From NCBI RefSeq assembly GCF_003130705.1, contig NZ_CP021354.1, positions 3,038,001 to 3,102,000 on the forward strand: DNA of 64,000 nt, in the 5' to 3' direction. The notes below the pieces were generated by a model. That model saw only the letters and a program-made list of their open reading frames with translations. It made no database searches and was not told where the DNA came from. The DNA comes from Rhodococcus oxybenzonivorans (GTDB lineage: Bacteria; Actinomycetota; Actinomycetes; Mycobacteriales; Mycobacteriaceae). Shown piece by piece: positions 1-64,000 of this stretch (within the stretch, counting starts at the first letter, position 1; every line of letters starts with the position of its first letter). The position numbers and the translations under genes were made by a program.

Positions 1-386
1 AGCCCGCGCGCCCCATTGGCGATCGCCGGCTGGTTGATGAACAACTGGCGGATCACCTCGGCAAGCGCAAGCGAGACAACGGCGAGGTACTCCCCACCGA
101 CCTTCAGCAGGCCGCTTCCGACAACGAACGCGAGCAGAGCTGACACAAGACCACCAATGATTGCGCCCGCCCACCACGGCAAACCGAGCCCGAGAAGGTA
201 TGTGTATGACCCGGACGGTGCCGGCAGAACGGTGAGTGCGTAGGCATAGGCGCCGACACCGAAGAATGCCGCCACACCGAAATTCACCATCCCGCCAACG
301 CCGAACTGAAGGTTCAGTGCCAGGGCTGCGACGGCGTAGATCCCCATTAGAGTGATCAGTCCGCCAAGAATCAGCAGAGTGCTCAT
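1..386 (-). CDS. livM: LivM-type branched-chain amino-acid/amide ABC transporter permease (partial)
   Basis: Inner-membrane permease of a HAAT-family ABC importer, cut by the left edge so that only about 128 N-terminal residues are visible. The reverse strand from the ATG at 386 gives hydrophobic segments with a LivM-like stretch (LNLQFGVGGMVNFG) near the first membrane helices. Its start overlaps the stop of the preceding livH gene by 4 bases (ATGA), so the two are translationally coupled. The substrate cannot be read from the sequence. The surrounding acyl-CoA genes suggest import of an organic acid or amide rather than an amino acid, but that is inference. The ATPase and binding-protein genes are presumably beyond the window. 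Confidence 0.88.
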   Translation of the reverse strand, partial: MSTLLILGGLITLMGIYAVAALALNLQFGVGGMVNFGVAAFFGVGAYAYALTVLPAPSGSYTYLLGLGLPWWAGAIIGGLVSALLAFVVGSGLLKVGGEYLAVVSLALAEVIRQLFINQPAIANGARG

Positions 387-1249
387 GCGACACGCTCCTT
401 CGGCCCGCTGAAAAGGCCCTCAGGCCGGATGAACACGACCAAGGCGATTACCGCGAACACAACCATCTGGGTGTATTCGGACGGAATGACAAGGGTCGCG
501 AGACTTGACGTAAGACCGACGAGGACTGCCGCGAGCATCACGCCATAGATACTGCCGAGCCCGCCGATGATTGCGGCGGCGGAGATGATCAACACCTGAT
601 CCCAGCCAAGCTCAGGGTAAATGCGTGCGGTCAAGGCGATGAGCGTTCCCGCCAGCGCAGTCAGCGCACTCGCTACCGCCCAGGTGATGTATTGCAGATA
701 AGTGGTGTTGACACCGCGAATCTGAGCCAGTGCCTGATTGTTGGCCATCGCGCGCAACGCCCGTCCGCTGTAGGACTTCGACAGCCAAAAGTGCAGTGCC
801 ATGACCACCAGAGCGGCAATGACGATTACAGCGACCTGATCGATTCCAGCCACGGCAATCCCACCGATACGGAAGGTCTCTTGAAGAGGGACGTCGAGTG
901 TCTTTACTCCGTATCCCGTGAAGACCTCGATCATCGCGTGAATGAAGAACGCGAGACCGACAGATGCGATCATGGGGATATAGTGCGGACGCCCGCGCAT
1001 CGGCCAGAAGATCAGCCGAGCTGATACGACGCCCGCCACCGTCGTGACCGCGATCGCCGCGAGACACGAGACTATCCAGTGAAACCCGAGCAGCACGTTG
1101 AACCCGTACGCGCTGAACCCACTGAGTACGATCAGCTGGGGCAGCGCGATATTCAGGAAGCCCTCCACCCGGCGCACCAATTCGAAGCCCACGGTCGCGA
1201 GCAGCAGAACCGCACCGCTGACCAGGCCCGCAACGAGGACGGCTAACAT
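383..1249 (-). CDS. livH: LivH-type branched-chain amino-acid/amide ABC transporter permease
   Basis: Second membrane permease of the HAAT-type importer, 288 residues and almost entirely hydrophobic helices, the usual length for LivH. The family segment around GFNVLLGF and the conserved RALRAMANNQALAQIRGVN region (about residues 170-190), normally the loop facing the ATPase, are present. I chose the ATG at 1249 because a GGTGGA ribosome site precedes it and it follows the upstream enoyl-CoA hydratase stop by 10 bases. The longer open frame to 1402 runs into that enzyme and has no extra homology. It ends in an ATGA overlap with livM. Confidence 0.88.
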   Translation of the reverse strand: MLAVLVAGLVSGAVLLLATVGFELVRRVEGFLNIALPQLIVLSGFSAYGFNVLLGFHWIVSCLAAIAVTTVAGVVSARLIFWPMRGRPHYIPMIASVGLAFFIHAMIEVFTGYGVKTLDVPLQETFRIGGIAVAGIDQVAVIVIAALVVMALHFWLSKSYSGRALRAMANNQALAQIRGVNTTYLQYITWAVASALTALAGTLIALTARIYPELGWDQVLIISAAAIIGGLGSIYGVMLAAVLVGLTSSLATLVIPSEYTQMVVFAVIALVVFIRPEGLFSGPKERVA

Positions 1250-1259
1250 GACTCCACCC

Positions 1260-2054
1260 TCATCCCTGACCTCCTCGAGTGCGACTGCCGTTCCAGCTAT
1301 CTCGTAGTCCACGGGCGACGGGGTCATCGAAGTACTCGGCGGCAGACCCAAGTGTGCGATGCAGGGAGACCTCGTCGCGAGAGTCGTCGGAATCGTTGAC
1401 ACTGCGTTTCAATGCGCTGTAGAGCACCGGTGCCTTGGCCCCGGCCTCGCGCGCCGATACGACAGCCGCAGCGACAAGCTCTGCGGGGTCCGCGAGGACA
1501 TCGACGAGACCGATTTCCAATGCGGTTTCAGCATCGAATAGTTCCCCCGACAACAGCAGTCGCTTCGCGGTACGTGCTCCGAGTAGTCGGGCGGCACGCT
1601 GAATACCCTTATCGGCCGGTAGGAGGCCGTTATTGATCTCTGGGAATCCAAAACGCGCACCGTGGACGGCCAGCACAGTATCGGCGAACAGAGCAATCTC
1701 CATGCCACCGCCCACACAGTGACCATTGATCGCGCTGATCACCGGTCGCGGGTATCTGTCCATTGCTACAAGTAGCGTGTGAAACTCCCGCATCCGGGCG
1801 TCCAACTCTTGTTGGGGTGCTTGTTCGAGTTCCTTTATATCGCCTCCGGCGCAGAAGAATCGTTCTCCCTGGCCTGTGAGGACGACCGGGGGTGCTTCAC
1901 GCATCTCGGTGAGGTCGGCAAACAGCGCCGCAAGATTGCGAATGGCTGATCGGTTCAGTGCGTTTGCCGGCGGCCGGTCCAAGGTGACGACAAGGACACC
2001 CGTAAAGTCCGCGGCCGTGAACCCGGCGGTTTGTGTGGTCTCAGGCCCTCTCAT
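1260..2054 (-). CDS. Enoyl-CoA hydratase/isomerase family protein
   Basis: Crotonase-fold enzyme of 264 residues, the normal length. Both hydratase acidic residues appear to be present: GGGMEIALFAD carries a Glu at the Glu144 position of rat crotonase and GFPEINNG carries the Glu164 equivalent. The oxyanion-hole pieces FFCAGGDIKE and NGHCVGGG are intact. It therefore probably hydrates an enoyl-CoA in the pathway encoded by this operon. It lies between a second crotonase homologue (3-base gap) and livH, all on one strand. The substrate is unknown. I am sure of the family but not the exact reaction. Confidence 0.9.
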   Translation of the reverse strand: MRGPETTQTAGFTAADFTGVLVVTLDRPPANALNRSAIRNLAALFADLTEMREAPPVVLTGQGERFFCAGGDIKELEQAPQQELDARMREFHTLLVAMDRYPRPVISAINGHCVGGGMEIALFADTVLAVHGARFGFPEINNGLLPADKGIQRAARLLGARTAKRLLLSGELFDAETALEIGLVDVLADPAELVAAAVVSAREAGAKAPVLYSALKRSVNDSDDSRDEVSLHRTLGSAAEYFDDPVARGLRDSWNGSRTRGGQG

Positions 2055-2057
2055 GCT

Positions 2058-2924
2058 TCACCCGGCAACTTCTTGCGTCGCCGGGGAACCAACGACGAGG
2101 TGGTCATCGCGGCGGACGGAGGGAAATTGGGCCGGTCGCCCTTCGCGGAAGGCTTGTCGGGCCTCGGCGTAGTCTGCGCCGGCGAAGTTGAGGGTTTCCA
2201 ACGCAGCCGACAATTCCTGCTGCGGAAGGGCGTTGGTCAGCCAACCAGAGTTCAGTGAACGCTTCGTCCAGCGGATTGCCTGCTGCGAGCCCTGGGCAAG
2301 GTCATCGGCGATCGCCAAGGCGCGTTCGAGCACGGCGCCTTTCGGTTCAGTGAGGCTCACCAAGCCGATCCGCTCGGCCTCCGCACCGGTCAGGCTTGCT
2401 GACGTCAGCTGGTAGTACTTAGTTTTGGCCATGCCGACCAGCAGCGGCCAGATCAGGGAAGAATGGTCGCCGGCAACCACCCCGATGCGGGTATGGCCGT
2501 CCAGAAGCAAGGCGTCTTCAGCAGCTACGCTGATATCCGCGAGCAATGCCATCGACAAACCCCAGCCCACCGCTGGTCCGTTGATCGCGGAGATGAGAGG
2601 CTTGTCCATGTTCAGGAGGGTCGTAATCCGCCGCCGCTCATCCTCCATGAGTTCGATCGCGTCATCCAGAGTAGGGTCTGGTTCGCGTACGTCCATGCCC
2701 GTGCAGAAACCGCGGCCGGCGCCGGTGATGACAGCCACACGCGTGTGGGGGTCTCGGTCGACGTCCTCCCAGATTTCGGACAGATGCTTGAACATCGGCA
2801 GCGTCAGGGAGTTGAGTCGCTCGGGACGATTGATGGTGATGAGGAGTACCCCGTTCGGCTTGCGCTCGATCAAGATCTCCTTCGGGTATCGGCTGAAAAT
2901 GTCATCCGTGGCCAATGTGCTCAT
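2058..2924 (-). CDS. Crotonase-superfamily protein lacking one hydratase Glu
   Basis: Second crotonase homologue, 288 residues. The oxyanion-hole segment (GFCTGMDVRE) and GPAVGWG are recognisable. Where hydratases carry the first catalytic Glu this protein has Ser (GWGLSMALLAD), and the second acidic position falls in VVAGDHSS, with Asp. It is therefore more likely an isomerase, hydrolase, C-C lyase or other crotonase variant than a standard hydratase; this inference comes from residue positions read by eye. Its ATG overlaps the stop of the luciferase-like oxygenase by 4 bases (ATGA), so the two are probably co-translated. Confidence 0.85.
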   Translation of the reverse strand: MSTLATDDIFSRYPKEILIERKPNGVLLITINRPERLNSLTLPMFKHLSEIWEDVDRDPHTRVAVITGAGRGFCTGMDVREPDPTLDDAIELMEDERRRITTLLNMDKPLISAINGPAVGWGLSMALLADISVAAEDALLLDGHTRIGVVAGDHSSLIWPLLVGMAKTKYYQLTSASLTGAEAERIGLVSLTEPKGAVLERALAIADDLAQGSQQAIRWTKRSLNSGWLTNALPQQELSAALETLNFAGADYAEARQAFREGRPAQFPSVRRDDHLVVGSPATQEVAG

Positions 2925-4114
2925 CGTGCTTCTCCTACCTCGACACTGTTTCCGGTTGTTTCTTTCTGTGCACTTTCGAACGCTTCGACCTCGGCGTAGT
3001 GGGCCGGCCGGGCGGCGCGAATGTCGTCCAGAACCGCGGCAGGGGTGCGCACCACAGCGCGGGGGTTCTTGAACTTGGGGATTACGTACTTGCCGAAAAG
3101 TTCGATCGACTTCATCAATTCCCTGTGGGGGAGCCCGTCGATGCGCATAACGAGCGAGTCGGCACCCAAGTCGGCGAACCGCTGTACCTGGGCGACACAG
3201 TCGTCGGGATCGCCCACGATGAAGCCAGAGGAGTCCTCGAACATGTAGCGCTCATCGTTGAAGTCCAGATGCTTGACGGCTCCCATGTACTGGTAGTCAT
3301 CGGAGAGTTTCGAGAGGCGTTGGTACGCGTCGGTCGAGAGCGCGACCGATTCAGTGAGGCTTCTCGCCCATTTGACGGCTTCGTCGCGTGTTTCTGCGCA
3401 ATGCATACCGCCGCCGACTGCAACGAGCTTCTGTGCCTGAACTGGGTAGGTGTGCGTCGCGCCGTCGCGAGCGTCATCGTAGATACGCAGCATATTCTCG
3501 AGGAATTCGAAGCCTAGGTAGAAGCCTCCGACGATCGCGCCGACGCCGAGCTCCGCCGCAGTTCGAACAGACTCGGGACTCCCGGTCGCCATGTGGATCG
3601 GAGGATAGGGAGTCTGAATTCCTCTGGGTACGAGGCTTCGTGGTGGGATCTTGTAGTGCTCGCCCACAAAGGAGAAGACGTCGTTGTGCAGCGCGCGGCG
3701 AATGACTTCGAGCCCCTCGATCTGCTGGGCCTTGTTTTCCGTCGGTGAAACCTCAAAGGCCCGCAGTGCAAGGGTGGTGTTGCCTCGGCCGACACCGAGT
3801 TCCACACGGCCGTTGGACAGAATGTCCTCGGTGGCCAGCCTCTCGGCGACCCGAAGCGCGTGGTTGATGCGTGTGGGCAACAGGGTCACCAGGTGCACGA
3901 ACCGAATGCGTGAGGTCAGCGCCATCAGGTACGGATAGAGGACCTCTGGCGCGGACGTCGTCGCCGTGCCAATCGCCACATGCTGCTCAGAGGTGCCGAA
4001 CGCATCAAAACCCACCTCTTCGGCGAGGAGGACCTCGTCGACGAGCTCCCGGTAACGGTGCTCGTGGGTATGCCCCGGGGGCGTTTCGCCCTCGCTCATG
4101 AAGATGAATCGCAT
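2921..4114 (-). CDS. LLM-class flavin-dependent monooxygenase
   Basis: Bacterial luciferase-like (LLM) oxidoreductase of 397 residues, expected to use reduced flavin supplied by a partner reductase to oxygenate a small organic substrate. Family marks are the N-terminal EEVGFDAFGTSEQHV strand, LVTLLPTRINHALRVAERLATEDILSNGRVELGVGRG and the C-terminal GDPDDCVAQVQRFADLGAD segment. I use the ATG at 4114, preceded by GAAAGG, rather than the upstream ATG at 4144, because homology begins at MRFIFMSEGE. First gene of the minus-strand catabolic operon and divergent from the TetR gene. No flavin reductase is visible in the window. Confidence 0.87.
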   Translation of the reverse strand: MRFIFMSEGETPPGHTHEHRYRELVDEVLLAEEVGFDAFGTSEQHVAIGTATTSAPEVLYPYLMALTSRIRFVHLVTLLPTRINHALRVAERLATEDILSNGRVELGVGRGNTTLALRAFEVSPTENKAQQIEGLEVIRRALHNDVFSFVGEHYKIPPRSLVPRGIQTPYPPIHMATGSPESVRTAAELGVGAIVGGFYLGFEFLENMLRIYDDARDGATHTYPVQAQKLVAVGGGMHCAETRDEAVKWARSLTESVALSTDAYQRLSKLSDDYQYMGAVKHLDFNDERYMFEDSSGFIVGDPDDCVAQVQRFADLGADSLVMRIDGLPHRELMKSIELFGKYVIPKFKNPRAVVRTPAAVLDDIRAARPAHYAEVEAFESAQKETTGNSVEVGEAR

Positions 4115-4140
4115 GGCCACAACCTTTCGTGTGTGAATGC

Positions 4141-4332
4141 GCATTAACGTGAATGAGCATTAACGTAGAACGAGAGTGTGAGCTTGTCAACACTCGGCGG
4201 ACATTTGGGCGCTTTCACTCGCCACGGCTCGCAACATGCCTGGCCAGGCGCACAAGTGTGCGGTCGCGCGGGGAGTGTGGGCCCGCAGCTAACACCGACA
4301 GGTGTCCGATTGCTGTCCGATTGTGTTAATGC
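4141..4332. promoter_or_regulatory. Repeated GCATTAAC boxes between TetR gene and catabolic operon
   Basis: GCATTAACGT occurs at 4141-4150 and again as a direct repeat at 4157-4166, just upstream of the LLM monooxygenase start. The reverse complement GTTAATGC occurs at 4325-4332, upstream of the TetR gene. Three copies of one 8-mer in a 340-base divergent intergenic region suggest a binding site. The neighbouring TetR regulator is the obvious candidate to bind it and control both directions. That is inferred from position only. Confidence 0.55.
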
Positions 4333-4452
4333 GTGTTACTATTAGTCGCATGGAGCTGATCAAGGTGGATGCGAGCGACGCTTGCAGGCGGTGTGCCACT
4401 CGGCATGTGCTGATTTCAGATTTCTCGGGCTGCCCCGTTGCTGTTGTGAACC

Positions 4453-5055
4453 ATGAAGGCTGACCAGATGCCATCAGCCGCGCCAACGGTTCGCCGGTCA
4501 CGCCGGGAGCTGCTGCTGGAAGTCGCCGCCGATCTGTTCCTGCACAAACCCTACGACTCGGTTACGGTCGAGATGATCTGCGCGAAGGCAGGAATCTCCG
4601 CTCCCGGGCTCTATCGTCACTTCCAGAACAAGCAGGCCCTCCTCATCGCAGTGGTGGAGAATCCGTTGGAGTTTCTCCATCAGTCCGCCCGGGCGACGGT
4701 GGAGTCGGAACCCGATCCGCGTGCTGCGCTGGACGCCATGGTCGAATTCCACATCAGGTCGGTCCTGTCTGCGGCTCCGACAACGCTGATTTTCCTCAAG
4801 AACGAGCACGCGTTTCCCGAAACGGATCGCCGGCGCATTCGACGAGCGATGAATATGTACGCCGAGGAGTGGATTTCGACAGTGTCGCTGCTGCGGCCAG
4901 AGTTGTCGGATCCGGAGGTACGCCTGCTTACGCAGGCGGTGTTCTCGATGTTGAATACCGTACCCACCCTCAACAAAGGGCTTGACCAGGAGTCGATCGT
5001 CAAGACGATGTCAACTGCGGCGGTCCAGGCATTGACCTCTCCTCGGGCCGAGTGA
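4453..5055 (+). CDS. TetR/AcrR family transcriptional regulator
   Basis: One-component repressor of 200 residues with the TetR N-terminal helix-turn-helix at about residues 17-65 (RRELLLEVAADLF ... GISAPGLYRHFQNKQALL) and an all-helical ligand-binding C-terminus with no recognisable ligand motif. It is divergent from the livMH/crotonase/LLM operon with repeated boxes between them, so it probably represses that operon and itself until an acyl-CoA or substrate binds. The start is uncertain: ATG 4453 has no clear ribosome site, and an in-frame ATG at 4468 is possible. A strong hairpin follows the stop by about 70 bases. Confidence 0.9.
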   Translation: MKADQMPSAAPTVRRSRRELLLEVAADLFLHKPYDSVTVEMICAKAGISAPGLYRHFQNKQALLIAVVENPLEFLHQSARATVESEPDPRAALDAMVEFHIRSVLSAAPTTLIFLKNEHAFPETDRRRIRRAMNMYAEEWISTVSLLRPELSDPEVRLLTQAVFSMLNTVPTLNKGLDQESIVKTMSTAAVQALTSPRAE

Positions 5056-5127
5056 GGTCGGACCTGCCGGATCGATCAGGCGCCTACTTGACGTTGCGAT
5101 GGCAGCCGGTACTGGCTTGTAAGTAGA

Positions 5128-5160
5128 CCCCGTTCAATCGGATATCCTGATTGAACGGGG
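5128..5160 (+). terminator. Hairpin terminator after TetR gene
   Basis: Perfect 12-base inverted repeat CCCCGTTCAATC / GATTGAACGGGG around a 9-base loop, lying 72 bases beyond the TetR stop. There is no long T-run, which is common for actinobacterial terminators. Confidence 0.65.
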
Positions 5161-5404
5161 ATTGGCGTTTGATCGTCGACGATCGAGCGAAGGCGACTTC
5201 CGCCTGTGTCGGTCGCACCAGTCTCGGCGTCGAATCTTCAAATTTGCTGTTGCACAGTCGAATACTTCAGACCGCGCGATCCTCAATGCGACACGTGGAA
5301 CGGAACAGTGACGCCGGCCAGGGTGTCGCGCAATGACAGGATCCGCGCCCTTCGGTGCGGAAGTGCCTGGCCGGTCCCGCAACCCGAATCTCAGGGAGGC
5401 TCAA
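5161..5404. other. Non-coding stretch before VOC gene
   Basis: Together with the hairpin just before it, this makes about 350 bases without a convincing gene. Short open frames here show no protein-like features. It must hold the promoter of the VOC gene, but I see no clear -35/-10 pair. Confidence 0.4.
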
Positions 5405-5758
5405 TTGAGCGAGCATAATGTGCGAATGATCGTCCTGTCGACCGACAACTTGGACGAATCGGTCCGGTTTTACTGCGAGACCCTGGGAATGCCGTTGAAG
5501 TTCCGCGACGGGGACCACTTCGCGGCCCTAGATGGAGGGACTATCACCGTCGCGTTGGCGACTGCGGTGGACCATCCCATGCCCGGGCAAGTTGTCGTCG
5601 GCATAAGGACCGCCGACGTCGACAGTGCGGCGAAGGCCGTGGAAGCCAACGGCGGTGGCATTGTGGGAGGCCCGTATGACCACGGACACGAACGCCGTGC
5701 AGTGGTCTACGACAATAACGGCAACGGCTTGGTCTTCTACAGCCCGCTGACCCGATAA
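5405..5758 (+). CDS. VOC (glyoxalase/bleomycin-resistance/dioxygenase) family protein
   Basis: Small beta-alpha-beta-beta-beta protein of about 117 residues, typical of single-module vicinal-oxygen-chelate proteins. The open frame extends to an ATG at 5333, but the homologous part starts near MIVLSTDNLDESVRFYCETLGMPL. A strong AGGGAGG at 5393-5399 sits 5 bases before the TTG at 5405, which I take as the start. Metal-ligand positions are partly visible (late Glu in HERRAVVYD, no clear N-terminal His). The substrate is unknown; it could be a lyase, a dioxygenase or a binding protein. It stands alone between the TetR gene and the convergent fdhD. Confidence 0.8.
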   Translation: MSEHNVRMIVLSTDNLDESVRFYCETLGMPLKFRDGDHFAALDGGTITVALATAVDHPMPGQVVVGIRTADVDSAAKAVEANGGGIVGGPYDHGHERRAVVYDNNGNGLVFYSPLTR

Positions 5759-5792
5759 CACAGGACTGTCGGGGCCCGCGCATTCCATGTGG

Positions 5793-6620
5793 TCAGCCCT
5801 GCATTACGCGATGCGTGTGGGTGTAGAGGTTCATGTTCTGGCCGCGAAGAAACCCCACGAGTGTCAGTCCTGTTTCGTCTGCGAGGTCGACAGCGAGTGA
5901 CGACGGCGCGGAGACTGCGGCAAGTATGGGTATGCCTGCCATTGCGGCTTTTTGGGCGAGTTCGAACGAGGCGCGACCGCTGACCATGAGGATGCTGCCC
6001 CGGCAGGGGATGCGGTGTTGAGCGATTGCCCAGCCGACGACTTTGTCTACGGCATTGTGTCGGCCGATGTCTTCGCGGAGGACGAGTAACTGCCCGTACT
6101 GATCGAAAAGTGCGGCTGCATGTAAGCCACCGGTGCTGTGGAATACTTTCTGCGACTGGCGTAGCCGGTCGGGCAGTGTCGCCAGAACATCGACATGCAC
6201 CGTGGTGGTGTCCTCGGCTGGGGAATGGACCGTCGCGAGGCGAACGGCGTCGAGCGATGCTTTCCCACATACTCCACATGAGGAGGTTGTGTAGAAGTTG
6301 CGTTCGACACCGGATTGGGGTGGGGGGATGCCCACGGTGAGGGTGATGTCGAGGACGTTGTAGGTGTTGAGGCCGTTGTCGTCCACTCCGTCGCAGTAGC
6401 GGGCCGAAGCGACGTCGTCAACGCTGCTGATGACTCCTTCGGTGAGGAGGAAGCCGTGCGCGAGTTCGACATCGTGGCCTGGGGTGCGCATGGTGACCGC
6501 GAGCGGGGAGCCTCCGACACGGATTTCGAGTGGTTCCTCGACGACGAGTGTGTCGGGCCGAGTGGTGGAGTTCGGTCCACGCACGCGCACGATGGAGCGA
6601 CGGGTAGTGATGCGTCCCAT
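5793..6620 (-). CDS. fdhD: Formate dehydrogenase accessory sulfurtransferase FdhD
   Basis: FdhD transfers sulfur from IscS to the molybdenum cofactor of formate-dehydrogenase-type enzymes. The protein is 275 residues and carries the conserved CGVCG segment with Cys115 and Cys118, the sulfur-relay cysteines of the family, as well as the [17 protein letters not shown]-terminus and the [13 protein letters not shown] region near the C-terminus. The start at 6620 overlaps the stop of the upstream molybdoenzyme by one base (TGATG), so the pair is translationally coupled. Its presence predicts that the neighbouring enzyme needs a sulfurated Mo-bisPGD cofactor. Confidence 0.95.
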
Positions 6621-8923
6621 CAGGGTCGGTGCTCGAGCCGAATCAGGATGGCTTTGCTGACGGGCGTGTTGGATTTGTCTGCGACGTGGTCGAGGGGAAT
6701 GAGGGGATTGGTTTCGGGGTAGTAGGCGGCGGCGTTGCCGACAGGCGTGGGGTAGGCGACGAGTCGGAAGTTGTCGGCTCGTCGTTCTTCGATGTTCCCG
6801 CTCCGGTTCTTCCATTCGGAAATCAAGTCGACGTGGTCGCCGTCTCGGTATCCGAGTTTTTCGATGTCGCGGGTGTTGACGAACAGAACTCGCCGGCCGC
6901 CTTTGACGCCGCGGTAGCGGTCGTCGAGACCGTAGATGGTGGTGTTGTACTGGTCGTGACTTCGCATGGTCTGCAACATGAGTCGGCCAGGCGGGACAGG
7001 TAGCCACACGAGGTCGTTGACGGCAAAGTTCGCTTTACCGGTCTCCGTCTGGAACGTGCGTGAGTCTCGCGGCGGGTGGGGGAGTCCGAACCCCTCTTTC
7101 TGTCGGACCTTGGTATTGAAGCCGTCGAAGCCGGGCACGACGCGCGAGATCGCATCCCGGATGAGGTCGTAATCGGCGGTGAACGATGTCCACGGCACGG
7201 GATGGCCGGGGCCGAACAGCATCTCGGCGATGCCGCAGACGATGGCAACTTCGGAGCGCATGTGAATGCTCGACGGGGTAAGACTTCCGCGGGAACGGTG
7301 GACCATCGACATCGAATCCTCGACGGTCACGAACTGCTTGCCAGTCGCCTGGACGTCTTTGTCGGTACGGCCGAGCGACGGCAGAATGAGTGCGGTGCGG
7401 CCGTGAACGAGATGGCTGCGGTTGAGTTTCGTGGACACCTGGACGGTCAGCGAACAGTTCCGGAGGGCGGCCTCTGTGACGTCGGTGTCGGGTGTGGCGG
7501 ACACGAAGTTGCCGCCCATTGCCATGAACACCGAGGCTCGCCGTTCGCGCATGGCGCGGATGGAGTCGACGGCGTCGAGCCCGTGTTCTCGTGGTGAGGT
7601 GATGCCGAATTCGGTGTCGAGGGCGGCGAGGAACGATTCTGGCATCTTCTCCCAGATGCCCATGGTGCGGTCGCCTTGGACGTTGGAGTGCCCGCGGACG
7701 GGGCATACCCCGGCTCCGGGTTTACCGATCATGCCGCGCATCAGCAGCAGGTTCACGGCTTCTTCGATCGTGGCAACACCGTGTGTTTGCTGGGTCAGTC
7801 CCATCGCCCAGCAGATGATGGTGGCGTTCGACTCGATCAGGGCCTGCGCTGTGTCGTGGAGTTGTTCGATTGTCAGGCCGGTGGCGTCGACGACCGTGCC
7901 GAGATCGACTCTGCGGATGTGATCGAGCCAAGCGTCGAACCCCGCGGTGTGGCGGTCGATGAAGCGTCGGTCGAGGACGGTGCCTGGTGCGGCGTCCTCG
8001 GCGGCGACGAGCAGTTTGGCCAGCCCCTGGAAGAGGGCCATGTCGCCGCCGATGCGGATCTGCAGGAAATCGTCGGAGATCGCGGCTCCATCGCCGATGA
8101 CACCATGAACCTTCTGTGGGTCTTTGAACCGCAGCAGTCCGGCTTCGGGAAGCGGGTTGATGGCGATAACCCGGGCGCCGTTGGATCTGGCTTTTTCGAG
8201 TGTGGAGAGCATGCGTGGATGGTTGGTGCCCGGGTTCTGGCCGGCGATGAGAATGAGGTCGGCGTTCTCGATATCCGGAACGGATACGGATCCTTTGCCG
8301 ATGCCGATCGAGGCGGTCAGTGCGCTGCCGGACGATTCGTGACACATGTTCGAACAGTCGGGCATGTTGTTGGTGCCGAAGGAGCGAATTAGTAACTGGT
8401 AGAGGAACGCCGCTTCATTGGACGTTCGGCCAGAGGTGTAGAAGATCGCCTCATGTGGGCTACCCAGCGCGTTCAGTTCGTCTGCGATGATGCGGTTCGC
8501 ATCATCCCATTCGATTGGTTCGTAGTGTGTGGCGCCTGGGCGTAGGACCATGGGGTGCGTGAGACGTCCCTGCTGTCCGAGCCAGTACTCGGTGCGGCCG
8601 AGGAGATCGTCAATGGAGTGTGCGGCGAAGAAGGCTGGGCCGACGGTCCGCTTGGTGGCTTCTTCGGCGACGGCCTTGGCGCCGTTCTCGCAGAATTCGG
8701 CGTGCTTGCGGTGGCCGGGTGTTTCCGGCCAGGCGCAGCCGGGACAGTCGAAGCCTTTGCGCTGATTGAGTTTGGCGAGAGTGGCAGCGGTGCGCGTAGC
8801 ACCCATCTGTGACATGCCGCGTTGAAGTGATACGAGCACCGCCGGTACGCCTGCGGCGTACTGCTTGTTCTTCGTCACGACGATGCTGTTCTCGTCGTAT
8901 TCGTAGTCGTCTCGACGAGCCAT
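6620..8923 (-). CDS. FdhF/YdeP-type molybdopterin oxidoreductase
   Basis: Cytoplasmic Mo-bisPGD oxidoreductase of 767 residues related to formate dehydrogenase alpha subunits and E. coli YdeP. The N-terminus has Cys60, Cys63 and Cys78 (DCPGCAWPE ... FCENG), an incomplete iron-sulfur-type motif as in YdeP. The region around [11 protein letters not shown] aligns with DCCARVUHG of E. coli FdhF and puts Cys194 at the selenocysteine/molybdenum-ligand position. [11 protein letters not shown] and [15 protein letters not shown] are cofactor-binding segments. No electron-transfer subunit is nearby. Coupling to fdhD supports formate-dehydrogenase-like chemistry, but YdeP-type proteins are poorly characterised, so the substrate is open. 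Confidence 0.88.
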
Positions 8924-9004
8924 CAGCAGTGCAGCCTTCCCCAGGTTTACAGACAGTCGGTCGAGGATGCACCACGGATATGGGTTGTGTCCAAGATACC
9001 CGTC

Positions 9005-9919
9005 CTACTGGTCGATAGGCGTCGCCGATGATGTCTGGTCGAGGACCGAAGCCGTCGCTTCGAGAGCCTGAACGAGGAGGGATGACGGGCCTTCTGCGCG
9101 GGTGATCAACCCGACCACTGGAGCTGTGCGACCTTCGATGAGTGGAGTGGACCGGAGGCCGGGTGGTTCACCGAATACTTTGAACCACACCTGAGGCACC
9201 ACTGCAGCCCACTGCCCGGTCTTGACGTGGGCATAGAGGGAAGCGATGGAATCGGTTTCGACTTGTGCGGTGTGGACTGCTCCGTCGTCGGCGAAATAAT
9301 CGTCGAGGATGCGCCTGCCGCGCATGATCGACGGCAATGTGCACATCGGCAACGTCGACGCTTCGCTCCAGGAGATGTCGGCGCGGCGCGGGAGGGCCGG
9401 ATCGTCGGCGGTCAAGAGTGCGTATCGCTCGCGATAGAGCGGGAAAGTGTGGTAGTGCCGGGCGATGTCGTCGTCGAGGTAAGTGATGCCGCCGTCGAGC
9501 TCGAAGCGATCGAGCCGAGCTGTGATTTCGCTCGAGGACAGGTCTTCGGCGAGACGAACCGTGATGAGGGGATGCCGCAGACACAGTGGGCTCGACAGGT
9601 CGGCGACTGTCGCGGATGCGGTGGGAATGACCCCTATTCGGAGGGTGCCGGTGACGCCCGACCGTAGGCTGGCGGCCTCGTGTAGGAGTGATTCCTGGTT
9701 GGCGAGAATTCTCTGAGCCCAACGTACGATCTGCTCGCCCTCCACTGTGAGGCCTTCGAACTTGCGGCCTCGAACGATCAGCGGCAGATCGAGTTCGATC
9801 TCCAGTTTGCGGATCGCCTCCGACAAAGCCGGTTGAGAGACAGCACATGCATCCGCTGCGCGAGTGAAGTGCTTCTCACGCGAGAGAACGACGAGGTACT
9901 CGAGCTGCCGGAACTGCAC
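9005..9919 (-). CDS. LysR family transcriptional regulator
   Basis: LysR-type regulator of 304 residues. The N-terminal winged HTH covers about residues 1-60 (FRQLEYLVVLSREKHFTRAADACAVSQPALSEAIRKLE), followed by a substrate-binding domain starting near GTLRIGVIPTAS. It starts at GTG 9919. It lies 81 bases upstream of the molybdoenzyme gene on the same strand, so it may be co-transcribed with or activate the fdhF-like/fdhD pair. This is a positional inference. Confidence 0.9.
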   Translation of the reverse strand: MQFRQLEYLVVLSREKHFTRAADACAVSQPALSEAIRKLEIELDLPLIVRGRKFEGLTVEGEQIVRWAQRILANQESLLHEAASLRSGVTGTLRIGVIPTASATVADLSSPLCLRHPLITVRLAEDLSSSEITARLDRFELDGGITYLDDDIARHYHTFPLYRERYALLTADDPALPRRADISWSEASTLPMCTLPSIMRGRRILDDYFADDGAVHTAQVETDSIASLYAHVKTGQWAAVVPQVWFKVFGEPPGLRSTPLIEGRTAPVVGLITRAEGPSSLLVQALEATASVLDQTSSATPIDQ

Positions 9920-10236
9920 AGCATAATCTTCTCATCCCGTCTCGCTCCCCGGAGGAGGCGGCGAACGTTTGCGGCTCGACAGCCGAGTATCGGATGTGTT
10001 GTTTGGTGCCAAGGTCACCTCTCTCGCATCGCTGGCCAGGGTCTAGGCCAGGTCCGTTCTGGCCGTTTCGTGGATCGTGGTGAGGCCTCCCCAGGCGACT
10101 GCAACGGGACCAGACGGTCGGTATCGATGATTCGGATCAACACAATTGCCCCGACTCGGTGGCAGGTGGCGTTACCCTGAATTCAGATCATTGAGGAACA
10201 AAGAAATGCTGTGTCTTTGGGGTACCGCCGGATCGA
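9920..10236. other. Divergent intergenic region LysR / kinase-LuxR
   Basis: 317 bases between two divergently transcribed regulators. I see no convincing gene, terminator or long inverted repeat. It must contain both promoters, but no clear consensus elements stand out. Confidence 0.4.
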
Positions 10237-13200
10237 GTGAATCGCCAGCTGCGCATGGCAAATGGTGATCCACTCGAGACTCAGCGTGACGTGGCGTCCG
10301 CCGTCGTTGCGGAGTTGACCACGGCAGGGTTTACGGAGGTCCACGAAATCGGACGTGGCGGCTTCGGCCTTGTCTACCGTTGTGGGCAACCCTCGCTGGA
10401 CCGCACTGTCGCGGTGAAGGTCCTCACCGCCAATCTGGACGAAGACAACCGGGCACGGTTCTTTCGAGAGCAGCGGGCGATGGGCCGCCTTACGGGTCAC
10501 CCGAACATCGCTAACGTGCTCCACATTGGAACCACAACCAGTGGTCGGCCCTACATCGTGATGCAATACCACTCACACGGTTCGTTGGACACCCGAATCC
10601 GTCGGCATGGCCGACTCGACTTGGACGAGGCTCTGCGATTCGGAGTGAAGTTGGCCGGCGCGCTCGAGACCGCGCACCGGCTCGGCATCCTCCATCGAGA
10701 CGTAAAGCCGGGGAATGTCCTGATCACCGATTACGACGAGCCGGCCCTGACCGACTTCGGCATCGCTCATTTTGCTGGGGGATTCGAGACCTCGACGGGC
10801 ATTCTCACCGGATCCCCGGCTTTCACAGCCCCAGAGGTCCTCGAGGGAGAGGAGCCGCCCAGCGCGGCCTCAGACATCTACAGTCTCGGCGCGACCTTGT
10901 TCTCCGCCGTGACCGGGCACGCAGCATTTGAACGTCACAGCGGCGAGCAATTAGTCGCACAGTTCATTCGCATCACTACCCAACCGGTACCAGATCTCCG
11001 CGAGCAGGGAATTCCGGATGATGTCAGCGCGGCTATCGAACACGCGATGTCAGAAAATCCTCGGGAGCGTCCCCTCAGCGCGGCGCAGTTCGGTGACGAA
11101 CTACGCCGGAGTCAGCTCGCTCACGATTTCCCGGTCGAAGAGATGAACCTGCTCGCCGAACGAGGCGCGAAGCGCTCCGAACAAGACCAACCAAGAGCCC
11201 GTCGCCGCTCCACCGCCGGCCTCCTCCACAACGCGATCCCGCCGTCAACGTGGGGAGCGGCGGGAGATCTTCCGTCGGACCTCACCAGCTTCGTAGGCCG
11301 CCGTCGCGAGCTGGCCGACGCCAAGGCGAAGTTGTCGACCTCCCGTCTGGTCACCTTGACCGGGATCGGAGGGGTCGGCAAAACGCGCCTTGCACTACGC
11401 GTTGCGACGGAGGCGCGGCGCGGATTCAGCGGCGGTGTGAGGTTGGTCGAGCTAGGCGAACTGAACGAGCGGTCACTGCTCGTGGATGCGGTCGCTGCGG
11501 CCGTCGGAATACATCATCGCTCGGTACGACCGCTTGAACGCGTAATTGCGGAGTTCCTCGCCACACGCAACCTTCTGCTTGTTCTGGACAACTGTGAGCG
11601 TTTGGTGGATGCAGTCGCCACGCTCGCCGGGAAACTGCTTCGGACCTGTCCCGAGCTGCGGATTCTGGCCACGAGCCGGGAGGCCCTGGATATCGAAGGG
11701 GAAGCGGTGCTGCGCGTACCGCCGCTGACGATCCCCGACGCCGACGATGAGTCGTCCCTGCGCGGGTTTTCCCAGTATGACGCGGTGACGCTGTTTTTAG
11801 AACGTGCCGCCGCTGCGGTGTCCGGGTTCGAGTTGACCGAGGAAAACCGGATCACGGTAGCGCATATCTGCCGGGCACTTGATGGTCTACCCCTGCCGAT
11901 TGAGTTGGCGGCCGCGCGGTTGCGGGCGATGTCCGCCGACCAAATCGCCGAACGACTGAATGACCGGTACAAACTGCTGACCCTGGGACGCCGCGGTGCG
12001 CCGAGGCGCCAACAGACGCTGTGGTTGTCGATGGACTGGAGTTACGACCTGTGCAGTTCCTCGGAACGGCAGCTGTGGGCACGCGTGTCGGTATTCGCCG
12101 GGAGCTTCGAATTGGACGCGGCGGAGGGCATTTGCGTGGGGGAGGAGGCTCCTGAGGATCTGCTCGACGTGCTCACGGCGTTGGTCGACAAGTCGATCCT
12201 GATCAGGGAGGCACCGGGCGGAGTGGTCCGTTTCCGCCTTCTCGAGACGGTACGTGACTACGGCCGACACAAAGCAGAGAAGTCCGGTGATTACGAGGCG
12301 TTGCGCTCGCGGCACCGGGATTGGTACGAGAGGTTGGCACTGACAGCGGAGGCGGAGTGGGTCAGTTCGCAGCAGTTGAAATGGATCGCACGGCTCGGGC
12401 GCGAGGAGTCGAATCTGCGTGAGGCGATGACGCTGTGCCTATCCGAGGTAGGCGATACCGACCCCGGGGCCGGGCTGCGGATCGCAGCTGCGCTGTATCC
12501 CTTCTGGCTTACCCGCGGCAAGCTCACCGAGGGACGATACTGGCTCGACCGAGCCCTCGCCTGCCATCCCCGGCAGCCAACCGCGACACGAGTCAAAGCC
12601 CTCTACTACAGCAGCGTGCTGTCCGAACTTCAGGGCGACCTCCCCGCTGCGACTGCGCTGGTCGACGAGGGGCGATCCTTGGCTGAGCAGATCGACGACC
12701 CGATGACGCATGCACTCGTCGCACAAGCGGAAGGGCTACTCGCGCTCAACAACAGCGACCTCCAGCGCGCGAGCGGGCTTCTGGAAGAAGCCCGCACCAT
12801 GTACGCGACACTGAACGACGACCATCGGAAGGTTGCAGTTGAGTATCTACTGGGTATGGCATATGGACTGCGTGGGGACATTCCGCGGGCGATGGCATGT
12901 CATGACAGGGTTATCGCGATGACGGAGGATCTGGGCGAGTCGATATATCGCTCGTATTCGTTGTGGTCCATGGGTGTTGGGGTTTGGCAGCAGGGAGATA
13001 CGAATCGTGCCGCTCGCTTGCTTGAAGACAGCTTGCGGCTCGGCCGACTGGCGGACGACCAGATTACCGTCACCGTGTGTCTGGAATCCCTGGCGTGGCT
13101 CTGTGACGAGCGCCATGCACAGCGTGCCGCGGTGCTGATGGGCGCCGCCGAGGAATTGGGGCACACCGTAGGCAGCTCGACGGTGATGTTCCCCCACCTC

Positions 13201-13563
13201 CTCGTCCACCATGAAGAGAACAAGCGCCGGATTCGCCATACACTCGGTGAGCGCGCCTTTCAAGCCGCCCATCGGGAAGGGCGCGCGCTCGGAACTCACG
13301 ATGCCATTGTGTATGCCCTGAACGAACAGCCCAGGGACACGACGCGGCCCGCCGGTATCGCGACGAACCTGACCAAACGTGAATGGCAGGTTGCCGACCT
13401 GGTAGCAAAGGGTTTGACCAACAGGGCGATCGCAAAGAGTCTCGTCATCTCGGACCGTACCGCACAAGGCCACGTAGAACACATCCTGAGGAAGCTCGGA
13501 TTCACCTCACGAGCACAGATCGCGGCCTGGTTCGTTGACCAGACCCAAGGCGAACAACTCTGA
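10237..13563 (+). CDS. Ser/Thr kinase - ATPase - TPR - LuxR fusion regulator (PknK-like)
   Basis: Large one-polypeptide signalling regulator of 1108 residues. Domains in order: a eukaryotic-type kinase (about 27-290, glycine loop GRGGFGLVY, Lys61 in VAVKV, catalytic HRDVKPGN with Asp155, DFG at 173-175); a linker; an NB-ARC/AAA ATPase (Walker A GIGGVGKT at 376-383, LLVLDNCE); helical repeats (about 690-1000); and a C-terminal LuxR helix-turn-helix (about 1043-1098, LTKREWQVADLVAKGLTNRAIA). This is the architecture of mycobacterial PknK. No transmembrane helix is seen, so it is cytosolic. GTG 10237 is used; an in-frame ATG at 10255 is possible. Catalytic residues look intact. Targets are unknown. 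A decayed partial homologue lies at 24000-24410. Confidence 0.9.
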   Translation: MNRQLRMANGDPLETQRDVASAVVAELTTAGFTEVHEIGRGGFGLVYRCGQPSLDRTVAVKVLTANLDEDNRARFFREQRAMGRLTGHPNIANVLHIGTTTSGRPYIVMQYHSHGSLDTRIRRHGRLDLDEALRFGVKLAGALETAHRLGILHRDVKPGNVLITDYDEPALTDFGIAHFAGGFETSTGILTGSPAFTAPEVLEGEEPPSAASDIYSLGATLFSAVTGHAAFERHSGEQLVAQFIRITTQPVPDLREQGIPDDVSAAIEHAMSENPRERPLSAAQFGDELRRSQLAHDFPVEEMNLLAERGAKRSEQDQPRARRRSTAGLLHNAIPPSTWGAAGDLPSDLTSFVGRRRELADAKAKLSTSRLVTLTGIGGVGKTRLALRVATEARRGFSGGVRLVELGELNERSLLVDAVAAAVGIHHRSVRPLERVIAEFLATRNLLLVLDNCERLVDAVATLAGKLLRTCPELRILATSREALDIEGEAVLRVPPLTIPDADDESSLRGFSQYDAVTLFLERAAAAVSGFELTEENRITVAHICRALDGLPLPIELAAARLRAMSADQIAERLNDRYKLLTLGRRGAPRRQQTLWLSMDWSYDLCSSSERQLWARVSVFAGSFELDAAEGICVGEEAPEDLLDVLTALVDKSILIREAPGGVVRFRLLETVRDYGRHKAEKSGDYEALRSRHRDWYERLALTAEAEWVSSQQLKWIARLGREESNLREAMTLCLSEVGDTDPGAGLRIAAALYPFWLTRGKLTEGRYWLDRALACHPRQPTATRVKALYYSSVLSELQGDLPAATALVDEGRSLAEQIDDPMTHALVAQAEGLLALNNSDLQRASGLLEEARTMYATLNDDHRKVAVEYLLGMAYGLRGDIPRAMACHDRVIAMTEDLGESIYRSYSLWSMGVGVWQQGDTNRAARLLEDSLRLGRLADDQITVTVCLESLAWLCDERHAQRAAVLMGAAEELGHTVGSSTVMFPHLLVHHEENKRRIRHTLGERAFQAAHREGRALGTHDAIVYALNEQPRDTTRPAGIATNLTKREWQVADLVAKGLTNRAIAKSLVISDRTAQGHVEHILRKLGFTSRAQIAAWFVDQTQGEQL

Positions 13564-13594
13564 CTCGTGAGCTCCGCGTACCCGCTCGGATCGG

Positions 13595-14176
13595 TCAACG
13601 GCGCACCCGATAGCGCAGGTGAAGCACCCGATTGCCTTGAAGCACCACGTCAGGATCCTCCAAGAGGTGCTGCGCGTGGACCGACCCGAAGAAACGCTTG
13701 CCGGACCCGAACACCACGGGTGCGACGTCCATGCGCACCTCGTCGACCAAACCTGCGGCAAGCACCTGGCCACCGGCGTCGCCAGCGGCGACCTCGACGA
13801 TGCGGTCACCCGCGAGCTCCTGCGCCTTGGCCACGGCTGCGTCGATGCCGTCGACGAAGTGAAACGGCGCCTCGGGGTCCCAGCCCTCGGGCTTCGGCCG
13901 GTGCGTCACGACGATCACGTGGTCGATTCCGCCCGGAGGCTTTCCGTCCCAGCCGTCCGTCATGTCGAAGACGTGGCGGCCGACGATTGTCGCCCCGATC
14001 TGATCCCAGTACGGCCGGGTGTAGTCGTAGGACGTCTGCGACATCTTGATCTCGCCGCTCTCGTCCAACGGGACGTCACCGCTGGACAACCAATCGAACA
14101 GCGGTCCGGGCTGGTCGTCCTCGTCCGCGATGAAGCCGTCCACCGACACCGAGCTGTACATGACCACCTTGCCCAT
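13595..14176 (-). CDS. Dihydrofolate reductase-like (RibD C-terminal domain) protein
   Basis: 193-residue protein of the bacterial DHFR/RibD-reductase-like family. Recognisable are KVVMYSSVSVDGFIAD at the N-terminus, TIVGRHVFDMTDGW in the nucleotide-binding half, VAAGDAGGQVLAAGLVDEVRMDVAPVVFGSGKRFF and a C-terminal VLHLRYRVRR. It starts at ATG 14176 with GAGGAGAG just upstream. Such stand-alone proteins probably reduce a small substrate with NADPH, but few have a known role and it need not be a folate enzyme. It is convergent with the kinase-LuxR gene, 31 bases apart. Confidence 0.88.
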   Translation of the reverse strand: MGKVVMYSSVSVDGFIADEDDQPGPLFDWLSSGDVPLDESGEIKMSQTSYDYTRPYWDQIGATIVGRHVFDMTDGWDGKPPGGIDHVIVVTHRPKPEGWDPEAPFHFVDGIDAAVAKAQELAGDRIVEVAAGDAGGQVLAAGLVDEVRMDVAPVVFGSGKRFFGSVHAQHLLEDPDVVLQGNRVLHLRYRVRR

Positions 14177-14512
14177 GGGGCTCTCCTCTGCTCTGGGGTG
14201 CCCCAAATGTAGCGGGTCGTGAGCGGTCGCTCCTTCGAGCAGGCCGCACGGGTGTTCTCGCGAATCCGGACGGCACGACCGCGATATCGAACTCGGGCGG
14301 GCCTTCACCTCCTGCCCACAGCGGCGGGGCTCTGGTACGAGTTCGAATACGGGGCCGCCCTGCGGGTGAACCCGGAGCCGCTCAGGGAACCTCGACACGA
14401 GGTCCTCGCGACCGACGCCCGCAAGCAGGAACGCGGTGACGCGGTTTCCCACCACGACGTGCTCGACCAGGTCACGCACCGAAATCTGTGACGGTGTGGG
14501 CAGACGCCTGTC
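14177..14512 (-). pseudogene. Remnant of a mycothiol-dependent maleylpyruvate-isomerase-like (TIGR03086) gene
   Basis: On the reverse strand from about 14512 the frame reads TPSQISVRDLVEHVVVGNRVTAFLLAG. This matches the N-terminal core of the DinB-like TIGR03086/maleylpyruvate isomerase family, where W-V-R-D-L-V-x-H is highly conserved. The preceding start and the rest of the domain are missing or unrecognisable. After about 40 residues the frame continues into sequence with no protein character. I therefore call it a truncated remnant. It sits between the DHFR-like gene and the SMP-30 gene, both intact. Confidence 0.6.
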
Positions 14513-14521
14513 TCCTCGCGT

Positions 14522-15388
14522 TCAGATGGACGCCGGAACTCCGGTGCGCCCGACCTGCGCGACGGCCACATGAGCAGTCGAGCGTCCTTCGTGAAACTCT
14601 TCGAGCGTCGTTGTATTGCAGCAGAGGTAGAGGGTGTCGAGGTTCTCTCCGCCGAATGCGCACGCCACTGCCCACGTGTCGGTGACCTCGACCTTATCGG
14701 TGATCTGGCCGCCTTCGACGACCCGATAGAAGCCGCTGTCGACACCGAGGGTCAACGCGTTCCCGAACCAGAGGCCGCCGTCACTATCCAGGGCGATGCC
14801 ATCGGGGTGAAACGACTCGTCGAGCTGCGCCCATACTCGGTGGTTGGTCAGACCGCCATCTTCCGCCATGTCGAACGCGCTGATGCGGTGCGGGAAGGTT
14901 TCCGCGACCAGCAGGGTGCCATCGGGGGTACGTGCGCAGCCGTTGGGGAAGATCAGATCTCCAGGTACCTGCGAGACGCTGCCGTCGGCACGGATGTGGA
15001 CGAGGTTTGTCGGCTTCGGATCCTCTTCACCGAGCGCGAATCCGAAATTGCCGGCATAAGCGTCGCCCGCCGGTGAAACGTACAGGTCGTTGCCGATCCC
15101 TCCAGCCAGTGCGCTGAAGTCGGCATACTGCTCGAGCTCGCCGCCGGCGGTGATGCGATACACCGACCGCTCGTTCTGCGAGACGACAAGTGGTGTCCCG
15201 TCGGGAAGGAAACCGAGTCCGGACGGTCGTCCGGGCACTTTAATTATCGGCGTTGCGGCGCCGTCCTCAGCGAAGGTGAGCACCTGTTCGCCGAAGAAGT
15301 CGCTGGCCCAGAGTTTTCCGTCATGCCAGCGAGGTGCCTCGAGAAACTGATGCCCGGTCGAGAATGCTGTGGGTTGGTAGGTAGCCAT
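14522..15388 (-). CDS. SMP-30/gluconolactonase family lactonase
   Basis: Six-bladed beta-propeller hydrolase of 288 residues. The family Glu near the N-terminus (FLEAPRWHDGKLWASDF), the central IFPNGCARTPDG segment and DSFHPDGIALDSDGGLWFG (metal-binding Asp/Asn region) are present. These enzymes use a divalent metal to open lactones. It is the last gene of the minus-strand operon headed by the enoyl-CoA hydratase, 260 bases beyond the Baeyer-Villiger monooxygenase gene. A lactonase is what one would want after a monooxygenase that turns a cyclic ketone into a lactone. The assignment to this pathway is inference. Confidence 0.88.
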   Translation of the reverse strand: MATYQPTAFSTGHQFLEAPRWHDGKLWASDFFGEQVLTFAEDGAATPIIKVPGRPSGLGFLPDGTPLVVSQNERSVYRITAGGELEQYADFSALAGGIGNDLYVSPAGDAYAGNFGFALGEEDPKPTNLVHIRADGSVSQVPGDLIFPNGCARTPDGTLLVAETFPHRISAFDMAEDGGLTNHRVWAQLDESFHPDGIALDSDGGLWFGNALTLGVDSGFYRVVEGGQITDKVEVTDTWAVACAFGGENLDTLYLCCNTTTLEEFHEGRSTAHVAVAQVGRTGVPASI

Positions 15389-15647
15389 CGCGTGAACTCC
15401 TAAGTCCGTGCGGGTTGAGGTACTGGGTGATTTTCACTCGGCTGTCAGGAATTGGGTCCCGAGCCAAGGATTCGGCACGATTGTGGTGGATCAGCTCCTT
15501 GTGGAGAGGGTGGTCGACGAAAATTCGAAATCCCTCTCGGAAATCGTCGATTTCACTGGTCTAAATGGACGGCTTAAAGGTGAATGTCACAACATGTATG
15601 AGCATGTTTACCCTCGGGTTCCGATCGGGGTGGCTGGTCAGGTGAGA

Positions 15648-17279
15648 TCAGACAAGTTCGAACTGCTCCTGATATCCACCGGCAGCAGCCTTCTCGAGGA
15701 TTTCGAGATATACCGAGAGACCGCCGGGATACATGAGCATTTCGACGGTTTTGCCGGGTACGTTTGCGCCCATGTACCATGACTTGGCCAGGGGGAACAG
15801 GGTGGCCGAGGTGAGATCAGCGATATGCGCACCCCAGTATTGTTGGGCTTCCGGCTTGGCCTCGATGCGGGTATAGCCGTTGTTCCGCATGTGCTCGACG
15901 ATTTGGATCAGATGTTCGCCTTCAAGTTCGGCGCATGTCGGACCATTGCAGAATGCGTTCGGGCTCTGGGGCCCGTAGACGTACAGAAGATTCGGGAAGC
16001 CTACTGTCGCCTTGCCCAGTGCTGTCCGGCTGCCGCCGCGGAACACCTCCTCGAAGGTCTCATTGCTGGTGCCGCGAATATCGATGGCAGTCAAACCTCC
16101 GGTGACCGAGTCGAAGCCGGTGGCCAGCACGATGACATCGACTTCGTGTCGGGTTCCGTCCGCGGTGACGATGGCGTCACTGGTGACCTCCCGGATCGGA
16201 TTGGCAGAGGAATCGACAAGCTCGACATCGTCACGGCACAGGCTCTCGAAGTAGTTCTGCTCCAGGGAGACACGCTTGACGCCCCACGGATGGATCGGCT
16301 CGGTCGGTGCAAGCAGTTCCACCAGCTCCGGCCTGGTGATACGTTGACGTGTCTTGTCCCGCCAGAACGCGTACAGGATGTCGTTGTCGTCCTTGTCGAA
16401 CAGGACATTCAGGAAGCCACCCAGCCAGGGCTGTAGTCCACCGTTGGTCCAGAGTTCCTCGAGTATTTCGTTGCGACGTTCCTCGCTCAGATCCTGGAGG
16501 TTCTCTTTGAGGAAGTCATAATCGAAACCGGCCCAGGTGTTCTTGCGGTTGGCGAATCGCTCCGGGTAGGTCTTCTTCATCTCGGCATTGTCCGCCTCAG
16601 TGAGCGCTCGCTGATTCATCGGAAGCGCGGTGTTGGGAGTGCGCTGGAACACCGTCAGATGATCTGCGACTTTCGAGGCCTCCTGGATTACCTGGATGCC
16701 GCTGGCTCCGGTGCCGATGACGGCGACCCGCTTGCCCGCAAGGTCGTAGCCCTCCAGTGGCCAGCGTGCTGTGTGGAAGTAGTCGCCCCCGAACTTCTCG
16801 AGGCCAGGGAGCTTGGGGAAGAGGGGCTTGGAGCCGGCACCGAGACACATGATCACGAACCGCGCCTGCGTGGTGAATTCCTCACCGGTGCGCTCGTTGC
16901 GGGAGACCAATGTCCACTTATGGGTTTCTTCATCGAACCGGCCTGCCAGGACACGGGTCTCGTAGCGGACGTCTTTGCTCAGGTCGAGCTTCTCGTCGAC
17001 GTATTCGAAGTAGCGAACCAGCTCGTCACGACCGGGGTACATCTCGCTCCAGTTCCAGTCGCGCCAGAGCTCTTCACGCGAGAACTGGTAGACCGGCGCC
17101 CAGGTATCGACGCGTGCACCTGGATAGGAATTCCAATGCCAGACGCCGCCGAGTCCGGTGCCGGCCTCGTAGATCTTGACGTTGTAGCCGAGGGTGCGCA
17201 GCCGGTCGAGCTGGTAGACGCCGGAGAAGCCGCCGCCGATGACGAGGACGTCGAGTTCCTCGAGGAGTGTGGTGTTCAC
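15648..17279 (-). CDS. Baeyer-Villiger flavin monooxygenase
   Basis: FAD- and NADPH-dependent class B monooxygenase, 543 residues. It has the FAD Rossmann motif GGGFSG at 15-20, the Baeyer-Villiger fingerprint FGGDYFHTARWP at 163-174 (consensus FxGxxxHxxxW) and the second Rossmann motif GTGASG at 189-194. It converts a ketone to an ester or lactone. The start is GTG 17279, preceded by AAAGGAAA; the longer open frame overlaps the acyl-CoA synthetase. It lies 46 bases after that synthetase in a single operon with two acyl-CoA dehydrogenases and a hydratase, so it likely opens a cyclic or long-chain ketone before beta-oxidation. The substrate is unknown. Confidence 0.92.
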   Translation of the reverse strand: MNTTLLEELDVLVIGGGFSGVYQLDRLRTLGYNVKIYEAGTGLGGVWHWNSYPGARVDTWAPVYQFSREELWRDWNWSEMYPGRDELVRYFEYVDEKLDLSKDVRYETRVLAGRFDEETHKWTLVSRNERTGEEFTTQARFVIMCLGAGSKPLFPKLPGLEKFGGDYFHTARWPLEGYDLAGKRVAVIGTGASGIQVIQEASKVADHLTVFQRTPNTALPMNQRALTEADNAEMKKTYPERFANRKNTWAGFDYDFLKENLQDLSEERRNEILEELWTNGGLQPWLGGFLNVLFDKDDNDILYAFWRDKTRQRITRPELVELLAPTEPIHPWGVKRVSLEQNYFESLCRDDVELVDSSANPIREVTSDAIVTADGTRHEVDVIVLATGFDSVTGGLTAIDIRGTSNETFEEVFRGGSRTALGKATVGFPNLLYVYGPQSPNAFCNGPTCAELEGEHLIQIVEHMRNNGYTRIEAKPEAQQYWGAHIADLTSATLFPLAKSWYMGANVPGKTVEMLMYPGGLSVYLEILEKAAAGGYQEQFELV

Positions 17280-17325
17280 GGGAGTTTCCTTTCGGAAGAG
17301 GTACGAGGGAGATGGGGGAGTGCGA

Positions 17326-18942
17326 TCAGACAGCGTTGTCGGAGGCCAGAGCGTCTCGGATTCGGTCACGCAGGACGAACTTTTGGATCTTGCCTGTCGC
17401 CGTCCGCGGTAGTTGTTCGACGACTTCGAGCCGCTCGGGCAGCTTCTGGGTAGCCACCCGATGTTCGCGCAGGAATGACGTGAGCTCGTCCAGGGCAGGT
17501 GGATGCGCCTGGTCGCTCGGTACCACATAGGCGCAGATGCGTTCGACCATGATCGGGTCGGGCATGCCGATCACCGCGATATCGGCAATACCGGGATATT
17601 CGAAGAGCAGGTCTTCGATCTCCTTGGCGGAAATGTTCTCCCCGCCCCGGACGATGATGTCCTTACGCCGGCCGGTGATCTGGATGTACCCGTCCTCGTC
17701 GATCACCGCCAGATCACCGGTCCGAAACCAGCCATCCGAGGTGAAGGCATCCGCATTGAGTGTCGAATCGACGTATCCGGTGAACAGGTCAGGGCCGCGA
17801 ACCTGCAGGTCGCCGACCGCGCCCGGAGGGACCGGAGTGTCGTGTTCATCGACAGCCCTCGCTTCTGCGGACCCGATAGGACGCCCGTCGGTGGTGGCGC
17901 GCTTGTCCAGCGGATCGCTCGCGTTTCCGCCGGACAGAGTCGGGAATTCGGTCGATCCGTAGATGCGGGTCGCGGTGCAGCCCAGCTGCTCCTCGGCCTG
18001 CCGGATCAGTTCGGGAGGTACGTCGGCGCCACCGCAACCAAACACCCGCAGGGTGATGTCGTACTCGGCGCGATGCGGGTGGTGTACCAGCCCGTGCAAG
18101 AAGGGTGTGGCACCGACGACGAACGTGCAGCGTCGGCGTTGCAGCAACTCCAGGCCGGCGCCGGGGTCCCAGATATCTTGGAACACGACATGGCTGCCGA
18201 GCATGAACGGCAACTGCAGTCCGTACAGAATGCCGGTGATGTGACCGACCGGTGAGGGCATGTACACGATGTCCTCGCCGGTCAGATCGAAGAGTTCGAT
18301 GATGCTCCGGTTCTCGTAATCCAGGCTTTCGTGGGTGTGCAGAGCACCCTTCGGATCGGAGGTGGTTCCGGATGTGTACAAAAGCAATGCGATATCGGTG
18401 CTGGCGTGCGAGACGGGATTGTCGAGTGGAGTGGCGCCCGAGAGGATTTGGTCGAACTCGTTGTCGGAACCGCGAACGGTGATCACATGCTCGAGGTCGG
18501 GGAGCGTGGGCGCCAACTCGTCGAACATCCCGCGGTGGTCGAAGGTGCGGAACATGCCGGGCACAAACGCGATACGCGCTCGCGATTGCTTCAGAATGAA
18601 CTGCACTTCGCGATGTCGATAGATCGGGATGATCGGGGTGGAGACCGCGCCGATCCGCAGCGCACCGTGATGTACGACGATCGCTTCGAGCCAGTTCGGC
18701 AACTGCCAGACCACCGAGTCGCCCGGCCGGATCCCACGCTCGAGTAGCACGCCGGCCAACCGGCGGATCATGGCGTCGAGTTCGGCATAACTGACCTGAC
18801 GATCGCCATCGACCACAGCCAGCCGATCGGGGTGATGGTGTGCATACTCGGCCAAACCAGAATCGATCGTGCTGCGGCTCCACTCGCCGCTGGTGAGGTA
18901 GCGGTCGCGGCGCGCGGAATCGGTGTGAGTTGCGGTGATCAT
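17326..18942 (-). CDS. Acyl-CoA synthetase (AMP-forming, class I adenylate-forming)
   Basis: 538-residue ligase that activates a carboxylic acid to its CoA thioester through an acyl-adenylate. The P-loop is YTSGTTSDPKG (Ser where most have Gly after TT), followed by YGSTEFP, the hinge GYIQITGRRKDIIVRGGENIS and the C-terminal lysine motif TATGKIQK. The ATG at 18942 overlaps the acyl-CoA dehydrogenase stop by 4 bases. In the operon it would activate the acid released from the Baeyer-Villiger ester or lactone. Chain length or ring preference cannot be read from the sequence. Confidence 0.92.
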   Translation of the reverse strand: MITATHTDSARRDRYLTSGEWSRSTIDSGLAEYAHHHPDRLAVVDGDRQVSYAELDAMIRRLAGVLLERGIRPGDSVVWQLPNWLEAIVVHHGALRIGAVSTPIIPIYRHREVQFILKQSRARIAFVPGMFRTFDHRGMFDELAPTLPDLEHVITVRGSDNEFDQILSGATPLDNPVSHASTDIALLLYTSGTTSDPKGALHTHESLDYENRSIIELFDLTGEDIVYMPSPVGHITGILYGLQLPFMLGSHVVFQDIWDPGAGLELLQRRRCTFVVGATPFLHGLVHHPHRAEYDITLRVFGCGGADVPPELIRQAEEQLGCTATRIYGSTEFPTLSGGNASDPLDKRATTDGRPIGSAEARAVDEHDTPVPPGAVGDLQVRGPDLFTGYVDSTLNADAFTSDGWFRTGDLAVIDEDGYIQITGRRKDIIVRGGENISAKEIEDLLFEYPGIADIAVIGMPDPIMVERICAYVVPSDQAHPPALDELTSFLREHRVATQKLPERLEVVEQLPRTATGKIQKFVLRDRIRDALASDNAV

Positions 18943-20012
18943 CGGTCGACTCCGTCGGTCAGGCGCCGCGAACCGATGAGTGCGTGGAGTTCGTGCTCGT
19001 CCCCATACCAGGTCCGCAGGGCGAGGACGCGGCGGTAGTACCAGTGTAGGTCGTATTCGGTGGTGAAGCCGATCCCGCCATGCAACTGCAAGGCGTCCTC
19101 GACCACCTGTCGTCCGGCGCCGGCGGCATAGGCCTTGGCCGTCCACGTTGCCATCTCGATGTCGAAATCAACCTCAGCAGAGGAAATATCGGAAACCGTT
19201 GCCTCACAGAGCGCCTCCATCGAGATGGCCGCCTGTGCCATCGACGCCGCAATGTGTTTCACGGCTTGGAAGGATCCGACGGGCTTGCCGAATTGCTGGC
19301 GCTGCGCGACGTACTCGACAGTTTTCTCGAGCATACGGCGGGCGATACCACTGATTTCGCACGCGGTGAGAAGCCGGAACCATGCCCGGATCTGTCGTAG
19401 GAGTGTGGCCGCTTCGGTTCCGGTGGCGAGGATCTCGGCGTCGGTGACAGTTCGCGATGCGATCTCCAGGCGCACGTATTGCGATGTGGGATCGGAACTG
19501 GTGATCGGCGTGAGTGCCAGCGCCGGGTCACTGCCCGGTAGGAGCAGCAGCGCCGGTCCGTCCGGGCCGTCGACTGCCAGTACCAGCGAGTCGGCCTCGG
19601 CGCCGAAGCGTACGAGTTCGATCGTTCCCTGGATCTGCCCCGATTCCATGTGCACGGAACCGATCGAGGATGCCCAGTCGAGGGTGACGGCAGGGTCGGC
19701 GAAGGCGACGAGCGAACCGTCGGGAATGTCGAGGTACGCCGGCAGGATCAGTTGCTCGACCAGGGGGCCGGGTATGAGCCGATCACCGACCAAGACGATT
19801 AGACCGGCGACCGCGGTCAGGTCGATTCCTAGACCACCGCGGTTTTCGGGGCGGGTCAGCTCGGACCAGCCGAGGTCGTCGAGTTCGGCCATCAGCTCCG
19901 GGTCCCAGCCGCCGCTGAGCAGGGCATGGTGGTAGTCGGATGTGACACGGCGGTCAAAGAATTCGCGGATCGGGGTGACGAGGTCCACGTCAGCTGCGGT
20001 GAGACTCATCAT
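18939..20012 (-). CDS. Acyl-CoA dehydrogenase family protein (smaller subunit type)
   Basis: Flavoprotein of 357 residues with the acyl-CoA dehydrogenase fold: C-terminal segment RQQFGKPVGSFQAVKHIAA and LQLHGGIGFTTEYDLHWYYRRV. The mid-domain is divergent and shorter than usual. It directly follows a 394-residue acyl-CoA dehydrogenase (1-base overlap), the arrangement seen for alpha2beta2 FadE pairs of actinobacterial sterol and cyclic-acid degradation, in which the two subunits share one FAD and active site. I infer such a heteromer here. Catalytic Glu placement was not verified by alignment. Confidence 0.87.
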   Translation of the reverse strand: MMSLTAADVDLVTPIREFFDRRVTSDYHHALLSGGWDPELMAELDDLGWSELTRPENRGGLGIDLTAVAGLIVLVGDRLIPGPLVEQLILPAYLDIPDGSLVAFADPAVTLDWASSIGSVHMESGQIQGTIELVRFGAEADSLVLAVDGPDGPALLLLPGSDPALALTPITSSDPTSQYVRLEIASRTVTDAEILATGTEAATLLRQIRAWFRLLTACEISGIARRMLEKTVEYVAQRQQFGKPVGSFQAVKHIAASMAQAAISMEALCEATVSDISSAEVDFDIEMATWTAKAYAAGAGRQVVEDALQLHGGIGFTTEYDLHWYYRRVLALRTWYGDEHELHALIGSRRLTDGVDR

Positions 20013-21196
20013 CAGCTCCTGGGTAGGCCGAGCAGTCGCTCGGCAACAATGTTGCGTTGGATCTGTGATGTACCGCCGTAGATCGATGCGGCACGCGAGA
20101 AGTAGTGATCGTGAATCAACTGCGCGGCGTTCAGCCCGAGAGGTTGTGATTCGGCGTCGAGGCGGAACGGTCCGAGGAGATCGGCGAGGGCGCGGCCGAC
20201 CACCTGCTCTGCGTCGTTGAGGACGAGCTTGTCGATCGAGTCGAGCGGATGTGGTCCCTCTTCGTCGATCAGGCGTTGCACAGTTCGGCGGATCTGAGCG
20301 TCCAACACCCGCAGCGCCACGTGTGACTCTCCGATGGCGGTGCTGATCCGACTATTGGTCGCCGATTCCGGGGAGGTGCCTCGTAGTCCGTCGATCGTCT
20401 TCTCGACACCCCAGCCGATCTCCACCTGTCGGCGCATTGCATAGTTGCCACGTTCCTGAGACAGGGTGTCGAGGGCAATTCGCCAGCCGTCGTTTTCCTT
20501 GCCGACCAGGTTGCCGACCGGGACTTCGACGTTGTCGAAGAAGACCTCACAGAATTCGGCATCGCCTGTCATCTGGACGAGTGGACGGACGGTGATTCCG
20601 GGGGAACTCATGTCGGCGATGAGGTAGGAGATGCCGGCGTGCTTGGGTTCGGCGTCGGGGTCGGTGCGGCACAGCAATGCGCACCAACTGGCCTGATTGC
20701 CCCAACTGGTCCAGACCTTCTGTCCGTTGACGACGTACTTGTCCCCGTCGCGAAGAGCGCGGGTCCGCAGTGATGCGAGGTCGGAGCCGGCAGAGGGTTC
20801 GGAGAACCCCTGACACCAGATGTCTTCGCCCGCGAGCAGAGGTGGCAGGAGACGGGTGCGCTGTTCGGGCGAACCGTACCGGTGGATCGAGGGGCCGACC
20901 ACATCGAGGCCGATCAATCCGATCGGGGCGGGTGCATGAGCGCGCGCCAGCTCCTCGGAGAAGACTTGCTGGTGCCGCGCGGTGAGGCCACGTCCGCCGG
21001 CTTCACGTGACCATCCCAGCCCCATCCATCCGGCATCGAATAGTGTGCGCTGCCATCGACGAAGGACGTTGAACCGTTCCTCCAGCTCCAACGGCACGGT
21101 GGGGATCTCCGTTTCGGCAAGCCACCTCCGAGCCTCGCGCCGCAGTTCGGCGAACTCGGTGATCTGCTCGACCGGCACAGGTGAAACAGCATTCAT
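20012..21196 (-). CDS. Acyl-CoA dehydrogenase family protein (larger subunit type)
   Basis: 394 residues with full acyl-CoA dehydrogenase features: GLGWSREAGGRGLTARHQQVFSEE near the N-terminus, the flavin-binding WCQGFSEPSAGSDLASL, KVWTSWGNQASW and the C-terminal SIYGGTSQIQRNIVAERLLGLPR. It introduces a 2,3-double bond in an acyl-CoA, probably as a heteromer with the next gene's product. The neighbouring stop and start codons overlap by one base (downstream) or leave one base (upstream, hydratase), so expression is tightly coupled. Confidence 0.9.
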   Translation of the reverse strand: MNAVSPVPVEQITEFAELRREARRWLAETEIPTVPLELEERFNVLRRWQRTLFDAGWMGLGWSREAGGRGLTARHQQVFSEELARAHAPAPIGLIGLDVVGPSIHRYGSPEQRTRLLPPLLAGEDIWCQGFSEPSAGSDLASLRTRALRDGDKYVVNGQKVWTSWGNQASWCALLCRTDPDAEPKHAGISYLIADMSSPGITVRPLVQMTGDAEFCEVFFDNVEVPVGNLVGKENDGWRIALDTLSQERGNYAMRRQVEIGWGVEKTIDGLRGTSPESATNSRISTAIGESHVALRVLDAQIRRTVQRLIDEEGPHPLDSIDKLVLNDAEQVVGRALADLLGPFRLDAESQPLGLNAAQLIHDHYFSRAASIYGGTSQIQRNIVAERLLGLPRS

Positions 21197-21197
21197 C

Positions 21198-21971
21198 TCA
21201 TGCTCCCGTGTAGGCCGGTGCGCGATGCTCGAAGAACGCTGCTACGGCCTCTTTGGCGTCTGAGTAAGCGGACAACTCGCCGGAAAGACCCTGCTCGAAC
21301 TCGTATCCGCCCTTGAGGTCCTGGTATTCGATCGCATTGAGGCTGCGCTTGGCGAACCGCAACGTGACCGGCGAGTGCCGGACCATCTTGGCCGCCACGT
21401 CGTAGGCTACGTCGAGTAGCTGATCGGGCTCGACGACTTTCAAGACGCCGCCCTGCTGCGCGAGTTCCTCGGCAGACAGCGGTTCGCCGGTGAGGTGCAG
21501 ATAGCGGACCAACTGCTGTGGTACCAGGCGTGAGGCATGTTTGGCGCCGCCCATCACACCGACGTTGACCTCGGGAAGCGTGAAGGTGGCGCCCTTGGCT
21601 GCCACGACCAGATCACACGACGCTGCCAGGGCCAATCCGGTGCCCACGGCCACTCCGTGGACAGCTGCGATCACCGGCAACGCGCAATCGTAGATCGACC
21701 AGAACGCTTCACGGACCGCAAGCATGCGCTCAGCGGCGTTTTCCGGCGTCATCGTCTGGAATTCGGTGAGATCGTTGCCGCCGCAGAAGTGCTTGCCGGC
21801 GCCGGTCAAGACGATCGCCCGAGCCTCGGGGAGGTACTCCTCCGTGTGGGTGAAGAACCACTTGATCTCTGCGTACATCTCGCGGGTGACCGCGTTGACC
21901 GGCGGGCGGGTAAGCCAGACCGTGCCTACCTTCTGATCGGTCTTCCATTGCAAAAATTGCAGATCCTTCAT
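21198..21971 (-). CDS. Enoyl-CoA hydratase/isomerase family protein, first gene of BVMO operon
   Basis: Crotonase-fold protein of 257 residues. The oxyanion-hole segment KHFCGGNDLTEF and HGVAVGTG are present. The second catalytic Glu is kept in FTLPEVNVGVMGG, whereas the first position is Ala (GTGLALAASCD), so it may be an isomerase or a hydratase with altered chemistry. The start is ATG 21971 with AAAGGAA just upstream; an upstream ATG at 22040 lacks a ribosome site and homology. It leads a six-gene minus-strand operon. A small inverted repeat CTACT-N6-AGTAG (22093-22108) about 120 bases upstream is a possible operator. Confidence 0.86.
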   Translation of the reverse strand: MKDLQFLQWKTDQKVGTVWLTRPPVNAVTREMYAEIKWFFTHTEEYLPEARAIVLTGAGKHFCGGNDLTEFQTMTPENAAERMLAVREAFWSIYDCALPVIAAVHGVAVGTGLALAASCDLVVAAKGATFTLPEVNVGVMGGAKHASRLVPQQLVRYLHLTGEPLSAEELAQQGGVLKVVEPDQLLDVAYDVAAKMVRHSPVTLRFAKRSLNAIEYQDLKGGYEFEQGLSGELSAYSDAKEAVAAFFEHRAPAYTGA

Positions 21972-22638
21972 CAAAGTTCCTTTGTTCGAACGGGCGTAAG
22001 CAGAAGCTGTGACCGGCCGGGTGGGGATGGTCGCCTCCATGAGGCGACATGTCCTTGATCCCTAGTGGTTGGCTTCGCAACCTGATGTGCTTCTACTCAC
22101 ATTAGTAGGCCCCCTCTCCGTAGATATGTCAATAGCTCGTATCTGAAGATGTGGAACTGATCGGGGCCAGGAAGTTCAGAGGATGCATCATTGAACTTTC
22201 GTTCATCGCAAGCGGATGACCTGGTTGAGCCCGTAAAAGCGAAGCAGGGAGGGCTGACTCCCCGCGAGTGAACGAGGCAGCGCGAGGTGCGCCTAGCTGC
22301 GTGTTAAGCCGACAATGTCATGCGGACGTATCTTCTGTTGAATCGAGCAGGTAGTATCAAATCAAGGAAGTTTGTCCATGGCTCTTATCGTAAAATGTGC
22401 GTACTGTACGAACTGCGGCCGTAATGGAGACCTCACCTACGCTCGGGCGCAGTGCGCCTGCGCCGCCCCGCATGGGAAGGAGGCATTGTGTCCGATCGGC
22501 TCTCGAACGGCGGCAGTGCGGGATACTGCGGTGGACCGTCCGCCGCGGGTATATCGTCGGAAGGCTGTCTTGATGGCTGTGCCGCCAGTCCGGACACCGT
22601 GTGCATCCCATAGGGGCCTCGAGGAGGAAAAGGGTGTC
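21972..22638. other. Divergent control region of BVMO operon and double-TetR gene
   Basis: About 670 bases between the hydratase start and the regulator start. I see one small inverted repeat, CTACT-N6-AGTAG at 22093-22108, and an AT-richer patch around 22120-22150 that could be a promoter. The open frame upstream of the regulator (from 22372) gives cysteine-rich sequence without family features, so I treat it as leader rather than protein. Confidence 0.4.
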
Positions 22639-23889
22639 GTGACCGCATCGCAAACTGTGAAGGCGTCCACTGCCTCGCGCCGGCGACCTCGTGACCGGCG
22701 TGCGCAGATACTCCACAACGCCAGTGAATTGTTCACGAAATACGGGTTTCACGCCGTGCGGATGGAAGACATCGCTGAGGCAACCGACGTCACCGCACGG
22801 GCGATCTACCGGCACTTCGCCAACAAGCAGGATCTACTGTCGCAGGTGGTCCTCGAAGACCAGGACCGACTGCTCATGGCAGCCCAATCCGCCGAGAGTT
22901 CCGAATCCGACGTCTGCAGCTTGGAGCAGTTGTTGACGTGGATGGTCGAGGCATCACTGGAGAGCCTACGACTCGGCCCCCTATGGCAGCGAGAAGCACG
23001 GCACCTCACCGCCGATGACTTCGAGCGAGTGCGCGAGGGTACTCGTCGCATCGGAGGCGCGGTGCGAAGGGCCATTGAAAAAGCCGATCCCTCCAAGAGT
23101 AGATTCGGTGCCGACGTACGCGCGTGGATGGCGGTGAGCATCATTACCAGCCCAGGGCACTACGACCATTCGCTGTCACAGCGTCGCCTCTCCCCACTGC
23201 TGGTGTCTGCTGCGTTGGCAGCCATCAATACCCCTGAATGCGCGTCAGCGTCACCCGAGTCGCGCGATGCGCCTGCGGCGGAGGCTCCAGTCGCAAATGA
23301 ACGGCCAGGTACATCACGTCGCGAACAGATCATCGCAGCAGCTGCGCGCGCGTTCCGGGAGCGCGGTTTCGGTGGAGTCAGCCTCGACGAGTTCGGCATC
23401 GCAGGCCCTGCCGTCTACAGGTACTTCGACAGCAAGGCAGACATCCTCTCCGCCTTGATCATTCGAGTGCAGGAATGGATGGCCCTGGAGAGCTCCAGGG
23501 CCATGCATCACAGCGCCTCGGATGAACAGGTCATCGAAGGCCTCGTGAGAGGTTATGTGCGTATCGCAACCGAAGCAACGGATCTGCTCGCCGTTTCGGT
23601 TACCGAAGCCCTCAACCTCCCCGCTAGTGCTGCCGAGCGTAATCGGCGAGTCCGCCAGGACGACCTCGCCGAATGGGTCAAATGGCTACGAATCTCGCGT
23701 TCAGAAGTCACCGAGGCCGACGCACTCGCGCTGGTGAATGCGGTTCGCACGGCACTCAACGATCTTGTCCGTATTCCGCACCTTTCACGACACGCCGAGT
23801 TCCCCGACGAGCTTGTTGCGTGCTCGCTGAATGCTCTTCTGAATACCCCGATGCCATCGGCACGATCGGGTCGGCGGCGTGATGAATAA
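22639..23889 (+). CDS. Tandem TetR regulator with two TetR units, second HTH shortened
   Basis: 416-residue protein made of two TetR-like units. The first HTH (about 15-70, RRAQILHNASELFTKYGFHAVRMEDIAEATDVTARAIYRHFANKQDLL) is complete. The second (about 228-272, RREQIIAAAARAFRERGFGGVSLDEFGIAGPAVYRYFDSKADIL) lacks about five residues between SLDE and GIAGPAVYRYF that a normal TetR HTH has, so it may not bind DNA. GTG 22639, preceded by GAGGAGGAAAAGGG, is the most likely start. It is divergent from the Baeyer-Villiger/beta-oxidation operon and is the likely regulator of it. The fused form would act as a built-in pseudo-dimer. Ligand unknown. Confidence 0.87.
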   Translation: MTASQTVKASTASRRRPRDRRAQILHNASELFTKYGFHAVRMEDIAEATDVTARAIYRHFANKQDLLSQVVLEDQDRLLMAAQSAESSESDVCSLEQLLTWMVEASLESLRLGPLWQREARHLTADDFERVREGTRRIGGAVRRAIEKADPSKSRFGADVRAWMAVSIITSPGHYDHSLSQRRLSPLLVSAALAAINTPECASASPESRDAPAAEAPVANERPGTSRREQIIAAAARAFRERGFGGVSLDEFGIAGPAVYRYFDSKADILSALIIRVQEWMALESSRAMHHSASDEQVIEGLVRGYVRIATEATDLLAVSVTEALNLPASAAERNRRVRQDDLAEWVKWLRISRSEVTEADALALVNAVRTALNDLVRIPHLSRHAEFPDELVACSLNALLNTPMPSARSGRRRDE

Positions 23890-23999
23890 CCATGGTTGGT
23901 TAGAGAGCGGTGCCCGAGAGTCCGCTGCCCAAGGCCCCGAAGACGACTCATGCCGTCGGCGAGCTGAGTATCCGCATACTGTGCCGACACGGATTGCGA

Positions 24000-24410
24000 G
24001 CCGAGTCGGTCGATGGCGAACCACGGGCACCGACGTGGGCAAGTGCCGATCCGATGTCAGTGTGTCCAGCAGCTCGTCCGTGGTAAGGCCTTTGCCGCAC
24101 ACGTGCTCCGCGGCGCCGAGTTCGAAGCTTTCCGCGACCGCCACTCGCCCCCACGCCAGTTGTTCACGGGTGGTCCACAGTTCGATGCTCCAGTCGATGC
24201 ATAGCCGCAGCGTCTGTTGCCGTGTCGGCGCACCTGGGGCTGCCGCGGGTCAGCAGGGTGTAGCGTTCGGTCAGCCGCTCGAGAATCTGCTCGGGAGACA
24301 TCGCCCGCAACCGAGCGGCCGCCAGCTCGATTCGTAACGGCAACCCGTCGAGCCGGTGACGGATGCCCGCCACCGCCACCGCATTCTTTTCGGTCACGTG
24401 TCCGGCAACC
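24000..24410 (-). pseudogene. Remnant of a LuxR/ATPase (PknK/LAL-type) regulator
   Basis: Reverse-strand reading gives [39 protein letters not shown], then, after a frameshift, [22 protein letters not shown] and SFELGAAEHVCGKGLTTDELLDTLTS. These match in order the ATPase/winged region of the intact kinase-LuxR gene at 10237-13563 ([18 protein letters not shown] ... SFELDAAEGICV). The Walker A, repeats and HTH are absent and the frame is broken at least twice. It is a decayed internal fragment of a paralogue. Confidence 0.8.
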
Positions 24411-24485
24411 GCGGACCAGGTGGTCGATAGGCCCGGAACCGGGCTTGTCGGGGACTGACAGCCCGTAACCAGCTAGCCTGCGCAG

Positions 24486-24890
24486 ATGAGGTTCTTGGTC
24501 GGCTGCTCCTACGTCAGTGTGTTGTGCGCCTTACTGATCGGAGTGTGGGTGCTTCCCCAGCTGTTGACGAAGGGATATATCGATGTCGGCGGTTCCCCGG
24601 CCTTCGAGCCGTTGTTCATCTATCCAGGGGTTGTCGGGTTTGTCGTCTGCATCATGGCTGCTGCGACATCGTTGGTCCTGTTTGGACGCCGCCGACTTAC
24701 ATCGGTCGGTCAACGCCTCATCGCGGCTGGCCAGGTGTTTACAGTCGCGTTGTTCGCCGCATGTATTGCGTCGCTGCGGCTGCCGTCGGCGACTGGATGG
24801 GAGCTACTCGCACTGCCCGGGGCATTGCTGATCGGTCAGACCGCGGTGGGGGCCGGCTTGGTGTTTTCGAGATCGCTGAGGGGCACCTGA
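24486..24890 (+). CDS. Small membrane protein of unknown function
   Basis: 134 residues with four likely transmembrane helices (about 5-27, 42-68, 80-102, 106-127) and short loops; positively charged GRRRLTS lies between helices 2 and 3. I do not recognise the family. It starts 76 bases beyond the decayed regulator and has no operon partners. The even spread of helices and normal codon use suggest a real gene rather than a chance frame, but this is moderate evidence. Confidence 0.6.
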   Translation: MRFLVGCSYVSVLCALLIGVWVLPQLLTKGYIDVGGSPAFEPLFIYPGVVGFVVCIMAAATSLVLFGRRRLTSVGQRLIAAGQVFTVALFAACIASLRLPSATGWELLALPGALLIGQTAVGAGLVFSRSLRGT

Positions 24891-25288
24891 TGAACGGGCT
24901 GCTGTGAGCGCTTGCTTGCCGCGACTGGCCTGACCGGTTGCGATCCCTTGCGGAGCCACCTGTCGGTCGGAGTGCGGTGTGGTACGTGACCGCGTAGAAC
25001 GCCAGGAGCCGCCGCATGCGCTTGCGATGCGGGAACGGAACTGACGTACGACACGGTGGTGAGCAACTGTGCCGCCCCTGGGCCCGCGCTTCGCGGTGGA
25101 CAACGGCTTCGGCGAGCCGCACGTCGACGTGTGCGGGCGGCCGCAACACGCCCTTGCCCTTCGCAGATGGGGCGACGCCCGCCGTGACCACCCGGAACCG
25201 GAACATCGTTGGACGTGCCATGACCTCACAGTATGAAGCGAGGGTGCTAGCGTCGGCTTCCTTACTCGGGAACCAGGAGCGCTCCGCC
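24891..25288. other. Gene-poor stretch before SRPBCC gene
   Basis: About 400 bases with open frames on both strands but none with family features. A reverse-strand stretch around 24950-25220 reads like weak protein sequence (RLLAFYAVTYHTALRPTGG) and may be another decayed gene; I could not identify it. Confidence 0.3.
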
Positions 25289-25780
25289 ATGAAGTACACC
25301 GTCTCGATCGAGATCGCCCTGCCTCTGGAGACAGTGGTACAGCTGCTCGCCGACTCGGCACACCTGCCGAAGTGGCTGCGGGGTCTGGTGCTGCACGAGC
25401 CGCTGAGTGGGGTGCACGGGCAAGTCGGTACCAGATCGCGAGTCGTGATGCAGATGGGGAAGCACAAGTTCGAGGGCACCGAGACCATCACGCGTCGGGA
25501 ACCGGCAGACCTGCGCGGGATCCCGAAAGGGAGCGTCGTTCACTTCGACCGCGAGATCGTCGGCGAGGGCATGTGGAGTGCCGTGCGCGACCGGCTGACC
25601 GAAGCGGGTCCGGAGACGACGCTCTGGGTGAGCGAGAGCGAATACCGGTTCAGCGGCTTGCTGATGCGCCTGGTGGGGCTGCTGATGCCGGGCTCCTTCC
25701 GCAAGCAGTCGCTACAGCACATGCAGGACTTCAAGGCGTTCGCCGAGCAGGGAAAGGACGTCCGCGAAGCCAAGGACTGA
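25289..25780 (+). CDS. SRPBCC (START/polyketide-cyclase-like) family protein
   Basis: 163-residue helix-grip protein: KYTVSIEIALPLETVVQLLADSAHLPKWLRGL is the classic N-terminal strand-helix of the SRPBCC superfamily, followed by alternating strands and a long C-terminal helix (GSFRKQSLQHMQDFKAFAEQ). These bind hydrophobic ligands in a cavity. I chose ATG 25289 with AGGAG at 25275-25279 over the upstream ATG at 25220, because homology begins at MKYTV. No neighbours suggest a pathway. Confidence 0.83.
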   Translation: MKYTVSIEIALPLETVVQLLADSAHLPKWLRGLVLHEPLSGVHGQVGTRSRVVMQMGKHKFEGTETITRREPADLRGIPKGSVVHFDREIVGEGMWSAVRDRLTEAGPETTLWVSESEYRFSGLLMRLVGLLMPGSFRKQSLQHMQDFKAFAEQGKDVREAKD

Positions 25781-26195
25781 TCTACGACCAGCGCTCGTCT
25801 CCCGAGAGTGGGGAGATGCTGACGTGACCTCATGAGGCACCGCAAGGGGTCCGCTTTCGGAAACCGCTCGGAAGCTCGGGGTTCCGATTCGGGCGATCGG
25901 GCTGGGTGAGCGCGGTGTGGACGAGTTGTGGGTCGCCGCCGCCTAGCTGTACTTTGTGTGTAGTGCTTACCATAACTCGTCTGTGACCCAGACCCTTAGC
26001 GTTGATTGTGTGCCGCGCCTTCGTGCGGTGGTGATTCCGTGTGCCTCGAGAGGGAACCCGTTGGCGGGTTCCCTACTCCTGTCCTGCACTGGAATCGCCA
26101 CTTGGAGCTCACTTGATCATTTCGTCGACAACCATGTCCATGCCGCGTCGGCGGTGCCCGTTCGTCCTCCGCCGTGCTGAGCTGGAGATTCTGCG
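25781..26195. other. Intergenic region with strong hairpin
   Basis: 415 bases without a convincing gene. The notable element is the hairpin at 26051-26074. The remainder shows nothing I can support. Confidence 0.4.
26051..26074. terminator. Perfect hairpin, probable terminator
   Basis: AGGGAACCCG - TTGG - CGGGTTCCCT, a perfect 10-base stem with a four-base loop. It lies 270 bases after the SRPBCC stop and 120 bases before the pentapeptide-repeat gene. There is no T-run. It could end upstream transcripts or act in the leader of the next gene. Confidence 0.5.
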
Positions 26196-27041
26196 ATGAC
26201 CGCCGCTCCTGCGCCTCAGCGTCGTCAGGATCTGCGCGCCGACTGCGGAAGCTGTTTCGCTTTGTGCTGCACTGCGTTCGGGTTCTCCCGATCGGTCGAT
26301 TTCGCCGAGGACAAGCCAGCCGGCGCACCATGCCGGCACCTCGGTTCGGAGTTCTCCTGCACTGTCCACGCGGGACTCCGCTCACGGGGGTTCCGCGGCT
26401 GTACAGTTTTCGACTGCTTCGGCGCCGGCCAGGCCGTATCCCAGCGATTGTTCTCCGGGATCAGCTGGCGGGAGCGTCCGGATTTGCAGCAACGCATGTT
26501 TGCCGCCTTCAAGGTCATGAAGCAACTGCACGAGATGCTGTGGTATCTGCTCGAGGCGCAGGCGCGTACCTATGACCCGGACGCTGCACATGAAGCTCGC
26601 GACCTCGCCTCAGTCATCACCGCACTGACTCGTGGCGGCCTGCCCGAACTACTCACGGTCGATATGGATGCTCTGCATTCCGATGTCAGAGCAGTCCTCG
26701 TCGACACCAGTGAGGAAGTTCGGGCTTCCTACTTCGCCGAAAATGGACGCCTGGACAAGGGCCTCGGCCCTGGGGCGGACCTTGTCGGTAAGAATTTGCG
26801 CGCCCGCAGATTGTGCGGCGCGGACCTACGCGGAGCCTGTCTGATTGCCGCAGACCTGAGGGAGAGCGACCTCACCGCGGTTGATCTGCTCGGAGCGGAT
26901 CTTCGTGATGCCAGGTTGGAGGGCGCCGATTTGTCGGCCGCGTTGTACGTCACCCAACCTCAAATCAACGCCGCCCGAGGTAGCGGCAAAACGCGTTTGC
27001 CGACCGGTATTTCCGCTCCCGAACATTGGCACAGTCGGTAG
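26196..27041 (+). CDS. Pentapeptide-repeat protein with Cys-rich N-terminal domain
   Basis: 281 residues in two parts. The N-terminus has a cysteine cluster (DCGSCFALCC at about 16-25, CRHLG, FSCTVHAG, CTVFDC) resembling the CxxC...CC metal- or cluster-binding arrangement. A helical middle (about 90-180) follows, then about a dozen A(D/N)LxG-type pentapeptide units (about 190-250: ADLVGKNLRARRLCGADLRGACLIAADLRES... pattern), which fold as a right-handed beta-helix. The start is ATG 26196 with GGAGA upstream. Pentapeptide proteins include DNA-mimic gyrase protectors, but the extra cysteine domain makes that role uncertain. It stands alone. Confidence 0.85.
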   Translation: MTAAPAPQRRQDLRADCGSCFALCCTAFGFSRSVDFAEDKPAGAPCRHLGSEFSCTVHAGLRSRGFRGCTVFDCFGAGQAVSQRLFSGISWRERPDLQQRMFAAFKVMKQLHEMLWYLLEAQARTYDPDAAHEARDLASVITALTRGGLPELLTVDMDALHSDVRAVLVDTSEEVRASYFAENGRLDKGLGPGADLVGKNLRARRLCGADLRGACLIAADLRESDLTAVDLLGADLRDARLEGADLSAALYVTQPQINAARGSGKTRLPTGISAPEHWHSR

Positions 27042-27335
27042 CCGGTCGGCCGACCATATCGATTCCGTGACAAGCGATTCCGCCGGATAGAGGGATGTCG
27101 ACCGTCAGCCTGCTTGCTACGGACACCGGGCACTTGACCGATCTGGCCGCCCGTGTAGCTCACGGCCTGGCGCATCCCTCTATCCGGCCTGTTCGATTCA
27201 ACGAAGCTCGGCGGCCTTCGGCAAACCCTCGCGACGCGGTGATCGACGAGCTTCCCGCACCGTGATGCACTCACACATCTATCGACACGGATTCGGACCA
27301 CGCGGGGCGCACTGCAGAACCCTGGTCGGCACGAG
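27042..27335. other. Convergent intergenic region with long-loop inverted repeat
   Basis: 294 bases between convergent genes. It contains the 16-base inverted repeat described separately; no gene is seen. Confidence 0.45.
27082..27188. repeat. 16-base perfect inverted repeat with 75-base spacer
   Basis: GCCGGATAGAGGGATG at 27082-27097 is exactly repeated in reverse complement at 27173-27188. It lies between two convergent genes (pentapeptide protein and pyrophosphatase-like). It could be a bidirectional terminator, a structured RNA or a miniature element. The arms are far too long to be chance. No flanking duplication was evident. Confidence 0.7.
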
Positions 27336-27695
27336 CTACCGGTGGACGATCGTGGCACCGAGACGAATACTGCCGGTAAGAAACTCGGCGACTCGGTCGA
27401 TCTCGGTAAGCGAGCAGCTCACCAGTATTTTCACTTCTACGTCGCGTTTCATCGCGTCAACGGTGAGCGCGACCGCGGTGATGCCGGTGGTCGAGTCCGT
27501 ACCACGGAAAATATCGACGCCCGCGCCATCGGCTGCTGTGGTGCCGATCAGGTAGCCATAGTCCAGTGGGTAGGTGACGGCAGGATACCTCGGGTGAGCA
27601 GTGCCTTTCGGTCGATCTATCCGCACCTCGGCCGAGGAGACGAGACTGTCGAGGGCATCGAAGAATGACATCTGCATCAACACAGTCTGCGGCAT
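27336..27695 (-). CDS. Short inorganic-pyrophosphatase-like protein
   Basis: 119 residues resembling family I soluble pyrophosphatase but much shorter than the usual 160-175. YPLDYGYLIGTTAADGAGVDIFRG carries the Tyr and the DGxxxD acidic pair of the metal site, and MKRDVEVKILV the later Asp/Lys segment. The N-terminal and C-terminal parts of the enzyme are missing or reduced, so activity is doubtful. The start at ATG 27695 is tentative; in-frame ATGs at 27677 and 27671 are possible. No partner genes. Confidence 0.7.
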   Translation of the reverse strand: MPQTVLMQMSFFDALDSLVSSAEVRIDRPKGTAHPRYPAVTYPLDYGYLIGTTAADGAGVDIFRGTDSTTGITAVALTVDAMKRDVEVKILVSCSLTEIDRVAEFLTGSIRLGATIVHR

Positions 27696-27866
27696 CTATG
27701 AGGCTCTGATCCGTCCGGTGGGGAATCGTTGACCGGTCGTCAATCCTTCAGAACGCTGGCAACTCCGATGTGTGGGTCTCGGTGACATGTCCGGCTAGCT
27801 GGCCGAACGTTGACGTAGGTCGAGTGGCCGCGAGCACTTACCGTGCAAACGAGGAGACGATTCCCG

Positions 27867-28107
27867 ATGTCACCTTCCCCTATCTGGTACTGGCTCGGCG
27901 ACCATTACTGGTACACGGTGTATCCGTTGATAACGCTGTTCGGCCCGATCTTCAGCTGATCGCGATGGTGGACTCCGCGACGACGTCTACTTCTGGTGCC
28001 GTTCCTGTGAGGTCGCGGTCCGGGACGTGCAAAACGACATGAGTGTCGTCGTCGCGTCCCGCAAGCCTGACGAGTGCCCTGGACCGCCCGCGCCGCCGCA
28101 CTGGTAG
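27867..28107 (+). pseudogene. Possible frameshifted small gene
   Basis: A 30-codon frame begins at ATG 27867 (MSPSPIWYWLGDHYWYTVY...) and stops at about 27959. In the next frame, overlapping the stop, a protein-like stretch continues (GGLRDDVYFWCRSCEVAVRDV ... ending HW at the TAG 28105-28107), including a WCRSC cysteine pair. Together they look like one small gene split by a frameshift. I do not recognise the family; it may instead be two chance frames. Confidence 0.3.
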
Positions 28108-28111
28108 GCAA

Positions 28112-28624
28112 TTATCTGAGGACTAGCGGCAGTGTCGCGGTGAGCTCGCCCAGTTCGGCCTTCTCCGCGTCGGTCGGGGCCCGCCGTCCGGTGCCGACCA
28201 GCAGCGCGTCCCTGTCGCAGAACGACGTGGGGAAGGTGGTGCCGGCGATCTTCTCCGACATATGGCGGGACTGGGCAAGTCCCTCGATGGGCGGCTGCGC
28301 AGCGTCCGGGAGGTGTGCGATGAGGTCGAGGTGAAACTGCAGCAGCCGCGGCTCCTGGTATGCGGCGGCGAGCCGGACGATCAAGGAGTCGAGTGGGTCG
28401 TCGCCGCTTGGCGGTGTTTGGGCGAGGTCCCAGTAGGTCACCGCGTTGCGGGTTGGTTCCGAGCCGGTGGGAGTCGCGAGGGTGATCAAGACGTCCTGAG
28501 CGTCAATGATCAGGTGGCACACCAAGTCCCGCCGAGCCAGCCGGTGCAGATCGGCAGTGGATATCTGCTCGGTCGCCGCGCCAGCTGACGATCGCCCAGT
28601 TGGATGCCAGGGCGGCGTCATCAC
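28112..28624 (-). CDS. Hypothetical protein, 170 aa
   Basis: No family recognised. The product is soluble, with mixed helix and strand character (DLVCHLIIDAQDVLITLATPTG ... PLDSLIVRLAAAYQEPRLLQFHLDLIAHLPDA) and no signal peptide or metal motif. Amino-acid composition and third-position GC look like a genuine gene. It is isolated between the possible broken small gene and the alcohol dehydrogenase, all with separate spacing. Confidence 0.55.
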   Translation of the reverse strand: MMTPPWHPTGRSSAGAATEQISTADLHRLARRDLVCHLIIDAQDVLITLATPTGSEPTRNAVTYWDLAQTPPSGDDPLDSLIVRLAAAYQEPRLLQFHLDLIAHLPDAAQPPIEGLAQSRHMSEKIAGTTFPTSFCDRDALLVGTGRRAPTDAEKAELGELTATLPLVLR

Positions 28625-28738
28625 GTCAGATGTCGCTTGCTTTCATACCCGAGCTGCGGGCGAAAACAGACGTTCCCTCCCTTCGATGTGTGATGTGTGG
28701 GTGAACGCCCGCCTCGTCCGGCGGGCGTTCACGTTGGG

Positions 28739-29779
28739 TCAGTTCAGGGTGGCGGTGTCGATGACGAACCGGTATCGGACGTCTGACGCGAGGACGCGCT
28801 CGTATGCCTGGTTGATCCGGTCGGCGGGGATCACTTCGATTTCGGATCCGATGCCGTGGTCGGCGCAGAAGTCGAGCATCTCCTGGGTCAGGGCGATGCC
28901 GCCGATCATCGACCCGGCGAAGTTGCGGCGGCCGCCGATCAGCGACATCACGTTCAGGCTGAGCGGCTCGGCTGGAGCACCGACATTGACCAGGGAACCG
29001 TCGACGGCGAGGAGTCCGAGGTAGGCGTTGAGGTCGATTGCGGCGCTGACCGTGTTGATGATGAGGTCGAACCGGCCGGCGAGCTGCTCGAAGGTTCTGG
29101 GGTCGGAGGTGGCGTAGTACGCGTCTGCGCCGAGGCGGAGTCCGTCCTCCTGCTTCTTCAGCGACTGGGACAGCACGGTGACCTCGGCGCCGAGGGCGTG
29201 GGCGATCTTGACGGCCATGTGCCCGAGCCCGCCGAGGCCGACGATGGCAACCTTCTTGCCGGGACCGGCGCCCCAGCGGCGCAGCGGGGCGTAGGTGGTG
29301 ATCCCGGCGCACATTAGGGGAGCCGCCGCAGCCGGGTCCAAGCTTTTCGGGACGGACAGGACGTAGTCGGCATCGACGACGACGTGGGTGGAGTAGCCGC
29401 CCTGGGTGGTGGTGCCGTCACGGTCTACGCCGGCGTAGGTGGGGACCACGCCGTCGGTGCAGTATTGCTCGTCGCCGTTGCGGCAGTTGATGCACTGGCC
29501 GCAGGAGTTGACCAGGCAGCCGACGCCGACGCGGTCACCGACCTTGTGACGTGTGACGTCGGCGCCGACCTCGGCGACGATGCCGACGATTTCGTGGCCG
29601 GGCACAACCGGGAAGGGTTGCGAACCCCAGTCGCCGTTGACGGTGTGGATGTCGGAGTGACAGATGCCGGCGTACTGAATCTCGATAAGGACGTCGTGGG
29701 AGCCGACGTCGCGGCGCTCGATGGTCGTGGGAACCAGCGGCTGGCCCGCGGCGGGAGCGGCGTACGCGTGGACACGCAT
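28739..29779 (-). CDS. Zinc-dependent NAD(P) alcohol dehydrogenase
   Basis: 346-residue medium-chain dehydrogenase of the YahK/cinnamyl-alcohol-dehydrogenase-like group. Catalytic zinc ligands are Cys40 (GICHSD), His62-Glu63 (GHE) and the later Cys157 (MCAG). The structural zinc cysteines are at 93, 96, 99 and 107. The dinucleotide-binding GLGGLGHMA is at about 176-184. Likely interconverts aldehydes and alcohols. A MerR regulator with an AdhR-like promoter lies directly upstream on the same strand (131 bases), so expression is probably induced by an aldehyde or other electrophile. The inducer is inferred. Confidence 0.93.
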
Positions 29780-29910
29780 GGCAAATCTTCCTTCTTCTCC
29801 GGGGGGTCACTTCGGTAGTGAGTAGGGCAGGACCGCGTGACCGGTGGCGCATCCGTCTACGGGCAAGCACCGGGCGTGTACGGGCGAGCGCCGGGCGTGC
29901 GGGGTGTGGG

Positions 29911-30372
29911 CTATCGCTTCTTGGTGTTCTTGAGCTCGTCAGCCAGTGCGCTCGCCTCGGCCGCGAGGAGCGTGGCACCGGCCTCGTCGCCCGCGTCGAT
30001 CGTGCGCCAGTAGTCGATCTTCAGTTCGACGTAGCGTTGGCGGAGTGCCATCTGCCGGGCCTCGAGTGCGAGTTGCTGCCGGCGTTGGGTCAGCAATTCG
30101 ATCTGCGCGGGGGCGGCCCCGGCCCCGAGTTGTGCGTTGGCGACGTACTCTTTCATGTCGCTGACCGACATCCCGGTTGCCGCCAGGCACGCGATTGCCA
30201 ACAGCTGTCCCAAGTCGTTCTCGTCGTAGACCCTGTGTCTACTGCTCTCCCCGCGGATGATCGGCGCGATCACACCGACCGACTCGTAGTAACGCAGCGT
30301 GCTGGCCGGAAGTCCGGTCAGTGCGGCCGCGTCCTTGATCGTGTAGTCGCGTGGGGTGGTTCGTGCACTCAC
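29911..30372 (-). CDS. MerR family transcriptional regulator
   Basis: 153-residue MerR regulator: winged HTH YTIKDAAALTGLPASTLRYYESVGVI at about 10-35, then the dimerisation coiled coil (about 80-125). It has no cysteines in the metal-binding loop, so a metal sensor is unlikely. It fits the NmlR/AdhR aldehyde-stress group by its position upstream of an alcohol dehydrogenase. The start is GTG 30372, which falls about where transcription should begin from the promoter at 30380-30409, so the mRNA may be leaderless. Confidence 0.9.
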   Translation of the reverse strand: MSARTTPRDYTIKDAAALTGLPASTLRYYESVGVIAPIIRGESSRHRVYDENDLGQLLAIACLAATGMSVSDMKEYVANAQLGAGAAPAQIELLTQRRQQLALEARQMALRQRYVELKIDYWRTIDAGDEAGATLLAAEASALADELKNTKKR

Positions 30373-30379
30373 GACATAA

Positions 30380-30409
30380 ACGCTAAGAACTTCAAGTACT
30401 TGAAGTCAA
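30380..30409 (-). promoter_or_regulatory. MerR-type promoter with 18-base palindrome
   Basis: ACTTCAAGTACTTGAAGT at 30389-30406 is a perfect 18-base palindrome. On the reverse strand it lies between TTGACT (30404-30409, -35) and TAGCGT (30380-30385, -10), with an 18-base spacer. An operator inside an over-long spacer is the hallmark of MerR-activated promoters. The MerR gene itself is the first gene downstream, followed by the alcohol dehydrogenase. Confidence 0.75.
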
Positions 30410-30435
30410 AGGTTGAGTGGGTCACACCCGAGGGC

Positions 30436-30790
30436 CTCGTCAAGTTCTGCCGATGTGTCGGTTGAATCGGAGGCTGATTGGTCGCGGGCCGATTCCGAGT
30501 TCGGGCTGAGCAACTCCGGTCGCTGCACCAGCAACTGTCGCAGCCGCGGAGCCATCAATAGGGTGACGGCGCTGGTGCTGAGGAACCTGACCGTCGTTTC
30601 GTACCCCGCGACCACCATCAACGAGGCGGTGCCCACCGCTTCGGACGCCGAGAGCCAGTCGGCTCGTCGGCGGCGGCGAGCTCGCTGAACAAGTCATCGG
30701 CCGGGCACCCGGCCTTGGCGGCCAGCAGCGAGTCCGCATCACCGCGGGCGATATCTGCTGTCCGATAGCTGCCGGACAGATCGGGCATGC
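30436..30790 (-). pseudogene. Cytochrome P450 remnant
   Basis: The reverse strand reads DADSLLAAKAGCPADDLFSELAAADE, then, after a frameshift, LSASEAVGTASLMVVAGYETTVRFLSTSAVTLL and RQLLVQRPELL. This is the F/G-to-I-helix part of a bacterial cytochrome P450; AGYETT is the oxygen-activating I-helix signature. The ExxR and heme-Cys regions are missing and the frame is broken. A decayed fragment. Confidence 0.75.
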
Positions 30791-31074
30791 CCGAGGTTCA
30801 TGCATACCGCCTTGACGGTTCGGGGGCGAGGCAACCGAGTCGCCTATGCGGCAGACATTCTCGCCTGACCAAAGTTGCGGAGTTGATCTCAGCGGAGCCG
30901 CAGCAGCGCGGCGCCCACACTTTGAGCGCCGACTTGCGACGGTCGTTGGAGTGGTCTGCACCGGCCGTCCCCGTTGGCACGCGTCGCGTTCGAGCAATTT
31001 CTGGGGGGGAATGCGTCCGCAACCGGACGAGAAGGAAGGAGACGAACTCTCTTCCACTTTCAATGTATAGCGCA
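30791..31074. other. Non-coding region upstream of rifamycin-type operon
   Basis: No gene seen. TATAGC at 31066-31071 could be a -10 element for the glycosyltransferase operon, placing the inverted repeat at the transcription start; no good -35 was found. Confidence 0.35.
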
Positions 31075-31111
31075 CCCGGGGTCTTGCGGCAAGGCCCGGG
31101 TTGTGCCGCAA
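31075..31111 (+). promoter_or_regulatory. Inverted repeat resembling a rifamycin-associated element (RAE)
   Basis: CCCGGGGTCTTGC-GGCAAGGCCCGGG (31075-31100) is a near-perfect palindrome centred on CTTGCGGCAAG. As I recall, this is the core of the RAE found ahead of rifamycin-inactivating genes and helR in actinobacteria. A second, overlapping inverted repeat pairs TTGCGGC (31084-31090) with GCCGCAA (31105-31111), so two alternative structures are possible. It lies 44-80 bases before the glycosyltransferase start. The match to the published consensus was not checked by alignment. Confidence 0.72.
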
Positions 31112-31154
31112 ACTTACCGGCCTGAGCCGGAACCGGCGGAATTGGGGGACATGA

Positions 31155-32384
31155 ATGCGTGTGTTGTTGTCGACGTATGGGTCGCGCGGTGATGTCGAAC
31201 CGTTGGTGGGACTCGTGGTGCAGTTGCAGGACCTCGGCACGGAGGTGCGGGTGTGCGCGCCGCCGGACGAGGACTTCGCGCAGCGCCTGGCTGGTGTCGG
31301 CGTATCGATGGTGCCCGTCGGGCAGTCGGCACGTGCGCTGACGACCGCGGCACCGTCTTCGGCGGACCTGCCCCGGCGCGCGGCCGAGTTGATCGCCGCT
31401 CAGTTCGAGGCGGTCACTGCTGCGGCCGAGGGATGTGACGGGTTGGTCGCGACCGGTGTGATGCCTGCGGCGGCCGGTGCGTTGTCGGTGGCCGAGAAAC
31501 TGGGCATTCCGTCCGTGTCCGTGACCTTTCAGCAGCTCACCTTGCCGTCACCGCATCGCCCGCCGCTGGCGTATCCGGGCCGGTCATTCCCGCCGGATGT
31601 GACGGACAACCGGACACTGTGGGAGCTGGACGCTCAGAGCATCGATGCGCTTTTCGGTGAGGCGCTCGACACCAACCGGGCGTCGATCGGCCTGCCCCCG
31701 GTAAGCCACGTTCGCGACTACGTTTTCGGCGACCGGCCGTGGCTCGCGACGGACCCGATTCTGGACCCGTGGCGAGGGACGTCAGACCTCGATGTCGTCC
31801 AGACCGGCGCGTGGATCCCGCCCGACGACCGCCCACTTCCTGCCGACTTGGTGGCATTTCTGGACGCTGGCACACCGCCGGTGTATGTGGGCTTCGGCAG
31901 CATGCCCATGGGAGTGGCGAAGGACGCCGCCAGGGTGGCCATCGAGGCGATCCGCGCGCAGGGGCGCCGCGCACTTGTCGGGCGGGGTTGGGCGGACCTC
32001 GCCCTGATCGACGACCTCGCCGACTGCTTCGCCGTCGGCGAGGTCAATCAGCAGGCACTGTTCACCCGGGTAGCCGCCGTCGTGCACCATGGCGGCGCGG
32101 GAACGACGACGACGGCCACGCGGGCAGGCGCGCCACAGGTGGTGGTACCGCAGGTGGTGGACCAACCGTACTGGGCCGGACGAGTGGCCGCTATGGGTAT
32201 CGGCGCAGCGCACGACGGTCCGGTTCCGACCTTCGAGTCGCTGTCGGCAGCACTCACGGCGGCCCTGACTCCTCAAACCAGAGCACGGGCGGCCGCCGTG
32301 GCGGGCACGATCCGAACGGACGGGGCAGCGGTCGCCGCGACGCTGCTGCTCGGCACGATTGAACGACCAACGGATCGGAGCTGA
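31155..32384 (+). CDS. GT1/UGT-type glycosyltransferase, probable rifamycin glycosyltransferase (Rgt)
   Basis: 409-residue GT-B glycosyltransferase of the macrolide/antibiotic type. The N-terminus MRVLLSTYGSRGDVEPLVGLV is characteristic, and the C-terminal donor-binding motif VHHGGAGTTTTATRAGAP-QVVVP-DQPYWA is complete, so it should be active with a nucleotide sugar. ATG 31155 follows GGGGGA. Its stop overlaps the start of a HelR-type gene (TGATG), and an RAE-like repeat precedes it. Actinobacterial rifamycin glycosyltransferases, which modify the C23 hydroxyl, have this context. Family sure; substrate inferred from context. Confidence 0.85.
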   Translation: MRVLLSTYGSRGDVEPLVGLVVQLQDLGTEVRVCAPPDEDFAQRLAGVGVSMVPVGQSARALTTAAPSSADLPRRAAELIAAQFEAVTAAAEGCDGLVATGVMPAAAGALSVAEKLGIPSVSVTFQQLTLPSPHRPPLAYPGRSFPPDVTDNRTLWELDAQSIDALFGEALDTNRASIGLPPVSHVRDYVFGDRPWLATDPILDPWRGTSDLDVVQTGAWIPPDDRPLPADLVAFLDAGTPPVYVGFGSMPMGVAKDAARVAIEAIRAQGRRALVGRGWADLALIDDLADCFAVGEVNQQALFTRVAAVVHHGGAGTTTTATRAGAPQVVVPQVVDQPYWAGRVAAMGIGAAHDGPVPTFESLSAALTAALTPQTRARAAAVAGTIRTDGAAVAATLLLGTIERPTDRS

Positions 32385-34528
32385 TGACTGTGAACCCCTT
32401 GACTACCACGGCATTCGCTCTTCCCGACCACCTGACGGCCAAGGCCGACCCGGCGCTGATCGCCGGGGATGAGCGGCACTTCGCCGCGATCGCAGAAAGC
32501 CTCGAACAGTCCATCGCCGACCTGTCCCGCCGCATCGATGCCGAACGCAAAGCGCCCCGCCGTCTGGGCCAGGAGGCGATGGAGCGGGACATGATGGTTC
32601 ACGAGCTGAACGCTCAGCTGCGCGCCTTGCGCCGCTTCGGCTTGGACCTGTGCCTCGGACACATCGTCAGCGCCGACAACCCCGAGCCCGTGTATGTCGG
32701 ACGCCTCGGCCTCATGGACAGTGCGGGCAATCAGCTGCTGGTCGACTGGCGTTCGCCCGCGGCCGAGCCGTTCTTCGGGGCCACCCACGCCAACCCGCTG
32801 GGCCTGACCCGCCGTCGCAGGTATCGCTGGACCCGCGGGCGGATCAGCGATTACTGGGACGAGGTGTTTACGCCTGACGGGTTCGAAGGGAACGCGGCGC
32901 TCGACGACCAGTCCGCGTTCATCGCCAGCTTGGGCAGCAACCGGACTGCCCGAATGCGAGACGTGCTCGGCACCATCCAGGCCGACCAGGACGCCATCAT
33001 CCGTGCGGGAGCGAGCGGCGCCCTCGTCGTCGACGGTGGTCCGGGTACAGGTAAGACCGTCGTCGCGCTGCACCGCGCCGCGTACCTGCTCTACTCCGAC
33101 CCCCGACTCCGTCACGGGGTGTTGTTCGTCGGACCACACGAGCCCTACCTGGCCTACGTCGCCGACGTCCTGCCCAGCCTCGGCGAAGAGGGCGTTCAAC
33201 TGTGCACCCTGCGCGACCTCGTCACCGAGGGCGCCGCCGCCCGGGTCGAGCAGGATCCGGAGGTGGCGCGCCTGAAGTCGTCCGCGGATCTGGTGAAGGC
33301 GATCGGTGCGGCCGTCGAGTTCTACGAGGAGCCGCCCACCGAGGGCATGACGGTCGCGACCGACTGGACCGACCTCTGGCTGAGCGCCGACGACTGGGTC
33401 GAGGCATTCGCAGCGCCGGAACCCGGCACTCCGCACAACGAGGCGCGGGACCAGATCTGGGAGCTGCTGCTCACGATCCTGATCGACAAGTACGACGGTG
33501 ACGTTCCGGCCGCCCAACTCCGGAAGTCGTTGCAGCAGAACGACGAACTGCGCGCAACCCTCGACAACGCATGGACCCTGATCGAAGCCGCCGACCTCGT
33601 CGCAGACCTGTGGTCGGTCCCCGCCTACCTGCGCAAGTGCGCACCCTGGCTCAGCGACGACGAAATTCGGAAACTGCAACGCGCGGACGCCCAGAACTGG
33701 ACGGTGTCCGACCTGCCACTGCTGGATGCGGCACGGCAGCGACTCGGGGACCCGGCGGCGTCAGGACGCCGACGTCGGTGCAACGCCGCCGTCGCTGCCG
33801 AACGCGCGCGCATGAGTGACGTCGTCGACGACCTGATCGCGGCCGACGACTCGGAAATGCTCGTGATGTCGATGCTGCGTGGCCAGGACCTGCAGCAGTC
33901 CCTGGTCGACGAGACCGCTCTGCCGAGCTCCGACCCGGATTTGCTCGCCGGACCGTTCGCGCACATCGTGGTGGACGAGGCTCAGGAACTGACGGACGCG
34001 GAGTGGCAGATGTTGTTGCTGCGCTGCCCGTCCCGCAGCTTCACCATCGTCGGGGACCGGGCGCAGGCCCGGCACGGGTTCACCGAGTCGTGGCACGAAC
34101 GGCTCGGGCGGATCGGGTTCGATCGGATCGACCTCGCCGCACTGAGCATCAACTACCGGACCCCGGAAGAGATCATGACGGAAGCCGAACTGGTCATCCG
34201 TACCTTCCTCCCGGACGCCAACGTGCCGACCTCCATCCGCAGCAGCGGCAACCCCGTCGTACACCGATCCACGTCGGAGCTGGGCTCGATCCTCGACACC
34301 TGGCTCGAATCGAACTCCGACGGGATCGCATGCGTCATAGGCGATCCCGATTTCCAGTCGACGTCGCGTATCCGGTCGCTGACACCGGAGCTGTCGAAGG
34401 GGCTCGAGTTCGACCTCGTCATTCTGGTCGACCCGGCGTCGTTCGGTGAGGGGATCGAAGGAGCCGTCGACCGCTACGTCGCCATGACGCGGGCAACCCG
34501 GCAACTCGTCATCCTCACGAGTTGCTGA
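32384..34528 (+). CDS. helR: HelR/HelD-type RNA-polymerase-associated helicase-like ATPase
   Basis: 714-residue superfamily-1-like ATPase. The N-terminal coiled-coil arm (about 20-90) precedes VDWRSPAAEPFFGA, a signature of HelD-type proteins. Walker A is GGPGTGKT at 218-225, followed by VVALHRAAYLL. A large helical insert follows, then IVVDEAQELTDAEWQMLL (motif II), TIVGDRAQ, INYRTPEEIM and VAMTRATRQLVIL. HelD-family proteins recycle stalled RNA polymerase. The HelR branch displaces rifamycin from the enzyme and is induced through RAE sites in Streptomyces and some mycobacteria. Co-transcription with a glycosyltransferase behind an RAE-like repeat supports HelR over plain HelD. Confidence 0.85.
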   Translation: MTVNPLTTTAFALPDHLTAKADPALIAGDERHFAAIAESLEQSIADLSRRIDAERKAPRRLGQEAMERDMMVHELNAQLRALRRFGLDLCLGHIVSADNPEPVYVGRLGLMDSAGNQLLVDWRSPAAEPFFGATHANPLGLTRRRRYRWTRGRISDYWDEVFTPDGFEGNAALDDQSAFIASLGSNRTARMRDVLGTIQADQDAIIRAGASGALVVDGGPGTGKTVVALHRAAYLLYSDPRLRHGVLFVGPHEPYLAYVADVLPSLGEEGVQLCTLRDLVTEGAAARVEQDPEVARLKSSADLVKAIGAAVEFYEEPPTEGMTVATDWTDLWLSADDWVEAFAAPEPGTPHNEARDQIWELLLTILIDKYDGDVPAAQLRKSLQQNDELRATLDNAWTLIEAADLVADLWSVPAYLRKCAPWLSDDEIRKLQRADAQNWTVSDLPLLDAARQRLGDPAASGRRRRCNAAVAAERARMSDVVDDLIAADDSEMLVMSMLRGQDLQQSLVDETALPSSDPDLLAGPFAHIVVDEAQELTDAEWQMLLLRCPSRSFTIVGDRAQARHGFTESWHERLGRIGFDRIDLAALSINYRTPEEIMTEAELVIRTFLPDANVPTSIRSSGNPVVHRSTSELGSILDTWLESNSDGIACVIGDPDFQSTSRIRSLTPELSKGLEFDLVILVDPASFGEGIEGAVDRYVAMTRATRQLVILTSC

Positions 34529-34566
34529 CGCCGGCCGACCACAGGCTGGGGAGCTGCCCCCTAGGA

Positions 34567-34989
34567 CTACATCAGTTCGCCGCCCGTCGCCTGCAACTCC
34601 AGGTAGTCGCGCACCAACAGGGGTGAACAGGGTGTGGACACGTCAGCCCAGGGAGAGTGGTCGGGTAGTTGCAGTGGCAGCGTTTCGGGTAGCGCCTCGC
34701 GACACCGGATGCCGGCCCGCAGTGGCGGCGTCAACGAGTTCCACCACGTGTCGAGGGCGCATCTGCAGTGGGAGAGGTAGTCCGAGAGTGGTCCCTGCAG
34801 AAGCGCGATCTGCGGTACCGAATCAGCTTTGCCACTGATGGCTGCGACGCACGAGTTTCCGCACACGGTCATCACCTGACCGATGAACTGTGGCGGCATT
34901 ATGCCTTCCGGATTTCGCAGCAGGGCGAGGCGTGCGCCGACGGAAAGGGCTTCATACGCCGCTTCGGGGTCGATTGCCTCGTCACCCAT
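34567..34989 (-). CDS. Hypothetical protein, 140 aa
   Basis: No family recognised. The sequence starts MGDEAIDPEAAYEALSVGARLALLRNPEG and contains five cysteines, spread through the chain rather than paired in a clear metal motif. It has no signal peptide or membrane helix. It is convergent with helR (38 bases apart) and separated from the next upstream gene by a strong hairpin, so it is probably a single-gene transcript. Codon use is ordinary for the region. Confidence 0.55.
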   Translation of the reverse strand: MGDEAIDPEAAYEALSVGARLALLRNPEGIMPPQFIGQVMTVCGNSCVAAISGKADSVPQIALLQGPLSDYLSHCRCALDTWWNSLTPPLRAGIRCREALPETLPLQLPDHSPWADVSTPCSPLLVRDYLELQATGGELM

Positions 34990-35050
34990 GCCACGACGGT
35001 ACTCGGATGTGGTCGTCTCCTACCAGGAACCGCGCTAGTTCGTTTTTCCG

Positions 35051-35094
35051 GTCCGGTGAAGGATCGCCGAGCGGTCGGCGATCCTTCACCGGAC
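35051..35094 (-). terminator. 20-base perfect hairpin after CMD gene
   Basis: GTCCGGTGAAGGATCGCCGA - GCGG - then its exact reverse complement: a 20-base perfect stem and four-base loop, 14 bases beyond the stop of the carboxymuconolactone-decarboxylase gene on the reverse strand. There is no U-run on that strand, but the stem strength makes a terminator (possibly bidirectional) the best reading. Confidence 0.75.
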
Positions 35095-35108
35095 ATTTGG
35101 TCGGCCTG

Positions 35109-35594
35109 TCAGCTCGTCATACTGGCGAACATGCCGGGTTCGTAGGACCCGGCCGGATTACGCACGATCACGTTGATCCGGTTGGCGGCATTGATCAGGG
35201 CCACCAGGGACACCAGCGCGGCGATCTGGTCGTCGTCGTAGTACTTGCGCACCTGCGACCAGGTCTCGTCGGACACGCCGTGGTGGGCGTCGGCGAGCCG
35301 GGTGCCCTCTTCTGCGAGTGCCAGCGCGGCCCGCTCGGCCTCGGTGAACACGGTGGCCTCGCGCCAGGCGGCGACCAGATTCAGCCGGATCGGGGTCTCG
35401 CCGGCGGCCGCGGCATCCTTGGTGTGCATGTCGGTGCAGAAGCCACAGCCGTTGATCTGGCTGGCCCGGATCTCGACCAGGTGCTGGGTGGCCTTCGGCA
35501 GCGGCGATTGGTCGATCACCAGGGCCGCGTTCGCGAACCGCTTAGCGAATTTCATGGCAATCTCATTGTCGAACAGGTCGAATCGGGCATCCAT
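35109..35594 (-). CDS. Carboxymuconolactone decarboxylase / AhpD-like protein
   Basis: 161-residue CMD-family protein with the AhpD-type redox motif in NGCGFCTDMHTKDA (CxxC followed by His). This suggests peroxidase or disulfide reductase activity rather than true lactone decarboxylation. ATG 35594 has GAGGA upstream. It is divergent from a SigJ-type sigma gene. Proteins of this family are the standard genetic partners and targets of ECF41 sigma factors, and an ECF41-like promoter (TGTCACA-N16-CATC) precedes it. Confidence 0.92.
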   Translation of the reverse strand: MDARFDLFDNEIAMKFAKRFANAALVIDQSPLPKATQHLVEIRASQINGCGFCTDMHTKDAAAAGETPIRLNLVAAWREATVFTEAERAALALAEEGTRLADAHHGVSDETWSQVRKYYDDDQIAALVSLVALINAANRINVIVRNPAGSYEPGMFASMTS

Positions 35595-35640
35595 GACTTC
35601 GTCCTCACTCGTGGTGGCGTGCTGATCTGTACGAACATGA

Positions 35641-35667
35641 GATGCCGGGCACCCGACTGTTGTGACA
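35641..35667 (-). promoter_or_regulatory. ECF41-type promoter for the CMD gene
   Basis: On the reverse strand TGTCACA (35661-35667) is followed after exactly 16 bases by CATC (35641-35644). The known ECF41 consensus is TGTCACA-N16-CGTC. It points to the CMD gene. Confidence 0.78.
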
Positions 35668-35678
35668 CATGTTTCGGA

Positions 35679-35705
35679 TGTCACAAAACGGCGGCGTCCG
35701 GTGTC
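35679..35705 (+). promoter_or_regulatory. ECF41-type promoter for the sigma gene
   Basis: TGTCACA at 35679-35685 followed after exactly 16 bases by TGTC at 35702-35705, 39 bases before the sigma start. It is the mirror partner of the reverse promoter; the two TGTCACA elements are 11 bases apart, so the sigma factor likely drives both. Confidence 0.76.
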
Positions 35706-35744
35706 TGGTGTCTGACACAGAACGACAGAGAAGAGGAGCCATCC

Positions 35745-36680
35745 ATGGCCGGCACGTCGCAGACCACGCCCGCAGATCGTGGCGGGAGCCAGGATGATCA
35801 TTCGGATCCCGCTACCGAAGCGTTCGTCGCCCACCGCAACCTGCTGTTCACTGTTGCCTACGAGATGCTCGGCTCAGCCACCGACGCGGAAGACGTCCTC
35901 CAGGAAACCTGGCTGCGCTGGGCAGGCGTCGATCTCGACACCGTCCGCAATCAGCGTGCGTATCTCGTCCGGATCACCACCCGTCAGGCCCTCGTCCGGC
36001 TGCGGACGCTCAGTCGGCGCAGGGAGGCGTACGTCGGCCAGTGGTTGCCCGAGCCGCTGCTGACCGCACCCGATGTAGCCGAGGACGTCGAGTTGGCCGA
36101 CAGCGTGTCCATGGCGATGCTGCTGGTGCTGGAGACGCTCGCGCCGACCGAGCGGGCGGTGTTCGTGCTGCGTGAGGTGTTCGATCTCGAGTACGGCGAG
36201 ATCGCGGAGGCCGTCGGCAAGAGCCCGGACGCTGTCCGTCAGATCGCGCACCGGGCGCGGGGACATGTCGCTGCGCGCCGACCGCGCGGCGTCGTGTCCC
36301 CGGCCGAATCCCGAGACGCACTCGCGGCGTTCCAGCGGGCACTCGAAACGGGTGATCTGCAGAGCCTGCTCGACCTGCTCGCACCCGACGTCGTCCTCTT
36401 GGGTGACGGCGGCGGGGTCAAGCAGGCGGTGCCGCGACCGATCGTGGGAGCCGACAAAGTGGGTCGCCTGCTGGCGGCCGGCCTGCCGCGGATCGACGGC
36501 CAGGTGTCGGTCGAGCCGGTGCAGATCAATGGCTGCCCAGCTCTGATCGTCCGGCTCGACGGGGAGATCGACGACGTCGTGGCGGTGCGGATGGACGACG
36601 GCATGATCACCGGGCTCTACATCGTGCGCAATCCCGAGAAGCTCTCACGCGTCGAGCAGGAGAACGCGGTGAGCCGCTGA
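35745..36680 (+). CDS. sigJ: ECF41-family sigma factor (SigJ type) with SnoaL-like C-terminal domain
   Basis: 311-residue sigma factor. Sigma2 (about 25-95, LLFTVAYEMLGSATDAEDVLQETWLRW) and sigma4 (about 125-175, ALVLETLAPTERAVFVLREVFDLEYGEIAEAV) are followed by a SnoaL/NTF2-like domain (about 190-300). Two ECF41 signatures are present: WLPEP in the linker (about residues 103-107) and DGGG in the C-terminal domain (LLGDGGGV). In this group the fused domain replaces an anti-sigma factor. ATG 35745 follows AGAGGAG; a much longer open frame upstream is not protein-like. Divergent CMD partner gene and paired promoters fit autoregulation. Confidence 0.93.
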   Translation: MAGTSQTTPADRGGSQDDHSDPATEAFVAHRNLLFTVAYEMLGSATDAEDVLQETWLRWAGVDLDTVRNQRAYLVRITTRQALVRLRTLSRRREAYVGQWLPEPLLTAPDVAEDVELADSVSMAMLLVLETLAPTERAVFVLREVFDLEYGEIAEAVGKSPDAVRQIAHRARGHVAARRPRGVVSPAESRDALAAFQRALETGDLQSLLDLLAPDVVLLGDGGGVKQAVPRPIVGADKVGRLLAAGLPRIDGQVSVEPVQINGCPALIVRLDGEIDDVVAVRMDDGMITGLYIVRNPEKLSRVEQENAVSR

Positions 36681-36755
36681 GATCTGAACGCTGACGGTGG
36701 GGCTGTCGCGTCGGCGATTCGACCCGCGGTGAGGTAGCAATCGACAACTGAGGCG

Positions 36756-37370
36756 TCAGAGGGTGTGTGGGGTGGCGATTTTGTTCGTGAGGGCAAGGGC
36801 GACCAGTCGGCCGCGTTTCTCGTTGCGGGCAAATTCGTCGACTTGGAATTTGCTGCAGAGAGCGCGCAAATGTGATTTGACGGTTTCGGTGCTCAACTGC
36901 AGAGCGTCGGCGATCTGCTGGTTCGATGCGGGGACAGGGTGATCGGTGCCGTTGTGGAACGGCCGGCACAACTCGGTGAGGACGGCGTGCTGGGCAGGGG
37001 TGAGCTCGGGGGGTGTGTCGAGGGTGTCGCCGATGGCGGTTTCGCCGCATCCGGTGGCGGGTTCCCCGTGGTAGGTGAGGGTGCTGTCGCCGATCCGGAT
37101 GACGTCTCCGGGGTGCAGGATCCGGCGTCCGCGTATCCGGGTGCCGTTCACGAAGGTGCCGTTGCGGGAGAGACTTTCGTCGGTGACGGCCCAGTAGCCG
37201 CCGATGTGTTCGACGGTGGCGTGGAGGCGGGAAATGTCCGGGTCGGTGGACAGTGACACGTCGGCGTATGCGGAGCGGCCGATGATGATCTGGGACCGGT
37301 CCGGGGTCAGTGGTAATTCGTGTGTGTGTCCGTGGTTCGTGTAGGTCAGGACCGGGTATTTCACTGGCAT
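36756..37370 (-). CDS. FHA-domain protein fused to a LuxR-like HTH
   Basis: 204 residues: an N-terminal forkhead-associated domain (about 20-105) with its phosphothreonine-binding marks GRS, SRLH and NGTFVNG, joined to a C-terminal winged or LuxR-like HTH (about 120-190, LTPAQHAVLTELC ... SNQQIADALQLSTETVKSHLRALCSKF). It should read a phosphothreonine signal from a Ser/Thr kinase and bind DNA. It starts at ATG 37370 after GAAAGG. A box CACCC-N-AGGGG lies 96 bases upstream, and similar boxes precede the two neighbouring transcripts, so it may control this small locus. The partner kinase is unknown. Confidence 0.87.
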   Translation of the reverse strand: MPVKYPVLTYTNHGHTHELPLTPDRSQIIIGRSAYADVSLSTDPDISRLHATVEHIGGYWAVTDESLSRNGTFVNGTRIRGRRILHPGDVIRIGDSTLTYHGEPATGCGETAIGDTLDTPPELTPAQHAVLTELCRPFHNGTDHPVPASNQQIADALQLSTETVKSHLRALCSKFQVDEFARNEKRGRLVALALTNKIATPHTL

Positions 37371-37466
37371 TGATCCTTTCGGTATGTGTCCGCAGGGATG
37401 GGCAAGGTCGTGGGTATGGCGCTTACCGGTTCCTTCTATCGTGGTGCGCCGGGGGTCGTGGTGTTA

Positions 37467-37504
37467 GTGCCCCTGGGGTGATATTTGTCCACCCCTCACG
37501 GGGG
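37467..37504. promoter_or_regulatory. CACCC-N-AGGGG boxes upstream of the FHA-HTH gene
   Basis: On the reverse strand 37482-37467 reads ATCACCCCAGGGGCAC, similar to the box shared by the next two transcripts. A looser copy, CACCCCTCACGGGGG, is at 37490-37504 on the plus strand. Confidence 0.45.
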
Positions 37505-37594
37505 CTCCAGGCGCCAGGCGCTATCGGGCGCCGCGGATCTGTGGATGTTCGGCTCGAAGGGTCTTCGGGGTCTGGTGTGCGCTGGAGATGCCGG

Positions 37595-37864
37595 TCAGAC
37601 GAAGGCGGAGGCCAGGCACCATGCGGTGAAGAGGCCGCCGAGGCAGAGGGCGATGATGCCGAGGGTCCGGGCCCGGGCCGATGCGGCGCGAGCGCCGTCG
37701 AGGTCGCCGTTGTACCAGCGGGGAAACACTTTCAGTGCGTTGCTGAACGCGGCGAACGCGAGGGGCCAGAAGAACACGACGGTGACGACGGCCCACCCGA
37801 CGTTCGAGGACGGGGGCGGCGGGTACTGCGGGGTCTGCGGTGTGGTCAGTTCGGGCTGGGTCAT
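37595..37864 (-). CDS. Dispanin/CD225-like small membrane protein
   Basis: 89 residues: a Pro/Thr/Gln-rich N-terminal tail (TPQTPQYPPPPSSN) followed by two membrane helices (about 23-43 and 68-88) with a charged loop (WYNGDLDGARAASARARTLG) between them. This is the architecture of bacterial CD225/dispanin proteins. ATG 37864 is preceded by AGGAAGA; the upstream codons add nothing. Such proteins may affect membrane curvature or protein trafficking, but bacterial functions are mostly unknown. It is divergent from the secreted Gly/Asn-rich gene and shares its promoter box. Confidence 0.82.
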   Translation of the reverse strand: MTQPELTTPQTPQYPPPPSSNVGWAVVTVVFFWPLAFAAFSNALKVFPRWYNGDLDGARAASARARTLGIIALCLGGLFTAWCLASAFV

Positions 37865-37941
37865 GGGTCTTCCTGGGGTATGTGCGGTGTGGGAGTGGGT
37901 GTGCTTGCCCTGTTCACACTGGTCCACACCGATCCCGCCCG

Positions 37942-38053
37942 CATCCCCTTCAGGGTGGGAGTGCGGTCACCCCCTATCGAGGCTGCAATGCGTTGGGGGA
38001 CTGAGGGTTCGGCGACTCCTCGGGGTGTGGTGATGTGCACCCTGAAGGGGATG
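37942..38053. promoter_or_regulatory. Paired inverted boxes CACCCTGAAGGGGATG in a divergent promoter region
   Basis: CACCCTGAAGGGGATG occurs at 38038-38053 on the plus strand and exactly at 37957-37942 on the reverse strand, forming a 16-base perfect inverted repeat with an 80-base spacer. Each copy points to its own gene at nearly equal distance: 77 bases before the CD225 start and 76 before the secreted-protein start. That symmetry indicates two matched regulator or sigma sites rather than a hairpin. Confidence 0.68.
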
Positions 38054-38129
38054 AGGTGACCCCGCGGCGGCGGGCATTGTTGACGGCATCGAAAGCACCA
38101 CCCCCACTCACACACCGGAGGAACACACC

Positions 38130-38534
38130 ATGTCGAACACCACCACGTCCACCAAGTCCGTCAAGACCGCAGTCCGCGCCCTTCTCGTCGGCGCCGCCGC
38201 GGTGCCCATGCTGATCCTCGGGGCGGGTGCCGCGTCAGCCGCTCCATTTCCGTTCGATGTACCGATCAATATCGGTTTCGAGAACAACCAGCAGGGCGGC
38301 AATGGTGGCAATGGCACCGGTGGCAACGCCGGTAACGGCAACAACAACACCGGCGGCAATGGAACCGGTGGTGCGGGCGGCAACGTCGGCGGAGGCGGAA
38401 TCAACATCGGTTTCGAGAACAAGCAGCAGGGCGGCAATGGTGGCAATGGCACCGGTGGCAACGCCGGTAACGGCAACAACAACACCGGTGGTAACGGAAC
38501 CGGTGGTGCGGGCGGCGGCGTCGGTACTAGGTAG
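38130..38534 (+). CDS. Secreted Gly/Asn-rich protein with two 45-residue repeats
   Basis: 134-residue precursor with a clear Sec signal peptide (ALLVGAAAVPMLILGAGAASA, cleavage after about residue 37). The mature part is two nearly identical 45-residue units, each beginning NIGFEN(N/K)QQGGNGGNG and ending in GTGGAGG. Composition is dominated by Gly and Asn with Thr, and there are no cysteines. It looks like a structural or surface-matrix protein. The start has GGAGGA upstream. A smaller Gly-rich secreted protein follows after 10 bases. No family beyond low-complexity secreted proteins is recognised. Confidence 0.8.
   Translation: MSNTTTSTKSVKTAVRALLVGAAAVPMLILGAGAASAAPFPFDVPINIGFENNQQGGNGGNGTGGNAGNGNNNTGGNGTGGAGGNVGGGGINIGFENKQQGGNGGNGTGGNAGNGNNNTGGNGTGGAGGGVGTR
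38265..38525 (+). repeat. Coding tandem repeat, 135-base period
   Basis: Two copies of a 135-base unit (38265-38399 and 38400-38525, the second slightly shortened) inside the Gly/Asn-rich secreted-protein gene, nearly identical at DNA level. This suggests recent duplication and possible length variation between strains. Confidence 0.8.
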
Positions 38535-38544
38535 GTAACGCGTC

Positions 38545-38832
38545 ATGTCGAGAAGGTCCGCGATCGGGGCGATCGTTGCAGGTGCCGCGGCGGCGGTGCT
38601 TGCCTGCGGGGCGGGTGCCGCCGTCGGGTCGGACGGCGGCATTCTCGGCCGGACCGCGGTGGCCGGGGTTGCTGTTCCGGACACCCCGGGCGCCGCGGAT
38701 TGTCAGCCGGGTGCGCCCGGGAGCGGCACCCGGGGCGGGGACGGCGGCGACTGTGTCGGCGGTTCCGCGGGCAGTGGTGTCGGCAACCGGGGCGGCAGCG
38801 GCACGGGTGGCGCCGGCGGCAACGCCGGATAA
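38545..38832 (+). CDS. Small secreted Gly-rich protein
   Basis: 95 residues. The N-terminus MSRRSAIGAIVAGAAAAVLACGAGAAVG is a signal peptide; the LAC segment resembles a lipobox (VLAC, Cys21), so it could be a lipoprotein. The mature part is Gly/Ser/Asp-rich with two Cys (ADCQPG, GDCVGG) and ends in the same GTGGAGGNAG style as the upstream protein. It begins 10 bases after that gene and is probably co-transcribed. Function unknown. Confidence 0.65.
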   Translation: MSRRSAIGAIVAGAAAAVLACGAGAAVGSDGGILGRTAVAGVAVPDTPGAADCQPGAPGSGTRGGDGGDCVGGSAGSGVGNRGGSGTGGAGGNAG

Positions 38833-39309
38833 CCGCCGCCGGGGTGAAACGGGAGGGGTGATCAACGCCCAGCGTTCACCACCACTCACCGTCGATGACC
38901 GGTCCCCACCGGGGCGTATGTGCCCGGCGGGCACCGGTCGTCGGCGTGTCGCGCCGCGCCAAGCCGGTTCTCTGGTTGGGTGGCGTTCCGGTACCGGTAC
39001 AGGTGATGTCAGGTTCGCTGTTTCCATTGCTCTTGGTCTTCAGTCATTGATGGCTATTGCGCGCCTCGCGGCGTGTGGCCACGGCTGTGGCTTCAAGAAC
39101 GTGGCCGGTCGCAGGCCTCTGATGTGGAACTTGTGAAAGGGGGAGGCTGTCAAGAGGTCTCTCGCGCAGGCCGCATCGGGCGCAATTTTGCACGTCCTTC
39201 GCATCTCTCCCAGTACGATCAAGAGTGCGCCTAGCGCCCAAAGTTACGCGACGTCTATGAGTTGCCTATCGGTGAGCGGATGGTCGAGTGGCGGTGTCAG
39301 GGCCTGCCC
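38833..39309. other. Gene-poor stretch
   Basis: About 480 bases with no open frame of protein-like quality and no strong hairpin that I can support. Confidence 0.4.
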
Positions 39310-40096
39310 GACTTACTCGCCGCGGCTGGGCATGGTCAGAATGAGGTGGGCGTCGTAGTCGGCGCCGTCCGAGATCGCCGCCTTGCACAGGCGGACGGCG
39401 GGTTCGGGGTTGAACAATGACGGTGCCGCTGTTGCGGCCTCGGTGAAGAGAACAGAATCGGTGCTCACACTCGATTCGGGAATCACGACTGCACGGCGCA
39501 CGAGGTCGGGAATGTCGCAATCGTGCTCGGCACCCAGGCCTCGGCGATGTCCGCCCGCAGCCGAAGGGGTGTGGCGCGGGCGCGACGGCCTTCACCGTAG
39601 AGCAGGTGCGCCAATCGCACCGGGTGGCGGCCGTTCTGGTCGACACTGATCAATCCGAGTGCGTGTGCATCCTCTACGGCGCCGAAGTCGGTGACGTCGG
39701 CCAGGATCTGTTCCGGGAGCGGTTCCGCGACCGCGAGAACGTCGAGGACGGCGCCGACGGCGGGGGAAGGGCGTGGAGTTGCGCGCCGATGAGATCCGCT
39801 AGTCCCGGTGAGGCTGTGGGGGACAGTCCCACACCCAGACACCAGCACTGAGCCCCGGCGCTTCAGGGCTTGGGCTGAGTCGTCCGGCGGCGAGTTCCTG
39901 CTCGACCAGGTGACGCAGGTACAGGGTATTTTCGATTCGCTGCAGGTGTCCGTCCTTCCATAATGCAGTGACCGCATCGGGAGCGGGTTCTCCGGTACGA
40001 ACGGTCACCACAACCGGGCTCAGGCGGCGCCGAACCAGTTGGAGTACCACGCACGCGGACAGGTCGTCGAGCAGGTGTGCGTCATCGCGCCGTAAA
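39310..40096 (-). pseudogene. Decayed LuxR-family (LAL-type ATPase) regulator
   Basis: The reverse strand from about 40096 reads DDAHLLDDLSACVVLQLVRRRLSPVVVTVRTGE and VTALWKDGHLQRIE, then jumps to LYLRHLVEQELAAGRL (internal deletion). After frameshifts it continues VLDVLAVAEPLPEQILADVTDFGAVEDAHALGLISVD, VRLAHLLYGEGRRARATPLRLR and finally LFTEAATAAPSLFNPEPAVRLCKAA. These are consecutive parts of the helper/ATPase region of large actinobacterial LuxR regulators. Walker A (upstream) and the HTH are missing. A clear pseudogene. Confidence 0.85.
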
Positions 40097-40680
40097 CGCC
40101 TTTTTCAGGCGGGCATCGATGGGTCAGTCGGCGATTGCGGTCATGGTGTGCTCCTGGTGTTCGGTCACGTCCCGTGAGCGGTTCGATCGGCTCTACGAGA
40201 ACCCTGTGCGCAGAGACGTGCCTCGCCTGGAGTGAGTTGACCCGCAACGGAATCGATGAGCCGCGGCGCGGCTCATGGGGGCCGTAAGCCACGCCGACGA
40301 CGGGTGTGGTCGCCGAAGCCCAGATCCCTCATTGCTTCGACGGCAATCCATTCTTCCGAACTCCGATGATGAGTCGCGGAAGCCACACACCAGAGGTGAC
40401 ACCCGAAGGACGTACACACGTGCCGGTTTTACTTTCCATAGCGGGCGGTAACCGGGAGGTCCGCCCCGGCCAACCGGGGGCGACAGGGATACGGGCTCAT
40501 GCCGAGGACGACCGTAGCCGAGGACGCGGAGTTCGATGCCCGCTCCGCGATACCCGACATCGGACGAGTACCCCGACGGCCCGCCGTAACTCCCTCGGTG
40601 TCACCCGGTTGGATTGAACCCGCTGCCGCCAACCGTTCACCGCAAGAGGAACTCCCACGCCCAGGTCGCCGTTCGAGGGG
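40097..40680. other. Intergenic region beyond the decayed LuxR gene
   Basis: About 580 bases with no gene. A perfect 9-base inverted repeat ATGAGCCGC-GGC-GCGGCTCAT at 40256-40276 may be a terminator. Nothing else stands out. Confidence 0.4.
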
Positions 40681-42252
40681 TCATGCCGGCTCGGCGATGC
40701 TGTTCTCGGCGGAGTCCGAGGCCTTGGGAGGTTGGCGGCTGAGGAACAGGGCGAGCAGCGCTCCCGCCGCGCACACCACCGACGTGATCAAAAATATCTC
40801 GGTGTACTGAGTAAGCAGAGCCCGGTCGACTGCTCCGGTGTACTCGGCCAGCTCCCGTGCCGCCTGCTCGGGAGGTTTGCCGACGGGGAAGGGCACTTGC
40901 AGGTTCGCGGTCAGGCTGTGGAAGCGGTGTAGCCCCCACGCAGATAACGCGGCAACCCCGAGGAGCATCCCGGTCATCCGCGTGACCACCATACCGGCCG
41001 AGGCGATCCCGTGCTGGATGGGCGGTACGGCGCGGAGCACCGCAACGGAGGTCGGCGCGATCACCAGGCCGAGACCTAGCCCAGCGATGGCCAGGTCGGT
41101 GTCCAACCGGGGCAGCGCAATCGGCCCGACCTGGTACGGCGCGGACAGCACGTCCATCGGCCACCGGGCCATCCGGAAGTAACCCGCCGCGGCCAGCAGC
41201 ATGCCGGCCGCCGCGACCACCCGGTCGCCCAGCCGTGCCGCCAGCAGCCCGCCGAGCAGCGCGCCAACCGGGAGCGCGGCCAGGAACCGCAGCAGCAGTA
41301 TGACCGCTCCCCGGTCGTCCCGGTCGAGTAGCGACTGGGCGAACAGGTCGACGTCCACCAGGGTCACCATCAGCGCGACGCCTGCCGCTCCAGATACCCC
41401 GAGCGCGGCAAGGAATGCGCGCATCTGCACATCGACCGGGTCGATCAGCCGGGTCTTGGCGCGCAGCTCCCAGCCGACGAAGGCGATTGCAGCGACACCG
41501 ACCCCGACCAGCGTCGGCCCGCCCCACGGTGGCAGCACCGCGGTGCGCGGGTCCGGGTTGTACAGGCCGACGACGGCAAGCCCGAGGGCGACCGCGAGCA
41601 GCAGCCCCCCGGCCACGTCCACCCGGACGGGCTCGTGCGCCCGGTCGCGGCGCGGCACCGAAACCTGTACCGCGATCATGGCGAGCACGCCGAGCGGTAA
41701 GTTCATCCAGAACACGCCGCGCCAGCCGGCGATGCCGAACGCGCTCGACCAAACGGTAAGGCCGGCGATCGCCACCCCATACAGCGGTCCGAGCACGCTG
41801 CCCAGCTCCTGCGCGGCACCCACCGCACCGAGCACGTTCGACCGCTTGTGGGTTGCCCACAGGTCAGCGGCAAGCGCCATGGTCACCGGCAGCAACGCCC
41901 CACTTGCGACACCCTGGACGACCCGCCCGGAAACGAGCATGGGCAGGTCGTTGGCGAGCGCGGTGACCACCGAGCCGACCAGGAACCCGGCGAGGCAGCT
42001 CTGCAGCACCAGCTTGCGGCCGAACCGGTCCGATGCCTGGCCGAGCAGCGGCATCGCGGCGATGTAGCCGAGTAGGTACCCGGTGACGATCGGGGTCACC
42101 CGCTCCAGTCGGTTCACCGGGATCAGCAGGTCGTCCATGATCTGCCGGATCATGCTCACCACGACGTAGGTGTCCAGCGCGCCGAGCAACACGGCGAGCG
42201 CCGCGGCGCCGATGGCGACGGTCCTGCTCCGCGGGATCAACTCCACACTCAC
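40681..42252 (-). CDS. P55-type MFS exporter (Rv1410c homologue)
   Basis: 523-residue major facilitator with about 14 membrane helices. The sequence follows mycobacterial P55 closely: [14 protein letters not shown] in helix 1, [13 protein letters not shown], motif [38 protein letters not shown] and MVTLVDV. P55 works with lipoprotein LprG to export triacylglycerides and related lipids to the outer cell envelope and affects drug tolerance. It starts at GTG 42252, overlapping the lprG-like stop by 4 bases. Its place 3.4 kb from a giant NRPS suggests this copy could serve a lipopeptide product (inference). Confidence 0.92.
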
Positions 42253-42962
42253 GCCGGGGGTGTCACCGTCACGGGCTTGTCCAGCTCGGACACAACCACG
42301 TCGACGGTCGGGGCGTCTGCGCCGTCCGGCTTCGGGAACGTCACCAGCGCTCTGATCGGCAGGTGCCTGCCGTCCTCGTCAAGCCAGACCGTGATGTCCA
42401 CCTCGGACTCGACCCCGGGAACGATGTTGCCCACCGCGTCCTTGTCCGCCCGTCCGGTGATCTTGTATGCGGGTGTCCCGTCAACCTTTTCCCTCGCCTC
42501 GGTCTTCGCATCCGTGATGTTGGTCAGCACCTTCGCGAAGCCCCGGTCCGGGTCGAGGATGGCAGACGGGTCGTAGTACTCGGCGGTGAGCGAGGACGGA
42601 TACCGCTGAAAGGTGCCGGTCGGGCCCTTCAAGTACAGCGAGTCGTCGACCAGCACGAATTCCCCGTCGATCAGCTGGCCGGCCAGGGTCAGCTTCACCG
42701 TGCCCTTCGCGCCACCGGCCGGACCGCCCTCCCTGGTCAAATCGCCCTCGGCGGTCTGCACGCTGATGCCTGGAATCGAGCCGGTGACGGACATCGTGAA
42801 GTGTGCGCTCCGGATATCGCGGACGGCGGACGCCGACTCGGCGAGCAGCCCGGCCGCGTCCGGCAGGTTCGCGCTCCTTGCCGGATCGGTGTCGGTGGTG
42901 CAGCCGGTGACTACCGCCGCGCTGAACGCGAGGGTTCCGAGGAAGATGCGGCGGGTGAGCAT
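42249..42962 (-). CDS. lprG: LprG-like LppX/LprAFG lipoprotein
   Basis: 237-residue lipoprotein: signal peptide with lipobox VTGC (Cys21), then the LppX_LprAFG fold that holds an acyl-chain cavity. Conserved pieces shared with M. tuberculosis LprG include [31 protein letters not shown] strands, [17 protein letters not shown] and [25 protein letters not shown]. LprG carries lipids from the membrane to the outer layer together with P55, encoded immediately downstream with a GTGA overlap. This pair is usually a core locus; here it is in an accessory-looking setting, so it may be a second copy. Confidence 0.9.
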
Positions 42963-44512
42963 GTCCGCATCGTAGGACGCAGGCTCCGAAAACGCCTGGA
43001 ATTGCGGCCAGAACCGGTGTCGTTGTGGCCCGACCTGGCCCTCGGCCGACCGACATCGCGCTGACGACGGTTGTTGATCCCTACCGCTCTCCCGCGGTCA
43101 GGCTGCGGGTTCGCTTGTCCCATGATTGCGGGGGCGGCAAGCGCTCCGGCGCCAGTTTCAGGGTTCGCCCCCTCAGTACACATCCCGTTCGGCGCACTGA
43201 ACCAGAAGTCCGCGGCGGTCCAAGAAGCAACGAACGACAGTGTCTGACGAACTACGGGGACCTAACAAACGGCTCCGCGAGCGAGCCTGGCGATCATGTG
43301 GGACCAGGAGCCTGCCACAGAGAGTCTGTTGTGGAACAACGGTCGGCGCTAGCCGATGTGTTGAACGAGTCACCGGCACGCCGCGCTCGCAGCGGTCACG
43401 CTCGCGACCGCCCTGACCACCCCAGTTGCGGCGATCTCAGTGCCCGCGACGCTTATGAGTTCGGCGGGAGCCGCGGCGGCCTACTGGTTGCGCACCCGAC
43501 CGGCGAGGTGGAACGACAGGCTTATCCTCGAGACCGGATACGGGCATGTTCCTGTGGACCTGCTCCGGCAACTGCTGCGAGGTCCCGACATCCTACGCCC
43601 CACCGTGCTCCTGATCCTGATCGTTTAGGTGAGCTGATCAAGACGGTGCGAGCCAGGCGTGAATGCGATCGAAGTTTGTCAGCGACTGAGTGGATGGCGT
43701 CCACGGTCAGGTGCCGCACGGTCAGCGGTGGTGTTTCGGGTGCGCTGAACGCGGCCCCAGTCGAATTCGTGCCAGCCGGGGATGTGGCGTTGCCGGCCTT
43801 CGTCGCGGCGGCGGTGTTCGTGGTCGCGATTTGCCCGTGTTTGTACTCCTCGGGTCGCCGTTTACGCGCCACCTGACGGAAGGGCTGGAGTCACCGCTTG
43901 GAGACGCATGGTGAACGACGCGATGAAGCGGATATCCGACGCCGGAGAAGGCGTGCGGTGGGCGGCTGACTCGGAATCCGACGCCTCCCACCGGGCGAAT
44001 TGCAGCGGCGCCGGGGCAGCTACGGGTGATCACCGCGCCGATCCACCGCTCGTTCCCGAATCTGATCGATGTGCCGAACAGACCGAAAGGTTTGAACGAG
44101 GCGCCGACGGGAAATACCACACGCGGCGGCGCGTTGCAGGCGAACGGGCTGGTGCACCCTCATCCCTTGTCGGCGCGGCGCCGGGGAGACGAAGGATGGC
44201 CCGTCCTGCTTGAAATTGAAACCAAACCCTTGACTCCGCCGTACCGAATAGTAGATTGAGAGCGGTCATGTGACCTACCTCTCGAGCTGAGAAGTCGGGT
44301 GGTCGGTCATACGTGGTGTTCTTCGACTGCGTGTTCGGGGCGTGACTCTCGGTTTGTGTGCCCGGAATGTAACGCGCCTGCGTTCCAGCAGATCGGAGTA
44401 CGTGGATGAGTCCTGTCGCGACTGTCGCCACGCCAACGACCTATAGCAGCCAACCCATGCCCACCCTGGTATCAGCCACTGATCCCACGTCGAGGACGGC
44501 GCAGACACAGCA
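42963..44512. other. Gene-poor 1.5-kb region
   Basis: No convincing complete gene. A plus-strand stretch at about 43365-43628 reads like a signal-peptide fragment without a start (ALAAVTLATALTTPVAAISVP ... ending LLILIV) and could be the rest of a secreted protein. The other open frames are arginine-rich and shadow-like. I see no tRNA, transposase or long repeat. Confidence 0.4.
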
Positions 44513-44543
44513 AACGCCGCCCCAGTCGAGCCGGGACGGCGTT
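44513..44543 (-). terminator. Terminator hairpin of rbpA
   Basis: Stem AACGCCG...CGGCGTT with a CCC/GGG extension across one mismatch and a 9-base loop, followed on the reverse strand by TTTG. It lies 22 bases beyond the rbpA stop. Confidence 0.7.
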
Positions 44544-44564
44544 CGTATCGTCGGGCAGCCTGCA

Positions 44565-44903
44565 TCAGGCTCCGCGTCGCTTGGCCTTGAGCAGGTCGAG
44601 ACGCTCCTTGAGCAGCTCTTCCAGTTCTTCCTTGGAACGACGCTCGAGCAGCATGTCCCAGTGGGTACGCGGCGGCTTGACCTTCTTGGCCTCGGGTGCG
44701 GTGCCCTCGACCAGGGTGCCCTCCAAGCCGTTGCGGCAGAGCCACGTGCCCGGGATCTCGGCGTCGTCCGCGAACGGGATGTCGAACACCTCACCGTTGT
44801 CGCACCGGTACTTGGCCATCCGACGGGGTGCGAGGTCGTGGTCACGGTCGGTCTCGTAGCTCACCGCTCCGAGTCGACTCCCTCGAAGTACGCGATCTGC
44901 CAT
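44565..44903 (-). CDS. rbpA: RNA polymerase-binding protein RbpA
   Basis: 112-residue actinobacterial general transcription factor. RbpA binds group I/II sigma factors and RNA polymerase, stabilises open complexes and contributes to basal rifampicin tolerance. The sequence is canonical: MADRVLRGSRLGAVSYETDR at the N-terminal tail, the core domain with Cys34 and Cys56 (YRCDNGEVF, TWLCRNG), the basic linker EAKKVKPPRTHWDMLLERRS and the C-terminal sigma-interaction helix EELEELLKERLDLLKAKRRG. The gene is a single transcription unit, divergent from a small zinc-finger gene. It ends in a hairpin. Confidence 0.97.
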   Translation of the reverse strand: MADRVLRGSRLGAVSYETDRDHDLAPRRMAKYRCDNGEVFDIPFADDAEIPGTWLCRNGLEGTLVEGTAPEAKKVKPPRTHWDMLLERRSKEELEELLKERLDLLKAKRRGA

Positions 44904-45075
44904 GGTTGTGTCCTCTCCTCGATCGTCTCCGCGCGAGCACGCCTGGACAGCAGCCAAGCGTTCACACTCATCTACAACGCCACGGCTTCCCGATTGGTTC
45001 CCGCACGCCGCGCAGATGCAACCTCGCCATCTTACCGGGCGGGCATCGAGGGGTCGCGCAGTAAGGTGGTGGACC

Positions 45076-45408
45076 ATGACCGGCGCATCCCGCAGACCCG
45101 ACTCGTGCGTGTGGTGCGGCCGGGAAGTCGCGGAGTCCGGGATGGGGCGACGCCGCCGGTATTGCCGCCAATCGTGCCGGCAGCGAGCGTACGAGCAGCG
45201 CACCCAGGTCAAGGGCACGAGTATCCCCGCGGATGCCGTGGTGCTGACCGCCGAGGAAGCCTCCGCCATGGTCGACCGGATCTTCCAGGTTCGTTGTGCG
45301 GCCGAGGACGTGGCGACAGCCGTCGCCGAAGGTGCGGCGGCCCATGAGCTGGAGTCGTTGTGCGCCGACCTCCTGCACCTTGCACGTGAGGCCGAACGCT
45401 TCCGCTGA
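45076..45408 (+). CDS. Small zinc-finger-type actinobacterial protein next to rbpA
   Basis: 110 residues. The N-terminal CX2C-X15-CX3C pattern (Cys11, Cys14, Cys30, Cys34, with RRRRYC between) probably binds zinc, similar to the treble-clef segments of short actinobacterial DNA- or RNA-binding proteins. The C-terminal half is helical and acidic (AEEASAMVDRIFQVRCAAEDVATAV). ATG 45076 is favoured over a longer frame because the cysteine domain begins there. A small protein gene of this kind also lies beside rbpA in mycobacteria, as I recall (Rv2049c region). Function unknown. Confidence 0.75.
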   Translation: MTGASRRPDSCVWCGREVAESGMGRRRRYCRQSCRQRAYEQRTQVKGTSIPADAVVLTAEEASAMVDRIFQVRCAAEDVATAVAEGAAAHELESLCADLLHLAREAERFR

Positions 45409-45633
45409 GGCCCGGCCACGGGCAGCGGGAAGTGCTGCGCATCCTGCTCGACCGGCCCCATCCGGGTCGCCGTCGCAGATCGTTGGCGATTCCGGCACGA
45501 ACATCACGAATCGACGCACACCGGACCCACGCGTGAAGCACGATCAGTACAGCGTGGCGGACCGGCAACAGTCGGTTCGTCCCACGCGCTGGGTCTGCGC
45601 ATCCACAGTTTTCATACCTGCTGGGGGAACGAG

Positions 45634-64000
<18,367 letters not shown>

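Follow-up and report, generated by a model that had tools for sequence, protein, structure and literature searches.

A probable chromosomal rifamycin-response operon (RAE–rgt–helR) with a candidate two-way promoter at its RAE

Results

Genes and RAE of the probable operon

We analyzed a 64,000-nucleotide stretch of the chromosome of Rhodococcus oxybenzonivorans, a soil-type actinobacterium, referred to below as the window, in which a palindrome, an rgt-like glycosyltransferase gene and helR follow each other on the same strand:

31079–31097, plus strand: RAE, 19-bp palindrome GGGTCTTGCGGCAAGGCCC, located by exact pattern match
31155–32384, plus strand: rgt-like glycosyltransferase gene (409 aa), placed in the Rgt clade by tree and with NF000354 as its best family
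32384–34528, plus strand: helR, for a 714-aa RNA polymerase recycling and rifamycin-release ATPase (NF041254, 1256.9 bits)

The palindrome is exact and its first base lies 76 bp from the start codon, that is, shortly before a putative rifamycin resistance gene. The two genes meet in the sequence TGATG with one base common to both, confirming the original prediction of a palindrome followed by an overlapping glycosyltransferase and HelD/HelR-class ATPase. The palindrome corresponds to the published RAE consensus. When 3 or fewer mismatches were allowed, GGGNCTTGCGGCAAGNCCC matched the window at this RAE and nowhere else, its own complement aside (2 matches counting both strands versus 0.37 expected from shuffles). 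Exact GGGNCTTGCNGCAAGNCCC occurs at two places in the whole 8,014,224-base genome, the operon RAE and C1:3284934–3284952, the latter standing before a rifampin monooxygenase gene (NF033145, 927.4 bits, cut-off 800); a reversed-pattern control with a central G gave 0 matches in the genome. Across related glycosyltransferase loci, the 19-mer was present with ≤2 mismatches 76–101 bp upstream of the gene in 105 of 115, in agreement with the predicted match to the RAE profile. The element is the RAE of Spanogiannopoulos 2014, as cited in PMC10719064, PMC8655204 and PMC12802891.

The glycosyltransferase has GT28/EryCIII-like domains. NF000354, the NCBI Rgt model, was its best family with 523.3 bits, below the equivalog cut-off of 800; this cut-off is very strict, since the best score among 392 genomes of one genus, probably Streptomyces, was 708 and none reached 800. 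In a quick tree of 90 rows, the protein grouped with the top Rgt-scoring and RAE-bearing proteins, with the vancomycin-type GtfA, GtfB and GtfD apart on a 99* branch, which places it in the broader Rgt clade; macrolide and lipid enzymes matched it far more weakly than Rgt did. The anticipated kinship with Rgt enzymes was thereby borne out. A vancomycin-type or other antibiotic enzyme with a target other than rifamycins would fit the score below the NF000354 cut-off and the best PDB match, GtfB (471.5 bits, 59% identity), but we consider this improbable: identity to the best Rgt-scoring protein is 67%, the clade is separate from GtfA/B/D, and the gene is preceded by an RAE and has a HelR gene behind it. 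Judged by these features, the enzyme probably glycosylates rifamycin. Known Rgt enzymes target the C-23 hydroxyl (PMC7283461, excerpted text), and the same position may be modified here.

For the ATPase, curated models settled the question of HelR versus HelD in favor of HelR: the score for the HelR model NF041254 far exceeded its cut-off of 750, while HelR_2 (440, cut-off 1100) and HelD_MYCSM (402, cut-off 1051) remained below theirs. Members of the HelR family remove rifamycin from RNA polymerase, and by analogy the protein encoded here presumably does so as well. Its residues 43–711 aligned to M. smegmatis HelD (PDB 6yxu) with 350.6 bits. The PCh-loop region is present: the alignment runs across the loop, interrupted there by no more than single-residue gaps at the tip; the place of the loop (D485), which reaches the drug pocket, was taken from the excerpted text of PMC11464796.

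An RAE and rgt followed by a HelR-type ATPase gene is a common arrangement, with HelR in 45 of 86 loci examined and another HelR/HelD-like ATPase in 8 more (53/86 in total); downstream of RAE-less rgt-type loci, neither was found (0/9). Because the gap between rgt and helR is 27–457 bp in 34 of the 45 loci, we searched the stretch from rgt to the ATPase gene for another RAE and found none in 53/53 loci, with at least 5 mismatches in each. Named rgt loci having an RAE carry one each, except L067, whose second RAE fronts rox. At the locus studied here, the one-base overlap and the lack of another, intervening RAE suggest that rgt and helR share one transcript.

With the RAE profile matched, the glycosyltransferase grouped with Rgt and the HelR cut-off passed, the predicted rifamycin-response operon is supported, and RAE–rgt–helR very probably forms such a chromosomal operon. 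Entry of rifamycin would switch on the RAE promoter and yield a single transcript for two defenses, the glycosyltransferase modifying the drug and HelR prising it off RNA polymerase. The RAE–rgt–ATPase arrangement shows that modification of the drug and rescue of its target are often placed under one switch. The original prediction had also pointed to rbpA about 10 kb away. A minus-strand frame at about 44.73–44.89 kb, RbpA-like by its motifs, does lie at roughly that distance; having no visible link to the operon, it is probably irrelevant and was set aside as a partner.

A mirrored promoter-like module around the RAE

Promoter-like boxes lie on both sides of the RAE:

31084–31089, plus strand: gene-facing -35-like TTGCGG inside the RAE, with a 19-bp spacer to the -10-like box on the gene side
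31109–31114, plus strand: gene-facing -10-like CAAACT (CAnnnT at the same offset in 191/197 modules)
near 31121, plus strand: predicted gene-facing start site, from the position of the -10-like box
31087–31092, minus strand: away-facing -35-like TTGCCG within the RAE, mirror of the gene-facing hexamer
31062–31067, minus strand: away-facing -10-like TACATT (TAnnnT at the same offset in 194/197 modules)
near 31055, minus strand: predicted away-facing start site, from the position of the away -10-like box

We compared 197 RAE modules located before rgt (108) or before rox, arr, helR or helD (89 non-rgt), orienting them by the BLAST-classified gene and not by the boxes; the arr and rox reference proteins scored above their own NCBIfam cut-offs. 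Conservation extends well past the 19 bp, over about 75 bp or more, and is nearly mirror-symmetric. CAnnnT faces the gene and TAnnnT faces away on the other strand, at mirror-equal offsets, and 19 bp separate either box from a -35-like TTGCSG within the palindrome. The alignments establish the sequence architecture, conservation and polarity of this module, whose signature, much longer than 19 bp, can aid in finding rifamycin-response genes. Mycobacterium-type helD modules follow the same pattern (away TAnnnT in 22/23, gene-facing CAnnnT in 23/23), the commonest away box being TAAAAT (12/23). For M. smegmatis helD, promoter 2, whose start is mapped, has a -35 overlapping the RAE (PMC10719064).

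Orientation by the longest open reading frame had produced apparent reversals in 19 of 91 modules, mostly misassigned genes according to BLAST classification: 12 arr (short frame), 3 rox, 1 rgt and 1 unassigned (L214), leaving 2 genuine cases (L215, L225). A consensus promoter and terminator scan of 30850–31250 found none; its promoter rule of 16–18-bp spacers misses the 19-bp spacer. Counted from +36 onward, the earliest start codon falls 7 nt past the gene-facing box in 8 helR loci belonging to a single genus, where the transcription start would be expected.

The hairpin on the away side

Two further elements lie beyond the away-facing box:

31034–31055, minus strand: hairpin with which the away RNA is predicted to begin (MFE -9.8 kcal/mol for 30 nt)
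31015–31028, minus strand: inverted repeat GTCCGGTTGCGGAC, the second on this side, from pattern comparison across modules

The hairpin in the window is weak, having a single bulge and a poor T tail; those of many relatives are terminator-like. Many rgt loci have a hairpin with covarying arms that begins at the predicted away start site and is often followed by T. Fold z scores below -2 were obtained on the away side for 78/108 rgt modules versus 3/108 on the mirror side. At least 8 of 9 hairpin pairs formed in 90/108 rgt modules, but arms swapped between loci gave 71.6 at that threshold, so this count alone does not prove pairing. We therefore relied on the shuffle test, in which Watson–Crick pairs numbered 645/684 versus a maximum of 585 across 2000 shuffles of the arms (relatedness ignored). 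Outside rgt, the hairpin is scarce (rox 7/26, helR 8/31, helD 5/16, which equals its mirror control, and arr 1/16), and among 31 modules not from rgt searches, z was below -2 in 5 versus 3 on the mirror side. The GTCCGGTTGCGGAC pattern occurred in 23/108 rgt modules versus 0.56 in mononucleotide shuffles and in 0/31 other-family modules. An Rfam search of 30850–31250 on both strands gave no match with E up to 1.

Discussion

The RAE as a possible shared -35 element

From these patterns, we consider it reasonably probable that the RAE is the shared palindromic -35 of two competing, mutually exclusive divergent promoters, and an RAE–rgt–helR rifamycin-response operon with an RAE of this kind is a likely explanation of the locus as a whole. 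One promoter would face the gene through CAnnnT and the other would face away with the better-matching TAnnnT, at many rgt loci running straight into a short terminator-like hairpin. Without drug, the away promoter may fire and hold the gene promoter down, and rifamycin would shift polymerase to the gene side. A further-reaching form of this model is possible but tentative: the RAE would not primarily be a transcription-factor site but the shared -35 of head-to-head promoters of fixed polarity, the away promoter giving at many loci a self-terminating RNA of roughly 25–60 nt and acting as polymerase-level sensor or default, with rifamycin flipping transcription to rgt–helR, rox, arr or helD.

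The GGG...CCC flanks, kept outside the -35 hexamers in at least 100/105 rgt loci, count against the shared -35 model, as -35 elements alone do not explain their invariance. Together with the perfect palindrome, they suit an operator for a rifamycin-responsive transcription factor, in which case only the gene-facing promoter would matter and the upstream box would be part of a site for that factor or for another regulator; an unknown factor is named as possible in a review (PMC10719064) and one 2026 paper. We give this interpretation slightly under an even chance. What the two sides of the RAE share are -10-like positions (A at 13 and T at 17 from the edge), with no common half-site seen, and the leftward hairpin, often followed by T and having variable loop length and compensating arms, is unexpected for an operator.

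Also against the shared -35 model, A-17 and T-13 can also be read as part of a sense YAnnnT at -18, which 190/197 modules contain, and the upstream box could thus belong to a tandem promoter P1 whose interference with P2 is relieved by the drug. P1-on-P2 interference is on record for M. smegmatis rpoBC and has been proposed for helD, where two sense starts are mapped (PMC10719064), and the first base of this sense box is C in 98% of non-rgt modules (n = 89), as in the gene-facing box. Yet rgt loci lack a conserved -35 at the matching upstream distance, and A at -12, present in 100% of the 89 non-rgt modules, falls outside the sense hexamer and corresponds to the T that opens the antisense hexamer. 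The P1 start given in the literature, ~20 bp upstream of the RAE, instead suits a TACCCT at -32 carried by the two M. smegmatis-like loci L242 and L243; no gene group has more than 2 modules with a box there. A tandem arrangement is unlikely in our view.

The away promoter might instead be a by-product of a symmetric -35, the hairpin only insulating the neighboring gene. Many modules lack the hairpin, and the excerpted text of PMC12825309 describes bidirectional promoters as ubiquitous and reports no competition at basal activity for the five E. coli examples tested. We are nonetheless inclined to doubt this reading: a symmetric -35 gives no free -10 at 19 bp, and the away box is kept as strictly as the gene-facing one and matches TAnnnT better.

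Returning to two competing promoters on a shared -35, steric competition alone does not predict induction, because a polymerase halted by the drug would be expected to stay on the RAE. In B. subtilis, induction was abolished when the promoter distance was shortened so that polymerases would clash (PMC12802891). The drug may be read by polymerase itself or, somewhat more probably, by a protein on the GGG...CCC flanks. A 2022 review (PMC10719064) and one 2026 paper call rifamycin sensing through the RAE unresolved; the fixed two-sided architecture turns this question into a directly testable one.

Comparison with known systems

The literature searched, partly in excerpts and outside the primary RAE, HelR and Rgt papers, contained no report of an rgt–helR operon or of the away box. 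The locus shares the 19-bp palindrome in the 5′ region and the gene families with RAE-controlled actinobacterial genes (rgt, rox, helR, arr), which in the published cases are inducible by rifampicin, according to excerpts of PMC10719064, PMC8655204 and PMC12802891. It differs in that rgt and helR share one RAE and in that some 75 bp or more are conserved, including a second -10-like box in mirror position, of which those excerpts gave no description. Its ATPase resembles HelR and class II HelD proteins (M. abscessus MAB_3189c, S. venezuelae SVEN_6029, M. smegmatis HelD 6YXU) in scoring above the NCBIfam HelR cut-off and in aligning with the M. smegmatis protein across the PCh loop, but its gene lies directly behind that of a drug-modifying enzyme and is probably co-transcribed with it.

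As in the dual-promoter rifampicin alarm of B. subtilis helD (PMC12802891), an opposite-strand promoter would oppose that of the resistance gene. The B. subtilis promoters converge, with starts 39 bp apart, and overlap that made polymerases clash abolished regulation, whereas those here are predicted to diverge from a shared -35; if the further-reaching model is true, the RAE module would be an actinobacterial counterpart of that alarm in opposite geometry. With the bidirectional promoters of E. coli (PMC12825309, excerpted text), it would have in common one symmetric sequence that places polymerase in two mutually exclusive orientations, through a shared -10 and starts most often 18 bp apart in E. 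coli and through a shared -35 and predicted starts 66 bp apart here.

A probable RAE-fronted glycosyltransferase–HelR operon

The window (G000:C1:3038001-3102000) belongs to a genome of 8.01 Mb in four contigs. The palindrome, glycosyltransferase and HelD/HelR-class ATPase of the original prediction were all found where it had placed them, and the two genes share the one base that it had described, at the junction TGATG:

31079-31097, RAE 19-mer GGGTCTTGCGGCAAGGCCC, located by pattern search of the window
31155-32384, plus strand, rgt-like (rifamycin glycosyltransferase) gene
32384-34528, plus strand, helR ATPase gene

Searching the window for GGGTCTTGCGGCAAGGCCC with up to three mismatches returned its own complement as the sole extra match, and a genome-wide pattern search gave one further exact RAE:

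G000:C1:3284934-3284952, second exact RAE (L240), fronting rox (rifampin monooxygenase), with the same extended module and the gene-facing box GAGAAT

We take the window palindrome to correspond to the published RAE consensus. The length and palindromic nature of the RAE are given in a review (PMC10719064). Its assignment as a RAE was borne out by the same 19-mer (≤2 mismatches) ahead of 105 of 115 glycosyltransferase loci, 76–101 bp before the gene and mostly 76–83 bp, and by the companion site L240, whose gene product, 513 aa long, scores 927.4 bits as a rifampin monooxygenase (NF033145; cut-off 800). Counting rox, RAE-controlled rifamycin defences in this strain would number three. Across the family, 151 of 251 genomes contained exact GGGNCTTGCGGCAAGNCCC at least once, and the reversed-pattern control gave none among the matches listed.

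The glycosyltransferase scored 523.3 bits on the NCBI Rgt model, with all other families far lower. This is below the model cut-off of 800, which was passed in none of the 392 genomes of the genus (probably Streptomyces) of genome G352, where the top score was 708. The glycosyltransferase of the window shares 67% identity with that top scorer (L114), 59% with GtfB and 88% with its nearest named glycosyltransferases, from Rhodococcus opacus, which marks the source as a Rhodococcus-like actinobacterium. A quick tree of 90 rows, supported by SH-aLRT alone, with 33 of its 82 inner branches left open and the root set by choice on GtfA/B/D, which split off at 99*, placed it in a starred group of four Rhodococcus-type rows within the RAE-bearing clade. 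RAE presence requires five changes over 74 RAE and 13 RAE-less rows. A tight Streptomyces-type Rgt-like clade (L064, L073, L080, L081, L096, L023/L033) carries neither RAE nor HelR; L023 and L033 are a tandem pair in G352. The ATPase reached 1256.9 bits on the HelR model NF041254 (cut-off 750) and stayed well below cut-off on the remaining HelR/HelD models. The genome encodes a second ATPase (L241), closer to HelR_2/HelD, which passed no cut-off.

A minus-strand open reading frame at 30440-31240 (266 aa, no Pfam match) contains the stretch AGYETT (30592-30609), which we take to be a cytochrome P450-like motif; by its sequence the frame is perhaps a P450 remnant on the side of the RAE that faces away from the operon. 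The rbpA gene predicted about 10 kb from the operon corresponds to a minus-strand frame at 44.73–44.89 kb, RbpA-like by its motifs, with no sign of a link to the operon.

Distribution of the operon in relatives

We compared 86 loci, comprising the window, 80 named loci and five more, three of which duplicate named ones by their identity in the tree. RAE–rgt–HelR occurred in 45 and RAE–rgt followed by a HelR_2/HelD-like ATPase (~36–40% identity to that of the window) in eight (L053, L072, L075, L076, L088, L090, L091 and L179; Nocardia, Kutzneria and others), with the ATPase of L088 only ~1.4 kb further on. Another 22 had RAE–rgt without such an ATPase gene, nine had neither RAE nor ATPase, and two end too early to judge. 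Because this other ATPase class also stands behind RAE–rgt, the data suggest more than one origin of the pairing. The glycosyltransferase is present in 6 of 28 genomes of the genus; in the five besides the window an ATPase follows directly (four HelR, one of the other class). The rgt–HelR gap, calculated from ATPase starts that were extrapolated by alignment, is −10 to −1 bp in the eight Rhodococcus loci with this pair and 27–457 bp in 34 of the 45. No RAE-like site with fewer than five mismatches lies between the genes in any of the 53 rgt–ATPase loci. L067 (Streptomyces sp. Ru71) is a compact rifamycin-resistance island with two RAE modules ~5 kb apart on opposite strands, before rgt–helR and before rox.

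A conserved two-sided module of putative promoters

Aligned on the RAE, the 105 rgt loci are conserved from about −32 to +67. To tell whether this extended conservation is a property of the RAE or just of rgt, we combined modules (RAE plus flanks) from the rgt loci, 30 family-scan loci, 60 picked from the places listed by that scan and the genome's own rox. The RAE was fixed by selection (≤1 mismatch), leaving the flanks free. Of 199 distinct modules, BLAST assigned 197 (rgt 108, rox 26, helR 31, helD 16, arr 16), representing four unrelated protein types, since helR and helD are mutually related. The arr reference scored 205 bits (NCBIfam cut-off 130), the rox and helR references were likewise above cut-off, the helD reference was a partial protein that matched the HelD_MYCSM model best, and the rgt reference was the window's own. 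The two modules that BLAST could not assign are L187, which precedes an exported protein (perhaps amidase-like, read by eye) with no known rifamycin gene recognized adjoining, and L214, which resembles the helD module of sister genomes and has no intact helD-type frame found behind it.

Counted from the RAE edge, CAnnnT starts at base 12 on the gene side in 191 of 197 modules; four have GAnnnT, including the genome's own rox, and two (L158, L227) are shifted by one base. On the other strand of the away side, TAnnnT starts at the 12th base in 194 of 197 (exceptions L054, L215 and L225). In an offset scan no alternative offset came close for either box, and each lies 19 bp from a TTGCSG hexamer within the palindrome. 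Further Mycobacterium-type helD modules, 23 scored from 30 loci, had the gene-side box in 23/23 and the away box in 22/23. The flanks are alike at the −10-defining positions and in little else. We read the module as two putative promoters, gene-facing and away-facing, sharing the RAE as −35. The first start codon from +36 onward sits 7 nt past the gene-facing box in eight helR loci from a single genus, as expected of a leaderless message; this is suggestive only, because those frames continue open upstream and could start earlier.

In keeping with the away-facing reading, rgt loci have a hairpin beginning at the predicted away start, exactly at the 24th base in 76 of 90, with at least five T in the following ten bases in 63 of 90. 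It is more stable than shuffles (z < −2) in 78 of 108 rgt modules, whereas the mirror side reaches this in 3 of 108. Among 88 base-24 hairpins from all gene groups the arms covary (stem position 3: C-G 57, A-T 24), and the 76 rgt hairpins have 645 of 684 Watson–Crick pairs (shuffled maximum 585) and 46 fully paired stems (≤30 in shuffles), statistics that overstate significance because related sequences are not independent. Arms swapped between rgt loci still pair in 71.6 of 108 at an 8-of-9 threshold. Few of the arr, helR and rox modules have the hairpin, and at helD it is no more frequent than on the mirror side; in the window itself it is interrupted by a bulge and its T tail is poor. A second inverted repeat lies beyond it:

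31015-31028, GTCCG..CGGAC, away side, in 23 of 108 rgt modules, with carriers including the window, R. jostii (L036) and Streptomyces loci

The upstream box might instead be a sense-strand YAnnnT, acting either as a two-way box or as P1 of tandem promoters. A sense YAnnnT at −18 fits the same bases in 190 of 197 modules, and it begins with C in 98% of non-rgt modules, as the gene-facing box does. A purely sense reading is, however, opposed by the A at −12, conserved in 100% of non-rgt modules, by the leftward hairpin and by rgt loci without a conserved −35 for the sense box. The shared C slightly lowered our confidence in the whole explanation, operon and two-way promoter together, which we nevertheless consider probable.

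Proposed mechanism and known systems

In the two-promoter arrangement, polymerase would favor the away promoter when drug is absent, its box being nearer the TAnnnT consensus, and by occupying the RAE would keep the gene promoter quiet; rifamycin would tip the balance toward the gene promoter. Such a shift does not follow from steric competition alone, because drug-arrested polymerase should remain on the DNA. In B. subtilis, a shortened promoter–promoter distance, with an expected polymerase clash, abolished induction (PMC12802891). The switch would thus need either clearance of the arrested polymerase, with HelR itself as one candidate, or sensing by a protein bound to the invariant GGG...CCC flanks. 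For M. smegmatis helD, PMC10719064 states that the −35 of the second promoter overlaps the RAE, an arrangement with which the gene-facing box agrees. Read as two-way, the upstream box resembles the bidirectional promoters of E. coli (PMC12825309).
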